From contig NZ_NEGK01000008.1 of the NCBI RefSeq assembly GCF_002135435.1, forward strand, positions 62,001 to 126,000: DNA of 64,000 bases, read 5' to 3'. A program made the position numbers and the translations under genes. Shown here in pieces: positions 1 to 64,000 of this stretch. Position 1 is the first letter of the stretch. Every line of letters begins with the position of its first letter. The notes under the pieces are model-generated. The model was not told the DNA's origin, made no database searches, and saw nothing but the letters and a program-made list of their open reading frames with translations. The DNA comes from Acinetobacter sp. ANC 3813. GTDB lineage: Bacteria > Pseudomonadota > Gammaproteobacteria > Pseudomonadales > Moraxellaceae.

Positions 1-276
1 GGCTTGAACTTCACCACGACGTGCATACATCCCTGTTAAACCAACAGGTGAAAGTGCTACTGGCATGGCCAAAGTTTCACCAAACAGTTTCGTTTCTAAG
101 CTCAGCTCAGACATATCATTCAACACACGCTGACGCAAAGCGATTTTCGATAAATCTTCTACATTGCGCTTTAATGTATATTCCGCATAGGCACCACCGT
201 CGATGTATTCAAATAAAAATGGTGGTAAACGACGTTTCGCAGCTTCACGATAGTCATTTGCAGAAGAAATAATCAT
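1..276 (-). CDS. lldD: L-lactate dehydrogenase LldD, N-terminal part (cut by window edge)
   Basis: FMN-dependent L-lactate dehydrogenase, which oxidises L-lactate to pyruvate at the inner membrane and passes electrons to quinone. Only the first 92 codons lie in the window. They start [20 protein letters not shown], followed by FEYIDGGAY, the typical opening of the FMN alpha-hydroxy-acid dehydrogenase family; the catalytic His/Arg part is beyond the edge. The start lies 3 bases after the lldR stop, so the two genes are translationally close and form the end of an lldP-lldR-lldD operon. Identification is firm from the N-terminus and the context. Confidence 0.93.
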
Positions 277-279
277 AAC

Positions 280-1023
280 TTATGTCCTATTTAATCGACT
301 CGAACGCTGACGACGAGCTTCTTCTTCATCGATCATACGTACCCGTTGAACAACAAATTCAATATGCCCACAAGCTGTTTTACGTGCAGCCTCTGGGTCT
401 TGACGCTCAATTGCATCCATTACCTGAAAGTGTTGGTCATACAATTGTTCAAAATGTTGTGGTGTGGTGTAGACTTTACGTCGCCCCAACATCACGTTGT
501 ATTGCAATAAATCAAACAAACTACGCATCATTTGGATCAGTACCAGGTTGTGGGATGCTTCTGCAATCGCCAAATGAAACTTTGCATCCGCTATTGCCGC
601 TTGAGCATCATCACCTAAAGCCTGATAATGGCTAATCTGCTCAAAACACTGACGAATATTGCTTAAATCACTAGATGTCGCACGTTGTGCTGCATACCAT
701 GCTGTACCGCCTTCAAGTACCATCCGAGCTTCTTGCACATCAAAACGATATTCAGGATCTTGATCCATCAAACCTGATAATGGCTCAACAATTTGATAAT
801 GTGACCAATGTGCAGGCAACTGCTTTAAATAGGTACCTGCACCTGCTTTGCTCTGAATAATTCCTGCGGTGATCAATTGTTGAATTGCCTCACGCAAAGA
901 GCTACGAGACACACCCAACTGCTCACACAGCTGACGTTCAGCAGGCAAACGTGCTCCGACTTGGATATTGCTTTTTTCTATCAATAAACGTAAACGCTGT
1001 ACCACCTTGTCGGAGACTTTCAT
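280..1023 (-). CDS. lldR: GntR-family lactate-responsive regulator LldR
   Basis: FadR-subfamily GntR regulator of L-lactate use. The N-terminal winged helix contains LPAERQLCEQLGVSRSSLREA. The C-terminal part is an all-helical FCD effector domain with the spaced His/Asp residues expected for metal/lactate binding. I chose the ATG at 1023 (MKVSDKVV) because AAGGA lies 6 bases upstream and relatives begin there; a longer frame to 1056 would overlap lldP. The gene follows lldP by 17 bases and abuts lldD. It probably controls its own operon through the two TTGGTnnnACCAA sites upstream of lldP. Confidence 0.93.
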   Translation of the reverse strand: MKVSDKVVQRLRLLIEKSNIQVGARLPAERQLCEQLGVSRSSLREAIQQLITAGIIQSKAGAGTYLKQLPAHWSHYQIVEPLSGLMDQDPEYRFDVQEARMVLEGGTAWYAAQRATSSDLSNIRQCFEQISHYQALGDDAQAAIADAKFHLAIAEASHNLVLIQMMRSLFDLLQYNVMLGRRKVYTTPQHFEQLYDQHFQVMDAIERQDPEAARKTACGHIEFVVQRVRMIDEEEARRQRSSRLNRT

Positions 1024-1040
1024 TTTTTTCCTTAACCGTT

Positions 1041-2705
1041 TTATGGAATCATCCACGGGAATACATAGGCTTGTAAGGTAACAATGATACCAATCATCAC
1101 GGTAAAGATAATGCTATGTTTCACTGTAAATCTAAATAAATCAGATTCTTTACCAACTAAACCAACTGCAGCACAAGCAATCGCAATCGATTGAGGCGAA
1201 ATCATCTTGCCTGTTACACCGCCACTGGTATTGGCAGCAACTAACAATACTTCAGGCACACCAATTTGCTGTGCTGTGGTTGCCTGCAAAGCCGAAAATA
1301 ATGCATTCGCTGATGTATCTGAACCCGTAAGAAAAACCCCAACCCAACCCAAAAACGGTGAGAAGAAGGTAAAAGCCTGACCCGTATGTGACAGTGCCAA
1401 AGCAAGCGTTGCTGATAAACCTGAATAATTCGCAATGAATGCAAACGCCAGTACCATACCGATTGAGTAAATTGGTGTTTTCAATTCATTCACTGTTTCG
1501 AAGAACGTCACCACCGCATCTTTCGGTTTCATTTTTAAATAAATAATCGTAATCACTGCTGCCAGCATGATTGCTGTACCCGTTGCTGACAACCAATCAA
1601 ACTTATAAATCGCATCATAATCTTTGATTTCAGGTACAACAGGCGGTAGCTTTTGAATCAATTGGTGTAAATATGGAACTTTAATTGAAATGACTAGATC
1701 ACTTAATGCACCATCTTTAGCAAACAAATCTTTAAAGGGCTTGATGCTCCAGATTGTCACCATGGCTGTCAGTAATGCGAATGGAGACCATGCTTTGGCA
1801 ATTTGACCCAAGCTATATTGCTTCCGAGCTTCTGCGACAACAGTTTCATCCACCTGTACATCTTCATCTTGAAAACGGAAAATATGCTTTGGCTTCCAGA
1901 ATTTTAGCAGCACTGTCAAACTGACTAATGAGGCAATAGCAGCAGTAATATCGGGCAACTCAGGACCAACAAAGTTTGATGTTAAATATTGCGCTAAAGA
2001 AAATGACAAACTTGCCACTAAAATAGCAGGCCACGTTTCTTTCACACCCCGCCAACCATCCATGATCGCCATGATCCAGATCAATACAATTGGCACCATG
2101 AAGGGTAATTGACGACCGACCATCTGACTGATTTCCATGGTATCCACACCAGAAACCTGCCCAGCGACAATAATCGGAATCCCCATTGCACCAAATGCAA
2201 CTGGAGCAGTGTTAACAATCAAGCATAGCCCAGCAGCATATAAAGGTTTAAAACCGAGTCCAACCAACAGTGCCGCAGTAATCGCAACAGGCGCACCAAA
2301 ACCAGCCGCACCTTCTAAGAAAGTACCAAAAGCAAAACCAACCAGTAGCATTTGCAGACGTTGATCTTCTGTAATAGACAGGATAGATGAGCGAATAACA
2401 TCAAACTGTCCTGTTTTTACAGAGATCTTATATAAGAATACGGCACCGATAATGATCCATGCAATTGGCCATAGTCCGTAAAAAAAACCATAAACCATTG
2501 AAGCCAATGCCATTCCAATTGGCATTTTGTATAAAAAAAATGAGACCAGAAAGGCTAAAAAAACAGTAATTGTCGCGGCTACACTACCCTTCATGCGAAA
2601 AATAGCCAGTGCCAAAAAAAAGAAAACAATTGGAACTAGCGCTATTGCACTCGAAATCCAAATATTGCTCATGGGATCATAAATTTGTTGCCACTGTTGA
2701 AGCAT
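1041..2705 (-). CDS. lldP: L-lactate permease LldP
   Basis: Inner-membrane lactate/proton symporter of the LctP family. It is 554 residues long, matching the usual length of about 550, and hydrophobic almost throughout with more than ten membrane segments. The family signature [12 protein letters not shown] lies near residue 130, and there is a conserved [17 protein letters not shown] stretch near the C-terminus. It is the first gene of the lldPRD operon, so lactate uptake, sensing and oxidation are encoded together. Two operator-like palindromes lie 60-180 bases upstream of its start. Confidence 0.96.
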
Positions 2706-2763
2706 TGTCTACTCCTTGAAATGCTTAACTACTAGATTGAACATTTAATTATACTCACACACC

Positions 2764-2782
2764 AAATTGGTACTACCAATTT
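2764..2782. promoter_or_regulatory. LldR operator candidate 1 (proximal)
   Basis: AAATTGGTACTACCAATTT is a perfect 19-base palindrome around base 2773. Its TTGGTnnnACCAA core fits FadR-type GntR operators such as those of E. coli LldR. It lies between the lldP start and the candidate promoter. Binding is inferred, not shown. Confidence 0.8.
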
Positions 2783-2807
2783 TGGTGATTGAGAGATAAA
2801 TGTACAT

Positions 2808-2838
2808 TTTATGCCAGATATGTTAGTAATAGTTGCAA
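2808..2838 (-). promoter_or_regulatory. possible lldP promoter
   Basis: On the minus strand TTGCAA (2833-2838) is followed after 19 bases by TGG-CATAAA (2808-2813), a plausible but long-spaced sigma-70 promoter with an extended -10. It sits between the two LldR-type palindromes, where a looping repressor would control it. An alternative -35/-10 pair nearby cannot be excluded. Confidence 0.4.
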
Positions 2839-2869
2839 AAAACGCAAGAGCGAGATTTATTTTATTTTT

Positions 2870-2882
2870 TTGGTATGACCAA
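2870..2882. promoter_or_regulatory. LldR operator candidate 2 (distal)
   Basis: TTGGTATGACCAA has the same TTGGTnnnACCAA core as the proximal site. Its centre is 103 bases away (about ten helical turns), which suits repression by looping as described for E. coli lldPRD. Confidence 0.75.
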
Positions 2883-2983
2883 TTTTATAATTTATTAAAA
2901 TCTTATACATTATGAAAAACTTAAGCAATACATGGTATTGTTGCACAAATCTATTCTTTAAGGCTTGTTCAGCAATAAAATTT

Positions 2984-3090
2984 CTAAATGAGACTTAATC
3001 CAGATGTACCTACTTCTAACTTTTGTGCTGCCTTTCCTAGGCTTCCAGACTCTACAATTGTAATAAAGTATTTTAGCTGTTGAGCTCCAC
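2984..3090 (-). pseudogene. remnant of a LysR-family regulator (N-terminus)
   Basis: Reading the minus strand from a GTG at 3090, and allowing one missing base after the third codon, gives VEL-QQLKYFITIVESGSLG, then KAAQKLEVGTSGLSLI and a stop (TAG, 2984-2986). That is the typical first helix-turn-helix of a LysR regulator, where relatives continue with a recognition helix ending in QISRLE. Nothing of the effector domain is recognisable. It is a dead fragment; which regulator it was cannot be said. Confidence 0.7.
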
Positions 3091-3535
3091 TAGATCCCCT
3101 TGCGAACTATGAATAGTCAGATGCTGAATACGTTAAATATACAATGTTTTGAAAAATGAAAGAAAAACTAAATAATTTCTAATCAACTCAGCTCTATAAC
3201 CAAAGTTCCACCGCCATCTTCATTCGTTGAGAGATGGTGGCAGTCCAAAAGATGATTATGTGTGTCTAGAATTTTGTTGGCTATTCAGTTCTTAAATAAT
3301 TCCCCCCCCTTAACAGAGCGCAAGGACTATTTCGATTTATGCAGGTCGAAATCTAGGTAAGCTGCTCTCTTGTCTCAATTGGATTTTTTAACCGTTAAAT
3401 CCTGAAGGTGATTCAAATATCCATAAGTAAAAACCATAAGCAGTTGAAGTAAATTAAAAAATTTAATAAATAGGTTTTGGCACAGCAATTGCTAAATCTT
3501 GATCAATCAACTCAACATTATATTTAGGGTCAAAG

Positions 3536-4216
3536 ATGCTGACAGTAAACGATTCCTGCCAAAAATTTTCATACGAGACTTTAAGTTTCCTCAAGAAAAG
3601 TACGCAGTGTTCTGCTGCTGTATTTACCTGGTTCGATAATATCTCAGATGTACCAACACATTTCAGTGATGGCTTTGATGAAAAAATCATTAGCCATTAC
3701 TATGATAAATATGTTGATAATGACCCTATTAGCCATATCCAGCTTATTAATAGTAAATTACTCACTGCACGCTTGACGCCAAATTTACTAGAACAAAAGC
3801 ATACTGAAAAATATCAGGATTTCATGCATAACTATAACTTGAAGGATGAAGCTGATGTCATTCTTTGGGCAGGTGGTGCGCCTGTAGCAAGCATTGCACT
3901 TATGAAAATAGAGAATGATTGTCCCTTCCAAAGTGATTTCAATTTAGAGCAAATTAGACAATTTATTCAGTTCAATTTCGAAATGTTACCAACAATAAAA
4001 AAAATCAATCTGCAATCACATTTAAGAAGCCAATTGAACCTGACCGCCAAAGAGGCTCTGATTACAGAACTGCTTTGCCAAGGTTATGCAAATAAGGAAA
4101 TTGCATCTAAGCTATGTGTTGAACCCGCTACAGTGAAAACCCACTTAATCAATATATTTGACAAATTAGAAGTGAGCTCAAGAACACAAGCAGTAGCATG
4201 TATTTCAAATTTATAA
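3536..4216 (+). CDS. LuxR-type transcriptional regulator
   Basis: DNA-binding regulator of 226 residues. The last 60 residues form a GerE/LuxR helix-turn-helix (LTAKEALITELLCQGYANKEIASKL, then VEPATVKTHLINIFDKL). The N-terminal 160 residues have the size of an autoinducer-type sensory domain (an AVFTWF stretch, a YYDKYVDNDP segment and a later VILWAGGAPVASIAL strand), but I cannot name a ligand. No synthase gene for a signal molecule is nearby. It stands next to, and convergent with, a permease gene and probably controls the permease/porin/dioxygenase cluster. The ATG at 3536 follows TTAGGG at moderate spacing. Confidence 0.85.
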   Translation: MLTVNDSCQKFSYETLSFLKKSTQCSAAVFTWFDNISDVPTHFSDGFDEKIISHYYDKYVDNDPISHIQLINSKLLTARLTPNLLEQKHTEKYQDFMHNYNLKDEADVILWAGGAPVASIALMKIENDCPFQSDFNLEQIRQFIQFNFEMLPTIKKINLQSHLRSQLNLTAKEALITELLCQGYANKEIASKLCVEPATVKTHLINIFDKLEVSSRTQAVACISNL

Positions 4217-4225
4217 TTATTCATA

Positions 4226-4261
4226 AAAAAATCGAGCATCTAATTAGATGCTCGATTTTTT
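4226..4261. terminator. bidirectional terminator between LuxR gene and permease
   Basis: ATCGAGCATCT (4231-4241) pairs with AGATGCTCGAT (4246-4256) around an AATT loop, with A's before and T's after, so it can stop transcription from both convergent genes. Confidence 0.9.
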
Positions 4262-4269
4262 ACTATTCA

Positions 4270-5718
4270 CTACATGAATTTAATTTTTTTATATTTGTAA
4301 TATCCTGCCAATATTACTCCAATAACAAAACTTAAAACTAAAATATAAAGGTAATGTGTGTTTTCGCCCACTTCTCCACCTAAAACCAACTCAACATTCT
4401 GAACAATATAAAAAGTGGTTATTATTAGTGCGAGTAAAGATAGTAATGGTGCAACCACACCAACAAAATAGTTTCTAGTTTTAAGATAACCTTCTTTAAA
4501 AAACCATACTAATACAGAAAGACTAACCAAACACATAAGCACGATAATGCCAACACAACCTAAACCATTAATTTTTCCATAGATAGTCGCCCCATCTGCA
4601 ACTAATACATACATTGGAATTAAAGCACTGATAGCTATAGCAGACACAGTCAGTGATGCAATATAAGGGGAATTTAATTTGGGGTGAATAGCTGAAAATT
4701 TAGCGGGTAAAACATTATCTTTAGATAAATTGTAAATATAGCGTGTCACTGCATTATGAATGGACAATAATGTCGCTAAAATCGATGTCACTACAAATAA
4801 ATGAGCGATTTGAGTGACACTATGTGCGACATAGAGTGTCATACCATCTGTAAACATTTCATTCGGCTTATTGGCTGCAACTGTTAGAGCCTCTGAGCCA
4901 TAAGCTGTAATCAACGCATAAGTCGATACAATATAGACAATTCCAATAACCACAACAGCTGTGTAAGTTGCCTTTGGTATTGTAGATTCAGGATTTTTGA
5001 CTTCATCCCGATATAACAAAGTGGCCTCAAATCCAATAAATGCTAAAATGGCAAATAAAAATGCAACTGCAATATTTCCTTCAAGAAAAGTACTAAAAGA
5101 AAATGGTATTGCACTCAAACCTTCTTTACCTCCCACACTAAAAACTGATGCATTAAAAATCAGAACTAAAAACAACTCAACAAACATGATCAGGCACATA
5201 ATCTTTGCTGAGACATCGATTTGGAAATAACCGACTGTACTAACAATACACCAACCTATTAACGACAAGATCCACCAAGGAATCTCAGGACCACCAAAAC
5301 TGCTGAGTAAGGCGCTGACACTGACACCACATAAAGCATATGTACCAATTAATAACATGAGATATGCAGTAATCGACATAAATGCGGCACCTAAACCGAC
5401 AGTACTCCCTAAACCCTCTCGAATGAATAGATAGAAATTACGTGGTCTAGTAGAGTGCTTTGCCATAGTTAAAAAACCTATGGAAAAAAGAAGCATTAAC
5501 AGTGTTGTTAGAATAAAAGCTACAGGTGAAGCTATTCCTCCGGCTGCAATAATAAATGGTGCGAAACCGCTTACAACAACCAAGGGTGCAGTAAAAGCTA
5601 ACACCGTCATGGTTAATGTAAAAGTACTCATTTTCCCCTTAAGTTGATTTGATTCTCCTGCTAATACTGGATTTTCTAAATCAATTAATATTGGTGATTT
5701 ACTCTCTGAAATTGCCAT
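4270..5718 (-). CDS. APC-superfamily amino acid/amine permease
   Basis: Inner-membrane secondary transporter of 482 residues with about twelve membrane segments. The APC signature FIGFEATLLYRDEVKNPEST lies near residues 230-250, followed by IPKATY, as in amino acid-polyamine-organocation transporters. A clear ribosome site (GAGGGAT) precedes the ATG at 5718. It is downstream of the TorF-like outer-membrane protein gene on the same strand (40-base gap), so the two may be co-transcribed and move one substrate across both membranes. It is a paralogue of the permease at 7773-9197 (same FxGFE/RDEVKNPE signature). The substrate is unknown. Confidence 0.9.
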   Translation of the reverse strand: MAISESKSPILIDLENPVLAGESNQLKGKMSTFTLTMTVLAFTAPLVVVSGFAPFIIAAGGIASPVAFILTTLLMLLFSIGFLTMAKHSTRPRNFYLFIREGLGSTVGLGAAFMSITAYLMLLIGTYALCGVSVSALLSSFGGPEIPWWILSLIGWCIVSTVGYFQIDVSAKIMCLIMFVELFLVLIFNASVFSVGGKEGLSAIPFSFSTFLEGNIAVAFLFAILAFIGFEATLLYRDEVKNPESTIPKATYTAVVVIGIVYIVSTYALITAYGSEALTVAANKPNEMFTDGMTLYVAHSVTQIAHLFVVTSILATLLSIHNAVTRYIYNLSKDNVLPAKFSAIHPKLNSPYIASLTVSAIAISALIPMYVLVADGATIYGKINGLGCVGIIVLMCLVSLSVLVWFFKEGYLKTRNYFVGVVAPLLSLLALIITTFYIVQNVELVLGGEVGENTHYLYILVLSFVIGVILAGYYKYKKIKFM

Positions 5719-5758
5719 TCATTTATCCCTCAAATTTTTAAAATTATTTTTTATTGAT

Positions 5759-6517
5759 TTAAAAATCATAATTTAGACCAATAATAAGGCTGTTTTTTTG
5801 CTTAATATCCGAGCGATTATGACCACCAATAATAAATTGGCCGTATCCAGTAATATTTGGATGTATCAGGTAATTCAATTGAGCAGAGGTAAATCTAAAA
5901 GTGAAATTAGTCTGGGTATCTAAAAATGTTCCACCTTCATATTTTCCGTCATCATTAAAGTAAGAAAATCCTGTGGTCCAAATTGTCGTAAATTTTTCAT
6001 TAATTTGATGGGTATATTCCAATTGAAGATAGGTATCCCACTGATTCATATACGCTACATCGTATAAAAATGTTGCCACCCCTAAACTAAATTCGCTCTT
6101 CTCCGATATCGGTTTTGTTAAAGTTACCCCTAACTCATTTGCAGTCGTGTTTTTGCCGCCTTGGTAATAATAAAAGGCATCCCATAAATCAACATTCAAA
6201 TCTGCAATATTAAAGTTATAGCCAAAACCCAAATCATGTTCGAATTTATCTGCGGTGAAACTTTCACCTGTTTGAATTTCTCTAAAAGAATAATTGAGTG
6301 TAGAACCCCAATAAAATAAATAAAATTGATCTAAACTTGCAGTAAGTGATGCTTGTAATGCCACAGCATCATTTTCAGGTGCATTGGTAAGACCTCTGGA
6401 AACATATTGGGAAACCACATCTATACTTCCTGAAATTTCTGTGTTTTTTGAAGCATAACTTTGAATAGAAAAACTAGCTAAGAGCCCACTTGCGATTACC
6501 TTTAAAAGTGAATTCAT
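5759..6517 (-). CDS. TorF-like putative outer-membrane porin (Gcw_chp family)
   Basis: 252 residues with a signal peptide at the N-terminus (MNSLLKVIASGLLASFSIQS, cleavage after SYA) and then alternating beta-strand sequence ending in aromatic Phe (GLNYDF), as expected for an outer-membrane barrel. The motif SIDVVSQYVSRGLTN after the signal is typical of the Gcw_chp/TorF group. It probably lets a small solute through the outer membrane for the adjacent APC permease. AGGGGAATAA precedes the start. The family is poorly characterised, so the transport role is inferred from structure and neighbours. Confidence 0.8.
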   Translation of the reverse strand: MNSLLKVIASGLLASFSIQSYASKNTEISGSIDVVSQYVSRGLTNAPENDAVALQASLTASLDQFYLFYWGSTLNYSFREIQTGESFTADKFEHDLGFGYNFNIADLNVDLWDAFYYYQGGKNTTANELGVTLTKPISEKSEFSLGVATFLYDVAYMNQWDTYLQLEYTHQINEKFTTIWTTGFSYFNDDGKYEGGTFLDTQTNFTFRFTSAQLNYLIHPNITGYGQFIIGGHNRSDIKQKNSLIIGLNYDF

Positions 6518-6590
6518 TTATTCCCCTAAATTTTAAAAAAATCTGATTTCTGCATTTGACTTAATCGGTGAATGCGCTTTCTTAGAGCAG

Positions 6591-6617
6591 AAAAAGAAGG
6601 GAATACCCTTCTTTTTT
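6591..6617 (-). terminator. terminator after the dioxygenase gene
   Basis: GAAGGG (6596-6601) pairs with CCCTTC (6606-6611), with A/T tracts on both sides. On the minus strand it ends the dioxygenase transcript 8 bases after its stop, so the porin and permease need their own promoter. Confidence 0.8.
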
Positions 6618-6624
6618 CACCTAA

Positions 6625-7524
6625 TTAAGCTGTAAGGTCCAATACACTTTTAGCGGTTTTAGAAAACTTGGCTGTTTCTCTCATCATCGTCATATAGACT
6701 TTTGGATCACCTTTTTGTTCAGGAAATAACGCAACATGTGGCTCTTCAAATTCACGGACATAGCCTACACTTGCTCCACCGAGTTGATATCCGAGCATAT
6801 TTCGTAATTCTTCAGGGAAAGTTCTGACCATTTCTATTGGTACAGATAAATACTGATTTTCTTCCTGACGTAACCATCCAACGCAATAATCAATATTTAA
6901 AGCCCGGCGGACACTATTAGATTTATTCTCGCCCGCGCCATGAATTGTTTTACCTGTATAAACCAATACAGAACCTTTCTTCATTTCTGCAGCCAAGGTA
7001 TCTGCCGGATCAAACTCATGTGGTAATAATTTATTGGTATGACTCTTTGGAATAACGCGAGTTGCACCATTTTCTTCAGTGAAATCATCCATTGCCCAAA
7101 TCGTACTAACTTCCAGATGAATATCTGTTGGGAAATGATCAAAATAATCCCAGCAGTATTCATCACGGTGTAAGAACTGAGCTTTTTGCCCTGGACCAAC
7201 GGCAATAAGTTGTGTCAGATTTAATTGGATGGTTGTCGCATTTTCTCCCAGTAATGCTTTTGTCGCTCCCACTACAGTTGGATGCATAATGACTTGATGT
7301 GAACTTGGTGAACGTGCTGGCATCGCACCACAACGACGGGTTTTCTTTCCTAATGCCTCATTATCTGCACCATCGGCTTGATTTAAGTACGGATCAATTT
7401 CCGCATTGATTGCATCAACAACTTCTCCTGAGATTGCATTATCAATGATGCAATAACCATCTTCTTTTAAATGCTTTAAAACAACTTCTACTGAGACATC
7501 TGAAGGTAAATGAATCAATGACAT
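6625..7524 (-). CDS. phytanoyl-CoA dioxygenase-like (PhyH) Fe(II)/2-oxoglutarate oxygenase
   Basis: A cytosolic non-haem iron oxygenase of 299 residues. The PhyH fold is supported by the iron triad H119-x-D121 (FLHRDE) and H195 (TIHGAGEN), with an Arg about 11 residues further on to hold 2-oxoglutarate. Such enzymes hydroxylate small molecules (EctD, PhyH, amino acid or betaine hydroxylases). The setting between permeases suggests the imported compound is the substrate, but I cannot name it. A strong ribosome site (AGGAGAACACT) precedes the ATG. The gene is divergent from the second APC permease across a region with two palindromes. Confidence 0.85.
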   Translation of the reverse strand: MSLIHLPSDVSVEVVLKHLKEDGYCIIDNAISGEVVDAINAEIDPYLNQADGADNEALGKKTRRCGAMPARSPSSHQVIMHPTVVGATKALLGENATTIQLNLTQLIAVGPGQKAQFLHRDEYCWDYFDHFPTDIHLEVSTIWAMDDFTEENGATRVIPKSHTNKLLPHEFDPADTLAAEMKKGSVLVYTGKTIHGAGENKSNSVRRALNIDYCVGWLRQEENQYLSVPIEMVRTFPEELRNMLGYQLGGASVGYVREFEEPHVALFPEQKGDPKVYMTMMRETAKFSKTAKSVLDLTA

Positions 7525-7592
7525 AGTGTTCTCCTAAGTAGGTTTTCTTGTTTCGATAACTACATACTAGGAGGACCACTTTTCTGTTTGTA

Positions 7593-7608
7593 TCCATCAA
7601 ATGGTGGA
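7593..7608. promoter_or_regulatory. operator-like palindrome A of the divergent region
   Basis: TCCATCA-AA-TGGTGGA, one mismatch from a perfect inverted repeat. Same core as palindrome B, with centres 51 bases apart. Probable binding site of the cluster's LuxR-type regulator (inferred). Confidence 0.65.
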
Positions 7609-7643
7609 ACTTTTTCCTTTTTCTAAAATTATTTCAACTGCAT

Positions 7644-7659
7644 TCCACCAAATGGTGGA
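7644..7659. promoter_or_regulatory. operator-like palindrome B of the divergent region
   Basis: TCCACCA-AA-TGGTGGA is a perfect inverted repeat with 7-base arms. It lies about 115 bases upstream of the permease start and 120 upstream of the dioxygenase start. Confidence 0.7.
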
Positions 7660-7772
7660 TGTGTTCAATTTTCCTTCACGCCTATAGTTGAAATCAAATG
7701 ATGTCCAAATTTGCATAATAGAAATTTGTTCACCGTCTCTATTCATTATATTAGGACTGCAAGGGGGTAAAC

Positions 7773-9197
7773 ATGGTTACATCCAATCATGAAATTTCTG
7801 CATTCAATCACCTAAAAGAAATACATAAAAATGAACCTCAAAGTTTGAGCGGAAAAATTGGAACTTGGGAACTTGCATCAACAGTTCTTGCCTTCTCTGC
7901 TCCTGTTTGTGTGGTTTACAGCTTTCTACCAGTCGTGATCTATTTCAATGGAATAGGTGCTCCTGTCACAATGCTTTTGACAATGACTCTTCTTCTCTTA
8001 TTTGCCATTGGCTTTTGTACTATGACGAAGTATGTATCTAAACCTGGTGCTTTCTATGACTACATTGGTACAAGTTTTGGTACAAAATTTGGCGGGGGTT
8101 CAGCATTTTTAGCTTTATTTGCTTATCTGTTTTTAGGTACTTGCTGTTTTACGATGTTTGGAGCCTATACATCAAAACTTTTCATAGAAACTTTTGGATT
8201 TCATAATTTTAATTGGTATATCGGAACTTCTGTAGCAATCATAGCCTGTAGTGTACTGGCTTATCATCGAATTGATTTATCAGCCAAGGTCTTATCCCTT
8301 GTTATGGCACTCGAAATTGTAGTAGTCATGATTTTTAATCTGTCTGTACTATTTCAAGGCGGACCTGAACCTATCTCATTACAGCCGTTTGCAATCTCAT
8401 CCTTTATTAGTGGCGAAGTGTTTTTAGGATTACTATTTTCAGTAACAGTATTTTTAGGATTTGAATCAACCGCTGTCTTCCGTGATGAAGTTAAAAATCC
8501 TGAAAAAACAATCCCTCGAGCTACTTACCTAGCAGTATTGTTAATCGGAATTTTTTATGCATTCTGTGCTTGGATGATTATCACAGCATTTGGTTCCAAA
8601 GATGTAATTAAAGTTGCTCAAGAAAATACAGCAGGATTGTATTCAATTGCGGTGACTAACTATATTGGGCATGTAGGGATGGATGCAACTCGCCTATTAT
8701 TAGTAACATCAGCTTTTGCTGCTGCTCTTTCAGCCATGAATATCATTGCTCGTTATCTCTTTAATCTAAGTAAATATAAAGTACTTCCAACTGCCTTAAA
8801 CAAAGTCCATCCAAAACATGGCTCGCCTTATGTAGCAAGTATGACCGCAACATTAATATTGATTTTATTGGTAGTAGGATTGTCTCAAATTCAAAATGAT
8901 CCTGATAAACTGATTGTGACCTTAGCTGGAATTGGGGCCTTTTCTATTATGGCCCTCATGATGTTAACCAGTTTATCTATCGTAAAATTTTTCAAAAATG
9001 AAAAAGCTTTCCATCTCACCAAAAGAATTATTCCCCATCTTTCTTCTATTGGTTTAGGTATGATTCTATTTAAAGCCACCCAGCAAATAGACATGCTAGT
9101 TGGCTTAAGCATGACATTGTCAGTCGGTGTATTGTTTTTAATTGCTGCCGTATTTACGTATGGCTATGTTTCTTTCAGAAAAATAAAATTTCTATAA
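7773..9197 (+). CDS. APC-superfamily amino acid/amine permease (second copy)
   Basis: Inner-membrane transporter of 474 residues with about twelve hydrophobic segments. The same motif block as its neighbour is present (FLGFESTAVFRDEVKNPEKT, then IPRATY). The two proteins are clear paralogues, including matching ends (YKKIKFM and FRKIKFL), so the cluster contains a duplicated permease on opposite strands. GGGGG lies 5-9 bases upstream of the ATG. Expression is probably governed by the shared palindromic region upstream. The substrate is not known. Confidence 0.9.
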   Translation: MVTSNHEISAFNHLKEIHKNEPQSLSGKIGTWELASTVLAFSAPVCVVYSFLPVVIYFNGIGAPVTMLLTMTLLLLFAIGFCTMTKYVSKPGAFYDYIGTSFGTKFGGGSAFLALFAYLFLGTCCFTMFGAYTSKLFIETFGFHNFNWYIGTSVAIIACSVLAYHRIDLSAKVLSLVMALEIVVVMIFNLSVLFQGGPEPISLQPFAISSFISGEVFLGLLFSVTVFLGFESTAVFRDEVKNPEKTIPRATYLAVLLIGIFYAFCAWMIITAFGSKDVIKVAQENTAGLYSIAVTNYIGHVGMDATRLLLVTSAFAAALSAMNIIARYLFNLSKYKVLPTALNKVHPKHGSPYVASMTATLILILLVVGLSQIQNDPDKLIVTLAGIGAFSIMALMMLTSLSIVKFFKNEKAFHLTKRIIPHLSSIGLGMILFKATQQIDMLVGLSMTLSVGVLFLIAAVFTYGYVSFRKIKFL

Positions 9198-9210
9198 GAA
9201 AAATCTTTTC

Positions 9211-9246
9211 AAAAATAAGCGCAGATAATCTACGCTTATTTTTATT
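9211..9246 (+). terminator. terminator after the second APC permease
   Basis: AAAAATAAGCG (9211-9221) pairs with CGCTTATTTTT (9233-9243), 13 bases after the permease stop, ending in a T-run. Confidence 0.85.
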
Positions 9247-9377
9247 TAACTTTGAATACCATACTTTCTAAAACACACAATTACATAATCTGAGGTGGTG
9301 GCAGTTTAACTCAACATATACTGGTCTAATATTTCAATTTTAAATATTTCTAGTTTTACCCAATTTTACCCACTAAT

Positions 9378-9409
9378 GCTAACTACCTGTGGCAACACAG
9401 GTAGTTAGC
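9378..9409. other. perfect 14-bp stem with GCAA loop downstream of hsdR
   Basis: GCTAACTACCTGTG (9378-9391) and CACAGGTAGTTAGC (9396-9409) pair perfectly around GCAA. It sits 15 bases after the hsdR stop. On the hsdR strand no T-run follows, so it may be a processing or stability hairpin rather than a normal terminator. Confidence 0.6.
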
Positions 9410-9424
9410 TAATAGATCTTATTT

Positions 9425-12400
9425 TTAATTTAAATTACCACCAACACCCTTAAACTTCTCAACTAAAATTGAAATTTTCTGGAAAACATTTTGTTTATTA
9501 GTCAAATACTGTGGGTTCAATGGGCTCATTTTAGGCAAAATTGCATTAAGTTCAGTGCCATTTTCACTTGCAAACTCCCTCTTCAATGAAGCCGTGATAT
9601 ATCGCTTAGTGGCGTCCTCATTCAAGTTTTCATCCTGAATCAGTTCCTGAACCTCACGCTGCTGTTCTATTTGAGCGAAAGTGTAAAAAGAATCCATCAG
9701 ACTAGCTTTATCCTCAATATTGTCTAAATCAGTATGATTAATAAAATCAACGATCAGACTTTCTTTAGATCGACTCTCCAAGCCTGAGCGAATCACACGT
9801 CGCATATCATCGACCAACGCAACTTTATCCTTGATTTTTTTATTATTTTCAAAGATAAGTTCTAAAATATAGTCTAAATTGATTTCTTGTGACTTTAATA
9901 AATCAACCTCAAAAACCACATCGTTCCAATCAATCGTAGATTTTTCTTTTTGCTCCGCTAATTGTTCCCTACGCAACCAATCACGTATATCGTTATAACT
10001 AGATCGATAGTCTTGGATTTTCCGTTCACCTGGCATATCAATTGCTGTGATCTGTGCCAACTCTTCATCATTTAAATAATGCTTATTTTTAAATTCATCA
10101 ACTGCACTAGTATCATTCAAATCAACAGTTTGTAATTCTTTTAGACTCGCATATTCATCATAGTTTTGCAGTACGTTTTCTACTCGCAAGTATTCACCAA
10201 ATAATTTAGCAAATGCCTTTTTATCTGACTCTTTAAAAATTTCATCGGGGTTAGGGAAACGTTGCTCTAACTCTTTAACTACTTCTATAAAGCCTCTTCT
10301 TGCTTCTCCAGTTAATACATCGGTGAAGCCCTCCATATATTCTTCATAGCTTTTTTCTAAAACAATATTCTGCGTATTTGGATCACCAAACAATCGTATA
10401 GCATCAATTGTCGGCTGCTCTAAATCACGAAAAGTTACGATATTACCAAATGTTTTAGTCGCATCAAAAATACGGTTAGTTCGTGAATATGCTTGTATAA
10501 GACCGTGATAACGCAAATTTTTATCGACAAATAAAGTATTTAATGTTGGTGCATCAAATCCTGTTAAGAACATACCGACCACAATCAGCAAGTCAATTTC
10601 TTTAGCTTTGACTTGCTTAGCTAAATCACGGTAATAGTTTTGGAAATTCTTAGTTTCAACACTAAAGTTCGCTTTAAATATTGCGTTATAATCTGCAATC
10701 GCTGAACTTAAAAATTCTTTGGCACTACTATTCATAGCTGATACCTCAAAACTTTCATCTTGAATATCACCCACAGCATCCTGTTCTTCATTCGCTGTAA
10801 ATGAAAATATAGTCGCTATCTTTAAAGGCTTATCACTATTTTTCTGTAAGTCTTTTAAGGATTCATAATACAACTTAGCAGCATCTACGCTACTCACGGC
10901 AAACATGGCATTAAAGCCTTTGCTACCTACTTGTAAACGATGCGTTTTTTGACGAAAGTTATGTAGGATGTACTGGCTAATTTCGTGTATACGATCAGGA
11001 TGCAATAAGGCTTGTTTATTTTCATAAGCACTCAGTTTTTTGACATCTTGTTCTTTTTCTATCATTTTAAATTGTGGGCGTACATCATTATAATCCACTT
11101 TAAATTTGAGGACTTTTTCATCACGGATCGCATCGGTGATGACATAGGCATGCAAAGCACCTCTATTTTTATTCTTATCGTAAATACCAAATACGCTAGC
11201 CGTGGTTTCATTACCTAATGTATTTTCAGGAAAAATCGGAGTTCCTGTAAAACCAAATTGGTAAAATTTTTTGAATTTTGTCTTTAAATTTTTCTGTGCT
11301 TCACCAAACTGACTACGATGACATTCATCAAATATAAACATGACTTGCTTGTTGTATATCGGCAAATAATGTTCACTTTTCATCAAAATATTTAGCTTTT
11401 GGATGGTCGTTACGATAATTTTATTATCATCTTTATCCAAGTTTCGCTTTAATCCTGCCGTACTTTCAGAACCGTTTACACTATCGGGAGAAAAACGTTG
11501 ATACTCCTTCATAGTCTGATAATCAAGGTCTTTGCGATCGACCACAAAAAAAACCTTATCAATAAAATCAAGTTCTGTTGCTAAACGCGCTGCTTTAAAA
11601 CTGGTTAATGTCTTCCCTGAACCAGTAGTGTGCCAAATAAATCCACCACTTGAAGTTTGACTCCAACTCTTGGCTTCAAATGAGCTTTTAACTTTCCACA
11701 AAATACGTTCTGTTGCCGCAATTTGATAAGGACGCATGACAAGTAAAGTATCACTTACATCAAATACGGAGTAATTAAGCAACACATTGAGTAAGGTATT
11801 TTTTTGGAAAAACGTTGCAGTAAAGTCTTTTAAGTCTTTAATGAGACTGTTATCTGACTCTGCCCAGTTCATCGTAAAATCAAAGCTGTTTTTATTACGT
11901 GATGTGGTATTCGCAAAATAGCGAGTATCTGTCCCATTTGAAATAACAAATAGTTGTAAATATTTATATAGTGAGTTTTCACTATTAAAACTTTCTTTGC
12001 TATAGCGATGGACTTGATTAAATGCTTCACGGATCGCCATACCACGCTTTTTGAGTTCAACTTGTACCAACGGCAAACCATTAACCAAAATGGTGACATC
12101 GTAACGGTTGGCATGATTACCTTTTTGTTCAAACTGTTTGATAACTTGAACTTTATTTCGAGCAATATTCTTTTTATCAAGTAAATAAATATTCTGAATA
12201 CGACCATCATCAAAAACAAAATCATGAATGTAGTCATCATGGATTTTTCTGGTTTTGTCTACGATACTATCACTTGAGTTATCCAAATATGTTTCAACAA
12301 AACGTGCCCATTCACTCTCTAAAAAATGTACATTATTGAATAACTGTAATTGCTCTCGTACATTATTCAACATAGCCTGAGCATTATTTATATTGGATAA

Positions 12401-12553
12401 AAAATCATAGCCTTGATTAGCTAAATCTTGGATGAGTTCACGCTCTAAGTCAGCTTCCGTTTGATAGCTATCTATTGCTCGAGATTCTTTAATGTATTTA
12501 TCAAGAACAATGAAATTATTCGATTCAACAATTGTTTTATTATGATCAGTCAT
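9425..12553 (-). CDS. hsdR: type I restriction endonuclease, R (motor/nuclease) subunit
   Basis: 1042-residue HsdR. Domains in order: N-terminal PD-(D/E)xK-type nuclease with [12 protein letters not shown] near residue 165; superfamily 2 translocase with Walker A (HTTGSGKT, about 310), DECH box (FIFDECHRS, about 410) and FTGTP just after; later helicase motifs (MFLTGFDAP, about 660; QAYSRTNR); and a helical C-terminal part that docks on HsdM. It moves DNA and cuts it far from the recognition site. Length and motifs are complete. It is the last gene of the operon, 10 bases after prrC. Without a working HsdM it should be inactive. Confidence 0.95.
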
Positions 12554-12563
12554 TTTATTGTTC

Positions 12564-13736
12564 CTATTGCCAATATCCGTAATTACTTACTAAGTGATTA
12601 AGAAGTAATTCCACTGTTTGCTTTTCTGGATCACTCGGCTCAGAAACTGCCATATCTGATAATGTGGAGTGACTTGTAAATTGTATAATTCGATTAAAGT
12701 AAGCTTCTTTATCACCAGGTAATAGTTCTGACCATTTTGGATAACCTAAGAAACTCGCAGTTTTTTCATACAGATTACGTAATAAAGTAAAATGGTATTT
12801 TTGAACTGTCTTTTCAGTAATTGCCTTCTCAATCGTTTCTTTTAAATACAAGTGGTAAGAAAAACTTTTATTTGAATCACCATGCTTTTCAGCCAAAGCA
12901 TAGCTACCATCTTCAAATTTCTCTAAGAGATAACAACTTTTATTTTTCAATTCATTATAAAGAACATTATAAAATAACGGGCTATGTGTAGTAATCACAA
13001 ACTTCAAATCAGATTGACTAGATTTAATTAAATTTGCCAAATTAACTGCTAATTCAATCAAATGATTTTCATCTAATGAACTGACAGGATCATCAATAAA
13101 TACATATTCTAATTCATCAAACTGATTCGTTTCTCGATCTGTTGGATCAGCAACATTTAGTATCGTAATCACTTGATCTAGCAGTGTATAAAATACACTC
13201 CAAATAAAATTACTTTCTTCACCTTTCGATATCTTAAGCGTTTCCGAGTTTTCATCATCACCACGCTCAAAAGTAAAAGTAACTTCTGTTAAATCTGCAC
13301 TAAAGCTCGGTGTTAATTTATCATTGGTATAATGTTGGAAATATTTAACAATGTTTCCATCTTGCCCCAGATCTTTCAGGAGGGTAAGCAACCAGTCTGT
13401 ATAAGTATTCGGTTGAATTTTGAGTTTGGGCTCAAAGTTCCCTTCTGAATCGTTATTCCAATAAAAAAGATCTTCTGTAAATGCGTTATAATAAAGAATT
13501 TTTTCTCGTGCATGGGATTTACCTTCACCCTCATTGCCTACAATTAGTTTATTAAACTCTCGTGATAAACGGGTTTTTCCTGTACCGTTAAAAGCATATA
13601 TCAGTTGTACCTTTGGAACTGGTTTTAATTCATCCACTTCCTTCGCTGGAATTCTCTTTTTTTCCTCTCTAACTATTTTTTTTAAAGTTATAGGCGTACT
13701 TAACTGCTTTGCTATATCGGTCAGTGTCTTACTCAT
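12564..13736 (-). CDS. prrC: PrrC anticodon nuclease (latent toxin of a type IC system)
   Basis: 390-residue PrrC-type tRNA anticodon nuclease. The N-terminal ABC-like NTPase has Walker A (FNGTGKT, 49-55), an unusual signature KGEESNF (171-177), Walker B ([12 protein letters not shown], 211-222) and H251. The C-terminal nuclease half has the triad R320, E324 and H356 at the same positions reported for E. coli PrrC, and the region [10 protein letters not shown] (286-295). In E. coli the protein is kept silent by the type IC enzyme and cleaves tRNA-Lys when phage T4 inhibits it. The gene sits between hsdS and hsdR exactly as in the prr locus. The ATG is 1 base after the hsdS stop with a weak ribosome site, which suits low, coupled translation. 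Confidence 0.93.
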
Positions 13737-13737
13737 A

Positions 13738-14979
13738 CTACACCGTTACCGTTTCAGGCTTTGGAAAACTAAGTAACAAATCACGATAGTATTCATACTG
13801 CTGTTGGCGCAGTTCAATTTCGCGAGGTAGACCTTGGGTGATTGAACTGGTTAACACATCAAATTTATCAAGAATTGAAACAATACGAGCTTGTTCATCT
13901 AGATTTTTCGGAATTTGAAAGCGGTATTCCATTATTTTGTCTTTATTTCCTCGGGGCATTTTTGCACCCTTAGCATGCTGCATGTTGTATTCGAAGAATC
14001 TCTCATCAGCTAAAATTTGATAAAGATATTTAGCGTTTACCACTTCGTCTTTTAGGCGGATCACTAGCACATCTCCGTTTGTTCCACCAATTCGATCGGC
14101 TTGCCATATTTTTTTTAAATATGGGCGAATATTTCCAATCAAAATATCGCCTTCACTATACTTAGTTAAGTTACCTGAAGTTGGCACGTAATTTGATTCT
14201 GTTTTTCCTGCTCGATTTTGCAGGAGATTATTAACACCCACATAATTTGTTTTATCAAGCAACTCATAACTAATCCGTGTTTTTGAGTACTCTGCCACTT
14301 CTTCCAAGGTCTTCCACTCAACCTCACCATCTTTAAAACTTAACAACTGCTCACGATAGTAATTATATTGTTTTTTTCTTATGTTAAGCTCGGCGGTCAG
14401 CTCAGCGGTCAGCTCGGCGGTCATAGCGCTAAGTTTATCTAAAACTTGAACAATTTCTGATTGAATTATTAGAGATTTTTTAGGATTTTCAGGACAAGGA
14501 ATGGGAATCTTAATTTTCGCTAAATCTGTTGCTGAAACATCAATCACTTTTGTCCCTTTTGCAAACTTCCTTTTTTGCTGTGCAAACGCTTCTGTTTGAG
14601 TGTAATAAGCAAAATATTTCCCAAGAATATAAGGTTTAGGTTTAAAAATTGTGGCATGTCCACCTGTTACGGCTTGTTTTTTCCCCAAGTACACTACTGC
14701 CTTGCCAACATCTTCTAAATTTTCACTGGTATTAGTAACAACAACATCACCAGTATCAACTTTTTTCAGTTTTTTTGCTGTTTCCGAAGAAACAAACGAT
14801 TTTGTTTCTATGGTTGAGAGCCCATAGTAAGTATAGATCTGCCCATAATGAATAGCTGGAACACCTGATTCAGTAAAGTCTGTTTTGGGTAACCCATTAC
14901 CTCGGACTAATTCCCCTATTTCAGCGACAGGCATCAACTCTACGATGACATCAGCCAACAGCTCTTCTAAAAAACTCAT
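13738..14979 (-). CDS. hsdS: type IC restriction-modification specificity subunit
   Basis: 413-residue HsdS with two target-recognition domains (about 10-165 and 215-350), each followed by a conserved helical spacer. The two spacers share related sequence ([16 protein letters not shown] and [17 protein letters not shown]), the circular repeat typical of type IC. The central spacer contains [12 protein letters not shown], the repeat whose copy number sets the gap in the recognition site in the EcoR124 family. The start codon overlaps the hsdM stop by 4 bases. The recognition sequence cannot be predicted by eye because the recognition domains are too variable. Confidence 0.94.
14386..14421 (-). 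repeat. three 12-bp repeats in hsdS encoding TAEL x3
   Basis: ACCGCCGAGCTG, ACCGCTGAGCTG and ACCGCCGAGCTT in tandem (minus strand). In EcoR124I/II two versus three copies change the spacer of the target from 6 to 7 bases. Three copies here predict the long-spacer version. Confidence 0.92.
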
Positions 14980-16532
14980 GCCTCACCCTCGACTTCTGCA
15001 ACAATTGCATCTATATCCTTACGAAGCTGATCAATTTTAGCTACAGTGGTTTTCAGCTCTGTATTCAATTGCACAATATCGATAACTTTACGAGTATCTT
15101 TGGCTTCGATATAACTACTCACCGACAGATTGTAATCATTAGCTTTTATCTGCTCAAAAGAGACTGACTTGGCAAAATGATCTACATTATTTTTACGATC
15201 AAACACCTGCATAATTTTATTGATGTGATCATCTGTTAAAACATTGGTATTAGTTTCTTTCTTAAAATAATCCTCACCACTTGCGTCAATAAACTGAATC
15301 GACATATCTGTCTTATGTTTTGACAACACCAAAATATTTACAGCGATGGTAGTACCATAAAACAGGTTCGGTGCAAGTGAAATTACTGTTTCCACATAGT
15401 TATTATCGACCAAATATTGACGAATTTTCTGCTCAGCACCACCACGATAGAAAATACCAGGGAAGCAAACGATTGCTGCACGGCCTTTACTCGAAAGATA
15501 GCTTAAAGCATGTAACACAAAAGCAAAGTCAGCTTTTGACTTAGGTGCAAGCACTCCTGCTGGAGCAAAGCGATCATCATTAATTAATGTTGGATCATCT
15601 GAACCAATCCATTTCACTGAATACGGTGGATTCGATACAATGGCATCAAATGGCTTATCATCAATAAAATGCGGATGATGAAGCGTGTCGCCGAGTTGAA
15701 TATTAAATTTATCGTAATTAATATTGTGCAAGAACATATTCATTCGCGCTAGGTTATATGTCGTATGATTAATCTCTTGTCCAAAAAAACCATCTTCAAT
15801 GATATGTGCATCAAAATGCTTCTTAGCTTGAAGAAGCAAAGAACCTGAACCGCATGCAGGGTCATAAATTTTATTGACATGCGTTTGATTATGCATTGCC
15901 AACTGTGCGATCAGTTTTGATACATGTTGCGGTGTAAAGAATTCACCTCCTGATTTACCTGCATTTGCAGCATAATTAGAAATCAAAAACTCATAGGCAT
16001 CACCAAATAAATCAATTTGGCTATTTTGGAAATCATCCCCAAAATCTAACGCTGCCACACCTTTTAAGACAGCAGCTAAGCGTTTATTTTTTTCAGGAAC
16101 TGAGTTACCCAGACGATTACTGGTAGTATCGAAATCAGCAAATAGGCCTTTGATATCTTTTTCTGAAGGATAATTATTGGCAGAACTTTCAATCGCTGAA
16201 AAAATTTTAGCTAAGTCAGTATTCAAGCTTTCATTATTATTGGCGCTCTTTACCAAATTACTAAAAAGTTGACCAGGTAAAATAAAATAACCTTTGGTTT
16301 TTATTGCGTCATCTTTAATCTCTGGGGTAATGACACTATCAGGCATCTCATTATATTTGATGTCTTTATCACCACCTGAAATGTAATGAGCAAAGTTTTC
16401 AGAAATAAAGCGATAAAATAGTGCACCTAAAACATATTGTTTGAAGTCCTAACCATCCACTGCGCCACGTACTTCGTTGGCAATTTGCCAAATCTGGCGA
16501 TGAAGTGCTGCACGTTGTTGGGTACTAGTCAT
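14976..16532 (-). pseudogene. hsdM: type IC modification methylase, interrupted by an amber codon
   Basis: HsdM N6-adenine methylase. The full frame runs 519 codons from ATG 16532 (AAGGAAG ribosome site) and contains the SAM motif [11 protein letters not shown] (about 222) and catalytic NPPY (about 302). Codon 28 is TAG (16449-16451): relatives read [12 protein letters not shown], here VDG[12 protein letters not shown], a TGG to TAG change. Everything after it is intact, so the loss looks recent. A restart is possible at ATG 16346 (456 residues), but it lacks the N-terminal helices that contact DNA and HsdS and has no good ribosome site. Amber suppression or a sequencing error are the alternatives. 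Confidence 0.9.
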
Positions 16533-16570
16533 TAATACTTCCTTTAAAAATCAAAACTTTAAAATATAAT

Positions 16571-16588
16571 ATCCATTAAATAATGGAT
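16571..16588. promoter_or_regulatory. palindrome upstream of hsdM
   Basis: ATCCATT-AAAT-AATGGAT, a perfect inverted repeat 40-56 bases upstream of the hsdM start and overlapping a TATTATAT-like -10 on the minus strand. It could be an operator for the restriction operon. Confidence 0.4.
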
Positions 16589-16707
16589 TGTATTTAATTG
16601 GTTGAACATTATAGCGAAATTAGTCTGTTAATAGTAATTTGAGACTGATTAGTCGAAGCCAGTTTGTTTTGTTAAATTAGCCTTTTCAACCATTCCACAT
16701 CAAATAA

Positions 16708-17106
16708 TTATTTTCTCTCCCCCTGCGCATAAGCCCATTCCGCCACCCTATGAGACCGCTCTTTATCCATTAAAAAACCTAACATTGATATCTGCTCCAC
16801 AATAATCAAATCCTGTTCTTCATTGCGCTCGTACCACTTATGCAAAAACTCATCTGATGCAAGCAAATTACTTTTCTTTGAATTACAGCTTGAATCTGCA
16901 AATACAAAATTATGCCATTTGTCAGAGGGATACATTGACCAAGGGATAAAATGATCGACGGCATAATTACCTTTTTGCATCGGCTTATTACAGTAGAAGC
17001 ATTTACAGTCTTGCAGCTCGACTAGCACACTTGCTACTGCATTCAATTAGTTTCGACTTGGCTCAAACTCATCCGAATGTTGGTTGTAATAATCTATTGT
17101 TTTCAT
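16708..17106 (-). pseudogene. HNH endonuclease fragment with a foreign start
   Basis: The lower part (17046-16708) encodes a C-terminal HNH nuclease domain: CFYCNKPM, then VDHFIPWSMYP and SSCNSKKSNLL, a CxxC/DH/N/CN zinc-and-metal site. It would have to start at TTG right after an in-frame TAA (17047-17049). Upstream of that stop the same frame begins at ATG 17106 with MKTIDYYNQHSDEFEPSRN, which resembles the start of class I SAM methyltransferases rather than an HNH protein. It looks like a deletion junction joining two defence-type genes. Activity is doubtful. Confidence 0.6.
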
Positions 17107-17150
17107 TCTTAGTACTTAGGCTAAAACTAAGCTTAGTCTACTAAAAAACA

Positions 17151-17180
17151 AAAAAATAAGGGAGCAAAGCATCCCTTATT
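17151..17180 (-). terminator. terminator of the AlpA-like gene
   Basis: AATAAGGGA (17155-17163) pairs with TCCCTTATT (17172-17180), with a T-run on the minus strand. It overlaps the last codons of the gene. Confidence 0.75.
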
Positions 17181-17406
17181 CTCGACTGGCCAACTTATTT
17201 TCAATCCACTGATGGATCTCATAAGCTGACCAGCCAATACGGTTTTGGGTAATTTTAACTTTCTTTGGAAATGTCGGATCGTAATACGGTGAGTTTTCAT
17301 CCATCATTTCATAGATAGTAGAACGTGCAACACCTACAATTTCTACAACCTGCTTAATACTGATGAGTTGATTCATTTGAAAAGTTTGACCAACAAACGC
17401 ATTCAT
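17176..17406 (-). CDS. AlpA-family element regulator (excisionase-like)
   Basis: 76-residue MerR/AlpA-type DNA-binding protein. The helix-turn-helix reads LISIKQVVEIVGVARSTIYE, followed by the wing with FPKKVKI and a C-terminal WSAYEIHQWIENKLASRE, the standard AlpA layout. Such proteins switch on integrase or excision in P4-like elements. I place the start at ATG 17406, preceded by AGGAGT; an ATG at 17424 lacks a ribosome site. It is the first clear gene of the mobile element at this end. Confidence 0.85.
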   Translation of the reverse strand: MNAFVGQTFQMNQLISIKQVVEIVGVARSTIYEMMDENSPYYDPTFPKKVKITQNRIGWSAYEIHQWIENKLASRE

Positions 17407-17498
17407 GAGTTTACTCCTAATCATTCATGCGAGCGGTTATTCGCTCAAATGATATGCAGCTCCGTGAAAATTTAATCTCCTTAAACCTCAACAATCAT

Positions 17499-18391
17499 TC
17501 AATTCAAAGTTTGAACAGAACGCTGTAACTCATTCTGTAAATTCAAGCTTGTGGTTTTCTTTTGTTGAGCATCATCGCTGCCTTCATCAGATGGATAAAA
17601 CTCTTCAATGACGTCTAACCCATCACCTGAATCCATTTCAAAAACTGCATTTGCATAACCCTGTCTTGCCTTGTGATCTAAAGCTTCCTGATTAAAACCA
17701 CTCGATTTACTCTCTTGATCAATTTCTTTAGCAGTCTGTATAGCTTGCTTTAAATCAACGCCTTCACGTAAAGTTAAATCCACGTATACAAAGGCTGGCG
17801 ATAGCTTTGGGTCGTGGATTTACCCCGAAGAGTGAGTTGTAGCGGTAAACATGAAAGTAAACCATTCGATGCTGCATGGTAGTAGATTAGTCGTGCGGCC
17901 AAGGTCCTTATACTGTTAAAGCCAGTGGTTCTAAAGATGAATGTGCCAAGCTCATCCGATTCATCTAAATTGACATGTAGCCGTCCATAAGGCTTGCAAT
18001 TACCGCCTTGGGCCATTGAACATAAATCAGGTGATGGACATGGATGCTGTGCCACACCTTGACTAGTTAAGCGCTGGCAGGTTTCACCATTGCCGACACA
18101 AACGGGGCGTCCAGTTTGACGATCAAATAAACTATATTCGGCTCTCAAATTAAGTTCAGGATCATTGAAAATCATCCGGACTGGTATAGTTCTGAGTTTT
18201 TGGTTTTGCGCTTTCGCTCGAAGTTGTTCATCAAGTGGATGTTTCACCCAACCACTATCTTTACTTTGGATTTGACTGGTAATGGTGAACTGATCATCTT
18301 TTTCAGGCAGACGCTTGCCATTCTTTTCCACCATTCGGCCAATGCTGATTCGCCCTAAAATAGGCGGTGTTATTGCTAAACCTTTAATCAT
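17499..18391 (-). pseudogene. element protein of the 'hydrolase or metal-binding' type, frameshifted
   Basis: Two frames make up one gene of about 298 residues. The first (18391-17774) reads MIKGLAITPPILGRISIGR through GFNSIRTLAARL to QPLYTWI and stops; the second picks up as VDLTLREGVDLKQAIQTAKE (17783-17499). Relatives on plasmids and integrative elements have a continuous PxFYVDLTLR here, so one base (probably a T in the tat-tac codons) is missing near 17784. A cysteine cluster (CVGNGETC, CPSPDLC, NCKPYG) about residues 98-138 suggests a bound metal. Related proteins are sometimes annotated as recombination directionality factors; the function is not established. Confidence 0.8.
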
Positions 18392-18423
18392 GATATTCCT
18401 CTTTTTAACAATGAAATCGGCAT

Positions 18424-18452
18424 AAAAAATCCCATGCTGTTTGGCATGGGAT
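18424..18452 (-). terminator. terminator after the YqaJ gene
   Basis: ATCCCATGC (18429-18437) pairs with GCATGGGAT (18444-18452); the minus strand then runs into TTTTTT. Confidence 0.85.
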
Positions 18453-18503
18453 CGTTATGGCCTTAAATTGATTTGGTTGTGAAGAGCGAAGATTGATTTC
18501 ATC

Positions 18504-19547
18504 TCATTCATCATCTGGGTAAATATTGAAGCGTCTTGAACCAGATTTACTTTGCGGGAATTGATTCAGATATTCAGGATACTGTTTAAGTAGGGCTTTG
18601 CTATCTAAGCTAATCGAGTCTTTGGCCTTTTTCCATGTCACCGAACCTGCTTTAAAGGTCGCACGTTCGGCCTCCTGCATCTTGGCCTGCAACTGGTGCT
18701 TCAGCAGATCGAATTGTTCTTGGTGCTTTTCAATATGATTGCGTGCTTGAATCAGCTGCTCAAACTGTTGATTGGCCTGTTCATCTAACGATAAATCTGT
18801 CGTACTTAGCGGTACATGTTCCGGATACAACAACTGTAAGGCTTTAGCTGCCGATTCACTGGCATCTGCATCAGGCGGTGTATCCTTCTCGACGCACTCC
18901 CAGAAGTAACGCTCTGCATTCACGATATGCTGAATCACCGATTCTGAACGGGTTACTTTAAATATGCGGGTTTCGTGTCCACAAATCAGCACGCAGATAT
19001 GGGCTGCCTTCTTTCCGGTCACAGCCAATTGATGCTGGACCTGACACAGTACATATAGAGGCACACCATCCCGCCAAAGCTTAGCGCCATATTCCCCTGT
19101 GGTTTTACATTCTAGAATCTGTACATCTGCGTCACCCACTACAGAATAATCTAAGTTGGCTAACATAAAGGACTTGTCTGGATCAGGATGCTGTAGCACA
19201 GCATTCACGCGGCGGACTTTATAATTGGTATGCATGCTGTAATACTCAGCAACCAAGGGCTCCAAACGCTTACCCCAGTACAATGGCGCATGACCTTCAC
19301 TTTCATCTTCAATCGATTGCTTGATCCGTCCAGTCTTGATCATCCACAGTTCCAGCATCGACATATAAGGGTTGAGTCCACAGGCAGCTGCGCAGTCACT
19401 GCTGCCGATGCCTTGCCTGCGCACTTCCAGCCATTCGGCCTGACTGAGCTTCTTAGTCGCTACAAAACGTTTTGCAGTAAAATTTTTAGGAGCCCGGAAT
19501 ACTTTAGGCTGTGCAGATGCTGCAGGTAGATTTGATAAATGATTCAT
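18504..19547 (-). CDS. YqaJ-family (lambda exonuclease-like) recombinase nuclease
   Basis: 347-residue nuclease of the YqaJ/lambda-exo PD-(D/E)xK group, which chews one strand of a double-strand end for single-strand annealing. Visible marks: the entry motif WLEVRRQGIGSSDCAAACGL, an acidic ADVQILECKTTG (D...ExK) active site about residue 125, and a QVQHQLAVTG helix. The C-terminal third is helical. I chose ATG 19547 (GAGGAA upstream) over a start 54 bases further out. No annealing protein such as Bet or RecT is recognisable next to it. A terminator follows. Confidence 0.85.
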   Translation of the reverse strand: MNHLSNLPAASAQPKVFRAPKNFTAKRFVATKKLSQAEWLEVRRQGIGSSDCAAACGLNPYMSMLELWMIKTGRIKQSIEDESEGHAPLYWGKRLEPLVAEYYSMHTNYKVRRVNAVLQHPDPDKSFMLANLDYSVVGDADVQILECKTTGEYGAKLWRDGVPLYVLCQVQHQLAVTGKKAAHICVLICGHETRIFKVTRSESVIQHIVNAERYFWECVEKDTPPDADASESAAKALQLLYPEHVPLSTTDLSLDEQANQQFEQLIQARNHIEKHQEQFDLLKHQLQAKMQEAERATFKAGSVTWKKAKDSISLDSKALLKQYPEYLNQFPQSKSGSRRFNIYPDDE

Positions 19548-19577
19548 TGTTAATTCCTCTAATTTAAATTTTGGGCA

Positions 19578-19608
19578 TAAAAAAGCCGTGCCTAAAGACA
19601 CGGCTTTA
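19578..19608 (-). terminator. terminator after the DUF932 gene
   Basis: AAAGCCGTG (19582-19590) pairs with CACGGCTTT (19599-19607), with a T-run on the minus strand. Confidence 0.85.
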
Positions 19609-19699
19609 AGAGCTTGGTATTTGAGTCATTAGTGAAGAAAAATATTTGGCCTTGTTCTGTAATACTTAGGCTAATTTATAAAAAGGAGAACTATTGATC

Positions 19700-20746
19700 T
19701 TAAGCAAGCATTCGCAGCGCCTGTTCGAGCCCACGCTGCTTCAACCCAGCACCTGCGCCAAACCATGCTGAATCGAGTCGGTGATCTTGACTCATGGCGC
19801 GACGTTCATGATCGGCAAATTCTGTAATACTGCAAAGCAAGCCATATGCGGTATCTTTAGCTGAACTGAGTTCTGCCCCACGTCCCTGCCCATTAAACAT
19901 AGTCATGACTTTTGACATGGCACGGCCATTCGGCTCAGTCTTGTTTTCAGCTTTAGCAGCTGAATTGGCTTGTGTAGCAACATTGCGGTAGAACTGAATA
20001 ATACCTTCGTCCTGCTCTATCGGACTCAAGCTGCTATTGTTAAACACGGCATCAAAATAAGTTACTGCTTCGCTTTGAGTGACTTTACGCTGGCTGAGTT
20101 GTTTCATTTCATACATATGTTCATCCCATGCCCGGACAGAAATTCCCAACTGCTGTTTAATCTTTTGGGCATCAAAGCGAGTGCTGTGCGGGACTTTAAC
20201 TACTCCTGAACTAGCGTTCTGACCTTTGAGAGCAATCGCTAAAGTGTTATTGCACACCACACGGATTGAAGTGAACTGTGCAGTTGTTGCTAGTGTTCCA
20301 TCACAGCCCGTAGCCAATAAGATATAGCCATTACTGACATCTTTACCTTTGAGTGCTGCTGTCTGCCCCGTTTTAGCCAAAGCCCAGAATTTTTTTCCGC
20401 CTTTTAATACACCCGCCGTTTCCAGCTCAAAACCTGATTGTTCAGTTAAATCACGGTAGAACTCCAACACCTCAGCAGGCTGGACTTCCTGATAGCGCTG
20501 ACTGACCACAGATAAAGGTGCATGGGTATCAGAGCGGTAAAGTACGCGCTGTTCTTCATAGGGCATGATGATGCTTTGACCGCGTTCATTTTGTGCCATA
20601 TAGCTGACGTTTGATGATTCAATACGCCAATCCATGCCTGCCTGTTTCGCCCAGACTTCAACTGGCTGATTTTGCGCGAGCTGGTTGCCAAGACCATGCC
20701 AAGGGGTTTCACCGACATAAGCCATTTTTTCAATTTGATGTGCCAT
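19700..20746 (-). CDS. DUF932 phage/plasmid-like protein
   Basis: 348 residues of the DUF932 (phage/plasmid-like TIGR03299) family. Recognisable stretches are AYVGETPWHGLGNQL at the N-terminus, VLYRSDTHAPLSVVSQRYQEVQP (shown as the family's second block, about 68-90) and TSIRVVCNNTLAIAL in the middle. The protein is common in plasmids, phages and integrative elements beside recombination nucleases; its molecular role is unknown. The partner YqaJ gene lies just downstream with its own terminator, so each gene seems to be a separate transcription unit. Confidence 0.85.
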   Translation of the reverse strand: MAHQIEKMAYVGETPWHGLGNQLAQNQPVEVWAKQAGMDWRIESSNVSYMAQNERGQSIIMPYEEQRVLYRSDTHAPLSVVSQRYQEVQPAEVLEFYRDLTEQSGFELETAGVLKGGKKFWALAKTGQTAALKGKDVSNGYILLATGCDGTLATTAQFTSIRVVCNNTLAIALKGQNASSGVVKVPHSTRFDAQKIKQQLGISVRAWDEHMYEMKQLSQRKVTQSEAVTYFDAVFNNSSLSPIEQDEGIIQFYRNVATQANSAAKAENKTEPNGRAMSKVMTMFNGQGRGAELSSAKDTAYGLLCSITEFADHERRAMSQDHRLDSAWFGAGAGLKQRGLEQALRMLA

Positions 20747-20787
20747 AGTGTTAATTCCTGTACCTATAATTGATTGAATTAAAATAT

Positions 20788-21096
20788 TTAAAAATAATCA
20801 GCTGTAAAATCTGTTAGTTGATGGCAGTCCTGACAGATATACTGCTCCGCGTTGCTATAATATTTTTCATAGCAGTACTGACTGACGATGACCAATACAC
20901 CACCCACCACAACACCAATGGCTGCGCCTGTAAAAGGCGGAAATCCTGCTTTTTTGGCAAGCTGCATGCCGAAAAGCGCCATCTGGGTCGGTGAAATACA
21001 GCGTTGCAGTTGTTCGAAATAGTTGGCGTTTGCATGACTTGAATCCGTCTGTTTGACATGAGTGGACTGACAATAGGGGCATTGAATTAAGGACAT
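20788..21096 (-). CDS. small zinc-ribbon membrane protein
   Basis: 102-residue protein beginning MSLIQCPYCQSTHVKQ, with a CPYC zinc knuckle and a second CQDC near the C-terminus, split by one glycine-rich membrane segment (FTGAAIGVVVGGVLVIVSQY). The two cysteine pairs probably form one zinc ribbon on the same side of the membrane. Function unknown. ATG 21096 is preceded by AAGGAATATTC; a longer frame to 21147 has no ribosome site. Confidence 0.65.
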   Translation of the reverse strand: MSLIQCPYCQSTHVKQTDSSHANANYFEQLQRCISPTQMALFGMQLAKKAGFPPFTGAAIGVVVGGVLVIVSQYCYEKYYSNAEQYICQDCHQLTDFTADYF

Positions 21097-21145
21097 TGAA
21101 TATTCCTTGTGAAATGAATTGAGTACCAAGAGCTGAATTGAGGGC

Positions 21146-21179
21146 ATAAAAAAACCGTGCCCATTGAGGACACGGTTTG
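21146..21179 (-). terminator. terminator after the lipoprotein operon
   Basis: AAACCGTG (21152-21159) pairs with CACGGTTT (21171-21178), with a T-run on the minus strand. Confidence 0.8.
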
Positions 21180-21216
21180 ATTGAAATTTTGGTTCGTCGT
21201 TTAGAGTTAAAGGCCG

Positions 21217-21597
21217 CTATTGAAAGCTATAGCTCGCTGTTCCCTGTTCTGTTTCAACATCGACACGCACGACATTGTCATAGCCACAGCCGGTTAATTT
21301 CAGCCTTAAACGTAGCCCCATTTTAAAATGCTGCGGATATTCCAACGATCTGCGATAGCCTTCATAACTGCATTCACCGTTATTAATTAAAACATTTGTA
21401 ACGTTAATCGGATCTGGGCTGTTAGAACGAATGGTGATGACATTTGCCGCTTGGTTTTGCGCATACCAGTTGCTGGTATCTACTACATTCATTTCAACAG
21501 TAAAAGTATTGGGATCAAGGCTAGAACTGCACCCTGACAACATCATACCTGCAGCGGCCGTTACTGCCAGCAGGATCGATTTAAAAAATGTATTCAT
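21217..21597 (-). CDS. small lipoprotein of unknown function
   Basis: 126 residues with a lipoprotein signal peptide: MNTFFKSILLAVTAAAGMM followed by the lipobox LSGC. The mature part is mostly beta (NTFTVEMNVV, VITIRSNSPDPINVTNVLIN) with two further cysteines (ECSYEGY, GCGYDN) that may pair. I do not recognise a family. It is the last of three secreted or membrane-anchored products encoded in a row on the mobile element (gaps of 11 and 18 bases), so they may act together at the cell surface. Confidence 0.65.
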   Translation of the reverse strand: MNTFFKSILLAVTAAAGMMLSGCSSSLDPNTFTVEMNVVDTSNWYAQNQAANVITIRSNSPDPINVTNVLINNGECSYEGYRRSLEYPQHFKMGLRLRLKLTGCGYDNVVRVDVETEQGTASYSFQ

Positions 21598-21608
21598 AAA
21601 ACTTATCC

Positions 21609-22175
21609 TCAGCAGTAGTTGTAGCTCACGCCGTAATCACCTGTCTCTAAATCAATACTGACCAGATGGATTTCACAGTCTGTGCCATTATCAAATTTAT
21701 AAACGTAGTAACGGTTGCCCGCCTGTTCCGACTCTAATGCGCCGTGTTCCTGCAAGCTAAAACCTCTCAGGGGTTTACCGGTATCTTGAGAGGCTTTGGC
21801 AAAGACGAGCTGCTGGTACTTATCTACATTTTCCTGTTCAAATTCAGGCAGGTCTGCATAAGGAAGCATGGACAGCAAGGTATCTGCCACTTTTAGGCTT
21901 TGCTCCAGCTCAAAACTCAGCAGCTCAGGTTGATGCTGTGCAGAGCTTGGCTGCTTGATTCCAGCAGTCAATTCCTCCACATCAATGCCATCAACTTCCG
22001 CAGCAGGAATGCCTTCTGAAGCAGCAGCCTCTGAAGCTGGTATATCACTTACGGCGGTTGCCGTTTGCACCGGCTTCTGGACGTTCGGCTTAGTACTGAA
22101 AAAATAAAATCCAGACACGATCACAATAGTCAAAGCCAGAATAACGGCTAAGGCCAATATGGTTTTTTGGTTCAT
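21609..22175 (-). CDS. membrane-anchored protein of unknown function
   Basis: 188 residues. One N-terminal membrane segment (ILALAVILALTIVIVSGFYFF) is followed by an Ala/Glu-rich low-complexity linker (ASEAAASEGIPAAEVDGID) and a folded C-terminal domain with YYVYKFDNGTDCEIHLVS and a final NYC, so one disulphide is possible. GGGGGAGC precedes the ATG. It is the middle gene of the three-gene surface operon. No family recognised. Confidence 0.6.
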   Translation of the reverse strand: MNQKTILALAVILALTIVIVSGFYFFSTKPNVQKPVQTATAVSDIPASEAAASEGIPAAEVDGIDVEELTAGIKQPSSAQHQPELLSFELEQSLKVADTLLSMLPYADLPEFEQENVDKYQQLVFAKASQDTGKPLRGFSLQEHGALESEQAGNRYYVYKFDNGTDCEIHLVSIDLETGDYGVSYNYC

Positions 22176-22193
22176 CTCAAATGCTCCCCCGTC

Positions 22194-22460
22194 TTAGTTG
22201 GGTACAGTGACTTGACCATTCTGAGCATTAAAGTGAACGAAGCGCGGGCAGCCACCCTGAAAGTTCACCGTGAAATTCCGCCAGCCGCGATTGCCTGGAT
22301 TGGTTTTATACATGCACTGATAAACACCTCCACCCAAATTGCGGGCCTGAACAAAATAGGCTTCACTGGCTTGCGCAAACCAGCCGGCCTGCGCCCATGA
22401 CGCGCCTACAAACAGTGATGAAATCAGGGTAGTTTTTAGGAAAGTTTTTAACATAGTCAT
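22194..22460 (-). CDS. small exported protein of unknown function
   Basis: 88 residues with a signal peptide (MLKTFLKTTLISSLFVGASW, cut after AQA) and a mature part of about 60 residues containing two cysteines (YQCMYKTNP and GGCPRFVHF), probably disulphide-bonded. It is the first gene of the surface-protein operon. AAAAAGAGAAA precedes the start; either ATG 22460 or ATG 22454 may be used. No known family. Confidence 0.6.
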   Translation of the reverse strand: MTMLKTFLKTTLISSLFVGASWAQAGWFAQASEAYFVQARNLGGGVYQCMYKTNPGNRGWRNFTVNFQGGCPRFVHFNAQNGQVTVPN

Positions 22461-22665
22461 TTTCTCTTTTTACAGGCATCACTAGTCTTCAGCAGATCCA
22501 GTGTCCTCCATGTAATATTTGTTGGAATGAATACCGAAGTTTTTGAATTTTTTATAGACGATAAAGCGTACAGATCTACTTAGCTCAAAACAGCATTAGA
22601 GATTCATCTTCATATCGGTAATATGTATTTGAAAAAGTTTTATTCTTAAAAAGTCATAGACACAG

Positions 22666-22749
22666 CTATTCACAGCACGCGGTCTCATCACCCAACGGCA
22701 CAAATATTGAAAAAGAGAAATTTAAAAGACGATATTGATGTAAGCGCAT
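22666..22749 (-). CDS. possible 27-residue microprotein
   Basis: ATG 22749 follows AAAGGAGTACGCC, an excellent ribosome site, and opens a 27-codon frame starting MRLHQYRLLNFSFSIFVPLG and ending in CCE. The composition is aromatic and hydrophobic. A longer frame through the hairpin region exists but has no better start. It could be a leader peptide or a small membrane-active peptide. Existence rests on the ribosome site alone. Confidence 0.4.
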   Translation of the reverse strand: MRLHQYRLLNFSFSIFVPLGDETACCE

Positions 22750-22820
22750 GGCGTACTCCTTTGTTTTAAAAGAATCCTGCCAAATCACTGCTAATATGAT
22801 GGTGGCAGAACGAAGGAGGG

Positions 22821-22895
22821 TTAGCAGACTGGTAACAAAGAAACCAGCACGCGCAAGCGCGTCCCCCCTCCGCCCTACCGCAAAGAAAGGGGGAC
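22821..22895. other. cluster of three hairpins, possible origin or control element
   Basis: Three stems follow one another: CTGGT/ACCAG, ACGCGC-AA-GCGCGT (22849-22862) and GTCCCCC (22861-22867)/GGGGGAC (22889-22895), the last two overlapping. GC content is far above the surroundings. The site lies downstream of the two Gp2-like replication genes, where a single-strand or double-strand origin of a rolling-circle element would be plausible. Confidence 0.45.
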
Positions 22896-23043
22896 GAACG
22901 GGTCCACAACATGCAAAATGAGATTTCACATATTGTCTTTGTTAATGGGTCTGCTAAAACCCGCTGACGATGTAGGTCAGCAGGCTAAGGATAATCTGCA
23001 CAATGTAGAGCGTCAAGCAAGTACAGGAATGCAATATAATTTT

Positions 23044-24006
23044 TTAGTACCGTATGGTTACTCCATCAAACCATTTGAAGCCTTTGGGGTAGATACAGAT
23101 TCTATTCGCAAGTCCACCCCTTCCTGTTTGATTTTCTGGCATGCTATTTAATGCGCTCAGCGGACATTGGGCGTCTTCTTGAATAATTCGATCAATCCGA
23201 AACATCTGTTCAGCCTCACCCACACTATTTTGATCTGTCAGACTCAGGCAACTGCAGATACCCATATAATTCGTGACTTGAGCCCAGAAATGCTCTATGA
23301 CACTGCAATAAAATAATGGATCAGCATAGAGTGATCGGTTAAAGCTCAGATAAAAGTGGATCACATACCGATGCTGAACATCATCCCGTACGATCTGATA
23401 AAAGCGGTAAACGGCTTGTGTTCGATACCAATACTCAGCCGCTAGACTTTTTTGGAAATTTGAAAAAAATCGCTCTAACTGTCGCAAATCGATAATTTCA
23501 TTCCCCCCCTCATTTAGGCTCAGTTCCAGCTTTAAATCCGCAGCATCGGGATACATCTGGCTTGTATTGCAATAAGACTCTCTCAGTTTTTCAATCCGCT
23601 TACCGTATCGCTCATTCAGCTTATGCATTTCTTCAGTCAAGCCGGTGCTTTCAAACAGCACTCTCAGCCGCTTTACGATCTTATTGATATAAAAACCAGC
23701 GCTTCTTTGCGCCGTGACTTCAATGAAACGAAGCTTCTCTTCTGTCAGCACGCTGCAGTAAGCCTGAAAGAACTTATCTGCCCAAAATGAAAAAGATAAA
23801 TGCTCTTGAATTCCAACAGCCATCATCCTGCGCCATGCTGAAAAGTAACCAGACAGTTTCAGCTTAAACTCATCATCGATATTCTTGTGATGAGCATCGT
23901 ATTCAATACCTTCTGGAATTGGAGCAAATCGAATCGTTTGATAAAACTCGATAACATCCTGTTCCAAGCGTGGCGCTGTCACAAACTCAAACTCTGTATA
24001 GCTCAT
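23044..24006 (-). CDS. Gp2/YagK-like protein with degenerate HUH-like motif
   Basis: 320 residues. The central-to-C-terminal part resembles the neighbouring protein at 24089-25066 in spacing: a beta strand YVIHFYLSFNRSLYADPLFY and a helix EHFWAQVTNYMGICSC match HAHLMLVYNSS...YYGFEIINKW and TGIGFNVN there. The histidine pair of the HUH-like motif is reduced to a single His (VIHFYL). The first 200 residues are helical and unlike the neighbour. It may be a structural or regulatory partner of the replication protein. The relationship is by eye and needs a profile search. Confidence 0.55.
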   Translation of the reverse strand: MSYTEFEFVTAPRLEQDVIEFYQTIRFAPIPEGIEYDAHHKNIDDEFKLKLSGYFSAWRRMMAVGIQEHLSFSFWADKFFQAYCSVLTEEKLRFIEVTAQRSAGFYINKIVKRLRVLFESTGLTEEMHKLNERYGKRIEKLRESYCNTSQMYPDAADLKLELSLNEGGNEIIDLRQLERFFSNFQKSLAAEYWYRTQAVYRFYQIVRDDVQHRYVIHFYLSFNRSLYADPLFYCSVIEHFWAQVTNYMGICSCLSLTDQNSVGEAEQMFRIDRIIQEDAQCPLSALNSMPENQTGRGGLANRICIYPKGFKWFDGVTIRY

Positions 24007-24088
24007 GTTTTGTCCTATGAATAAATTAACTTCATAGAACAGGCATCGTCATAATTTTTTATGCCATATCAGCATCGACCGATATTTT

Positions 24089-25066
24089 TTAGTCTTCAGC
24101 TGCAAGATTTATGGCACTGCAGCCCAACTGTTTTTGCTTATAATGAGTTTGGTACATCCTCCCATGAGGCTTATATTTACCCTTAGTAAACGTGTTCTTG
24201 ACTCCCAGCTTGATGAGCATCATTTGGTTATATTTTTCAGGCCGTACCAAATATTCAGCAACACGCAATGCATTCGCATGCTGTACTGCAGAATCTCTTG
24301 AAATTTCACCAACGCCCAAAGTACCTTTTTTCTGATATTTCTTTTTGTCCCAATTCACATTAAACCCAATGCCAGTACATCCGCCATTGGTCATCGCAAT
24401 CTCTCTCCATTTATTAATAATCTCAAATCCATAGTAGACATCTTTTTGGATTTTTGAACTGTTATAAACCAGCATCAAATGCGCATGAAAGCCTTTTGTG
24501 GCACCGTGCTCTAAAGCCAGTCCAAAAGTCAGTAAATGCTTAAAACAGCCATTTTTATCTTTCAGTGCCCTACGTAAGCTTTGGATGTGTAAATCAAAAA
24601 CATCAATCGTCACAGCACTTAAAGACTCAACTGCATAGGACAAATCCACACGCACAATCAATACAGAGCTCCGATCAACAATGACGTTATTCATCTCTGC
24701 AAGAAAGCTCTTTTGGTTATCTTCTTCCTGATTTCTATACTTTTCAATTTCCTCAAGAACAAACCCTCGATGTGCATGCAAGATCTGTCTTAGATTCTTA
24801 ATTTCGCCCATAGACAATCCTGATAGATATTCACCAAAGCTAAGCATGCCACGCTGACTATTGACGTATTCAGTGACTGCAATAAACGCCCTAATCGATG
24901 CAGCATACTCACCCCCTTCTCGTTTGAACTTTTCAAATACATACCATAAGCGTTCTAGGTTAAACATGAAGTCTTCATTCGGCATATCAAAATTAAGGCA
25001 TATATCGACAAAGGTATGAATCGCATAGATCACCCCTGCCTGATGGTCTAAATTGAATGGGAACAC
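24089..25066 (-). CDS. inovirus Gp2 / YagK-YfjJ family protein, HUH-like replication initiator candidate
   Basis: 325 residues. The C-terminal half carries the family's marks: a strand LIVRVDLSY, then GATKGFHAHLML (His-hydrophobic-His) about residue 205, then a VKWREIA-like helix and GIGFNVNWDKKKYQKKGTLG. Such proteins are found in filamentous phages and in integrated satellites and are thought to start rolling-circle replication. The N-terminal half is helical. A Tyr nucleophile cannot be assigned by eye; YLVRPEKYNQ near residue 275 is one option. It would make the element able to copy itself. Confidence 0.65.
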   Translation of the reverse strand: MFPFNLDHQAGVIYAIHTFVDICLNFDMPNEDFMFNLERLWYVFEKFKREGGEYAASIRAFIAVTEYVNSQRGMLSFGEYLSGLSMGEIKNLRQILHAHRGFVLEEIEKYRNQEEDNQKSFLAEMNNVIVDRSSVLIVRVDLSYAVESLSAVTIDVFDLHIQSLRRALKDKNGCFKHLLTFGLALEHGATKGFHAHLMLVYNSSKIQKDVYYGFEIINKWREIAMTNGGCTGIGFNVNWDKKKYQKKGTLGVGEISRDSAVQHANALRVAEYLVRPEKYNQMMLIKLGVKNTFTKGKYKPHGRMYQTHYKQKQLGCSAINLAAED

Positions 25067-25541
25067 GTTGAACTTCCTTAACTATGATTTACGTCATAGT
25101 TAAGCAATCGACTTATTTTTTTAAATGCTGTCCTGATCTAGAGTAAGGACAAGTCATCCAATATGCACATGTATCGAATAGTGATCTCACTCTGCATTGA
25201 CTATTGATCAGCCATATCATCCATATTGGGATATTTATTCAGGTATGTAAGACATATCTCATGGTTCTTGTTATAGGTATGAGTAATTGTGATTGTATTG
25301 ATCTATCTAGTATTTATAGTTCTATGATCTATAGTAACAAGTCTATTATTAGTATTAATCTCTATATTAATAATATAAAAAACCGTCTTGTTACAGATAC
25401 AAAAAATATAGCCCAGCCGAACAGTCCGATTTTCAAACCTTCGGCTAAGCTAGGCTTTTTAGATATATCATCGTTACGATAGTTAAGTCAGAAAAATGTT
25501 TTTTGAATATTTTAGTCATAAACCTAAATCAAGCATGCATA
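25067..25541. other. AT-rich 475-base gap with an orphan plus-strand terminator
   Basis: Very AT-rich between two minus-strand genes. The only strong signal is a plus-strand terminator near 25410-25460 with no plus-strand gene before it, hinting at a short untranslated or antisense RNA from this gap. No convincing reading frame. Confidence 0.45.
25410..25460 (+). terminator. orphan plus-strand terminator
   Basis: AGCC plus AGCCGAA (25415-25421) pair with TTCGGCT (25440-25446) plus GGCT (25453-25456), followed by TTTT. No plus-strand coding sequence leads into it. Confidence 0.55.
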
Positions 25542-27323
25542 CTACTCAAATAATGATAAACAGCGATGATGCAGTAATCCGTAATTTTTAAGTTCTTCCA
25601 GTGTTGGCGATATCTCTGTCATTTGCTGTACCGGAAAGTCAAATGGAGTCGCATCTTGCAATGCTTTTTGAAATTCCAATTCACATAAGAAATACTCGTC
25701 AGCTTTTGCATTCTGATCAGGAACATAGCAACAGCTGTACGTGTTCTGAATAAATGACCGAGGTAGAATTCTAAAAGGCTTTACTATTTCTCTTGCCTCA
25801 GCAAATACTCGGTCTAACCCCCTCTTAGTCGTATTATCAATATCGGAATATTTAGTCATACATTGCTGAAAAAAGTAAATTTGGTTATATGCAATAAGAT
25901 CCATAAGAGCCATTAAAAACTGATAAACCCTGAACTGTTCTGCTTTTAATTTGGCCGCGATCCTCGATGGAGTTTTGTCTGATTCATTCTTCAACTCCAT
26001 TTCTTTTTTGATTATTTTGATTTGGTTATCATGCAATGAATACGGATAGAGAGAGTCTATGCACTCTAAACGTTCAAAACTTTCATCATCAATTACAACT
26101 AGATTAGCATCTCTTAACATTTTAAAAAAAGATTTATTCTGGCTATAGATCTGACAGCACCACTGCTCAAGTAAACTTTGAAAAAGACCTAAGCGGTTAT
26201 GCATTCCACTGAGTTTTATAGCCTTGGTAGATTCTAAACTATCTAAAGCCACCTCATCATCCAGAATATTTTCATGGGGCTTTAAATTAAAAGCAGTTGA
26301 TAATGAATTCTCAGGATGCAATTTCTTTAATCCTAAATAATGATCGAAGAATTTCATGACTTGCTCTCTCTGTATTACATTAAAATTATTATTATTTTCG
26401 TGTAAGACCGGCTTCATCCAACACAAAGGATCACACAGCAAATAGTTATTTTTATGTTTTAGAATATTCAAACCAGCATCAGAATGTTCGCTTTCATTGT
26501 TTGAAAATAAGTCACCCTTTTGATCAAGAAAAGTAAAAATAGAGGCTACCTTCTGAACTTCAAAAGCATGTGGCTGCGGGTATTTTAAAATATAAAATTT
26601 ACCGTAAATTGCAGCATCGCCCCAAAATGTATGTGAAAGGTTTAAAGCGTAAATTGGAGACTCTGTTTGAATAAAACTATTTCGAATTGCTCCATTTGCC
26701 TGACATCGAATAAATCCGAATTGTTTCAGCTGCTGTATAGCTCGATAAATAGATTGTTTGTTTAAACCCGTTGCCCGCTCAATTTCAGAAATTCCATACC
26801 CTACAACAATCCCAAACGAATCTGCACCATAAATTAACCGCAATAAAACAAGATAACTTCGATAATCAAGATTGCAATCAGTCTCTGTTTTTTTTGGTAA
26901 ATTGCTGATTTTTATCTCAGCACTTTTTATAAATAGAAGTGCAATAAATTTTAATAACGGAAATTTTCTAGACATTCTTTTAATAATATTATCCAGACTG
27001 TAAACAGACATTATTAAATCATCGCTAATATAAGCAAGATTAAGCTGTAAGTGACGGACTCTGGCACGTTTCCCCGTCTCAGGGAAATCTATTTTTAATA
27101 TTCCATGCTGTTCCAATTCATGCAATACAACCCGTAATTTTTTAGTCTGTATGCCAGTGGCTTTCGTCAATTGGGCAAGCGGTAATGATGTACTCTCAGC
27201 TCCAAAGTTTCTTATAAAAGTAATTAGCGCCCAAACGGCGTAGGCTGAAAGTTGCCCCTCCACCCTCTGATAGAAAGCCATAAATAAGGTTAAGAAATGC
27301 TGCTCAGAAGTCTTCCAGTCCAC
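25542..27323 (-). CDS. large double winged-helix protein of the mobile element
   Basis: 593 residues, no family recognised. Two helix-turn-helix regions can be seen: residues about 45-90 (LPLAQLTKATGIQTKKLRVV, then LHELEQHGILK) and about 175-215 (YGISEIERATGLNKQSIYRA, then QQLKQFGFIRC), each followed by a wing. The rest is mixed and contains no obvious catalytic motif. A DNA-binding replication or partition role is likely. The gene is divergent from the ribbon-helix-helix gene at 27513 across a repeat-rich control region. Low GC points to a foreign origin. Confidence 0.65.
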   Translation of the reverse strand: MDWKTSEQHFLTLFMAFYQRVEGQLSAYAVWALITFIRNFGAESTSLPLAQLTKATGIQTKKLRVVLHELEQHGILKIDFPETGKRARVRHLQLNLAYISDDLIMSVYSLDNIIKRMSRKFPLLKFIALLFIKSAEIKISNLPKKTETDCNLDYRSYLVLLRLIYGADSFGIVVGYGISEIERATGLNKQSIYRAIQQLKQFGFIRCQANGAIRNSFIQTESPIYALNLSHTFWGDAAIYGKFYILKYPQPHAFEVQKVASIFTFLDQKGDLFSNNESEHSDAGLNILKHKNNYLLCDPLCWMKPVLHENNNNFNVIQREQVMKFFDHYLGLKKLHPENSLSTAFNLKPHENILDDEVALDSLESTKAIKLSGMHNRLGLFQSLLEQWCCQIYSQNKSFFKMLRDANLVVIDDESFERLECIDSLYPYSLHDNQIKIIKKEMELKNESDKTPSRIAAKLKAEQFRVYQFLMALMDLIAYNQIYFFQQCMTKYSDIDNTTKRGLDRVFAEAREIVKPFRILPRSFIQNTYSCCYVPDQNAKADEYFLCELEFQKALQDATPFDFPVQQMTEISPTLEELKNYGLLHHRCLSLFE

Positions 27324-27433
27324 AATAAAAATCTCTACTTCATTAACCTATATCTCAGGTAAATGTATCATACATTAAATATGATAGGCACAAAACAATA
27401 ATTAATAAATGGTGTTTTTATAATTATCATTTA

Positions 27434-27501
27434 ATTAATATTTACTTAATTTTTACTTAATTTTTATTTATGCTATACATTAATATTAAGTAAATATTAA
27501 T
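27434..27501. promoter_or_regulatory. operator cluster between the divergent element genes
   Basis: A perfect 16-base inverted repeat, ATTAATATTTACTTAA (27434-27449) and its reverse complement (27486-27501), encloses another direct copy of TTTACTTAA (27452-27460). The block ends 11 bases before the ATG of the ribbon-helix-helix gene, which suits autoregulation or a partition/iteron site. Confidence 0.65.
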
Positions 27502-27512
27502 GAAAATTAACA

Positions 27513-28424
27513 ATGGCACGACCACATTTAACTTTAGAAAAATGGTTATCCTCTCACACAGATTTAAAAAAAGAATTCTTAGATTTAGAAGCCAGCGAGA
27601 AATCTGGCCTAATCAGAAAGATTGTGGCGTCTGGAAAAAAGGATCACTATTTATCGAAAAATGACTCGTCGACTAGTCCAAATGATGATCAAGACCTTGC
27701 TTACCGAAACAGTCAATCCCAGTCAGACTCTAAAAATAAAATATTCCCTTACCTTCCAAAATTTGAAAACGATGAATTTATCGTTGAAATAAATGATGCG
27801 CATTTTGAAATTTTAAAAAAGAAATTCCCGTCATTTAAATATAACCACAATAACAAAGAAAATAATTGCGTCATTAAACAAATCACACTTGATCAAAAGA
27901 CATTAAAAGAACTTGATAAAATTAAAGAAAAATATAAATTTAAAAGCCTTAAAAACTGTTTAGAGTTTTTAATTGATAGGCAAAACACACAATTAACAGA
28001 AAAAAATAAAATAATATCAACTCTCAAAAAGGAGAAAAGCAAAAATAATGATTCTATTTTAAGGAAAGAGCTGAAATTAAAGGATGAAGAAATTTCTCAA
28101 ATTAAAACTGAGCTTGAGCAGCAAAAAAATACCATCCAAGAAAATATGAGCCGATCTGCAAAAGAATATGAGGAATACTTAATACAAATAGCTGTAAGTA
28201 AAACCATTGAGTTAGAAAAGATTAAAGCTTATGTAGGTGATATGTCCGAAGTAGACCAACAAAGCATAAATGGAGCTCTTGCACCTGAAGCAATTAACGA
28301 AATAAAAGATCAATTTCGAAAAAATTGCACAGAGCAAAAGCAATTATTAATAATGAAAAATCAGTCAAACTTAAATGATGCTTTAGGCTTTGATCAACAC
28401 GTTGATTTTTATAAAGAAGAATAA
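27513..28424 (+). CDS. ribbon-helix-helix / coiled-coil DNA-binding protein
   Basis: 303 residues, very Lys/Asn-rich. Residues about 125-155 (ITLDQKTLKELDKIKEKYKF, then KSLKNCLEFLIDRQ) look like a ribbon-helix-helix domain. They are followed by a long coiled coil (about 155-225, QLTEKNKIISTLKKEKSKNN onwards). The overall plan resembles KfrA- or MatP-like DNA-organising proteins, but I cannot assign a family. It starts just after the TTTACTTAA repeat cluster and probably binds it. It is divergent from the 593-residue gene. Confidence 0.65.
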   Translation: MARPHLTLEKWLSSHTDLKKEFLDLEASEKSGLIRKIVASGKKDHYLSKNDSSTSPNDDQDLAYRNSQSQSDSKNKIFPYLPKFENDEFIVEINDAHFEILKKKFPSFKYNHNNKENNCVIKQITLDQKTLKELDKIKEKYKFKSLKNCLEFLIDRQNTQLTEKNKIISTLKKEKSKNNDSILRKELKLKDEEISQIKTELEQQKNTIQENMSRSAKEYEEYLIQIAVSKTIELEKIKAYVGDMSEVDQQSINGALAPEAINEIKDQFRKNCTEQKQLLIMKNQSNLNDALGFDQHVDFYKEE

Positions 28425-28585
28425 AAATCATTATAATTATTAAAGGGTATTAATAGGTTAGGTAAAATAAATATTATCGAAAATCTTTAATACCCCCATT
28501 TACCATGAATAAAATCAGAAACCTGTAAACTAGGCAAGAACTAGCACTATAAAGTCTTGCACTTATAGAATTACACCAATTACGT

Positions 28586-29734
28586 TTAATTACACCCACC
28601 GGTAGTCCATTTATTAACTACTTCACTATACCACTCCATAATCTTTACACGCTCATCCCAATACTGTGCTCGGTTATATGCAGAACGAATGCGGTTCTGT
28701 GGCACATGGGCAAGCTGACGTTCAATTGCATCAGGATTAAACAAATTTGACTCATTTAGCACAGTACTAAATAGTGATCTAAACCCATGTGTTGTCATTC
28801 GACCTGTATAACCAGAACGTTTAATGACAGCTAAAATTGATTCACTACGCATAGGTTCTTTATTGTTTAAACGATGTGGGAATAATAGATCTTGGTTATG
28901 AGTCAAACGTAGTGCCTGAAGCTCATCAATCATCATATCTGTTAAGGGTACACGATGGGGTAAACCATTCTTCATACGCTCAGCAGGGATATCCCACTTA
29001 CGTTCTTCAAGATCAAACTCTTCCCAACGTGCTTGCAATAACTCACTTACTCGAACACCTGTAAGCATGATCAAAATAATTGCATGATGCGTTTGAGCAT
29101 CAGCAGGATAGGCTTTAATCCGTCTAAGAAATTCAGGCATTTCACTTTCAGGCAATGATGCTAAATTTTTTACTTTTTTATTCTTAAGTGCATACACCAA
29201 ATCACTGGCTGGATTGTCATATCGATAACCGTGGGCTATAGCATATTTCATCACCATACCGCATCGAGATAGCGTACGTTTAGCTACTTCAGTAGAACCT
29301 CTGGCTTCAATTTTTTTAATAACCTGCAAGATCTCAGGCGCCTGAATCTGATTGATTCGTTTATTTGCAAGTGTACTAAAAAGCTCATCCAGAGATGCTC
29401 GTACATTACTAATATGTTTGGATGACCAAGTCTCTCTTTGGTTATCAAACCAATCTTCAGCCACCTCTTTAAAAAATGGCTTGATGTCTTCGTATAAAAC
29501 TGACTTGGAATGCTTATATTTCAGTTCAAGGGCAAGCTCTCTTGCTTTCTTTAAACTCATGTCTGGATATGGACCCAGTGACTCTGACTTACGCTCACCA
29601 TGAACGGTATAGCGTACATTCCAATATTTTTGCCCTGCTGGCATCACCAGAAGCGATAGCCCATTCTCATCTGAAAGACGGTAACGCTTATCTTGTGGTT
29701 GCGCTTTTCTGCATTCTGTATCTGTGAGTTTCAT
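28586..29734 (-). CDS. P4-type tyrosine integrase
   Basis: 382 residues. N-terminal DUF4102 arm-binding domain (LTDTECRKAQPQDKRYRLSD, then GLSLLVMPAGQKYW), a core-binding domain and a catalytic domain with the expected residues: Arg in TGVRVSELLQARWEEF, Lys after it, HGFRSLF (H-x-x-R), LAHVPQN (His) and the nucleophile Tyr in SAYNRAQYW. It joins the circular element to the chromosome. Its start is about 185 bases from the 3' end of ssrA, a classical target of this integrase type. The upstream region has several TTGGGTAA/TTACCC-type repeats that may be arm sites. Confidence 0.93.
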   Translation of the reverse strand: MKLTDTECRKAQPQDKRYRLSDENGLSLLVMPAGQKYWNVRYTVHGERKSESLGPYPDMSLKKARELALELKYKHSKSVLYEDIKPFFKEVAEDWFDNQRETWSSKHISNVRASLDELFSTLANKRINQIQAPEILQVIKKIEARGSTEVAKRTLSRCGMVMKYAIAHGYRYDNPASDLVYALKNKKVKNLASLPESEMPEFLRRIKAYPADAQTHHAIILIMLTGVRVSELLQARWEEFDLEERKWDIPAERMKNGLPHRVPLTDMMIDELQALRLTHNQDLLFPHRLNNKEPMRSESILAVIKRSGYTGRMTTHGFRSLFSTVLNESNLFNPDAIERQLAHVPQNRIRSAYNRAQYWDERVKIMEWYSEVVNKWTTGGCN

Positions 29735-29765
29735 CTGTATTTACCCTTTATCTAGACTAAAAAAT

Positions 29766-29795
29766 AATTGGGTAAATTTTCCCAATAATTACCCG
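29766..29795. promoter_or_regulatory. candidate integrase arm-type sites
   Basis: AATTGGGTAAA, then CCCAAT and ATTACCCG form short direct and inverted copies between int and ssrA. The 11-mer TTTACCCAATT recurs at 9355-9365. A role as integrase binding sites is inferred. Confidence 0.4.
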
Positions 29796-29851
29796 TAGAA
29801 GGCAAAAATTGGGTCACACAGCTTAGGATAGGATCGGACAATACAGCCAAT

Positions 29852-29888
29852 AAAAAAGCCCTTAAACATTGAATTTAAGGGCTTTTTT
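29852..29888. terminator. strong bidirectional terminator downstream of ssrA
   Basis: AAAAAAGCCCTTAAA (29852-29866) pairs perfectly with TTTAAGGGCTTTTTT (29874-29888), 32 bases after the tmRNA CCA end. Confidence 0.9.
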
Positions 29889-29919
29889 ACATTCAGTCGA
29901 ACATCTCTGAATTGAATTT

Positions 29920-30278
29920 TGGTGGAGATGGCGGGAGTTGAACCCGCGTCCGCCAGCATTACGCTCGAGAATACTACATGCTTAGATATCGTCTATTGTT
30001 TTAACTCTTTGTGACCCGACGAACAGGGTACAAATCGCGATCCTCTAAGTTTAGTACAAAGCCCCGAGGCTTGGCTTTATACGGACTTGTGTGCGTGCGC
30101 TTCAGTCGGACTCTCTAACCACAAGTATTCGGAGAGGCGGACAAGCTGCCCTTAGGCAGCTAGAGCGTATGATTCGTCGTTTGCGACTAAAAAATGCAAA
30201 TTTGATTTACGAGAGAAAATGCGCTCTCGACATGCATCTATGAGTTTCATCACCAGCGTCGAAGCCAGAAACATCCCC
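29920..30278 (-). ncRNA. ssrA: tmRNA (ssrA)
   Basis: Transfer-messenger RNA of 359 bases, which rescues stalled ribosomes. The 5' end GGGGATGTTTCTGGCTTCGA pairs with the 3' end ...CCATCTCCACCA to give the alanine-tRNA-like acceptor, and the T-arm GTTCAACTC is present. The tag frame runs from GCA 30184 to TAA 30152 and encodes ANDESYALAA. Its 3' end is the probable integration site of the mobile element to the left. Confidence 0.97.
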
Positions 30279-30289
30279 AATGAAGAGCC

Positions 30290-30295
30290 ATCATA
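30290..30295 (-). promoter_or_regulatory. -10 element of the ssrA promoter
   Basis: TATGAT on the minus strand, 12 bases upstream of the mature 5' end. No good -35 is visible at 17 bases. A short leader removed by RNase P would fit. Confidence 0.5.
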
Positions 30296-30408
30296 GCATA
30301 ACTGCAAAAAATTGCGATGCAATTTCGAAACAATTGCACATTGATCTGCGCTTAATTACATAATTGCGCTAATATTTTATTTTTCAAGACCTCAAAAGAA
30401 AAATATAT

Positions 30409-31893
30409 ATGAGCTATTTACTTGCACTCGATCAAGGGACCACTTCCAGCCGTGCGATCATCTTTAATGAACATGGACAAGTTCAGGCAACAGCTCAGCG
30501 AGAGACGCATATTCAGACGCCGCACTCCGGCTGGGTTGAACAAGACGCACAAGAAATTTGGAGCTCGCAAATTGCCGTGGTGCAGCAAGCATTAGCAACA
30601 GCGCGCATCCTCGCCAAAGACATTAAAGCCATTGGACTCACCAATCAGCGTGAAACCACTGTCGTATGGGATAAACGAACAGGCAAAGCGCTAGCGCCTG
30701 CAATCATTTGGCAAGACCGCCGTGCAGCTGACTGGTGCAATCAACTCATCCAGCAGAATCTGCATGAGCACATCCATCAAACCACTGGACTGCGGGTTGA
30801 CCCCTATTTCAGTGCTGGAAAACTGGTTTGGCTGCTGCAGCATATAAATGGCCTGCGCGAATTGGCTGAACAGGGCCATGCCATCTTTGGCACCATAGAC
30901 AGCTGGCTGATTTGGAACCTAACCCAAGGTGCAGAACATGTCATTGAAGCCAGCAATGCTTCACGAACGATGCTGATGAATCTAAAAACCCAGCAATGGG
31001 ATGAAGTACTGCTGGATTTATTTAACATTCCAGTGGCTATGCTGCCTAAAATTATCAGCTCTGACAGTTATGTTGCAGATACAGCTGCAGGCTTACTCGG
31101 CGCAAATATCCCGATTACCGGCATCTTAGGCGACCAGCAGTCTGCGCTTTTTGGGCAATCCTGTTTTGATGCAGGAACTGCAAAAAATACTTACGGCACG
31201 GGCTGTTTCATGCTGTTTAACACAGGTCATGAAGTACAATTCAGTCAAAATAAGCTGCTCTCCACTCTGGCTTGGCAAGCGCAAGGCCAAACGACCTATG
31301 CGCTGGAAGGCAGCGTATTTATGGCGGGCGCCATTGTGCAATGGCTGCGCGACGGCCTTGGCATTATTCAAAAAAGCAGCGATGTCGAAAAGCTGGCCTG
31401 CCAAGTCCCATCGACAGATGGCGTGGTTCTCGTGCCTGCATTTACTGGGCTTGGCGCACCGCATTGGGACAGTGAAGCGCGCGCCTTACTCTGCGGGATG
31501 TCACGCGGCACAGGCAAAGCGCATATTGCGCGGGCAGCCTTGGAATCTATTGCCTTTCAAGTCTCTGATGTGCTGAGCGCCATGCAGTCCGACATCTCCA
31601 AACCGCTAAAAGAACTGCGTGTAGATGGCGGCGCCTGCGCCAATGACATGCTGATGCAGTTTCAGGCAGACATTTTAAATGTGCCCGTCTTGCGTCCTAA
31701 AATGCTGGAATCGACGGCATGGGGTGCAGCCGCTATGGCGGGGCTAAAAGCAGGTGTCTTTTCCAATCTAGATGAAATTGGACAATCTTGGCGGCTGGAA
31801 CGCGCTTTTGAACCGAAAATGCAGACTGATGAACGCGAATATCATTTGGGCCTTTGGCAGTCTGCATTGAAACGTGCAAAATCAGACCTTTAA
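30409..31893 (+). CDS. glpK: glycerol kinase
   Basis: Cytosolic FGGY-family kinase that makes glycerol-3-phosphate from glycerol and ATP. It is 494 residues long, the usual length of about 500. Visible motifs: LALDQGTTSSRAIIF (phosphate 1), LTNQRETTVVWDKRTG, IWQDRR, DSWLIWNLT, GILGDQQSALFGQ and TYGTGCF (phosphate 2 and adenosine regions). It stands alone, with no glpF or glpD next to it. A bidirectional terminator follows. Confidence 0.97.
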   Translation: MSYLLALDQGTTSSRAIIFNEHGQVQATAQRETHIQTPHSGWVEQDAQEIWSSQIAVVQQALATARILAKDIKAIGLTNQRETTVVWDKRTGKALAPAIIWQDRRAADWCNQLIQQNLHEHIHQTTGLRVDPYFSAGKLVWLLQHINGLRELAEQGHAIFGTIDSWLIWNLTQGAEHVIEASNASRTMLMNLKTQQWDEVLLDLFNIPVAMLPKIISSDSYVADTAAGLLGANIPITGILGDQQSALFGQSCFDAGTAKNTYGTGCFMLFNTGHEVQFSQNKLLSTLAWQAQGQTTYALEGSVFMAGAIVQWLRDGLGIIQKSSDVEKLACQVPSTDGVVLVPAFTGLGAPHWDSEARALLCGMSRGTGKAHIARAALESIAFQVSDVLSAMQSDISKPLKELRVDGGACANDMLMQFQADILNVPVLRPKMLESTAWGAAAMAGLKAGVFSNLDEIGQSWRLERAFEPKMQTDEREYHLGLWQSALKRAKSDL

Positions 31894-31942
31894 TTATGCT
31901 GTTTTCAATCCCGCTGAATCCTGTATAAAGGCCTGCCGAAAT

Positions 31943-31970
31943 AAAAAACCGCTTCTTAAAGCGGTTTTTT
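31943..31970. terminator. bidirectional terminator between glpK and emrB
   Basis: AAAAAACCGCTT (31943-31954) pairs with AAGCGGTTTTTT (31959-31970) between two convergent genes. Confidence 0.92.
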
Positions 31971-31992
31971 ATTAAAAACTTGATTTTAATCA

Positions 31993-33519
31993 TTAATGTG
32001 CATGGCCGCCGCCAGCCACCACTTTCGGTTTAGGGCATAGCCAAATAATCATGGCTGCGGTAATAAATACCAGCGAAAGAATTAAAAATACATGATTGGC
32101 CGAAAGGGTCAGCGCTTCTTTATCCACCAAACTGGAAATGTAACCCAATGCGCCCTCTGAACTCATCCCCTGCTGCACTAAAGCGGATTGCGCATCATCG
32201 GTATGCAGTGTTCCAACCATTTCACTGCGCGACAGCTTGGTATGATCATCCCAAATGGTCACTGCAAGCGATGCGCCAATGGCGCCTGCCATGGTTCTTA
32301 AAAAGTTCATTAAGCCCGCAGCAGAAGCCATTTCATGAGGTTTAACGGAGGCCATCGCCATATTGGACAATGGAATAAAGAAAAACGGCACTGCAAAGCC
32401 CTGTAAAATTTGCGGCAAAGCCAAGGCCAAAAAGTCTGCATCTGTGGTCCAGAATGCACGCATCAACGTCACGCCGCCCAAAATACTGAGGCCAAAACTA
32501 GCCAAGGCCCGCTGATCATATTTGGTCGCCATTTTTGCCACCAAAGGTGACATGGTCAGGCTGCCAAAACCCATCGTCGCAGTTAAATAACCTGCCCATG
32601 TTGCGGTATAGCCCAAGTTAATCTGCAGCCACTGTGGAATCAGCACAATACTGCCAAAAAATGCGCCGAAGCCCATGGCCAGCGCCAGCACTGAGATGGT
32701 GAAGCTTTTGTATTTAAAAATTTGAATATTCACCACAGGGTGCCGTTCGGTCAGCTCCCAAATAGTGAAAATGACTAAACCGATGATAGATGTCAGTGCT
32801 AAACCCACAATAAATGGACTATTGAACCAATCCCGTTCATGGCCTAAATCCAGCATCAGCTGTAAAGCGCCAATCCACAGTACCAGCAGCATTAAGCCGC
32901 CCATATCTATTTTTAACTTGGCTGTTTCAGTTTCTGCTGGTTTAAGCAGACGTGCTGCCGCCATCGCGCAGACAATACCCACAGGAATATTGATAAAGAA
33001 AATCCAGTGCCAAGACAGATTATCACTAATTGAACCGCCTAGAATTGGGCCTAGAATTGGCCCAACAACCGTAGTCATGGCCCACATGCCCATGGCTTGC
33101 GACTGCTTTTCAGGCGGAAATATCCGCAGCAGCAGCATTTGGCTGAGCGGCATAATCGGGCCGCCGAACAGGCCCTGACCAATCCGGCAAAACACCAGCA
33201 TTTCCAAACTGGTCGATAGACCGCACAGTACCGAAAACACCGTAAAGCCAATCAGGCTTATGGTAAAGACTTTCACCCCGCCAAAGCGCCCAGCCAGCCA
33301 GCCAGTCAAGGGTACGCAAATCGCTTCCGCAACCGCATAAGACGTAATGACCCAAGTTCCTTGTGAGCTGGAGACAGCAAGGCTTCCGGTAATATGTGTG
33401 ACTGAAACATTGGCAATGGTCATGTCCAGCACGACCATAAAGTTTGCCAGCGCCAACACAAAGGCGGCGAGGATTAAACGCCCGCCTTTCAGGTCACCAT
33501 AAGGAACATAGCTATTCAT
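31993..33519 (-). CDS. emrB: EmrB-type DHA2 multidrug efflux transporter
   Basis: 508-residue major-facilitator drug/proton antiporter with fourteen membrane segments. Motifs: LDMTIANVSVTHI (motif D1, about 31-43), GWLAGRFGGVKVF (motif A), and GPILGPILGGSISDNLSWHW (motif C of the 14-segment family). The C-terminus is His-rich (GGGHAH). It follows emrA with a 6-base gap and works with it and an outer-membrane channel to expel hydrophobic drugs across both membranes. No regulator gene is adjacent. Confidence 0.93.
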   Translation of the reverse strand: MNSYVPYGDLKGGRLILAAFVLALANFMVVLDMTIANVSVTHITGSLAVSSSQGTWVITSYAVAEAICVPLTGWLAGRFGGVKVFTISLIGFTVFSVLCGLSTSLEMLVFCRIGQGLFGGPIMPLSQMLLLRIFPPEKQSQAMGMWAMTTVVGPILGPILGGSISDNLSWHWIFFINIPVGIVCAMAAARLLKPAETETAKLKIDMGGLMLLVLWIGALQLMLDLGHERDWFNSPFIVGLALTSIIGLVIFTIWELTERHPVVNIQIFKYKSFTISVLALAMGFGAFFGSIVLIPQWLQINLGYTATWAGYLTATMGFGSLTMSPLVAKMATKYDQRALASFGLSILGGVTLMRAFWTTDADFLALALPQILQGFAVPFFFIPLSNMAMASVKPHEMASAAGLMNFLRTMAGAIGASLAVTIWDDHTKLSRSEMVGTLHTDDAQSALVQQGMSSEGALGYISSLVDKEALTLSANHVFLILSLVFITAAMIIWLCPKPKVVAGGGHAH

Positions 33520-33525
33520 AGGCGA

Positions 33526-34677
33526 TTACTTCGATGTCAGGTCAATGTTCGCTTCCATCGATAGGCCGACACGCAATGGATGCTCAGCCAATTCTTTCGG
33601 ATCGAGCTGAATGCGCACCGGCAAGCGCTGCACCACTTTAATCCAGTTGCCCGTCGCATTTTGTGCAGGAATGAGCGCAAAGGCTGAGCCTGTGCCGCCG
33701 GAAAAACCTGTCACTGTGCCTTTATATTCAACCGAATCGCCATACAGGTCAGACGTTAATGTCACTTTCTGCCCTACGCGTACTTTTTCCAATTGGCTTT
33801 CTTTAAAATTGGCATCTACATAAAGCTGTGACAAAGGCACCACCATGAGCATGACACTGCCCGGCGCAACGCGCTGACCAACTTGAATTTTCCGGCTAGT
33901 CACCACGCCATCAAAGGGCGCTTTCACCACAGTGCGTTCTAAATCCAGCTCTGCCTGTCTCAGCTTTGCCTGTGCTACTAAAACATCAGGGGTAGAGTTT
34001 TCATTGCTGCCTTGAATTAAGGCATCGTTAGCCGCCAATGTACTCTGCGCAGCTTTTTGACTAGACTTCGCTTGCGCCAAACCCGCTTGGGCCAAATCAT
34101 AGCCAGCCTGCGCATTTTGCATTGCACTTTGCGAACTGCTGAGTTCTTCTTTGGAAATTGCACCTGAAGCGCTGAGCTGCTGACGGCGGTTTAATTCATC
34201 TTTGGCTTTATCCAGTTCAGCTTTGGCTTTCGCCACCTGCGCTTCCGCACTATGAATACCATCGTCACTGACAAAAACCTGCGAATTTAAGGCACTGCTG
34301 TTCGCGGCGGTCTGCTTGTACTGACGCTGCGCTTTACGCAATTCTGCTTTGGCTTGCGCCAAGGAAATTTCGGCATCCCGCGGATCTATGCGCACCAGCA
34401 CATCACCCTTTTTCACTTGCTTAGTATCACTGACCAGCACTTCCGCCACTTGGCCTGTCACCATCGATGTCACCGACGCGGTTTCTGCACCGACATAGGC
34501 ATTATCCGTTGAAACTGAATTGTTAAAAAACAATTTCCAAATCAGGTATAACACCACAGCAATGATTAGGATAATTGCAATAAACCCTAAGCTTTTTTTG
34601 CGCTTGGCCTTAAGTTCCTGATCACTGGGCTGATCCGCCGCTTCTGCATCTGGCAGTGTGTTTTGAGCATCTGTCAT
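33526..34677 (-). CDS. emrA: EmrA-type membrane-fusion (HlyD) efflux adaptor
   Basis: 383 residues. A cytoplasmic tail, one membrane segment (about 32-52, FIAIILIIAVVLYLIWKLFF) and a periplasmic HlyD core: a split lipoyl domain (VSTDNAYVGAETASVTSMV; VKAPFDGVVTSRKIQVGQRV), a long Ala/Lys-rich alpha-hairpin between, then a beta-barrel. It bridges EmrB to the outer membrane. First gene of the emrAB operon. Confidence 0.93.
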   Translation of the reverse strand: MTDAQNTLPDAEAADQPSDQELKAKRKKSLGFIAIILIIAVVLYLIWKLFFNNSVSTDNAYVGAETASVTSMVTGQVAEVLVSDTKQVKKGDVLVRIDPRDAEISLAQAKAELRKAQRQYKQTAANSSALNSQVFVSDDGIHSAEAQVAKAKAELDKAKDELNRRQQLSASGAISKEELSSSQSAMQNAQAGYDLAQAGLAQAKSSQKAAQSTLAANDALIQGSNENSTPDVLVAQAKLRQAELDLERTVVKAPFDGVVTSRKIQVGQRVAPGSVMLMVVPLSQLYVDANFKESQLEKVRVGQKVTLTSDLYGDSVEYKGTVTGFSGGTGSAFALIPAQNATGNWIKVVQRLPVRIQLDPKELAEHPLRVGLSMEANIDLTSK

Positions 34678-34864
34678 TGATTTTTCCTAAATCCAAACAG
34701 ACTTGGTCAGACGGCATCATTCTTGCCTCACGCAAGGAATCGGACATTTTTGTCCTCTATGGTGTCGATGAGAAAGTCATTTCTTTTTAAATTTGACGCA
34801 TTTTATAGCGAGATAATCATGTTCTGAGAATATAAAATGTAACTGGTCAGTCTTTTTTACGTAT

Positions 34865-34892
34865 ACAGCATTCAATTTTCATTGAATGCTGT
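34865..34892. other. perfect 12-bp hairpin between emrA and the thioesterase gene
   Basis: ACAGCATTCAAT (34865-34876) and ATTGAATGCTGT (34881-34892) pair around TTTC. No T-run follows on either strand. It may be a weak terminator for the thioesterase transcript or an operator. Confidence 0.45.
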
Positions 34893-34944
34893 AAATTATG
34901 CTTAATTATGATTGATTTAGCTTAATTCAGCCTGAATACGGCGC

Positions 34945-35442
34945 TTAATAAGCGTAAGATGCAATTGCCGTTGCGATCGCTTTTCCTTCATCATTGACCA
35001 TAGTCATACGCATGGTGCAGCCTTTACGGCCTAAGCGCAGGGTTTCCGCACGCGCAATAAAATGCTCGCCTCGGCCTGGCGCCAGATAATCCACCCGCAT
35101 ATCTACAGTTGCAACACGCGATACTTTTTTACTGGCCTCTTCCAAAGTTTCCGGTGTGGCATTGCGGTACAGTTCCGCCATAGCGGATATGCCGCCTATG
35201 CTGTCTAAAAGAGTCGCCGCGACACCGCCATGCAGGATTTGAAAAGCCACATTGCCAATCAGATTTTCACCCATTTGCACATGCGCCTCAATCTGACCAT
35301 CCACCACCCGCATCTGCATACCGTTATGCAAATAAAACGGCGAATTATTAAACGCCTGACAGATTTTTTCCAAGATCACATTGATGTCAACTGTGGCGTC
35401 TGAACCAATATTTCCTGTCCAACTTTTTACCGCTTGCGTCAT
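34945..35442 (-). CDS. PaaI-family hotdog thioesterase
   Basis: 165 residues with the hotdog thioesterase signature QILHGGVAATLLDSIGG about residues 68-84 (the HGG motif) and the later VDMRVDYLAPGRG strand with the catalytic-site neighbourhood. Probably hydrolyses acyl-CoA esters in the cytosol; the substrate is unknown. The family length of 140-165 matches. It is divergent from hemB. Confidence 0.85.
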   Translation of the reverse strand: MTQAVKSWTGNIGSDATVDINVILEKICQAFNNSPFYLHNGMQMRVVDGQIEAHVQMGENLIGNVAFQILHGGVAATLLDSIGGISAMAELYRNATPETLEEASKKVSRVATVDMRVDYLAPGRGEHFIARAETLRLGRKGCTMRMTMVNDEGKAIATAIASYAY

Positions 35443-35463
35443 AGTCTGCCCGAATTACTGTAA

Positions 35464-36564
<1,101 letters not shown>

Positions 36565-36574
36565 AATCTGAATC

Positions 36575-36606
36575 AGCCTTCCTCCTATGAGGGAGGCTTT
36601 TTTATT
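36575..36606 (+). terminator. hemB terminator
   Basis: AGCCTTCCTC (36575-36584) pairs with GAGGGAGGCT (36589-36598), one G-T pair, followed by TTTTTTATTT. Confidence 0.88.
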
Positions 36607-36653
36607 TCTGGAACATTTAAATATATTTAAACCTGAGAAATAGGTTCAAACAG

Positions 36654-37781
36654 ATGCATATTGCCATTATTGGTGCAGGAATCAGCGGACTGCTGTCGGC
36701 CTTAGAACTGCTTGAGCAAGGCTGCTCAGTCAGTATTTTTGATCAACAAGCTGCGGGCAAAGCCGCCTCTTGGGCTGGCGGCGGGATACTCTCTCCTATG
36801 TATCCATGGCGCTATCCGCAAGCTGTGAATGATTTAGCCAAGCATGGCAAGGCGCTGTATCAAGCATGGAATGAAAAGTTATTGCCCATTTCAGGCATAG
36901 ATTTTGAAATTCATGAAACAGGTATGCTGATTTTCGATCAAGATGATTTTGAAACAGGCCTCAATTATGCAGAAAAATACCAAGAACCCATGCAGCAGTG
37001 TGAATACTTGCAGCAAGAGCATCTAGAACAAATTAACCCTAGAGTTTCTGAACAGCTAAATGAGGCCATTTATTTTCCGCAAATTGCCAATGTGCGCAAC
37101 CCGCGCCTGCTGAAATCAATCATTGCCTATCTTAAACTGCATCCTAACGTTCAATTTTTTGAAAATACGTGGATTGAGCATTTTGAAATCCAGCAGCAAA
37201 AAATCACAGCCATCCGCGCAGCAAATGGTCAGCATTTTGAAGCAGATGAATTCGTCATTGCCACTGGCGCTTGGTCTGAGCACTGGTCACAGCAGCTGCG
37301 GCTGAGCATTCCAGTCGAGCCAGTACAAGGCCAGATGCTGCTGTTTAAAACACCTGAAAATTGGCTGCCGACCATGTGCATGAACAATGTCATGTACCTG
37401 ATTCCGCGGAGCGACGGCCACATTGTCTGTGGTTCCAGCATGCATCACTTGGGTTTTGATAAACGCCCATCTACGCAAACCCAGCAGAATATATATAAAG
37501 CCAGTTTGGAAATGGTGCCAGAATTAGAAAACTTCCCCGTGGTACAGCAATGGGCTGGTTTAAGACCAAGTTCACCAACCGGTGTACCCTACATTGGCAA
37601 AATGCCTAATTTTGACAATCTTTGGGCCAATTTCGGACATTACCGCAACGGCTTATGCATGGGACCAGCTTCAGCTCAATTGCTGCGCCAGCTCTTGCTC
37701 AAGCAGCCGCTGATTGCTGAGACTGCTGCCTATGATCCAGTACGGCTCATTGAGCGTAATTCCACGGATATGACTGTCTAA
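36654..37781 (+). CDS. thiO: glycine oxidase ThiO-like FAD-dependent oxidase
   Basis: 375-residue flavoenzyme of the DAO family. FAD-binding GAGISGLLSALELLEQG at residues 7-24, then ASWAGGGILSPMYPWRYP, FVIATGAWS, and a C-terminal GLRPSSPTGVPYIG with a final NGLCMGPASAQLL that closes the FAD site. It probably makes iminoglycine for the thiazole of thiamin, but without thiG or thiS next door a related amine oxidase role is possible. Follows hemB with its own short leader. Confidence 0.85.
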   Translation: MHIAIIGAGISGLLSALELLEQGCSVSIFDQQAAGKAASWAGGGILSPMYPWRYPQAVNDLAKHGKALYQAWNEKLLPISGIDFEIHETGMLIFDQDDFETGLNYAEKYQEPMQQCEYLQQEHLEQINPRVSEQLNEAIYFPQIANVRNPRLLKSIIAYLKLHPNVQFFENTWIEHFEIQQQKITAIRAANGQHFEADEFVIATGAWSEHWSQQLRLSIPVEPVQGQMLLFKTPENWLPTMCMNNVMYLIPRSDGHIVCGSSMHHLGFDKRPSTQTQQNIYKASLEMVPELENFPVVQQWAGLRPSSPTGVPYIGKMPNFDNLWANFGHYRNGLCMGPASAQLLRQLLLKQPLIAETAAYDPVRLIERNSTDMTV

Positions 37782-37821
37782 GATATGGCACAAATAACTG
37801 AATAACGAAGAAAAGTACCCG

Positions 37822-37856
37822 CCCCAATCCATTTAATTTATATCATAGGCTTGGGG
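37822..37856 (+). terminator. weak terminator after thiO
   Basis: CCCCAA (37822-37827) pairs with TTGGGG (37851-37856), loop of 23 bases, followed by a T-rich stretch. Confidence 0.45.
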
Positions 37857-37895
37857 GATTGTTTTGATTTTATTGAATGAGCTTAGTGCCATAAA

Positions 37896-38798
37896 TCATG
37901 GTAGCAAATCTGTCAAAGCCTCTTTTAGAGTTGGAAATTTAAACTCAAAACCGGCATTTTGAAGCGCTTTGGGTTGAACATACTGGCCATTCAGCACCAG
38001 CTGCGACTGTTCGCCCAGCATCATTTTCATCACCCAAGCAGGTACAGACAATAAAGGCCGTTTATGCAGCTGACGTGCCGCCAAATCCGCAAACTCCGCC
38101 TGACTGCCCCGCTCTGGCGCAGTAAGATTAAACACTGTGCCCTCAGGCTGTTTCGTCATTAAAAACTCGATGGCACGCAGCACATCCCGAATGTGCACCC
38201 ATACGATCGGCTGCCTGCCATGACCAATCCTGCCCGCAAGATTCAAGCGGATCGGCTGCAGCATTTGCGGCAATATGCCGCCTTTGGCAGACAGTACAAT
38301 GCCTAAGCGGATAATTTTGGTATTTTGATTGGAAAATTGCAGTGCGGTTTTTTCCCACTGCTGGCACATTTCAGACTGAAAAATTGATTGCGGCGCCGAT
38401 TCCTCGGTACAGGCCTGCTGCCATTTTTCGTCTGGATCGATACCGTAATAGCCAATGGCCGAACCTGATATTATGCATTTTGGCACAATACGGCGCCGCT
38501 CCAAATAACGGTAAAGATTTTCTGTCATTTGCACGCGGCTATCAATCAGCTGCTGTTTGCGGGCTGCTGTCCAACGGCCTTCGCCGATACTTTCACCCGC
38601 GAGATTAATCACGTAATCAACCTGATCGCTTTTCAGCTCATCCAGCTGGCTGATCCACTGCATATCTGGGTGGCGCGAAACTAAATTCTTTTTCCGGCTT
38701 AAACCAATGACCGCATAATCCTGTGACAGAAAATATTCAATCAGCCGCGTGCCGATAAAACCGCTTGCGCCTGTAATCAGTACCCGCTCTTTAAGCAT
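37896..38798 (-). CDS. TIGR01777-family NAD(P)-dependent epimerase-like protein
   Basis: 300 residues, short-chain dehydrogenase fold (SDR39U1/YfcH group). GASGFIGTRLIEYF at residues 7-20 binds the nucleotide; INLAGESIGEGRW, then SGSAIGYYG and WVHIRDV follow in the family order. The C-terminal DUF1731-like end is present (SVPAWVMKMMLGEQSQLVLNGQ). The substrate of this widespread group is not known. Confidence 0.88.
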   Translation of the reverse strand: MLKERVLITGASGFIGTRLIEYFLSQDYAVIGLSRKKNLVSRHPDMQWISQLDELKSDQVDYVINLAGESIGEGRWTAARKQQLIDSRVQMTENLYRYLERRRIVPKCIISGSAIGYYGIDPDEKWQQACTEESAPQSIFQSEMCQQWEKTALQFSNQNTKIIRLGIVLSAKGGILPQMLQPIRLNLAGRIGHGRQPIVWVHIRDVLRAIEFLMTKQPEGTVFNLTAPERGSQAEFADLAARQLHKRPLLSVPAWVMKMMLGEQSQLVLNGQYVQPKALQNAGFEFKFPTLKEALTDLLP

Positions 38799-38864
38799 GA
38801 CGCCATCTCATTGTTATCAATATCTATCTTAGATATAAAATAAGATTTATTTGCATTCAAGTGC

Positions 38865-39344
38865 TTATTCGTGTCCAAACATCTTGATGGACATGCGTTT
38901 CGCCTGCGGCCCATAAAACCAATAGGTAAGCAGATAAAGCGGAATTGCCAGCATTAAGGCCATAATCAATACGATGCTGATAAATTGCGGCTGCTGTAAA
39001 TACAGCAAAAAGTTCTGCCAAATTTCAGGGTCTTTAATCGCGAACACAGCCACACCAATCATTTGAAAGGCGATGTTGTAGCCCCAGAAAATCAAGGTAT
39101 AGCCAAAAGTCAGACGCTTGCGTTCAGCCTGACTTGGCGCACGCTGATTGCGCTTGAGAAAATGAAACAGCACCCAAATCATGGCAGCCAGATAAGGAAC
39201 CGCCGTTAAAATGCCGCCAACACCGACTGGCATTAAAGCCGCCAATACGCCGCAAATGCAGGTTAGCACCAAACAAATAAGAAAAAATATTAAAAAATAA
39301 CGTTTTAGTGACATCAGAACGATGACCCAAGAAGAAGATGACAT
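38865..39344 (-). CDS. ABZJ_00895-type small membrane protein
   Basis: 159 residues with four hydrophobic segments (about 13-35, 40-60, 82-102 and 123-150) and short polar loops, ending in a basic tail. It resembles the Acinetobacter-specific ABZJ_00895 family, whose function is unknown. The start could also be ATG 39314 (MSLKRYF); neither has a strong ribosome site. Confidence 0.7.
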   Translation of the reverse strand: MSSSSWVIVLMSLKRYFLIFFLICLVLTCICGVLAALMPVGVGGILTAVPYLAAMIWVLFHFLKRNQRAPSQAERKRLTFGYTLIFWGYNIAFQMIGVAVFAIKDPEIWQNFLLYLQQPQFISIVLIMALMLAIPLYLLTYWFYGPQAKRMSIKMFGHE

Positions 39345-39414
39345 CCAGTATAAAAAAAAATGAATTTTTTTTCATTTTATTGTCAACCAATCTGTAACCC
39401 CATGCGTTATATAG

Positions 39415-39596
39415 GGTACAAGGTCAGTAGCAACCGAATGATTTGTACCGGCATCCACAATGTTTTCGGTGACCTTTCTTAAAGCAATAAGTTTCTTTTC
39501 AAGCTTAAGTTTTTGAACAGCAGCTAAAACTTAAATTTGAAATAGATTTTTTTGACCAGCGATTTATCATCACTCGAATCGCTGGTCTTTTATTTT
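39415..39596 (+). ncRNA. candidate small RNA with switchable stems
   Basis: No plus-strand gene, yet a strong plus-strand terminator ends the stretch. Upstream of it GGTACAA (39415-39421) can pair with TTGTACC (39443-39449), or AAGGTCA (39420-39426) can pair with TGACCTT (39470-39476) together with CCGAA/TTCGG. The two folds share bases and exclude each other. TTGTCA (39380) and TTATAT (39407) lie upstream but with a poor 21-base spacer. I do not recognise an RNA family. Confidence 0.5.
39554..39596 (+). terminator. strong plus-strand terminator of the candidate RNA
   Basis: GACCAGCGATT (39554-39564) pairs perfectly with AATCGCTGGTC (39577-39587), then TTTTATTTTG. On the minus strand only A's follow, so it does not serve the cyclase gene. 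Confidence 0.88.
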
Positions 39597-39631
39597 GTAT
39601 AACATTATTTTTGCCATATACGCTTTTAAAG

Positions 39632-40576
39632 CTAATCAGCAACATATCTATTGCGGCCTAAACTTTTTGCTTTATATAAATTTGCATCAGCCATACTTAA
39701 AAATTCCATTTGGCCTTTTTCACTGTTAGGCACAATCGTTTTAATGCCTAAACTTAAAGTTAATGCATCTGAGACTGGCGATGCTTTATGCGGCAAAGCT
39801 GCTGCTTTTACAGCGCGCTGAATATTTTCGGCAACCTGAATCGCATTTTCTAAATGGGTCTCAGGCAACACCAAAACAAATTCTTCACCGCCATAGCGCG
39901 CTACCAAATCACGCGGGCGCACACAGCAACCCTCCAGCAGCTGCGCAATTTGCTGAATGCAGGCATCTCCAACCACATGCCCATTTACATCGTTATATTG
40001 CTTAAAATAATCAATATCGGCAATGATTAAAGACAACGGTTTTTGCTCTCGGATTGCATGCAGCCATTCACGTGAATAATAATCATCAAAAAGACGGCGA
40101 TTCGCGACACCTGTTAAGCCGTCTTTATATGAATACTCCTCCAGCTTGCGCTGCATGGCTTTCATGCGGTCCTCTTGCCGTTTTCGTGCTGAAATATCAA
40201 ACATGAAGCCAACTAGGCTTTCAACCTCGCCATTCGGTTTGCGCACCACATGCACCACATCGCGAATCCAAGTGTATTCGCCATTGGATTTTAAAGCGCG
40301 GTAATCTGCTTCATGATCCAGCCCCGCAATCGACTGTGAAACACAGTAATTAAATATACTGTCCCTGTCTTCTTCATGCATGCGGTCTACCCAGTCTTGC
40401 ACTGACACCCATGAATCCTGCGTCCAGCCCAGCAGCTTTTCAATTTGCGGCCCGATATAGCTGAATGTTTTACTTTCCCAGTCAATACTCCAAGGAATAG
40501 CCAGTGTCGACTCAATCAATGTTTTATACACCATGCTATTGGCAAGTTTTTCTTCATCAAATGGATTATTTGGCAT
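39632..40576 (-). CDS. PAS-GGDEF diguanylate cyclase
   Basis: 314 residues. A PAS sensory domain (about 25-130: YIGPQIEKLLGWTQDSW ... RDVVHVVRKPNGEVESLVGF) is followed by a GGDEF domain (about 150-310) with the active loop YGGEEF and an RPRD inhibitory site five residues before it, so cyclic-di-GMP synthesis with product feedback is expected. No membrane segment, hence cytosolic. The signal bound by the PAS domain is unknown. It is a single gene. Confidence 0.92.
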   Translation of the reverse strand: MPNNPFDEEKLANSMVYKTLIESTLAIPWSIDWESKTFSYIGPQIEKLLGWTQDSWVSVQDWVDRMHEEDRDSIFNYCVSQSIAGLDHEADYRALKSNGEYTWIRDVVHVVRKPNGEVESLVGFMFDISARKRQEDRMKAMQRKLEEYSYKDGLTGVANRRLFDDYYSREWLHAIREQKPLSLIIADIDYFKQYNDVNGHVVGDACIQQIAQLLEGCCVRPRDLVARYGGEEFVLVLPETHLENAIQVAENIQRAVKAAALPHKASPVSDALTLSLGIKTIVPNSEKGQMEFLSMADANLYKAKSLGRNRYVAD

Positions 40577-40912
40577 TTTTTTCCTGCGCTATTTCAACAC
40601 TTGCTGCTGCCGTTACGAGTATTTATCTTCTTGAGGGCAAAAGCATGCTTATTTTGATTTATGCTGCAATAATAACAATTGAGGTTTGGCTCAAGCACTT
40701 TCTGCCCCCTAATAAAATCTAAAATAAAGACGCTATAGGCATAAAAACTGAGTACAGAACTGCATCATTAATGCATCACTTCATGATCAGAAAACAATCT
40801 AATATTTTGGTTAAAGTAATATTACGTCAAAGCAAATATCTTGTATAAAACTACTCGACAACTGGTAAATGTTTTACATGAAAAAGCATCAATAGGCTAA
40901 AAGGTATTCCCC
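40577..40912. other. gene-free stretch between divergent cyclase and VOC genes
   Basis: 336 AT-rich bases. It must hold both promoters; I see no clear repeats, stems or reading frames. Confidence 0.4.
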
Positions 40913-41290
40913 ATGAACCAACTCTGCTATTTCGAAATTCAATCCTCCAATCCCGCGCGTGAAGTTGCATTTTATCAGCAAGTTTTCGGCTGGACTTTTA
41001 CCAAGATTGAAGGCTTACCCATTGAATATTATCAAATTGAAAGTCCTGCTATGCACGGCGGCTTATTGGCTCGGCCCGCCTCAACGCCACCTACGCATTG
41101 CGGCACCAATGCTTTTACCTGCTCTTTTGAAGTAGAAAATTTTGATGCAGCCGCAGAAAAAATTTCAGCGAATGGCGGTCAGATTGCTATGGAAAAATTC
41201 GCTATTCCTGGCAAATGCTGGCAGGGCTATTTCTTAGATCCTGATCACAACACTTTTGGGCTGGTGCAGATTGATGAAAATGCAGCATAA
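40913..41290 (+). CDS. VOC-family glyoxalase-like protein
   Basis: 125 residues, two beta-alpha-beta-beta-beta modules of the vicinal oxygen chelate fold: FEIQSSNPAREVAFYQQVFG at the N-terminus and GKCWQGYFLDPDHNTFGLVQ at the C-terminus, the latter with the DPDHN-FGL pattern of the family. Metal ligands cannot be fixed by eye, and the substrate is unknown. The start has an AAGGTATTCCCC ribosome region. Confidence 0.85.
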   Translation: MNQLCYFEIQSSNPAREVAFYQQVFGWTFTKIEGLPIEYYQIESPAMHGGLLARPASTPPTHCGTNAFTCSFEVENFDAAAEKISANGGQIAMEKFAIPGKCWQGYFLDPDHNTFGLVQIDENAA

Positions 41291-41298
41291 AACACCTT

Positions 41299-41398
41299 AT
41301 TTATTGTATTAAAGTTTATTGATGCAAGCCGTGCCCAGCCACACTTTAATTTATTGTATTAAAGTTTATTGATGCAAGCCGTGCCCAGCCACACTTTA
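41299..41398. repeat. tandem duplication, two identical 50-bp units
   Basis: The unit at 41299-41348 is repeated without change at 41349-41398, starting just after the VOC stop. Identity of both copies points to a recent slippage or unequal crossover. Confidence 0.95.
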
Positions 41399-41589
41399 AA
41401 AACCGTTCCGGACAAAATTTCTTTAAATTCTCTGAGTATAAAAATAAATTGATGTACAGCATTTGCCTGTAGCTGAGCAATGAAAAAGAATCTTTTTACG
41501 GCAGCTTGTGTCGTGCTGAGATGTTCTGACGCCTCTCCAGAATGAAAATATGCTAATTTATGCGGGGCATTTCATTCTATTGAGTTCAC

Positions 41590-42840
41590 ATGACTGTACG
41601 TTTTTTTCATACATCAGATTGGCACTTAGGGCAGTTTTTTTATAATCATTCCCGCCAGTATGAACACGAGCAGTTTTTGGCTTGGCTCTTAACTCAAATT
41701 CAAGAAAAACAGCCGCATGCCCTGCTGATTGCTGGTGATGTATTCGATGTGATCAATCCCTCATCTTCTGCGCAAAAGCAGCTTTATCAGTTTTTAGCGG
41801 ATGCTCATGACTTAGCGCCCAACATGCAAACCCTGATGATTGCAGGCAACCATGACTCCGGCTACCGCATAGAACAAGTTGAACCGCTGCTTGAAAAATA
41901 TAATGCGAAAACCGTTGGCGTCATTCAGAAAAATGAAGCTGGGAAAATTGATTTAGACCGCCTGCTGGTGCCGATTTATAATGAAGATAAACACATTGTC
42001 GCTTGGTGCTTAACCCTGCCCTTTCTGCGCCCAGCTGAAATTACCGGCGTCAATGAACACACATCCAGCAGTGAAAATGCAATTGCCTATTTACATCAGC
42101 AGCTGATTGCAGAAGCAGAAAAACGCAAGGAAGATGGTCAGGCGCTGATTCTGATGTCACATGCGCATATGCAAGGCGGTGAAACTTCAGACTCGGAACG
42201 GCCCATTATTATCGGCAATGAAGAAGCGCTTTCGACTGCATTATTTGATGATGTCATTGACTACGTCGCACTGGGACACTTGCATAAACCGCAAAAAGTC
42301 GGTGCGCCGCATATCCGCTATAGCGGTTCACCGATTCCTTTATCTTTCAGTGAAATCAATTATAAGCACCAAGTGGTTGAGGTCATGCTTGACCCAACGA
42401 AAACAGATGAATCACGTTTCCAGTTTGAAGCCTTGGCCATTCCGCGCAGTGTGCAATTGCACCGGCTTAAAGGCAGTATTGCCGAAGTATTGAGTCTGTT
42501 AAACGCCTTACCGGATGGTGAAATTGCAGATATTGATCAGCGCGAATATGTTGATATTGAATATCACACTGACGTGCCGCCTGCGCCAAATTTACGTCAG
42601 CAGTTCGAAGACGCTTTAGCGCCGAACCGCTACCGATTGGTGCGGATTTCCCGCAAGTATTTAACCCAGCAGAATGCAGACAGTGCAAATGAAAAAATCA
42701 ATTTAGAACCGCCGACACCAGAACAGCTGTTTAAAACGCTTTGGGAGAAGCAAGGCTACGGTACAGATGAACACGTCATGAATGACTTTATGAGCTTAGT
42801 TCAAGAAGCCAAACAACGATTAGAACAGCCGCAGGATTAA
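41590..42840 (+). CDS. sbcD: exonuclease subunit SbcD
   Basis: Metallophosphoesterase nuclease, the Mre11 homologue. 416 residues with the phosphoesterase motifs HTSDWHLG (7-14), AGDVFD, AGNHDSG, SHAHMQGG and GHLHKPQKV in order. With SbcC it opens DNA hairpins and clears palindromes at forks. sbcC follows after 8 bases. Confidence 0.95.
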   Translation: MTVRFFHTSDWHLGQFFYNHSRQYEHEQFLAWLLTQIQEKQPHALLIAGDVFDVINPSSSAQKQLYQFLADAHDLAPNMQTLMIAGNHDSGYRIEQVEPLLEKYNAKTVGVIQKNEAGKIDLDRLLVPIYNEDKHIVAWCLTLPFLRPAEITGVNEHTSSSENAIAYLHQQLIAEAEKRKEDGQALILMSHAHMQGGETSDSERPIIIGNEEALSTALFDDVIDYVALGHLHKPQKVGAPHIRYSGSPIPLSFSEINYKHQVVEVMLDPTKTDESRFQFEALAIPRSVQLHRLKGSIAEVLSLLNALPDGEIADIDQREYVDIEYHTDVPPAPNLRQQFEDALAPNRYRLVRISRKYLTQQNADSANEKINLEPPTPEQLFKTLWEKQGYGTDEHVMNDFMSLVQEAKQRLEQPQD

Positions 42841-42848
42841 GCTTTGCC

Positions 42849-45800
42849 ATGAAAATTTTATCTTTACGTCTTAAAAATTTGGCATCGCTGGCGGGTGAGC
42901 ATTTTATTGATTTTGAAAGCCAGCCTTTGGCTGCAGCAGGTTTAATTGCCATTGTCGGTAAAACTGGCGCAGGCAAATCCACTATTCTAGATGCCATGTG
43001 TTTGGCGCTGTTTGATAAAATGCCCCGCTTTAAGCATAGCGATGCCAAGCTGACTGATTCGGACGGCAGTTCAATTTCAACCACATTCACCAGTACCATT
43101 TTACGGCGCGGCACAGTTTCAGGCTTTGCAGAACTGCATTTTCAGGCGCAGGATCAAAAAGTCTATGCGGCGCGCTGGGAAGTCAAACGCTCCTACAATA
43201 AAGCCACGGGCAAGCTGCAGCCTGCCTCACGCACGTTAACCTGCATCAGTGACGGTACGGTTCTTGCGACCAAAACCACACCATTTGAAGCGGCGATTCA
43301 GCGTTTGACTCAGCTGAGCTTTAAACAGTTTACCCGCGCAGTGCTTTTAGCACAGTCTGACGTGACTGCATTTTTAAATGCACGCGATGAAGAACGCGGC
43401 GAACTGCTGGAGTATCTGACCAATTCTGAAATTTTTGCCAAAATCGGTCATTTGGCATTTGAAAAAACCAAAGCGGTCCGGCAGCAGCGTGAAACATTAG
43501 AAACACGTTTAGGTGATGTTGAAATCCTTTCTGAAGAACAGTTCGATGAACTCAAAGCACAGCTCAAGGAAGCCGATGCGAGCTATCTCAATCTGCTCAC
43601 TGAAAAAAAACAGCTGGATCTGCAGCAGCTTTGGTTTGAACGCCTGCATCATTTTCAAGCGGAAATTACAGCAAAACAGTTGCGCTTCAGCAGCGAAGAA
43701 GCCAGCTTAAAAGCGCTTGAACCAGAAAAGCTGCACTTGCGGCGCTTAGAACGCTTTTCTGAGATCCGCCCAAGCGTGTATCAGCAGCAAAAAATCTTCG
43801 ATACCGAGCAGCGCCTACAGCCGCAGATTCAACAGCAGCAAAAGCTGTTTAACCAATTAAACCAGCAGTTTGAAACTGAGAAATTAAAATTTAAAGCGGC
43901 CGAAACGGCATTCAATACACAGCAGCAGTTTGAACAAACGCATGCTGGGGCCTTAAGTGAAGTCCGTAAATGCGTTCAAGAACGTGACTTTATCGGCAAT
44001 GATTACAAGAAAATCCAATCGCGTTTTAATGCTCTAGAACAAGCTCAACAGCCCTTACTGGCACAGAAAACTGTACTTGAGCAGCAAAAGCAGCAGACTG
44101 AGCAGCAGCACACACATCTGCTATTGCAGCTGGAAAGCTCACAGCACTTTTCCAGCTTAGACTCAGGCTTAACCGCGCATTTGCAGCAGCTGCAGCAGTT
44201 CATACAGCACTATCAAAATATTGAGCAGCAGCTTGGCAATCAGGCACAGGCAGAACAGCAGCTGGCAGCATTCATCTCACAGCTGGAACAGAATATTCAG
44301 GCTTTAGGCTCGGCAGATCAGCTGGAAAATCAAATCACGCAAGCCCGTCTGCAGCGTGAACGCAAACTCAATGCATTAGGGCAGTTAAATGCCATTCAGC
44401 AGAATACTGAACAGCTGTTCACACTCAAAGCCGAAGCCGCTGCACAGCAAAGCGCTTTAGAGATTATCCAGCCCGCCCAGCTGCAGCATGCGCAAAATGT
44501 GGCAAAAGCAGAACAGGATTTCTATACAGCCAAAACTGAACACCTAAAACTGCAAGAAATTTTGCAGCAGCAGCGCCTGCTGCATGCAGAAAATATCGAG
44601 CATTTGCGGTCGGAACTGAAAAACGGCGAAGCTTGTCTGGTTTGCGGCAGCACCAGCCACCCGTATAAAACTGATGATACCGCTATTTCAAAAGCACTGT
44701 TTGCATTACATGAGCAGCAGGAACAGCAGGCCTTAGCCAAAGAACAAGATGCATTTAACACATGGCAGCTGGCTCAGCAGCAGCTGGCCAATCATACAGC
44801 TGAACTCGAGCAGCTCAACATCGCAATCCAGCAGACTGCAGATAAAATCCGCAATATCGAAAAGAGCTTAAGCCAGCAGGCAGAAGCCGCACAGCTGAAG
44901 CTTAATTTCAGCCAAACACCGGCTGAGATTACTGCACACATAGCGCAGCAGCAGCAAAGCTATCAAGCGGAAGCGAATCAGCTTGAACAGCAAGTCCAGC
45001 AATGGACTGAAAATATTAAATTGCAGCAGCAGCAACTCCTGCACATTCAAAATATTCAGCAGCAGCTCAACAGTGCTCAAGCCTTGCAGCGAAATGTGCT
45101 GCATATTGTGCAGTGCCTTTCTGCTGCTGACCAAGCGCAATGGCAGCTCCACAGCCTAATCATCGCTCAGCAAATAAAAAGCCAGCTGCAAACACGTGCA
45201 GATTTATTAACACAAGCAGAACAGCTATTGCAGCAGCAAAGCCAACAACAGCAGCAATACAGCACAAATCAGCAAAATATTGAAAACAATGCCCTGCAGC
45301 TGCAGGAAAGCGCGGCCGCTTTGCAAGAAATTAAACTGAAAGGGCAGCAAAACACAGAAACAGCGAATCAACTCATCCAGCAAATGACAGGTGCAGACGG
45401 TATAAAAGCCAATGAATGGCTAATGCAGTTTGATGAGAAACGCCAGCGTATTCAAAGCGAATATCAGCAGCTCAAACATGGTTATGAAACGCTAAGACAG
45501 CAATTCGAGCACGAAAAAAGTCAACTGGATCAGCTCAATGCCCAGTTCAAGCAAAACCAGCAAAATGCGCATGAAGCGCAAGGCAGCATTCAAGATTGGT
45601 TAGCGCAGCATGCAGATTTTCTGCCTGAAGATTTAGCGCAGCTATCGCAAATCAGTTCTGCACAAGAGCAGCAGCTGCGTCTGAAATTGCAGCAAGCCGA
45701 ACGCCAGCTCAATGAAGCCAATGCAGCGCTCACAACGATGCAGGAACAATTGGCACAGCACCGCACTCATCAGCCCCATACCGATGAAGCGCAATTGCAG

Positions 45801-46445
45801 CAGCAATTTATTGCCTATCAGTCAATGTTTAGCACGCAATCTGAATTGCGCGAACAATTGAAAATTAAACAAGAATTGCATTTGGTGAATGCCGGAAAGC
45901 TCACGCAATTTGCAGAGCAAATACAAAGTATTCAGCAGGAAGAACACCGCTGGAGCAAAATTTCCAGTTTAATCGGTGATGCCAAAGGCAAAGACTTCCG
46001 CGAATATGCGCAGCAGTACAATCTTGATATTTTAGTGGAATATGCCAATCAGCAATTGCACCAGCTGTCGCAGCGCTATACGCTCAAACGCTTAGAAAAC
46101 TCATTAAGCCTCGGCATTATTGACCATGATATGGATGGCGAATTACGCTCTACAGCCTCATTATCTGGCGGCGAATCTTTCCTGACTGCGCTGGCCTTAT
46201 CGCTCGCGATTGCCAATATGGCATCCGGCTCAATGAAAATTGAATCATTATTTATTGATGAAGGCTTCGGCACACTCGACGCTTCCAGTCTGCATATGGT
46301 GATGAATGCGCTGGATCAGCTGCAAAATCAAGGCCGCAAAGTGGTGCTGATTTCGCACATCCAAGAAATGCATGAACGGATTCCCGTCCAAATTCAGGTC
46401 AATCCCTTAGGCGCTGGCGCCAGTAGAATTGATGTCGTCGGTTAG
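42849..46445 (+). CDS. sbcC: exonuclease subunit SbcC (Rad50-like ATPase)
   Basis: 1198 residues. Walker A GKTGAGKST about residues 37-45, then two very long Gln-rich coiled coils flanking a zinc hook ACLVCGSTSHP (CxxC, about residue 596), then the ABC signature SLSGGESFLTALALSLA and Walker B SLFIDEGFGTLD near the C-terminus. It clamps DNA for SbcD. The hook joins two SbcC arms. The heavy use of Gln (CAG/CAA) in the coils is coding, not a satellite repeat. Confidence 0.95.
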   Translation: MKILSLRLKNLASLAGEHFIDFESQPLAAAGLIAIVGKTGAGKSTILDAMCLALFDKMPRFKHSDAKLTDSDGSSISTTFTSTILRRGTVSGFAELHFQAQDQKVYAARWEVKRSYNKATGKLQPASRTLTCISDGTVLATKTTPFEAAIQRLTQLSFKQFTRAVLLAQSDVTAFLNARDEERGELLEYLTNSEIFAKIGHLAFEKTKAVRQQRETLETRLGDVEILSEEQFDELKAQLKEADASYLNLLTEKKQLDLQQLWFERLHHFQAEITAKQLRFSSEEASLKALEPEKLHLRRLERFSEIRPSVYQQQKIFDTEQRLQPQIQQQQKLFNQLNQQFETEKLKFKAAETAFNTQQQFEQTHAGALSEVRKCVQERDFIGNDYKKIQSRFNALEQAQQPLLAQKTVLEQQKQQTEQQHTHLLLQLESSQHFSSLDSGLTAHLQQLQQFIQHYQNIEQQLGNQAQAEQQLAAFISQLEQNIQALGSADQLENQITQARLQRERKLNALGQLNAIQQNTEQLFTLKAEAAAQQSALEIIQPAQLQHAQNVAKAEQDFYTAKTEHLKLQEILQQQRLLHAENIEHLRSELKNGEACLVCGSTSHPYKTDDTAISKALFALHEQQEQQALAKEQDAFNTWQLAQQQLANHTAELEQLNIAIQQTADKIRNIEKSLSQQAEAAQLKLNFSQTPAEITAHIAQQQQSYQAEANQLEQQVQQWTENIKLQQQQLLHIQNIQQQLNSAQALQRNVLHIVQCLSAADQAQWQLHSLIIAQQIKSQLQTRADLLTQAEQLLQQQSQQQQQYSTNQQNIENNALQLQESAAALQEIKLKGQQNTETANQLIQQMTGADGIKANEWLMQFDEKRQRIQSEYQQLKHGYETLRQQFEHEKSQLDQLNAQFKQNQQNAHEAQGSIQDWLAQHADFLPEDLAQLSQISSAQEQQLRLKLQQAERQLNEANAALTTMQEQLAQHRTHQPHTDEAQLQQQFIAYQSMFSTQSELREQLKIKQELHLVNAGKLTQFAEQIQSIQQEEHRWSKISSLIGDAKGKDFREYAQQYNLDILVEYANQQLHQLSQRYTLKRLENSLSLGIIDHDMDGELRSTASLSGGESFLTALALSLAIANMASGSMKIESLFIDEGFGTLDASSLHMVMNALDQLQNQGRKVVLISHIQEMHERIPVQIQVNPLGAGASRIDVVG

Positions 46446-46457
46446 TAGAATAAAGTC

Positions 46458-46477
46458 CCCTCCTTAAAAAAGGAGGG
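46458..46477. terminator. short hairpin between sbcC and yggS
   Basis: CCCTCCTT (46458-46465) pairs with AAGGAGGG (46470-46477) around AAAA, between convergent genes. No T-run follows, so termination would be weak. Confidence 0.5.
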
Positions 46478-46492
46478 TTAGGACGGATTACA

Positions 46493-47209
46493 TCACGCCT
46501 TCAGTACATAATCCCGCTTGCCGAACAGTGCAGTGCCCACACGTACCATCGTTGAACCAGCCGCTACCGCAGCATTCATATCGCCAGACATTCCCATGCT
46601 TAAAGTATCCCAATCTTGTGGATGAGCATGAAGTGACTTCACGTGCTCAAATAAAGCCTTCGCATCAGCGAATGCGCCTGTATTTTCAGGCGCAGGTATC
46701 ACCATTAAACCGCGTAAACGTAAATTCGGCAGTTTTGAAATCTGCGCAACCAAATCAGCAACCTCATTCGGTTCACATCCATCTTTCGTCTCTTGACCGT
46801 CAATATTGACCTGCAGGCAAATATTCAGCGGCGCTTGAGATGCCTCACGCTGGCCGGATAAACGTTCCGCAATAATGAAGCGGTCTACGCCATGCACCCA
46901 TGCAAAATTTGCAGCTAAATGTTTAGTTTTATTGCGCTGTACATGGCCAATAAAATGCCATTCAATCGCTAAATCTTTGAGCGCCTCAATTTTTTCTAAA
47001 GCTTCCTGCAGATAATTTTCACCAAATGCGCGCTGCCCTGCAGCATGCATTTCCCGCAGCGCCGCGCTCGGGTGCGTCTTTGATACAGCCAGCAGTTCTA
47101 CAGTTTCCGCTTTACGGCCAGCCTGCTCACATGCCTGCTCAATCTGCTGCTGGACCTGTTCTCTTGCTTGTGAAAGTGTAATCATTGACGGGGTTCTCAT
47201 TTCATTCAT
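46493..47209 (-). CDS. YggS/PLPBP-family pyridoxal phosphate homeostasis protein
   Basis: 238 residues, a single PLP-binding barrel. The cofactor lysine is in LLAVSKTHPSAALREMHAAG, followed by FGENYLQEALEK, EWHFIGHVQRNK and LSMGMSGDMNAAVAAGSTMVRVG, the phosphate-binding end. It keeps free PLP in balance; no enzymatic reaction is known. ATG 47209 follows AAAGGAAAAAAAG. It lies back to back with pilT, as in many gammaproteobacteria. Confidence 0.93.
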   Translation of the reverse strand: MNEMRTPSMITLSQAREQVQQQIEQACEQAGRKAETVELLAVSKTHPSAALREMHAAGQRAFGENYLQEALEKIEALKDLAIEWHFIGHVQRNKTKHLAANFAWVHGVDRFIIAERLSGQREASQAPLNICLQVNIDGQETKDGCEPNEVADLVAQISKLPNLRLRGLMVIPAPENTGAFADAKALFEHVKSLHAHPQDWDTLSMGMSGDMNAAVAAGSTMVRVGTALFGKRDYVLKA

Positions 47210-47308
47210 CTTTTTTTCCTTTGCCCTTTAACTAACAGTTGGTTAAGCTGAGGGAAAGCCTTATTATTCTATCAAAATAATTAAGATTTAGACGTTCTCG
47301 GGGATATT

Positions 47309-48346
47309 ATGGATATTACAGAATTATTAGCGTTTTCTGCCAAAAATGGCGCGTCAGATTTACACTTATCAGCAGGTATGCCGCCAATGATTCGTGTAGA
47401 TGGTGAAGTCCGTCGCATCAACTTGCCTTCGTTAGAGCATAAAGAAGTGCACAAGCTTGTGTATGACATCATGAATGATAAACAGCGCCGAGATTTTGAA
47501 GAAAAACTAGAAACTGACTTCTCGTTTGAAGTTCCTGGCGTCGCACGTTTCCGTGTGAACGCATTTAACCAAAACCGCGGCGCTGGTGCAGTTTTCCGTA
47601 CCATTCCATCAAAAGTGCTTTCTCTTGAAGACCTAGGCATGGGCCAAATTTTCAAAGACATTTGCGAATATCCACGCGGTATTGTTCTGGTCACAGGCCC
47701 TACAGGTTCGGGTAAGTCTACCACGCTAGCAGCCATGATCGACTTCATTAACGATAACCGTTATGACCATATTTTGACGGTCGAAGATCCAATTGAATTT
47801 GTACACAATTCTAAAAAATGCTTGATTAACCAGCGTGAAGTGCACCGTGATACACATGGCTTTAACGAAGCGCTCCGTTCTGCACTTCGTGAAGACCCGG
47901 ATATTATCCTTGTCGGCGAGATGCGTGACCTTGAAACAATTCGTTTAGCGCTAACAGCGGCTGAAACGGGTCACTTGGTGTTCGGCACACTGCATACGAC
48001 ATCTGCGGCAAAAACCATTGACCGTGTGATTGACGTATTCCCTGCCGAAGAAAAGGATATGGTCCGCGCCATGCTTTCAGAATCGCTGCAAGCAGTAATT
48101 TCTCAAACACTGTTAAAGAAAAATGGCGGCGGCCGTGTGGCTGCGCATGAAATCATGATCGGTATTCCAGCCATCCGTAACTTGATCCGTGAAAACAAAG
48201 TCGCTCAAATGTATTCTGCGATTCAGACTGGTGCAAACTACGGCATGACTACACTCGATCAAAGTTTGAAAACACTGGTATCAAAAGGCATTATCAGCCC
48301 GCAAACTGCACGTACTGCAGCGAAGCAGCCTGAATCATTCCTGTAA
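47309..48346 (+). CDS. pilT: type IV pilus retraction ATPase PilT
   Basis: 345-residue hexameric AAA-like motor that depolymerises type IV pili, driving twitching and DNA uptake. Walker A GPTGSGKSTT about residues 132-141, Asp box, Walker B ILVGEMRDLETI, and His box TGHLVFGTLHTTSAAKTIDR, plus the PilT-specific AIRNLIRENK near the end. pilU follows after 24 bases. Confidence 0.97.
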   Translation: MDITELLAFSAKNGASDLHLSAGMPPMIRVDGEVRRINLPSLEHKEVHKLVYDIMNDKQRRDFEEKLETDFSFEVPGVARFRVNAFNQNRGAGAVFRTIPSKVLSLEDLGMGQIFKDICEYPRGIVLVTGPTGSGKSTTLAAMIDFINDNRYDHILTVEDPIEFVHNSKKCLINQREVHRDTHGFNEALRSALREDPDIILVGEMRDLETIRLALTAAETGHLVFGTLHTTSAAKTIDRVIDVFPAEEKDMVRAMLSESLQAVISQTLLKKNGGGRVAAHEIMIGIPAIRNLIRENKVAQMYSAIQTGANYGMTTLDQSLKTLVSKGIISPQTARTAAKQPESFL

Positions 48347-48370
48347 TAAAGCGGTCATTGGGAGCGATTT

Positions 48371-49492
48371 ATGGACTTTAACGGCTTACTCGACTACATG
48401 GTCGAAAAGAAAGCATCTGACTTATTTATTACGGCAGATGTAGAACCATCAATTAAGATTAACGGCACTATCATGCCGATTGGTTCTACTAAACTGCCAG
48501 GCGCTACAGTGGGCCAGCTGCTGCATTCCATTATGTCTGACAAACAGCGTAAAGAATTTGCAGATACCCGTGAATGCAACTTTGCAATCAGCAACACCAG
48601 TAAATCGGCACGTTTCCGTGTCAGCGCATTTCAGCAGCGTGACCAGCCCGGCATGGTGCTGCGCCGCATCGAAACAATCATTCCGACCATGGATGAGTTA
48701 AAGCTGCCGCCGATACTGAAAGAACTGGCAATGACCAAGCGCGGCATCATCATCTTTGTTGGCGCAACGGGTACAGGTAAATCAACCTCTCTGGCATCAA
48801 TCATTGGTTACCGCAATCAAAACTCGCATGGCCATATTATTACCATCGAAGATCCAATCGAATTTGTGCATGAACATCAGGGCTGTATCATCACTCAGCG
48901 TGAAGTCGGCATTGATACCGATTCTTTCGAAATTGCGCTGAAAAATACCCTACGTCAGGCGCCTGATGTGATCCTGATCGGTGAGATTCGTTCACGCGAA
49001 ACGATGGACTATGCTATTGCCTTTGCAGAAACCGGTCACTTGGTTTTTGCCACCCTGCATGCCAACAACGCCAACCAAGCAATTGACCGTATTATTCACT
49101 TCTTTGAAGCAGACCGTCACAGCCAATTGTTCATGGACTTATCACTGAACTTAAAAGCTATGGTTGCACAGCAGCTTATCCCAACACCCGATGGGAATAG
49201 CCGCCGCGCTGCGATTGAGATTTTGATTAACTCACCTTTAATTTCAGACTTAATCCGTAAAGGTGAAGTGCATGAAATTAAAGATTTAATGAAACGCTCA
49301 CGTGAATTGGGCATGCAAACATTTGACCAAGCTTTATTTGATTTGTATAAAGCCAAGCAAATTACCTATAAAGATGCGCTGAAACACGCCGATTCTCCGA
49401 ACGACTTGCGCCTGCAAATCAAATTGTCTGAAGAAGGCGGTGACCGCTTAATGAATGCCGGCACGAACATTACTTTTGATGGTCAATCATAA
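48371..49492 (+). CDS. pilU: PilU, accessory type IV pilus retraction ATPase
   Basis: 373 residues, paralogue of PilT with Walker A GATGTGKSTS (about 135-144), Walker B ILIGEIRSRETM and His box TGHLVFATLHANNANQAIDR. It helps PilT retract pili under load and cannot act alone in most species studied. The C-terminus carries an extra 25 residues after the core. Transcribed with pilT; a bidirectional terminator follows. Confidence 0.96.
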   Translation: MDFNGLLDYMVEKKASDLFITADVEPSIKINGTIMPIGSTKLPGATVGQLLHSIMSDKQRKEFADTRECNFAISNTSKSARFRVSAFQQRDQPGMVLRRIETIIPTMDELKLPPILKELAMTKRGIIIFVGATGTGKSTSLASIIGYRNQNSHGHIITIEDPIEFVHEHQGCIITQREVGIDTDSFEIALKNTLRQAPDVILIGEIRSRETMDYAIAFAETGHLVFATLHANNANQAIDRIIHFFEADRHSQLFMDLSLNLKAMVAQQLIPTPDGNSRRAAIEILINSPLISDLIRKGEVHEIKDLMKRSRELGMQTFDQALFDLYKAKQITYKDALKHADSPNDLRLQIKLSEEGGDRLMNAGTNITFDGQS

Positions 49493-49516
49493 AATTTCTA
49501 TTTTAATTTTGAGCAT

Positions 49517-49549
49517 AAAAAAACAGGCTTCTTATGAAGCCTGTTTTTT
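49517..49549. terminator. bidirectional terminator between pilU and fur
   Basis: CAGGCTTC (49524-49531) pairs with GAAGCCTG (49536-49543) between A and T tracts. Confidence 0.92.
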
Positions 49550-49574
49550 ATTTGAATCGATGATTCAACCGCAA

Positions 49575-50012
49575 TTATTTCTTACGGTATGCATCCTGAC
49601 ATGCTGGCGCATCGCAGTAGCCATACAAATTCAATGAGTGTCCTGTCAGTTCAAAACCGAATTTTTTAGCCACTTCGTGCTGTTCATGCTCGATCACTTC
49701 ATTGTTAAACTCAACCACTTTATTGCAGTTTTGGCAGACAATATGGTCGTGGTGATCTTCCTGCATAATTTCAAAAACAGAATGATTATTTTCAAAATGA
49801 TGACGCTGGATAATGCCGGCTGCTTCAAACTGCGTTAACACACGGTAAACAGTTGCTAAACCAACATCTTCGCCTTGTTCCAGTAAAGTTTTATAAATGT
49901 CTTCTGCACTAAGATGGTGTTGTTTTGAATTTTCTAATAATTCCAATATTTTAATTCGTGGAAGCGTAACTTTAAGTCCAGCTTTGCGTAAATCTTGGTT
50001 TGATATAGGCAT
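49575..50012 (-). CDS. fur: ferric uptake regulator Fur
   Basis: 145 residues. N-terminal winged helix (SAEDIYKTLLEQGEDVGLAT, then VYRVL) and a C-terminal dimer domain with EDHHDHIVCQNCNKVVEF, which holds the His cluster and a zinc CxxC, and a second Cys pair near the end (CDAPAC). Binds Fe(II) and represses iron-uptake genes. Divergent from bamE across about 110 bases; no perfect Fur box is seen there. Confidence 0.96.
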   Translation of the reverse strand: MPISNQDLRKAGLKVTLPRIKILELLENSKQHHLSAEDIYKTLLEQGEDVGLATVYRVLTQFEAAGIIQRHHFENNHSVFEIMQEDHHDHIVCQNCNKVVEFNNEVIEHEQHEVAKKFGFELTGHSLNLYGYCDAPACQDAYRKK

Positions 50013-50124
50013 GAAAAAAGGTCTCTCAACAAAATTAAAGTTGGAATATGCAACAAACTTTAGATGCAGTATGATCTATCCTTGGATCAAATGCATCATA
50101 ATTAATTTGGGATAGTGTAGCAAA

Positions 50125-50523
50125 ATGCAAAAACTCATGCTGACGTTATTCGTCACTTCATTGCTCGTAGGCTGTTCAACCTTGGGCGTTTATAAAGTTG
50201 ATATTCCTCAAGGAACGCCTCTTACGCAAGCACAAGCAGCTAAAATTCAACCTGGCATGAACTTTCAGCAAGTCCGCTTTTTGCTTGGCAGCCCAACTAT
50301 TACAGATCCAATGAATCCGCTGCGCTGGGACTACATCTACAACTATACCCCAGGAACTTATGCAAAAAAAGCCAAGATCCCTGCAGCACAAGGTCAGCAT
50401 TTAAAAGTCTTCTTTAACCAGCAAGGCATTGTCGAAAAAGTAGAAGGCTTGGAGACCATTCCAGAATCTCAACCGGGTTTGCCGGGTTCTAAAGAAGCGA
50501 TTCTAAACGCGCCTCCACTATAG
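50125..50523 (+). CDS. bamE: outer-membrane assembly lipoprotein BamE (SmpA/OmlA)
   Basis: 132-residue lipoprotein of the beta-barrel assembly machine. Signal MQKLMLTLFVTSLLVGC with lipobox LVGC, then the SmpA/OmlA core IQPGMNFQQVRFLLGSP and PLRWDYIYNYTPG. The gene order fur, bamE, rnfH is widely conserved. Confidence 0.95.
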   Translation: MQKLMLTLFVTSLLVGCSTLGVYKVDIPQGTPLTQAQAAKIQPGMNFQQVRFLLGSPTITDPMNPLRWDYIYNYTPGTYAKKAKIPAAQGQHLKVFFNQQGIVEKVEGLETIPESQPGLPGSKEAILNAPPL

Positions 50524-50531
50524 ACAGTTTA

Positions 50532-50556
50532 AGATAAAAAGAAACCCCTCCTTGAG
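50532..50556. terminator. bidirectional terminator between bamE and rnfH
   Basis: AAACCCCTC (50532-50540) pairs with GAGGGGTTT (50544-50552), with T-runs on either side. Confidence 0.92.
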
Positions 50557-50565
50557 GGGTTTTTC

Positions 50566-50892
50566 TTATGGCTTCAATTGTTTAAAGCGATTTCCTTTGC
50601 CAAAGCGGCCAACTGGATGATTCATCGCCCGATTACGCCGGATGTCCTTGGGATTAATGGTCAAAGCGCGGTAAATCTCAACACGATCCCCTGCAGACAG
50701 CCGCTGATGATGATCCTGCACACGCACCCCAAAAATACCCAATTGCAGCGGCTCTGGCAAAGCAACCTGCAGCGCAATGCCGCTTTGTTCAATAGCATCT
50801 AAAGCGGTCATGCCTTCTTTAAACGCGACAGCCAAATGAAATTGCTGATTTTCGGCAGCAAATGCCACCCAAACCTGAGCTGGAATAGCCAT
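50566..50892 (-). CDS. rnfH: RnfH-family ubiquitin-like protein
   Basis: 108 residues, beta-grasp fold of the RnfH group: VWVAFAAENQQFHLAVAFKE at the start, GIFGVRVQDHHQRLSAGDRV, then EIYRALTINPKDIRRNRA as the signature end. Role unclear; often with bamE/ratA. The start is ATG 50892, whose first base is the last base of the upstream stop (TAATG), showing translational coupling to the transporter-like gene. The longer frame to 50970 is within that gene. Confidence 0.88.
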   Translation of the reverse strand: MAIPAQVWVAFAAENQQFHLAVAFKEGMTALDAIEQSGIALQVALPEPLQLGIFGVRVQDHHQRLSAGDRVEIYRALTINPKDIRRNRAMNHPVGRFGKGNRFKQLKP

Positions 50893-51974
50893 TAGAATAA
50901 TTGCCCAACTACCGCGATAATGGCAGCAATAATGGCTACAGGCAGCACAATGCGCACCGCAATACGCCAAATGTTGTAAAAAGCTTCATTGCTGAAATTC
51001 ATTGATTTGCGCAAATGGCTGATTTTCATAATCCAGCCTGCAAATACAGCGTAGATCAAACAAATCACTAAGCCCCAAAGCATCAGTAGAACATTAAAAA
51101 TAGATGAAATTTGTGGAATAGCCCAAACAAATACAGCCGCCACTAAAATGAGCCAAAATACAGGTAAAGCCAATTGACGCTGCTGCAGCTGTTCACGCGC
51201 CATATTTAAAATCAGGCCTGCACCCATCACCGTTGCAAAAGACATGACATAAGCAGGAATTTCAGAAGTGACCGCAAAGAATCCAAATGCGACAACGGCC
51301 AGCAGCTGCGCGAACCAAATTGGCAATGCAGACTGTGTAGCCGACTCTTGCGTTTGTGCTGCCTGCAGGCTGCTTTGCCAATACAGGCCTAGACCTAAAC
51401 CGCTAGCAACCAATGCAAGCACTGTTGCACTGCCCCACTCACTAAAAGCGACTGGCGTGATATGCCATGCAGGCAATGATGTGCCTAAAATATTTGCTAC
51501 CGCTAAAGAAGCCACGACACCCAATGCCGTTAACAGCACGGTAAATTGACGCGGAATAAATGAAACTGCAAAAGCAAGAACCGCAAGTACTGCAAATACA
51601 ATATTCGGTGCGATATCAGGTACCGCAGAAAGCTTTAAGATCTGTGCAGAATTGGACAGCATGCCGCCAGCAAGAAAAGGAATAAATACCGCACCAAGCC
51701 AGCCAGCCAAACGCCATCTTTGCGATGCATCTGCATCACGAGTCAGATTGGATAATGCTTGCAATGCCGTAGTCTTTGAGCGTTTTGCCAAAGCAATTTC
51801 TAAATAACAAACCGGCAATGCCAAAATTAGCATTGTGGCGAGCCAAAGCAGCCAAAAATCCAGCTGGCGGTCAATTTGAATACCTGTCATTGGCGCCAAT
51901 GTAGCAATCACAATGAATGATAGGCAAAATGCCATCAGAGGCGATAACCATTTTGACATAGCATGATCCTGCAT
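50892..51974 (-). CDS. membrane transporter, possibly a shortened NSS-family symporter
   Basis: 360 residues from ATG 51974 (AGGAACGC upstream), with about eleven membrane segments. Weak resemblance to sodium-dependent neurotransmitter-type symporters: LALPVCYLEIALAKRSKT near the start (compare FxxPxxxxExxxG) and a final AFYNIWRIAVRIVLPVAIIA, typical of the last segment. It is shorter than usual (about 450). Substrate unknown. It is coupled to rnfH by an overlapping stop/start. Confidence 0.6.
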   Translation of the reverse strand: MQDHAMSKWLSPLMAFCLSFIVIATLAPMTGIQIDRQLDFWLLWLATMLILALPVCYLEIALAKRSKTTALQALSNLTRDADASQRWRLAGWLGAVFIPFLAGGMLSNSAQILKLSAVPDIAPNIVFAVLAVLAFAVSFIPRQFTVLLTALGVVASLAVANILGTSLPAWHITPVAFSEWGSATVLALVASGLGLGLYWQSSLQAAQTQESATQSALPIWFAQLLAVVAFGFFAVTSEIPAYVMSFATVMGAGLILNMAREQLQQRQLALPVFWLILVAAVFVWAIPQISSIFNVLLMLWGLVICLIYAVFAGWIMKISHLRKSMNFSNEAFYNIWRIAVRIVLPVAIIAAIIAVVGQLF

Positions 51975-52030
51975 GATGCGTTCCTTTATAAAATCTAGCG
52001 CTATTTTGCCCTGCTCAAGGCCGAAAATCA

Positions 52031-52064
52031 AAAACAAAAAGCAAACCACCCGAAGGTGATTTGC
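52031..52064 (-). terminator. terminator of the bacteriohemerythrin gene
   Basis: GCAAACCACC (52041-52050) pairs imperfectly with GGTGATTTGC (52055-52064); the minus strand continues into a T-rich run. Confidence 0.7.
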
Positions 52065-52121
52065 TGCGCTAAGTTATTACTACATTTTAATTCTAATTAT
52101 TTGCATGCTCTTATTGTCATT

Positions 52122-52577
52122 TTAAGAGAAAAAACGGCTGAACCAGTTTTTGCCTTTTTTCTTTTCTTTCTCTTTAATAATGCCGATCATATTTTCTTTA
52201 ACCGCGCCTACATAATCGGCATCATCGTGCTGAATATGGTTAATCAGCCACTTAGACAGCACCTCATGCAGTTCAGCCTCAATAGACTGGCCTTGCTCAA
52301 AACGCTCGCGGTAGGTTTCTATTTTCTTAATAAATAAATCATGCACACGCTTATGCGGCACACGGTATTTATAATCCGCTTCTTCTTGCAGCGATTCTTC
52401 AAAGGTAAAGTGTGACTGCGTATAGTCAATAATGTTATCAAGAGTCTGCTTTATACGATCACGGTCAGTATTTGCATCTACCCCATAAATCTCATTGATA
52501 TAGTCCAAAATACGCTTGTGCTGATCGTCAATCACATCGATGCCAGTATTATATTCTGGAATCCATTTCATTTTCAT
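52122..52577 (-). CDS. bacteriohemerythrin
   Basis: 151-residue oxygen-binding protein with a di-iron four-helix bundle. Iron ligands: H in DDQHKRIL, H and E in SHFTFEESL, H in VPHKRVHDLF (two), and HIQHDDADY. The start is ATG 52577 (AGGTGA upstream). Such proteins store or deliver oxygen in microaerobic conditions. It is a single gene. Confidence 0.92.
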   Translation of the reverse strand: MKMKWIPEYNTGIDVIDDQHKRILDYINEIYGVDANTDRDRIKQTLDNIIDYTQSHFTFEESLQEEADYKYRVPHKRVHDLFIKKIETYRERFEQGQSIEAELHEVLSKWLINHIQHDDADYVGAVKENMIGIIKEKEKKKGKNWFSRFFS

Positions 52578-52586
52578 TACGATCAC

Positions 52587-52862
52587 CTATGTCACTTTTA
52601 AGATATAAATCACATTAAAATGAATAATATAGATAAAATTGAAAAATAAAAATGAAGTGAAATACTCGGGTTTAAGCAAAATCCAGCAAAATGAATCTAT
52701 ATACTTGTTTTATAAAAGTTTTAATAAATAAACCTGACTATAAAGCTCAGATATTTTTTAACCAACCGAGCACTTTATTGCAAAAAAATACTGCACATTC
52801 AAATAATTAATATGCGATAAAAAATTCAGGCAGCGCCATAAAAAAAGCCGCCTGAATTATGC
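52587..52862. other. AT-rich gap with the amidotransferase terminator
   Basis: Only the terminator at 52816-52858 and AT-rich promoter-like DNA are seen. Confidence 0.4.
52816..52858 (-). terminator. terminator of the class II amidotransferase gene
   Basis: AATTCAGGC (52823-52831) pairs with GCCTGAATT (52850-52858), with T-runs in the loop and after on the minus strand. Confidence 0.75.
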
Positions 52863-53711
52863 CTAATACTGATCTGCTTTGGTCAAGCGTTTGAGGGATG
52901 GATCAAGGCGTTCACGCTCCAAACGGGCAATTTGAGTTTTTCCATGGCGGATCGGACGGCCATCCTGAAATAAAATCATTTCACCAGGCTCATAGGCTGT
53001 CCAGACTTCATTTTGTGTTAAGGGTTCAGTGGTAATCACTGCTACACGGTCTTCCGGCGTGGTCAGTTCACTAAAATCGACTTCCACATCCAAATCGATG
53101 AGCTGTGCTGGCTGAAATGGATACTCACGCACCAGCCAATGCAGCTTGGTAATGGCATAAGTAAACAGCGCTTGCCCATTGGATAGGCAAAAATTAAAAG
53201 TCCCATGCTCTGCAATTTGTGGGGAAATCTCTAACAACACGTCAAAAACTTCATCCAATGACGGTTCTGTATAACCAAAGCGCTTCACCAGCTGTTCCAG
53301 CAAATAGCAAAATGCGCGTTCGCTGTCCGTGTTGCCAACGGGCGTAAAGTGCCCTGCCAGATCAGGGTAAAAGTCGTGCAGATCGCCATTATGTGCAAAA
53401 ATCCACTGGCGTCCCCATAGCTCGCGGCTAAAGGGATGTGAGTTTTCTAAATTGATTTTGCCTTGCGTGGCTTTGCGGATGTGGGCAATCACATTGCGTG
53501 ATTTGATTGGGTAATTGCGGATCAACTCTGCAATAGGTGATTCGACAGCGGATTGATTGTCTGCGAACAAACGGCACGCTTTATCTTCAAAAAATGCAAT
53601 ACCAAAGCCGTCACAATGATCCGAGGTAATTCCCGCACGCTGCGAAAAACCGCGGAATGAAAAGGTAATATCCGTCGGCGTTGCGCAATTCATTCCTAAC
53701 AGCTGGCACAT
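52863..53711 (-). CDS. class II glutamine amidotransferase (YafJ-like)
   Basis: 282 residues of the N-terminal nucleophile amidotransferase family. Cys2 is the nucleophile (MCQLLGMNC); VIAHIRKATQG and SHPFSRELWGRQWIFAHNGDL follow as the glutamine-binding loop, then NTDSERAFCYLL. No synthase domain is attached, so the acceptor is unknown (EgtC/YafJ-like). Confidence 0.92.
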   Translation of the reverse strand: MCQLLGMNCATPTDITFSFRGFSQRAGITSDHCDGFGIAFFEDKACRLFADNQSAVESPIAELIRNYPIKSRNVIAHIRKATQGKINLENSHPFSRELWGRQWIFAHNGDLHDFYPDLAGHFTPVGNTDSERAFCYLLEQLVKRFGYTEPSLDEVFDVLLEISPQIAEHGTFNFCLSNGQALFTYAITKLHWLVREYPFQPAQLIDLDVEVDFSELTTPEDRVAVITTEPLTQNEVWTAYEPGEMILFQDGRPIRHGKTQIARLERERLDPSLKRLTKADQY

Positions 53712-53805
53712 AATTTTTCATCATCTGTCTAATTCACCACAATGCCTATTTTGCATGAGTCCTTATCCCAATTCAAACGGCAAAATCAGCGTTTCTTATA
53801 AGATT

Positions 53806-54594
53806 TCATGATTTAGTGATGATTTTCTTTTGCAAAATGAAATCTTTGGCCAGCTTTGAGCCATCTAAATACACAAAATAATCCAAACAGTTGAATGCTT
53901 CATCATGATAGGCCTGCTGAGACAGCTGCGCGCCCATCTTTAAATACACATCAAACAGTTTAGGTATCCGCTCATCCTGCTGAAAACTGAATTGCGGATA
54001 AGTCGGTTCATAAGCCTGCTGGGCCTGAGTCTCGCTGCGGCAGGCTTCAGGCAACTTTTTAATGTGCTGATGCGTATAGAATGCGCGCGCTTCATTCCCC
54101 TGCAAGCGGATGCTGACGCAGCCAATGATATGCTTTGCACGCATTTCCCACAGTATTTTCGGCATTAAATTCAGCCATAGCACGGACAAAGCTTTTCCAG
54201 AACGGTAGCGCGGGTGTACGCATGTCCGGCCAATTTCAACAACATTGCTCAGCGTGCTGAATTGATCCGCTATTTTAAATTCCTGCTGGCTGTAACTGCG
54301 CGCCAACTCCCGCCCCTGAAATAGTTTCAAACGTGTGTAAGCAACGATTTCATTGCTCCACTTATCACGCAGCACCGCATGCTCACAGCCAAAATCATAC
54401 AAGTCTTGGTCTAAGCCTTCTGCAAACTCAATCCCGTACTGCGCAGAAAATTGTGCAGCCCGAAAACGCTGGATTTCTTGTAAACTTTTTAAATCTTCAA
54501 TCCACTCAAATTTATAGGCTGAGCTTTTGGCATTTTTCTTTTGAGAACCTAATGTAAAGTTTTGAAGGTACTGATTTTTCAATTTATCCAGCAT
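53806..54594 (-). CDS. OlsB-like GNAT acyltransferase
   Basis: 262 residues from ATG 54594. Acetyltransf_5-type domain: FRAAQFSAQYGIEFAEGLDQ, then DLYDFGCEHAVLRD, EIGRTCVHPRYRSGKALSVL (the acyl-donor loop) and IIGCVSIRLQG. Related enzymes attach a hydroxy-fatty acid to ornithine to make lyso-ornithine lipid, or are listed as putative hemolysins. No olsA-type partner is adjacent, although a PlsC-type acyltransferase is encoded at 61275. Confidence 0.8.
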   Translation of the reverse strand: MLDKLKNQYLQNFTLGSQKKNAKSSAYKFEWIEDLKSLQEIQRFRAAQFSAQYGIEFAEGLDQDLYDFGCEHAVLRDKWSNEIVAYTRLKLFQGRELARSYSQQEFKIADQFSTLSNVVEIGRTCVHPRYRSGKALSVLWLNLMPKILWEMRAKHIIGCVSIRLQGNEARAFYTHQHIKKLPEACRSETQAQQAYEPTYPQFSFQQDERIPKLFDVYLKMGAQLSQQAYHDEAFNCLDYFVYLDGSKLAKDFILQKKIITKS

Positions 54595-54672
54595 CACAAG
54601 GCACCTAGGCGTTTTTTTCTACATTAGGCAATCCTGATGACATTTTAATGACGCGCTTTCCAACATCGACGC

Positions 54673-54703
54673 ATAAAAAAGCCTCAAAAATGAGGCTTTT
54701 TTA
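54673..54703. terminator. terminator after argB
   Basis: GCCTCA (54681-54686) pairs with TGAGGC (54691-54696) between A and T tracts. Confidence 0.88.
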
Positions 54704-54742
54704 TTATATGCGGAGGAGAAAACTGTATTTCTCCTCTGCAAT

Positions 54743-57083
<2,341 letters not shown>

Positions 57084-57740
57084 AAAGCATTCTTCTAATC
57101 ATCAATGTTGCAGATATTGATTTATTATTTCAAACAAATCATGCCGGAAATAAGTAAATTAATCCCCAACTTAATTCACTTAGTCTAACGCATTAGGCCG
57201 TATAGTTTTTATATGATTTCCGTTCACGAATCAATAAAAAACATGCGGGCGCAGATAATACAATAAAATATTCTTTCAGACAAAAAATCAGATTAAACAC
57301 AAGATTAGGCTTATAAATTATTCTTTATTTACGAAGACTTACTAAAATAATTATTTAGAATGCATTTACTCAGGTCAAATAAAAAACAAATATAATGGCA
57401 AAAATCGCTCAATATTGAGAATAAAATCACATACTTTTAAGTTAAATTTCACAAATACTTTCACATTATGTAAAAATATATTGGCGAACTCATTAATTAA
57501 ATAAGAAAACACAACATAAACTCATGTTTTATTTACAATGCTATTTTTTATAGCAATTTATACACAACCTACTCCAAACTATTTTTTAACCATGAAGCAA
57601 TAAACACCGAGCGGCAAGAACATTTAACATTAATATCGACTCAAATACTTTTGTTTTAATATACAAATAATTCAAATAAAAAAACGGATTGCAGAAAAAT
57701 CTGCAATCCGTTTTTTATATCGTTCGGCGTCAGTACTGAA
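57084..57740. other. 657-base AT-rich gap
   Basis: Between the algC start and the dut stop. Contains the dut terminator at its right end and presumably the algC promoter at its left. I see no reading frame of note, RNA gene or repeat in the middle 500 bases. Confidence 0.5.
57684..57717 (-). terminator. dut terminator
   Basis: ACGGATTGCAG (57684-57694) pairs perfectly with CTGCAATCCGT (57701-57711), with A and T tracts outside. Confidence 0.92.
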
Positions 57741-58193
57741 TCAGTTTTTGCCCGTATGGCCAAAACCGCCAGCACCGCGTTCAGTGGCTTCAAATTCATT
57801 CACAACATCAAACTGAGCTTGAATAACTGGAACCAATACATATTGCGCAAGACGCTCACCAGGTTCTAAGTTGAACGCAGTTTGGCTGCGGTTCCAAACA
57901 GAAACCATCAGCTCGCCTTGGTAATCTGAATCGATTAAGCCCACTAAGTTGCCCAGTACAATACCGTGCTTATGGCCTAGACCCGAGCGCGGTAAAATCA
58001 AGCCAGCAAAATTGACATCTTCGATGTAAATCGCCAAGCCTGTTTTTACCAAGACGGTTTGACCCGGCTCAATTACCGTCGTTTCTTCTACGCAAGCGCG
58101 CAAGTCCAAACCCGCAGAGCCAGCTGTTGCATAAGTTGGCATAGGCCATTCTGTGCCTAAACGTGCGTCGAGTACTTTTACCTGAACTTTCAT
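57741..58193 (-). CDS. dut: dUTP diphosphatase (dUTPase)
   Basis: 150-residue trimeric dUTPase that keeps uracil out of DNA. All five motifs: [39 protein letters not shown] and [12 protein letters not shown] at the flexible C-terminus. Lies 33 bases after rep on the same strand and is likely co-transcribed with it. Confidence 0.97.
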
Positions 58194-58226
58194 TCGTTCA
58201 TTCCTGTGGATTTAATATAATGGAGA

Positions 58227-60266
58227 TTAACGCTTAATCAGCGCACGTAAATTATCTAAGTAGTGCTGTGCCTGCTGTTTCGGGTCAATATTGCCCGCCA
58301 GCTTTTTCTTGCGGCCCAGCCATTCCAGCTCGTCTTCAGGCAGCTCATCTAGGAAGCGGCTTGGTGTCTGCTGCTTCATTTGACCGCCAGCTTTGCGCTG
58401 TTCCGCCAATGTAATGGTCAACCCCTGACGCGCGCGGGTAATCCCCACATACATCAAGCGGCGTTCTTCCTCAACGGTATCCGCGGCAATCGAGTTTTTA
58501 TGCGGAAGCAGTTCTTCTTCCAGCCCAATCAGATAGACATACGGAAATTCCAAGCCTTTTGATGCATGCAGCGTCAGCAAATTCACCTTATCTGTATCTT
58601 CTTCTTCCTGCTGCTGTTCCAGCATATCCAGCAGCACCATTTTACGGATTACGCTTTCAATGTTCTTTTCATCCACATCTTCAGCGCGGTTAATCAGGCT
58701 TTGAATACTGCTGTACAGCACCTCAATATTGTCCAGCTTGGTTTTTTCCTGCGCCGGCGTAGCCGCAGTTTCTTTGACATAATCGATATAGCCCGCTTCC
58801 AGCATCATCTGGCGGATGATCGGCACAGGCTCATCATCATCCAGCAAATTGCGGGTAAAACGGTCAATAAAGTCGGAAAATTCTGCTAACTGCGTGGTGG
58901 CTTTTTTAGGAATAACCATAGTCAGGCGCTGATCACCCGCAGCCGCCAGCAGCGACAAACGCTGCTCCTGAGCAAAAAGCCCCAGTTTTTCCAGCGTCAC
59001 GGGGCCAATCGCGCGTTTAGGCGTATTGATAATGCGTAAGAACGCGCTATCGTCTTCCGGGTTAATAATCAGACGCAGATAGCTCATTAAATCTTTAATT
59101 TCAGAGCGGGCGAAGAACGACTGACCGCCTGACAATTTATACGGAATCTGCATTTGACGCAGCTGAGTTTCCAAAATGCGCGCCTGAAAATTGCCTCGGT
59201 ACAAAATGGCGTAATCTTTCCAGTTTTTGCCATTCATCAGCTTATGCGTAATTAAATCTTTAACAACGCGTTCCGCTTCATCGTCATCATTGCGGCAGGT
59301 AATCACGCGGATCACTTCACCATGGCCTTTATCTGACCACAATTTTTTATCGAAAATATGCGGGTTGTTGCCAATCACGGTATTGGCCGCTTTTAGAATT
59401 CGGCTGGTCGAACGGTAGTTCTGCTCGAGTTTAACGACTTTCAGGTTGCGGAAATCGTCCTGCAGCAGCGCCATATTTTCAGGTTTTGCGCCGCGCCATG
59501 CATAAATCGACTGGTCATCATCGCCTACCGCAGTAAACTGCCCCATGACCCCAACCAGCAGTTTCACTAAAATATACTGTGCCGTATTGGTGTCTTGATA
59601 TTCATCGACCAGCAGGTAGCGGGTGCGGTTCTGCCAGCGGTCACGCACTTCTGCATTTTGCTGCAGCAGCATGGTCGGCATCACAATCAGATCATCAAAG
59701 TCGACTGCATTATAAGCGCGCAGGTTGCGCTCATAGAGCTGATACAAATGCGCCATTTGCACATCTTCTGCGGTTTCGCAGGTCGTATGCGCCTGTTCAG
59801 GCGGAATCAGGTCATTTTTCCAATCCGAAATCATCTTCATGGCTTTGGCGATTAATTCTTTGCTTTCTGCGCCGGACATGTTGTCGCGGTGCATTAAGTC
59901 CATCAAAATGCGTTTGCAGTCGTCAGCATCTAAAATAGAAAAGTTGGGTTTCAGCGGTGTATTTTTTAATTCTATCCGTAGCATATTCAGGCCAAAGGTA
60001 TGGAAGGTCGAAACCGACAGCCCTTTGGATTCATCGCGCGACAGCAGTTTAGTCACACGCTCTTTCATTTCACGGGCAGCTTTATTGGTAAAAGTCATTG
60101 CTGTAATGCGGTGCGCTGGAATACCGCAGTGTTTTACCAAATAGGCAATTTTTTGGGTAATCACCGATGTTTTGCCTGAACCCGCGCCAGCAAGCACTAA
60201 CAAGGGTCCTTGAGTGTATTTCATGGCTTCAAGTTGCTTGTCATTTAAGTGACTGCCGAGTGACAT
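58227..60266 (-). CDS. rep: ATP-dependent DNA helicase Rep
   Basis: 679-residue superfamily 1A 3'-5' helicase that helps restart stalled forks. Walker A LAGAGSGKTSVIT (about 25-37), AMTFTNKAAREMKERV (Ia), VDEYQDTN (II), VGDDDQSIYAWRGA (III), LEQNYRS (IV), NLLTLHASKGLEFPYV (V) and VGITRARQGL (VI). The start is ATG 60266 (AAGGAAAAGAT upstream). dut follows. Confidence 0.95.
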   Translation of the reverse strand: MSLGSHLNDKQLEAMKYTQGPLLVLAGAGSGKTSVITQKIAYLVKHCGIPAHRITAMTFTNKAAREMKERVTKLLSRDESKGLSVSTFHTFGLNMLRIELKNTPLKPNFSILDADDCKRILMDLMHRDNMSGAESKELIAKAMKMISDWKNDLIPPEQAHTTCETAEDVQMAHLYQLYERNLRAYNAVDFDDLIVMPTMLLQQNAEVRDRWQNRTRYLLVDEYQDTNTAQYILVKLLVGVMGQFTAVGDDDQSIYAWRGAKPENMALLQDDFRNLKVVKLEQNYRSTSRILKAANTVIGNNPHIFDKKLWSDKGHGEVIRVITCRNDDDEAERVVKDLITHKLMNGKNWKDYAILYRGNFQARILETQLRQMQIPYKLSGGQSFFARSEIKDLMSYLRLIINPEDDSAFLRIINTPKRAIGPVTLEKLGLFAQEQRLSLLAAAGDQRLTMVIPKKATTQLAEFSDFIDRFTRNLLDDDEPVPIIRQMMLEAGYIDYVKETAATPAQEKTKLDNIEVLYSSIQSLINRAEDVDEKNIESVIRKMVLLDMLEQQQEEEDTDKVNLLTLHASKGLEFPYVYLIGLEEELLPHKNSIAADTVEEERRLMYVGITRARQGLTITLAEQRKAGGQMKQQTPSRFLDELPEDELEWLGRKKKLAGNIDPKQQAQHYLDNLRALIKR

Positions 60267-60348
60267 ATCTTTTCCTTTTCCTGATTCGGTCTCGATTATA
60301 GTCATCTCTGCGTGACTTTCATAATCTAAAAGCTGATTTTCCGTTCAT

Positions 60349-60374
60349 AAAAAAAACCACCCGAAGGTGGCCTT
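60349..60374 (-). terminator. terminator of the OmpA-like lipoprotein gene
   Basis: CCACC (60357-60361) pairs with GGTGG (60366-60370) around a CGAA loop (UUCG on the transcript), then eight T's on the minus strand. Confidence 0.85.
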
Positions 60375-60393
60375 TTCTGTTTAGAACTAAAAA

Positions 60394-61026
60394 TTATTTA
60401 GTTTCGTAAACTGTGATTTCTACACGGCGGTTTTGTTCACGGCCTGCAGCTGTTGAGTTGTCAGCTACTGGAGAAGTTGAACCGTAGCCTTTAGCAGTAA
60501 TGCGAGATGCAGAAATGCCTTGAGAAGCTAAGTAGTTTTTCACAGAGTTTGCGCGGTTAGAAGACAATGGATTGTTGATCGCGTCAGTACCTGTGTTGTC
60601 AGTATGACCGTGTACAACAATTGCCAGTTTGTTCGCAGTACCGTCTTCACGCAATACTTTAGATACGTCATTCAGTGCAGATTGGAACTGAGGCTGAATG
60701 GTGTATGAATTTGTCGCAAAAGTTACAGAAGGCATAACAAGGTTGATTGAACCGTCAGAGTTACGGTCTACATCTACGCCTGTACCAGCCAATTCTTCAC
60801 GTAAGCGTTTTTCTTTCTTATCAAGAAGAAGGCCAGCACCGCCGCCCACAACTGCGCCAATTGCAGCCGCTTGGCCCATTTTATCTTTGTCAGCATTTGA
60901 ATAAGCAAGACCAGCGCCTAACAATGCACCTAGGCCAGTACCAATCGCAGCTTTGTCATATTCCATATTTTGACAGCCTGAAAGTGCCAGAGCCCCAACT
61001 ACTGCAGAAATTACTAGTGCACGCAT
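60394..61026 (-). CDS. OmpA-family peptidoglycan-binding lipoprotein (YiaD-like)
   Basis: 210 residues from ATG 61026 (AAGGAGGCATGCG upstream). Lipoprotein signal with lipobox LALSGC, a glycine-zipper segment (GTGLGALLGAGLAYS and GAVVGGGAGLLLDKK), then an OmpA C-terminal domain with VVHGHTDNTGTDAINNPLSS and NRANSVKNYL, which binds diaminopimelate in peptidoglycan. It probably ties the outer membrane to the wall. A UUCG-type terminator follows. Confidence 0.92.
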   Translation of the reverse strand: MRALVISAVVGALALSGCQNMEYDKAAIGTGLGALLGAGLAYSNADKDKMGQAAAIGAVVGGGAGLLLDKKEKRLREELAGTGVDVDRNSDGSINLVMPSVTFATNSYTIQPQFQSALNDVSKVLREDGTANKLAIVVHGHTDNTGTDAINNPLSSNRANSVKNYLASQGISASRITAKGYGSTSPVADNSTAAGREQNRRVEITVYETK

Positions 61027-61274
61027 CGCATGCCTCCTTGGTTGTGTTTTGTTTATATGAACGAAATGATGAATGAAAACAAATGGCTGAACCATTGATT
61101 TTTTGTTAATAATAATCTGTTTAGTTACATTTTGTAATGTTTGATTGTGAAAAAAAACGTTAACTTCATCACAATTTCTTCATAGTTAGATTGCAGGCCT
61201 TTGCTATTTCGCAAACTGCAGCTATATTTGATAGATTCGGCAAAATAAAGAAGATTTGATCCTAGGGAATTTTT

Positions 61275-62198
61275 ATGCCATCTCAAAGAAATAAGCAACC
61301 AATCTTAAAAAAAATCACACGCGGTCTGACGGTCAGTTCAGTTATTACGGGCAGCACTTTTTTTCATGGCCCGCCTATTTTAGCTTTAGGCTTAACTAAA
61401 TTACTAAAAAAATCCAGCAAAGTCGATGAAACCAACATCAAGATTACAAATAGCTGGCTTACTGTCAACAACTGGCTGATTGATCATGTTCTGTCCAATA
61501 CAAAATGGGACATCACGGTAGATGAACAGCTGAATTTAAATATGCAGGGCCGCTATTTAATGACCTGCAACCATCAAAGCTGGGTAGATACTACAGTCAA
61601 TCAGTATTTTGGCCTCACCCGCATGCCTTTAACCCGTTTTTTTACAAAATGGGAACTTATTTTTATTCCATTTGTCGGCCAAGCCTTTAAAATTCTCGGC
61701 TTCCCGATGATGAAGCGTCATAGCAAAGAGCAAATTGCCAAAAATCCTGAGCTGAAATACCGTGATATAGAGGAAGCGCGCAATTCTTGCGAACAGCTGC
61801 TGAGCCAGCCTTTTACCTTGCTCAACTATTTGGAGGGCACACGCTGCACGCCAGAAAAGCAGGCACAGCAGCAATCACCGTACAAAAATCTGCTGAAGCC
61901 TAAAGCAGGCGGTTTGGCGCTGGCGCTGAATATTTTGGGCGATAAAATTGATGCCTTGGTCGATATGACAATTGTCTATCCTGACGGCATTCCAGGTTAC
62001 GGTGAATTCTGGCTCGGAGAAGTCCCGCGTATTGCGGTCAATTTACGCAAGATTGATATTCCGGCGTGGGTGCTTGAAGGCAATTATGAAGATGACGCTG
62101 AGTTTCGGGAAAAATTTCAGCACTGGGTTGACCAGTTATGGAAAGAAAAAGATCAATTGATTAGCCAGATGAAAGCGCAATACACTGTCAAATCATAA
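61275..62198 (+). CDS. PlsC-type acyltransferase (YihG-like)
   Basis: 307 residues of the lysophospholipid acyltransferase family. The HX4D motif is in TCNHQSWVDTT (about 100), then TKWELIFIPFVGQAF and LNYLEGTRCTPEKQ (EGTR motif). A hydrophobic N-terminal segment ties it to the inner membrane. It would add an acyl chain to a lysophospholipid, or complete ornithine lipid with the OlsB-like enzyme; the acceptor is not shown by sequence. Confidence 0.9.
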   Translation: MPSQRNKQPILKKITRGLTVSSVITGSTFFHGPPILALGLTKLLKKSSKVDETNIKITNSWLTVNNWLIDHVLSNTKWDITVDEQLNLNMQGRYLMTCNHQSWVDTTVNQYFGLTRMPLTRFFTKWELIFIPFVGQAFKILGFPMMKRHSKEQIAKNPELKYRDIEEARNSCEQLLSQPFTLLNYLEGTRCTPEKQAQQQSPYKNLLKPKAGGLALALNILGDKIDALVDMTIVYPDGIPGYGEFWLGEVPRIAVNLRKIDIPAWVLEGNYEDDAEFREKFQHWVDQLWKEKDQLISQMKAQYTVKS

Positions 62199-62228
62199 GC
62201 TCAACCCCATTAGGAAAAGTGAACGCAT

Positions 62229-63287
62229 ATGCCGCAAAACGACAGCGTTAAAAAGTCTAAATACCATCACTTAGACCCGAGCAGCCTATATTTCAAGCTG
62301 TTTTTGGCCTATGACATTTTCATGGTCTTTATCATCATTTTTAACCTGTTCTGCTTAGGCATGAACCTTTTCCTGATGAGCAATATCGGGGAGTGGTTCT
62401 TAAACAGTATTCACTTAGGCAATGTACTCAGCTTTTACCGTGAGTACTTGCACCCTTGGGTCATTACCACTGAAGCGTGGTTCATTATCTTTTTAATTGC
62501 GGAATTAAGCATTCGCTGGATCATTGCCATTGTGCAAAAGCACCACCAGCGCTGGTTCTTCTTCCCGTTTATTCACTGGTATGAAATCGTCGCTATTATT
62601 CCTTATTTACGTTTTTTACGTTTATTTCGCGCCGGCATTATCGCCTACCGCCTCTATGAAATGGGCTATCAGATCTTCCCAAAATCTTGGCAAAATAAAG
62701 CGCTATTTTATTACCGTGTGGTAATGGAAGAACTTTCTGACCGTGTTGTAATCACTGTTTTAGATGGTTTAAAGCATGAGCTGAATACCAGCACTACCCA
62801 TAAAGATTTAATCAGCAACGTAATCCAGCACCACCGTGAACTGTTTTCTCAAGTGCTGGCAGAAGTGCTGCAGGAAAATTTAAGTAAAGAACTGAAAGCT
62901 GAGCGTGAACGGATTGCGGCCAGTGTCGGACAGATTGTCAATCAAGCGATTGAAGATACGCCTGAATTGACACAGCTGCTGCGTCTTATTCCGCTGGTTG
63001 GTGGACGTATCGAACAGCAGATTCAGAGCATCGGTCAGCGCCTTGGAGAAAATATTACTCATGGGCTGATTGATCCGCTCGCCTATCCTGCAGCGTCCAC
63101 ACACAAAAATCCAAACTTATATGCTGATATTGCACAGCGGATCAGCCGAATTGAAATTGAAAAAAATGAAAAATTGGATGAACTTGTCCGCTCTGCAGTA
63201 TTTGAAAGTTTAGATGCAGTACGTAAGCAAGTGAAGGTCAAACAGTGGCAGCAAATTTTGCAGGAACAGAATCAAGACAAAGAATAA
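62229..63287 (+). CDS. membrane protein resembling a voltage-sensor domain with cytosolic coiled coil
   Basis: 352 residues. Four hydrophobic segments lie in the first 150 (about 25-50, 55-75, 80-105, 118-140); the last, HWYEIVAIIPYLRFLRLFRA, has Arg every third position and ends in RLYEMG, like S3-S4 of ion channels. No pore or selectivity filter follows. Instead there is a soluble helical region of about 200 residues with heptads. The function is unknown. AGGAAAAG precedes the ATG, and it directly follows the acyltransferase. Confidence 0.65.
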   Translation: MPQNDSVKKSKYHHLDPSSLYFKLFLAYDIFMVFIIIFNLFCLGMNLFLMSNIGEWFLNSIHLGNVLSFYREYLHPWVITTEAWFIIFLIAELSIRWIIAIVQKHHQRWFFFPFIHWYEIVAIIPYLRFLRLFRAGIIAYRLYEMGYQIFPKSWQNKALFYYRVVMEELSDRVVITVLDGLKHELNTSTTHKDLISNVIQHHRELFSQVLAEVLQENLSKELKAERERIAASVGQIVNQAIEDTPELTQLLRLIPLVGGRIEQQIQSIGQRLGENITHGLIDPLAYPAASTHKNPNLYADIAQRISRIEIEKNEKLDELVRSAVFESLDAVRKQVKVKQWQQILQEQNQDKE

Positions 63288-63409
63288 GCAGCAGAGCAAA
63301 ATAATTGCTGTTCGCGCTAGAGAATTGAGTCAATTTGTTCTAGCATTTGCTCTATTTACCAAACCGCTTCGGCATAAAACAAACAGCACAGAAGTACGAA
63401 GGAATAATT

Positions 63410-64000
63410 ATGGCTGATATACGGATAAAAGGCAGAATGGTCAATGCGATTCGCATTAGCCTCGATACGAATGATCATGATGCTATCCGCCAGCAACTCA
63501 CCCCTATGCTTCAAAAAGCTTTCCCGGCTGGCACACTGGCAGTCATTGAAAGCAGTGTAGATCAGGAGCTGATTGAACTGATTCAGCTTTTAAGTAGCTT
63601 AGACCTGCAGCCCATGGCTGTCACTGAAGGGCTGCTTGCAGCTCAAGCGCGTTCAATTCAATTCCCCGTTGTGCCTGCAGACCGTCAATTGCAGCAAGTG
63701 AAAGCAACCAAAGAACTGGCTGCTGTAGAAGCGGCGGCACCAGTTACAGCTGAAACTCAAACTGCAGCAGAACAGCCAGCGGCTGAGGCGCCTGCAGCGC
63801 AGCATTTGACGTCTTACCATAATGAAATTTTGCGTACAGGCCAATGTCTTGTGCAAAACAATGGGGACATTATCAGCACAGCGGGCATTAACAGCGGTTC
63901 AGAAGTGATTGCATCAGGAAATATACATATTTACGGCATTGCCCGTGGTAGAGTCATTGCCGGCGCTGGAGGCAATACCGCAGCGCGTATTTTCTGCCAC
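63410..64000 (+). CDS. minC: septum site-determining protein MinC, N-terminal part (cut by window edge)
   Basis: The first 197 codons of MinC, the inhibitor of FtsZ ring formation away from midcell. It starts [20 protein letters not shown], with an Ala/Gln-rich linker ([18 protein letters not shown]) and the start of the C-terminal beta-helix ([20 protein letters not shown]). AAGGAATAATT precedes ATG 63410. minD and minE should follow beyond the edge. Confidence 0.95.

What the first reader, a model, noticed from the sequence alone, without database searches (positions are those of the whole stretch)
16449..16451. In-frame amber codon in hsdM: methylase broken while its toxin and nuclease stay intact
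The only defect in a four-gene operon is TGG to TAG at codon 28 of hsdM. Without HsdM, HsdR cannot cut and PrrC loses the complex thought to keep it silent. So how does the cell tolerate an intact prrC? Options: prrC is not translated, a restart at ATG 16346 gives a working short HsdM, an amber suppressor exists, or PrrC is held by HsdS/HsdR alone. The case is a natural test of how PrrC is masked.
Basis: partly seen in the sequence, partly recalled or inferred. Interest (0 to 1): 0.75.

Follow-up and report, generated by a model that had tools for sequence, protein, structure and literature searches.

The report
Nonsense-broken methylase gene beside intact toxin
A bacterial defence cluster has lost the start of its DNA-methylating subunit to a single stop codon while the tRNA-cutting toxin that this enzyme complex normally keeps quiet looks intact: probably a recent ordinary gene loss, but a rare natural mutant that can test how the toxin is kept silent.

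Summary
Confirmed: codon 28 of hsdM (16451-16449, minus strand) is TAG in an otherwise open hsdM-hsdS-prrC-hsdR operon of the EcoprrI/EcoR124I (type IC) kind, on an ssrA-linked island in an Acinetobacter genome. All 136 close HsdM relatives examined have Trp there, none with a stop. Apart from that codon the window HsdM departs from none of 197 invariant columns: the lesion is recent, or a sequence error. PrrC keeps its Walker motif and R320/E324/H356 triad. Of 79 distinct prrC genes surveyed, 74 had an assessable hsdM; 72 were intact, the window has the only early stop, and one metagenomic contig a late one (codon 502). The opposite state (prrC broken, hsdM kept) occurs in Klebsiella plasmids and one E. 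coli. No suppressor anticodon was read near 77 tRNA matches. The restart ATG lacks a Shine-Dalgarno and would remove a segment that deletions in a related HsdM show is needed for assembly. Two neighbouring island genes are also broken. Best reading: a recent hsdM null in a decaying island, tolerated because little free PrrC accumulates (polarity, lability of free PrrC, perhaps residual HsdR binding). The tolerance mechanism is inferred, not shown.

The parts
14976..16532 (-). hsdM reading frame, interrupted at codon 28 (518 codons + stop)
16449..16451 (-). in-frame TAG, codon 28 of hsdM (Trp in 136 of 136 relatives)
16344..16346 (-). first in-frame ATG/GTG/TTG after the stop (codon 63, ATG; Leu in 123 of 136 relatives, Met in 9); no Shine-Dalgarno
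13738..14979 (-). hsdS, start overlaps hsdM stop (ATGA); strong own Shine-Dalgarno
12564..13736 (-). prrC, 390 aa, begins one base after the hsdS stop (TAG-T-ATG); Walker A G53-K54-T55 and triad R320, E324, H356 intact
9425..12553 (-). hsdR, 1042 aa, EcoR124-type, complete
16533..16640 (-). hsdM leader with AAGGAAG Shine-Dalgarno and a TATAAT-like box (by eye); consensus promoter scan is at chance level
16689..17067 (-). decayed HNH gene just upstream (C-terminal third of a 335-aa plasmid relative, in-frame stop and frameshift)
17499..18391 (-). Gp3-like island gene split into two frames by a one-base deletion near 17780; one open frame in eight same-genus stretches
28586..29734 (-). tyrosine integrase of the island, beside tmRNA
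29920..30278 (-). ssrA (tmRNA), probable integration site of the island (attachment repeat not found)

Best explanation
A recent loss-of-function (nonsense) allele of hsdM in an island-borne type IC operon with an embedded PrrC anticodon nuclease. SHOWN: the stop, its absence from the relatives examined, open flanking operon genes, intact PrrC catalytic residues, no sign of long neutral decay in the operon, no amber-suppressor anticodon read. INFERRED: no functional HsdM is made, so the system neither methylates nor restricts (HsdR cannot act without M2S: recalled knowledge). The cell tolerates prrC mainly because little free PrrC accumulates: the stop leaves about 1.5 kb of the first cistron untranslated (nonsense polarity and loss of hsdM-hsdS coupling lower everything downstream), free PrrC is short-lived, and HsdR may still bind part of it.
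For: TAG confirmed, Trp in 136 of 136 relatives. No other invariant HsdM column is changed; by simulation at most about 0.74% neutral substitutions have accumulated since. Nonsense in hsdM recurs in the genus: 4 of 59 matches. Two neighbouring island genes are also broken, so the island is losing genes. The restart codon is poor and the short product lacks a needed segment. hsdM-hsdS overlap ATGA and hsdS-prrC TAG-T-ATG are arrangements for coupled translation; EcoKI hsdM-hsdS is described as translationally coupled (PMC3510504 abstract and passages). Core PrrC half-life under 1 minute without Hsd (PMC3014915 passages). The PrrC target is present: the tRNA-Lys(ttt) anticodon loop is the ordinary CTTTTAA.
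Against: hsdS has a strong own Shine-Dalgarno (-8.5) and prrC a moderate one (-5.6), so loss of coupling may be incomplete. Promoter-like and terminator-like sites are no more frequent than in shuffles. No RNA or protein data. A prrC+ hsdM-null is nearly unique in the survey, which would be odd if such alleles were harmless; but the sample is small and many records are clonal. The window PrrC also departs at 4 of 101 columns that are at least 90% conserved and 2 of 108 at 95% (range in 43 sequences 0 to 13), not unusual but not zero.
Confidence: 0.5

Rival explanations
1. Sequence error or minority base: the real or majority base gives Trp and the operon is an ordinary intact EcoprrI-type system.
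For: Everything else in HsdM is conserved at invariant columns, as an error in a live gene would look. A one-base deletion also splits a neighbouring gene about 1.3 kb away, which could be decay or a second error. Reads are not held.
Against: The assembly looks good overall (3.86 Mb, 21 contigs, 100% complete). No printed row of the pilT control in the genus has a stop, while 4 of 59 HsdM matches do.
Confidence: 0.2
2. PrrC is made at normal level but is held silent by HsdR (or HsdS with HsdR) without any HsdM.
For: A review states that PrrC antiserum precipitates HsdR (PMC3014915 passages). hsdR and hsdS are open here and HsdR shows no excess decay. hsdS has its own strong start signal.
Against: I saw no direct test of HsdR alone in the passages read; paper searches cover open-licence papers only. 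Of 74 assessable prrC operons 72 keep an intact hsdM, as if the whole complex were needed.
Confidence: 0.18
3. Translation restarts at ATG 16346 and the 456-aa HsdM works.
For: The frame from codon 63 is open and keeps the whole N6_Mtase domain. Met at codon 63 is rare in relatives (9 of 136).
Against: No Shine-Dalgarno (-1.5). Lacks residues 1-62, in which 27 of 62 columns are invariant. Deleting residues 1-40 or 1-50 of T. tengcongensis HsdM abolished a stable complex with HsdS (PMC3047542; mapping approximate).
Confidence: 0.05
4. The TAG is read through (suppressor tRNA or high natural readthrough) and enough full-length HsdM is made.
For: HsdM shows no decay at invariant columns besides codon 28.
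Against: aragorn read no CUA anticodon in the stretches around the 77 tRNA matches; the first look scored 150 of 284 candidates. TAG ends 7 of 40 window ORFs checked, among them prrC and hsdS.
Confidence: 0.04

Closest known systems
EcoprrI-PrrC of E. coli (prrABCD, type IC R-M with anticodon nuclease)
   Same: Gene order hsdM-hsdS-prrC-hsdR (PMC3014915 passages); PrrC of similar size with R320/E324/H356 (triad numbers from PMC2610378 passages); EcoR124-type HsdM and HsdR
   Different: hsdM has a stop at codon 28; host is Acinetobacter, locus on an ssrA-linked island; recognition sequence unknown
EcoR124I/II (type IC R-M without prrC)
   Same: HsdM aligns end to end with the solved EcoR124 HsdM (7bst_D, residues 1-516 to 3-515)
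   Different: EcoR124 lacks an anticodon nuclease (PMC3014915 passages) and has a complete HsdM in the solved structure
Acinetobacter prrC operon in G025 (L242)
   Same: Same order; hsdM 86%, prrC 67%, hsdR 84% identical
   Different: No stop in any of the four matches; Trp at codon 28; Leu at codon 63
Klebsiella plasmid operons with broken prrC (L287, L290, L298)
   Same: Same operon type with one member lost
   Different: Mirror image: prrC broken by frameshift or insertion, hsdM intact
RloC anticodon nuclease
   Same: ABC-ATPase plus the same nuclease triad (PMC2610378 passages)
   Different: RloC has a zinc-hook coiled-coil insert; the window protein is PrrC-sized (390 aa) and hits the PADLOC PrrC model at 7e-144

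Membership tests
PrrC anticodon nuclease | ABC ATPase motifs and ACNase triad Arg-Glu-His | tested here: met
   G53-K54-T55, D215-D216, R320, E324, H356 conserved; PADLOC PrrC 477 bits. No NCBIfam model matched it and Pfam gave only AAA_13
PrrC anticodon nuclease | gene embedded in a type I hsd operon, between hsdS and hsdR | tested here: met
   the same order in relatives
PrrC anticodon nuclease | cleaves tRNA-Lys when unmasked | not testable with these tools
   only the presence of an ordinary tRNA-Lys target was checked
Type IC R-M system (EcoR124/EcoprrI family) | HsdM, HsdS and HsdR of this family | tested here: met
   TIGR00497 hsdM, EcoR124_C and HSDR_N in HsdR, two Methylase_S domains; 7bst_D E=5e-280
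Type IC R-M system (EcoR124/EcoprrI family) | translatable full-length HsdM | tested here: not met
   TAG at codon 28: filed as a mutated member, not a working system
Type IC R-M system (EcoR124/EcoprrI family) | methylates and restricts a bipartite site | not testable with these tools
   needs a methylome and plating tests

The most novel reading that the evidence does not exclude
Masking of PrrC does not need the methylase: in this natural hsdM-null, PrrC is made and kept latent by HsdR (or HsdS plus HsdR), so the guard has been uncoupled from modification and the cell keeps a toxin-only defence.
Probability: 0.12. Interest if true: 0.65.

Novelty: new member of a known kind. Interest (0 to 1): 0.38.

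Why it matters
Which Hsd subunit silences PrrC, and what happens when the complex is lost, rests (in what I could read) on overexpression and extract work with the E. coli locus. A wild strain with intact prrC, hsdS and hsdR but no HsdM would be a ready-made test. The survey adds that in 72 of 74 assessable prrC operons hsdM is intact, while the reverse loss (prrC gone, hsdM kept) was seen in Klebsiella plasmids and one E. coli: a direction of loss expected if the R-M complex protects the cell from PrrC.

Tried and rejected
Amber suppressor: none read. Second hsdM copy that could complement: HsdS domains occur only at C7 and C20; the C7 HsdM is 782 aa and is not among matches at E <= 1e-100 to this HsdM (one search gives one match in G000), so rejected as a substitute (inference). 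Two weak N6_Mtase matches at C15 and C21 were not looked into. RNA repair as tolerance: no RtcB match in the genome. Altered PrrC target: tRNA-Lys loop ordinary. Internal promoter or terminator: counts equal those of shuffles. Relaxed constraint in prrC or hsdR: no excess seen. Island ends: the 20-base tmRNA 3' end occurs once in the genome, so the attachment repeat was not found. Phage records: no PrrC match at E <= 1e-30 in 50,697. No solved PrrC relative at E <= 0.001. Control that failed: a UvrD-like protein in the genus showed many 'stops'; printed rows with a stop still have open frames of 680 aa or more, so I put them down to my query starting too far upstream and did not use it. Two 'broken prrC' flags (L129, L260) are stops before the true start and were set aside. 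L277 was flagged with two stops but its prrC match has none. In one search the window HsdM also departs at 3 of 110 columns that are at least 97% but not fully conserved.

Full report
WHAT IS THERE. The minus strand from 16532 to 9425 carries hsdM, hsdS, prrC and hsdR, tightly packed. The frame from ATG 16532 meets TAG at 16451-16449, codon 28. With X at that codon the frame is a complete HsdM of 518 residues: HsdM_N 10-157, N6_Mtase 172-481, TIGR00497 631 bits, and an end-to-end match to the solved EcoR124 HsdM 7bst_D, E=5e-280. HsdS, PrrC and HsdR hit their families. The operon lies on an island with a tyrosine integrase beside ssrA/tmRNA, AlpA, a YqaJ exonuclease and DUF932. The genus is Acinetobacter: two loci from same-genus genomes (L215, L219) are contained, base for base, in named A. 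tjernbergiae and A. gerneri loci (L006, L008).

IS THE STOP REAL AND HOW OLD. Relatives were taken: 143 loci, of which 7 distant ones (under 60% identity) were dropped and 136 kept, three of these cut short. Residue 28 is Trp in 136 of 136, none has an in-frame stop in its match, and the window departs at none of the other 197 invariant columns. It does depart at 3 of 110 further columns that are at least 97% conserved. The way loci are ranked favours full-length copies, so the lack of stops among them is biased. With a larger deduplicated set (158 relatives, 182 invariant columns, codon 28 included) the only departure is again codon 28. About 26% of random substitutions in hsdM would be visible at those columns or as new stops, so none seen bounds neutral change since the lesion at about 11.5 substitutions, 0.74% of sites. 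PrrC departs at 0 of 54 invariant columns (69 relatives) and HsdR at 2 of 319; 22 of 133 HsdR relatives depart by as many or more. At looser thresholds PrrC departs at 4 of 101 columns (90%) and 2 of 108 (95%; the 43 sequences range from 0 to 13). The lesion is therefore recent, or an error, or HsdM is still made.

NEIGHBOURS. Two island genes directly upstream are broken as well. The HNH gene at 17067-16689 is the C-terminal third of a 335-aa Acinetobacter plasmid protein, with an in-frame stop and a frameshift. A Gp3-like gene (17499-18391) is split by a one-base deletion near 17780: a copy elsewhere in the same genome (L211) and eight same-genus stretches align across the break, and the two window pieces lie in different frames. 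This speaks for an island that is losing genes, though two of these lesions are small enough to be base-call errors.

BASE RATES. In 175 genomes of the genus, 59 HsdM-family matches at E <= 1e-100 include 4 with an in-frame stop: this one and G138, G072, G160. Those three genomes have no PrrC match at E <= 1e-20. None of the rows printed for a pilT control has one (169 of 175 genomes matched, printed list truncated, protein of 345 aa). hsdM nonsense thus looks like a recurrent loss rather than mainly assembly noise, but raw reads would still be needed for this base. In E. coli, where few hsdM copies have prrC beside them, 280 of 1,700 records with a match to an E. coli type IC hsdM hold no place covering 80% of it (some are merely distant or cut by record ends), and 19 of the 60 rows printed list an IS within the hsdM-hsdS span, none of the 6 prrC-bearing rows among them.

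THE prrC SURVEY. From and the window, 96 loci carry prrC (some only 33-34% identical), 79 of them distinct by the first 200 aligned residues. 'Intact' hsdM means one match from codon 30 or earlier to 480 or later without a stop, so lesions at the very ends could be missed. hsdM: 72 intact, 2 with a stop, 5 not found; in those five prrC starts within 1 kb of the contig's first base. So 72 of 74 assessable are intact. The two are the window (codon 28) and L256, a metagenomic contig with a stop at codon 502 and open prrC and hsdR. In a related HsdM the last 10 residues are dispensable and the last 21 are not, so L256 cannot be judged. No assessable locus had prrC without hsdM. The reverse state was found: L287 frameshifted prrC, L290 prrC interrupted by an insertion, L298 prrC split near its 5' end by an IS5-type element, all with hsdM intact (L290 counted as a duplicate of an intact Klebsiella copy in the distinct set). 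In E. coli, 21 of 5,426 genomes hold prrC-like DNA. In 15 of these a place spanning hsdM and prrC lists hsdM as one gene, and one representative (L284) of 5 near-identical others has hsdM as one gene. The last, EH2252, keeps annotated hsdM and hsdS at 99.6% identity, but its span is 2,894 bases where the query has 3,975, so most of prrC is deleted. I read this as a direction of loss, with the caution that Klebsiella and E. coli records are clonal and numbers are small.

Restart at ATG 16346: it is the first in-frame ATG, GTG or TTG after the stop; its best anti-SD energy is -1.5 (true start -6.1; median of 153 ATGs in the operon -2.1). The product loses residues 1-62. In T. tengcongensis HsdM, deletions of residues 1-10 and 1-30 still gave stable complexes, but 1-40 and 1-50 did not (PMC3047542 section 14 read in full; other passages); the mapping between the two proteins is approximate. 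Suppressor: 77 tRNA matches, all covered by fetched stretches, no CUA, UUA or UCA anticodon. TAG ends 7 of 40 window ORFs. Not translated or not masked: still open. hsdS begins inside the hsdM stop (ATGA) and prrC one base after the hsdS stop. EcoKI hsdM-hsdS translation is described as coupled (PMC3510504, abstract and passages). Nonsense polarity is recalled knowledge. Against full silence, hsdS has a strong Shine-Dalgarno of its own.

WHAT IS KNOWN OF FREE PrrC. I read passages of PMC3014915: PrrC is thought latent through association with EcoprrI; antiserum to PrrC precipitates HsdR; prrC induced from a multicopy plasmid without other prr genes gives active core nuclease with a half-life under 1 minute at 30 C. 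Passages of PMC11555353: a Klebsiella prrC (35% identical to EcoPrrC) under pBAD arrests growth and targets tRNA-Lys, while the four-gene cluster cloned under its native promoter protects against phages T1 and T7. Passages of PMC2610378 give the triad and the silencing model; passages of PMC12707154 describe PrrC as a guard of R-M. The primary papers of 1990 and 1992 are not held. In the listings I recognised no study of a natural hsdM-null with intact prrC; these searches cover open-licence papers only. So free PrrC at native dosage need not be lethal, and a broken hsdM with intact prrC is less paradoxical than the finding supposes.

VERDICT. The most likely story is ordinary: a recent hsdM null in a known system on an island that is losing genes, tolerated because little free PrrC accumulates. 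What lifts it above ordinary is rarity (the only early stop among 74 assessable operons) and testability. The most novel reading not excluded is that HsdR or HsdS silences PrrC without HsdM.

Noticed in passing
window 16689-17067 (-): HNH gene directly upstream of hsdM is a decayed relic: only the C-terminal third of a 335-aa Acinetobacter plasmid protein (L300), with an in-frame stop and a frameshift near its end.
   Followed up: partly
window 17499-18391 (-): Gp3-like (recombination directionality factor-like) island gene is split by a one-base deletion near 17780; a copy in the same genome (L211) and eight same-genus stretches align across the break.
   Followed up: partly
window hsdM codons 49-61: Five of the window's eleven private HsdM residues fall in 13 codons between the stop and the restart ATG (p about 0.003 by a crude mutability weighting; among 46 other sequences with four or more private residues one, L132, has six). 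The stretch also varies in same-genus copies while codons 44-47 and 50 keep their conserved residues, so this is not plain neutral decay; unexplained.
   Followed up: partly
L256:5228-6772: Second prrC operon with a stop in hsdM, at codon 502, in a metagenomic contig; prrC and hsdR open, with about 4 kb between prrC and hsdR.
   Followed up: partly
L289 and L290 (Klebsiella pneumoniae isolate 147, two assemblies): Two plasmid assemblies bearing the same isolate name: prrC intact in one and interrupted by an insertion in the other, hsdM intact in both.
   Followed up: no
L282-L298 (E. coli and Klebsiella): Several prrC operons lie next to terminase, Phd/Doc and 3'-phosphatase genes (L282, L283, L293) or directly after a DUF262 gene (L284, L288, L292, L298).
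   Followed up: no
L211 (G000 C7:58000-70000): Second type I system (HsdM 782 aa, HsdS 458 aa) lies about 5 kb from a gene 92% identical over 77 residues to the island's Gp3-like gene, suggesting a related island elsewhere in the same genome.
   Followed up: partly
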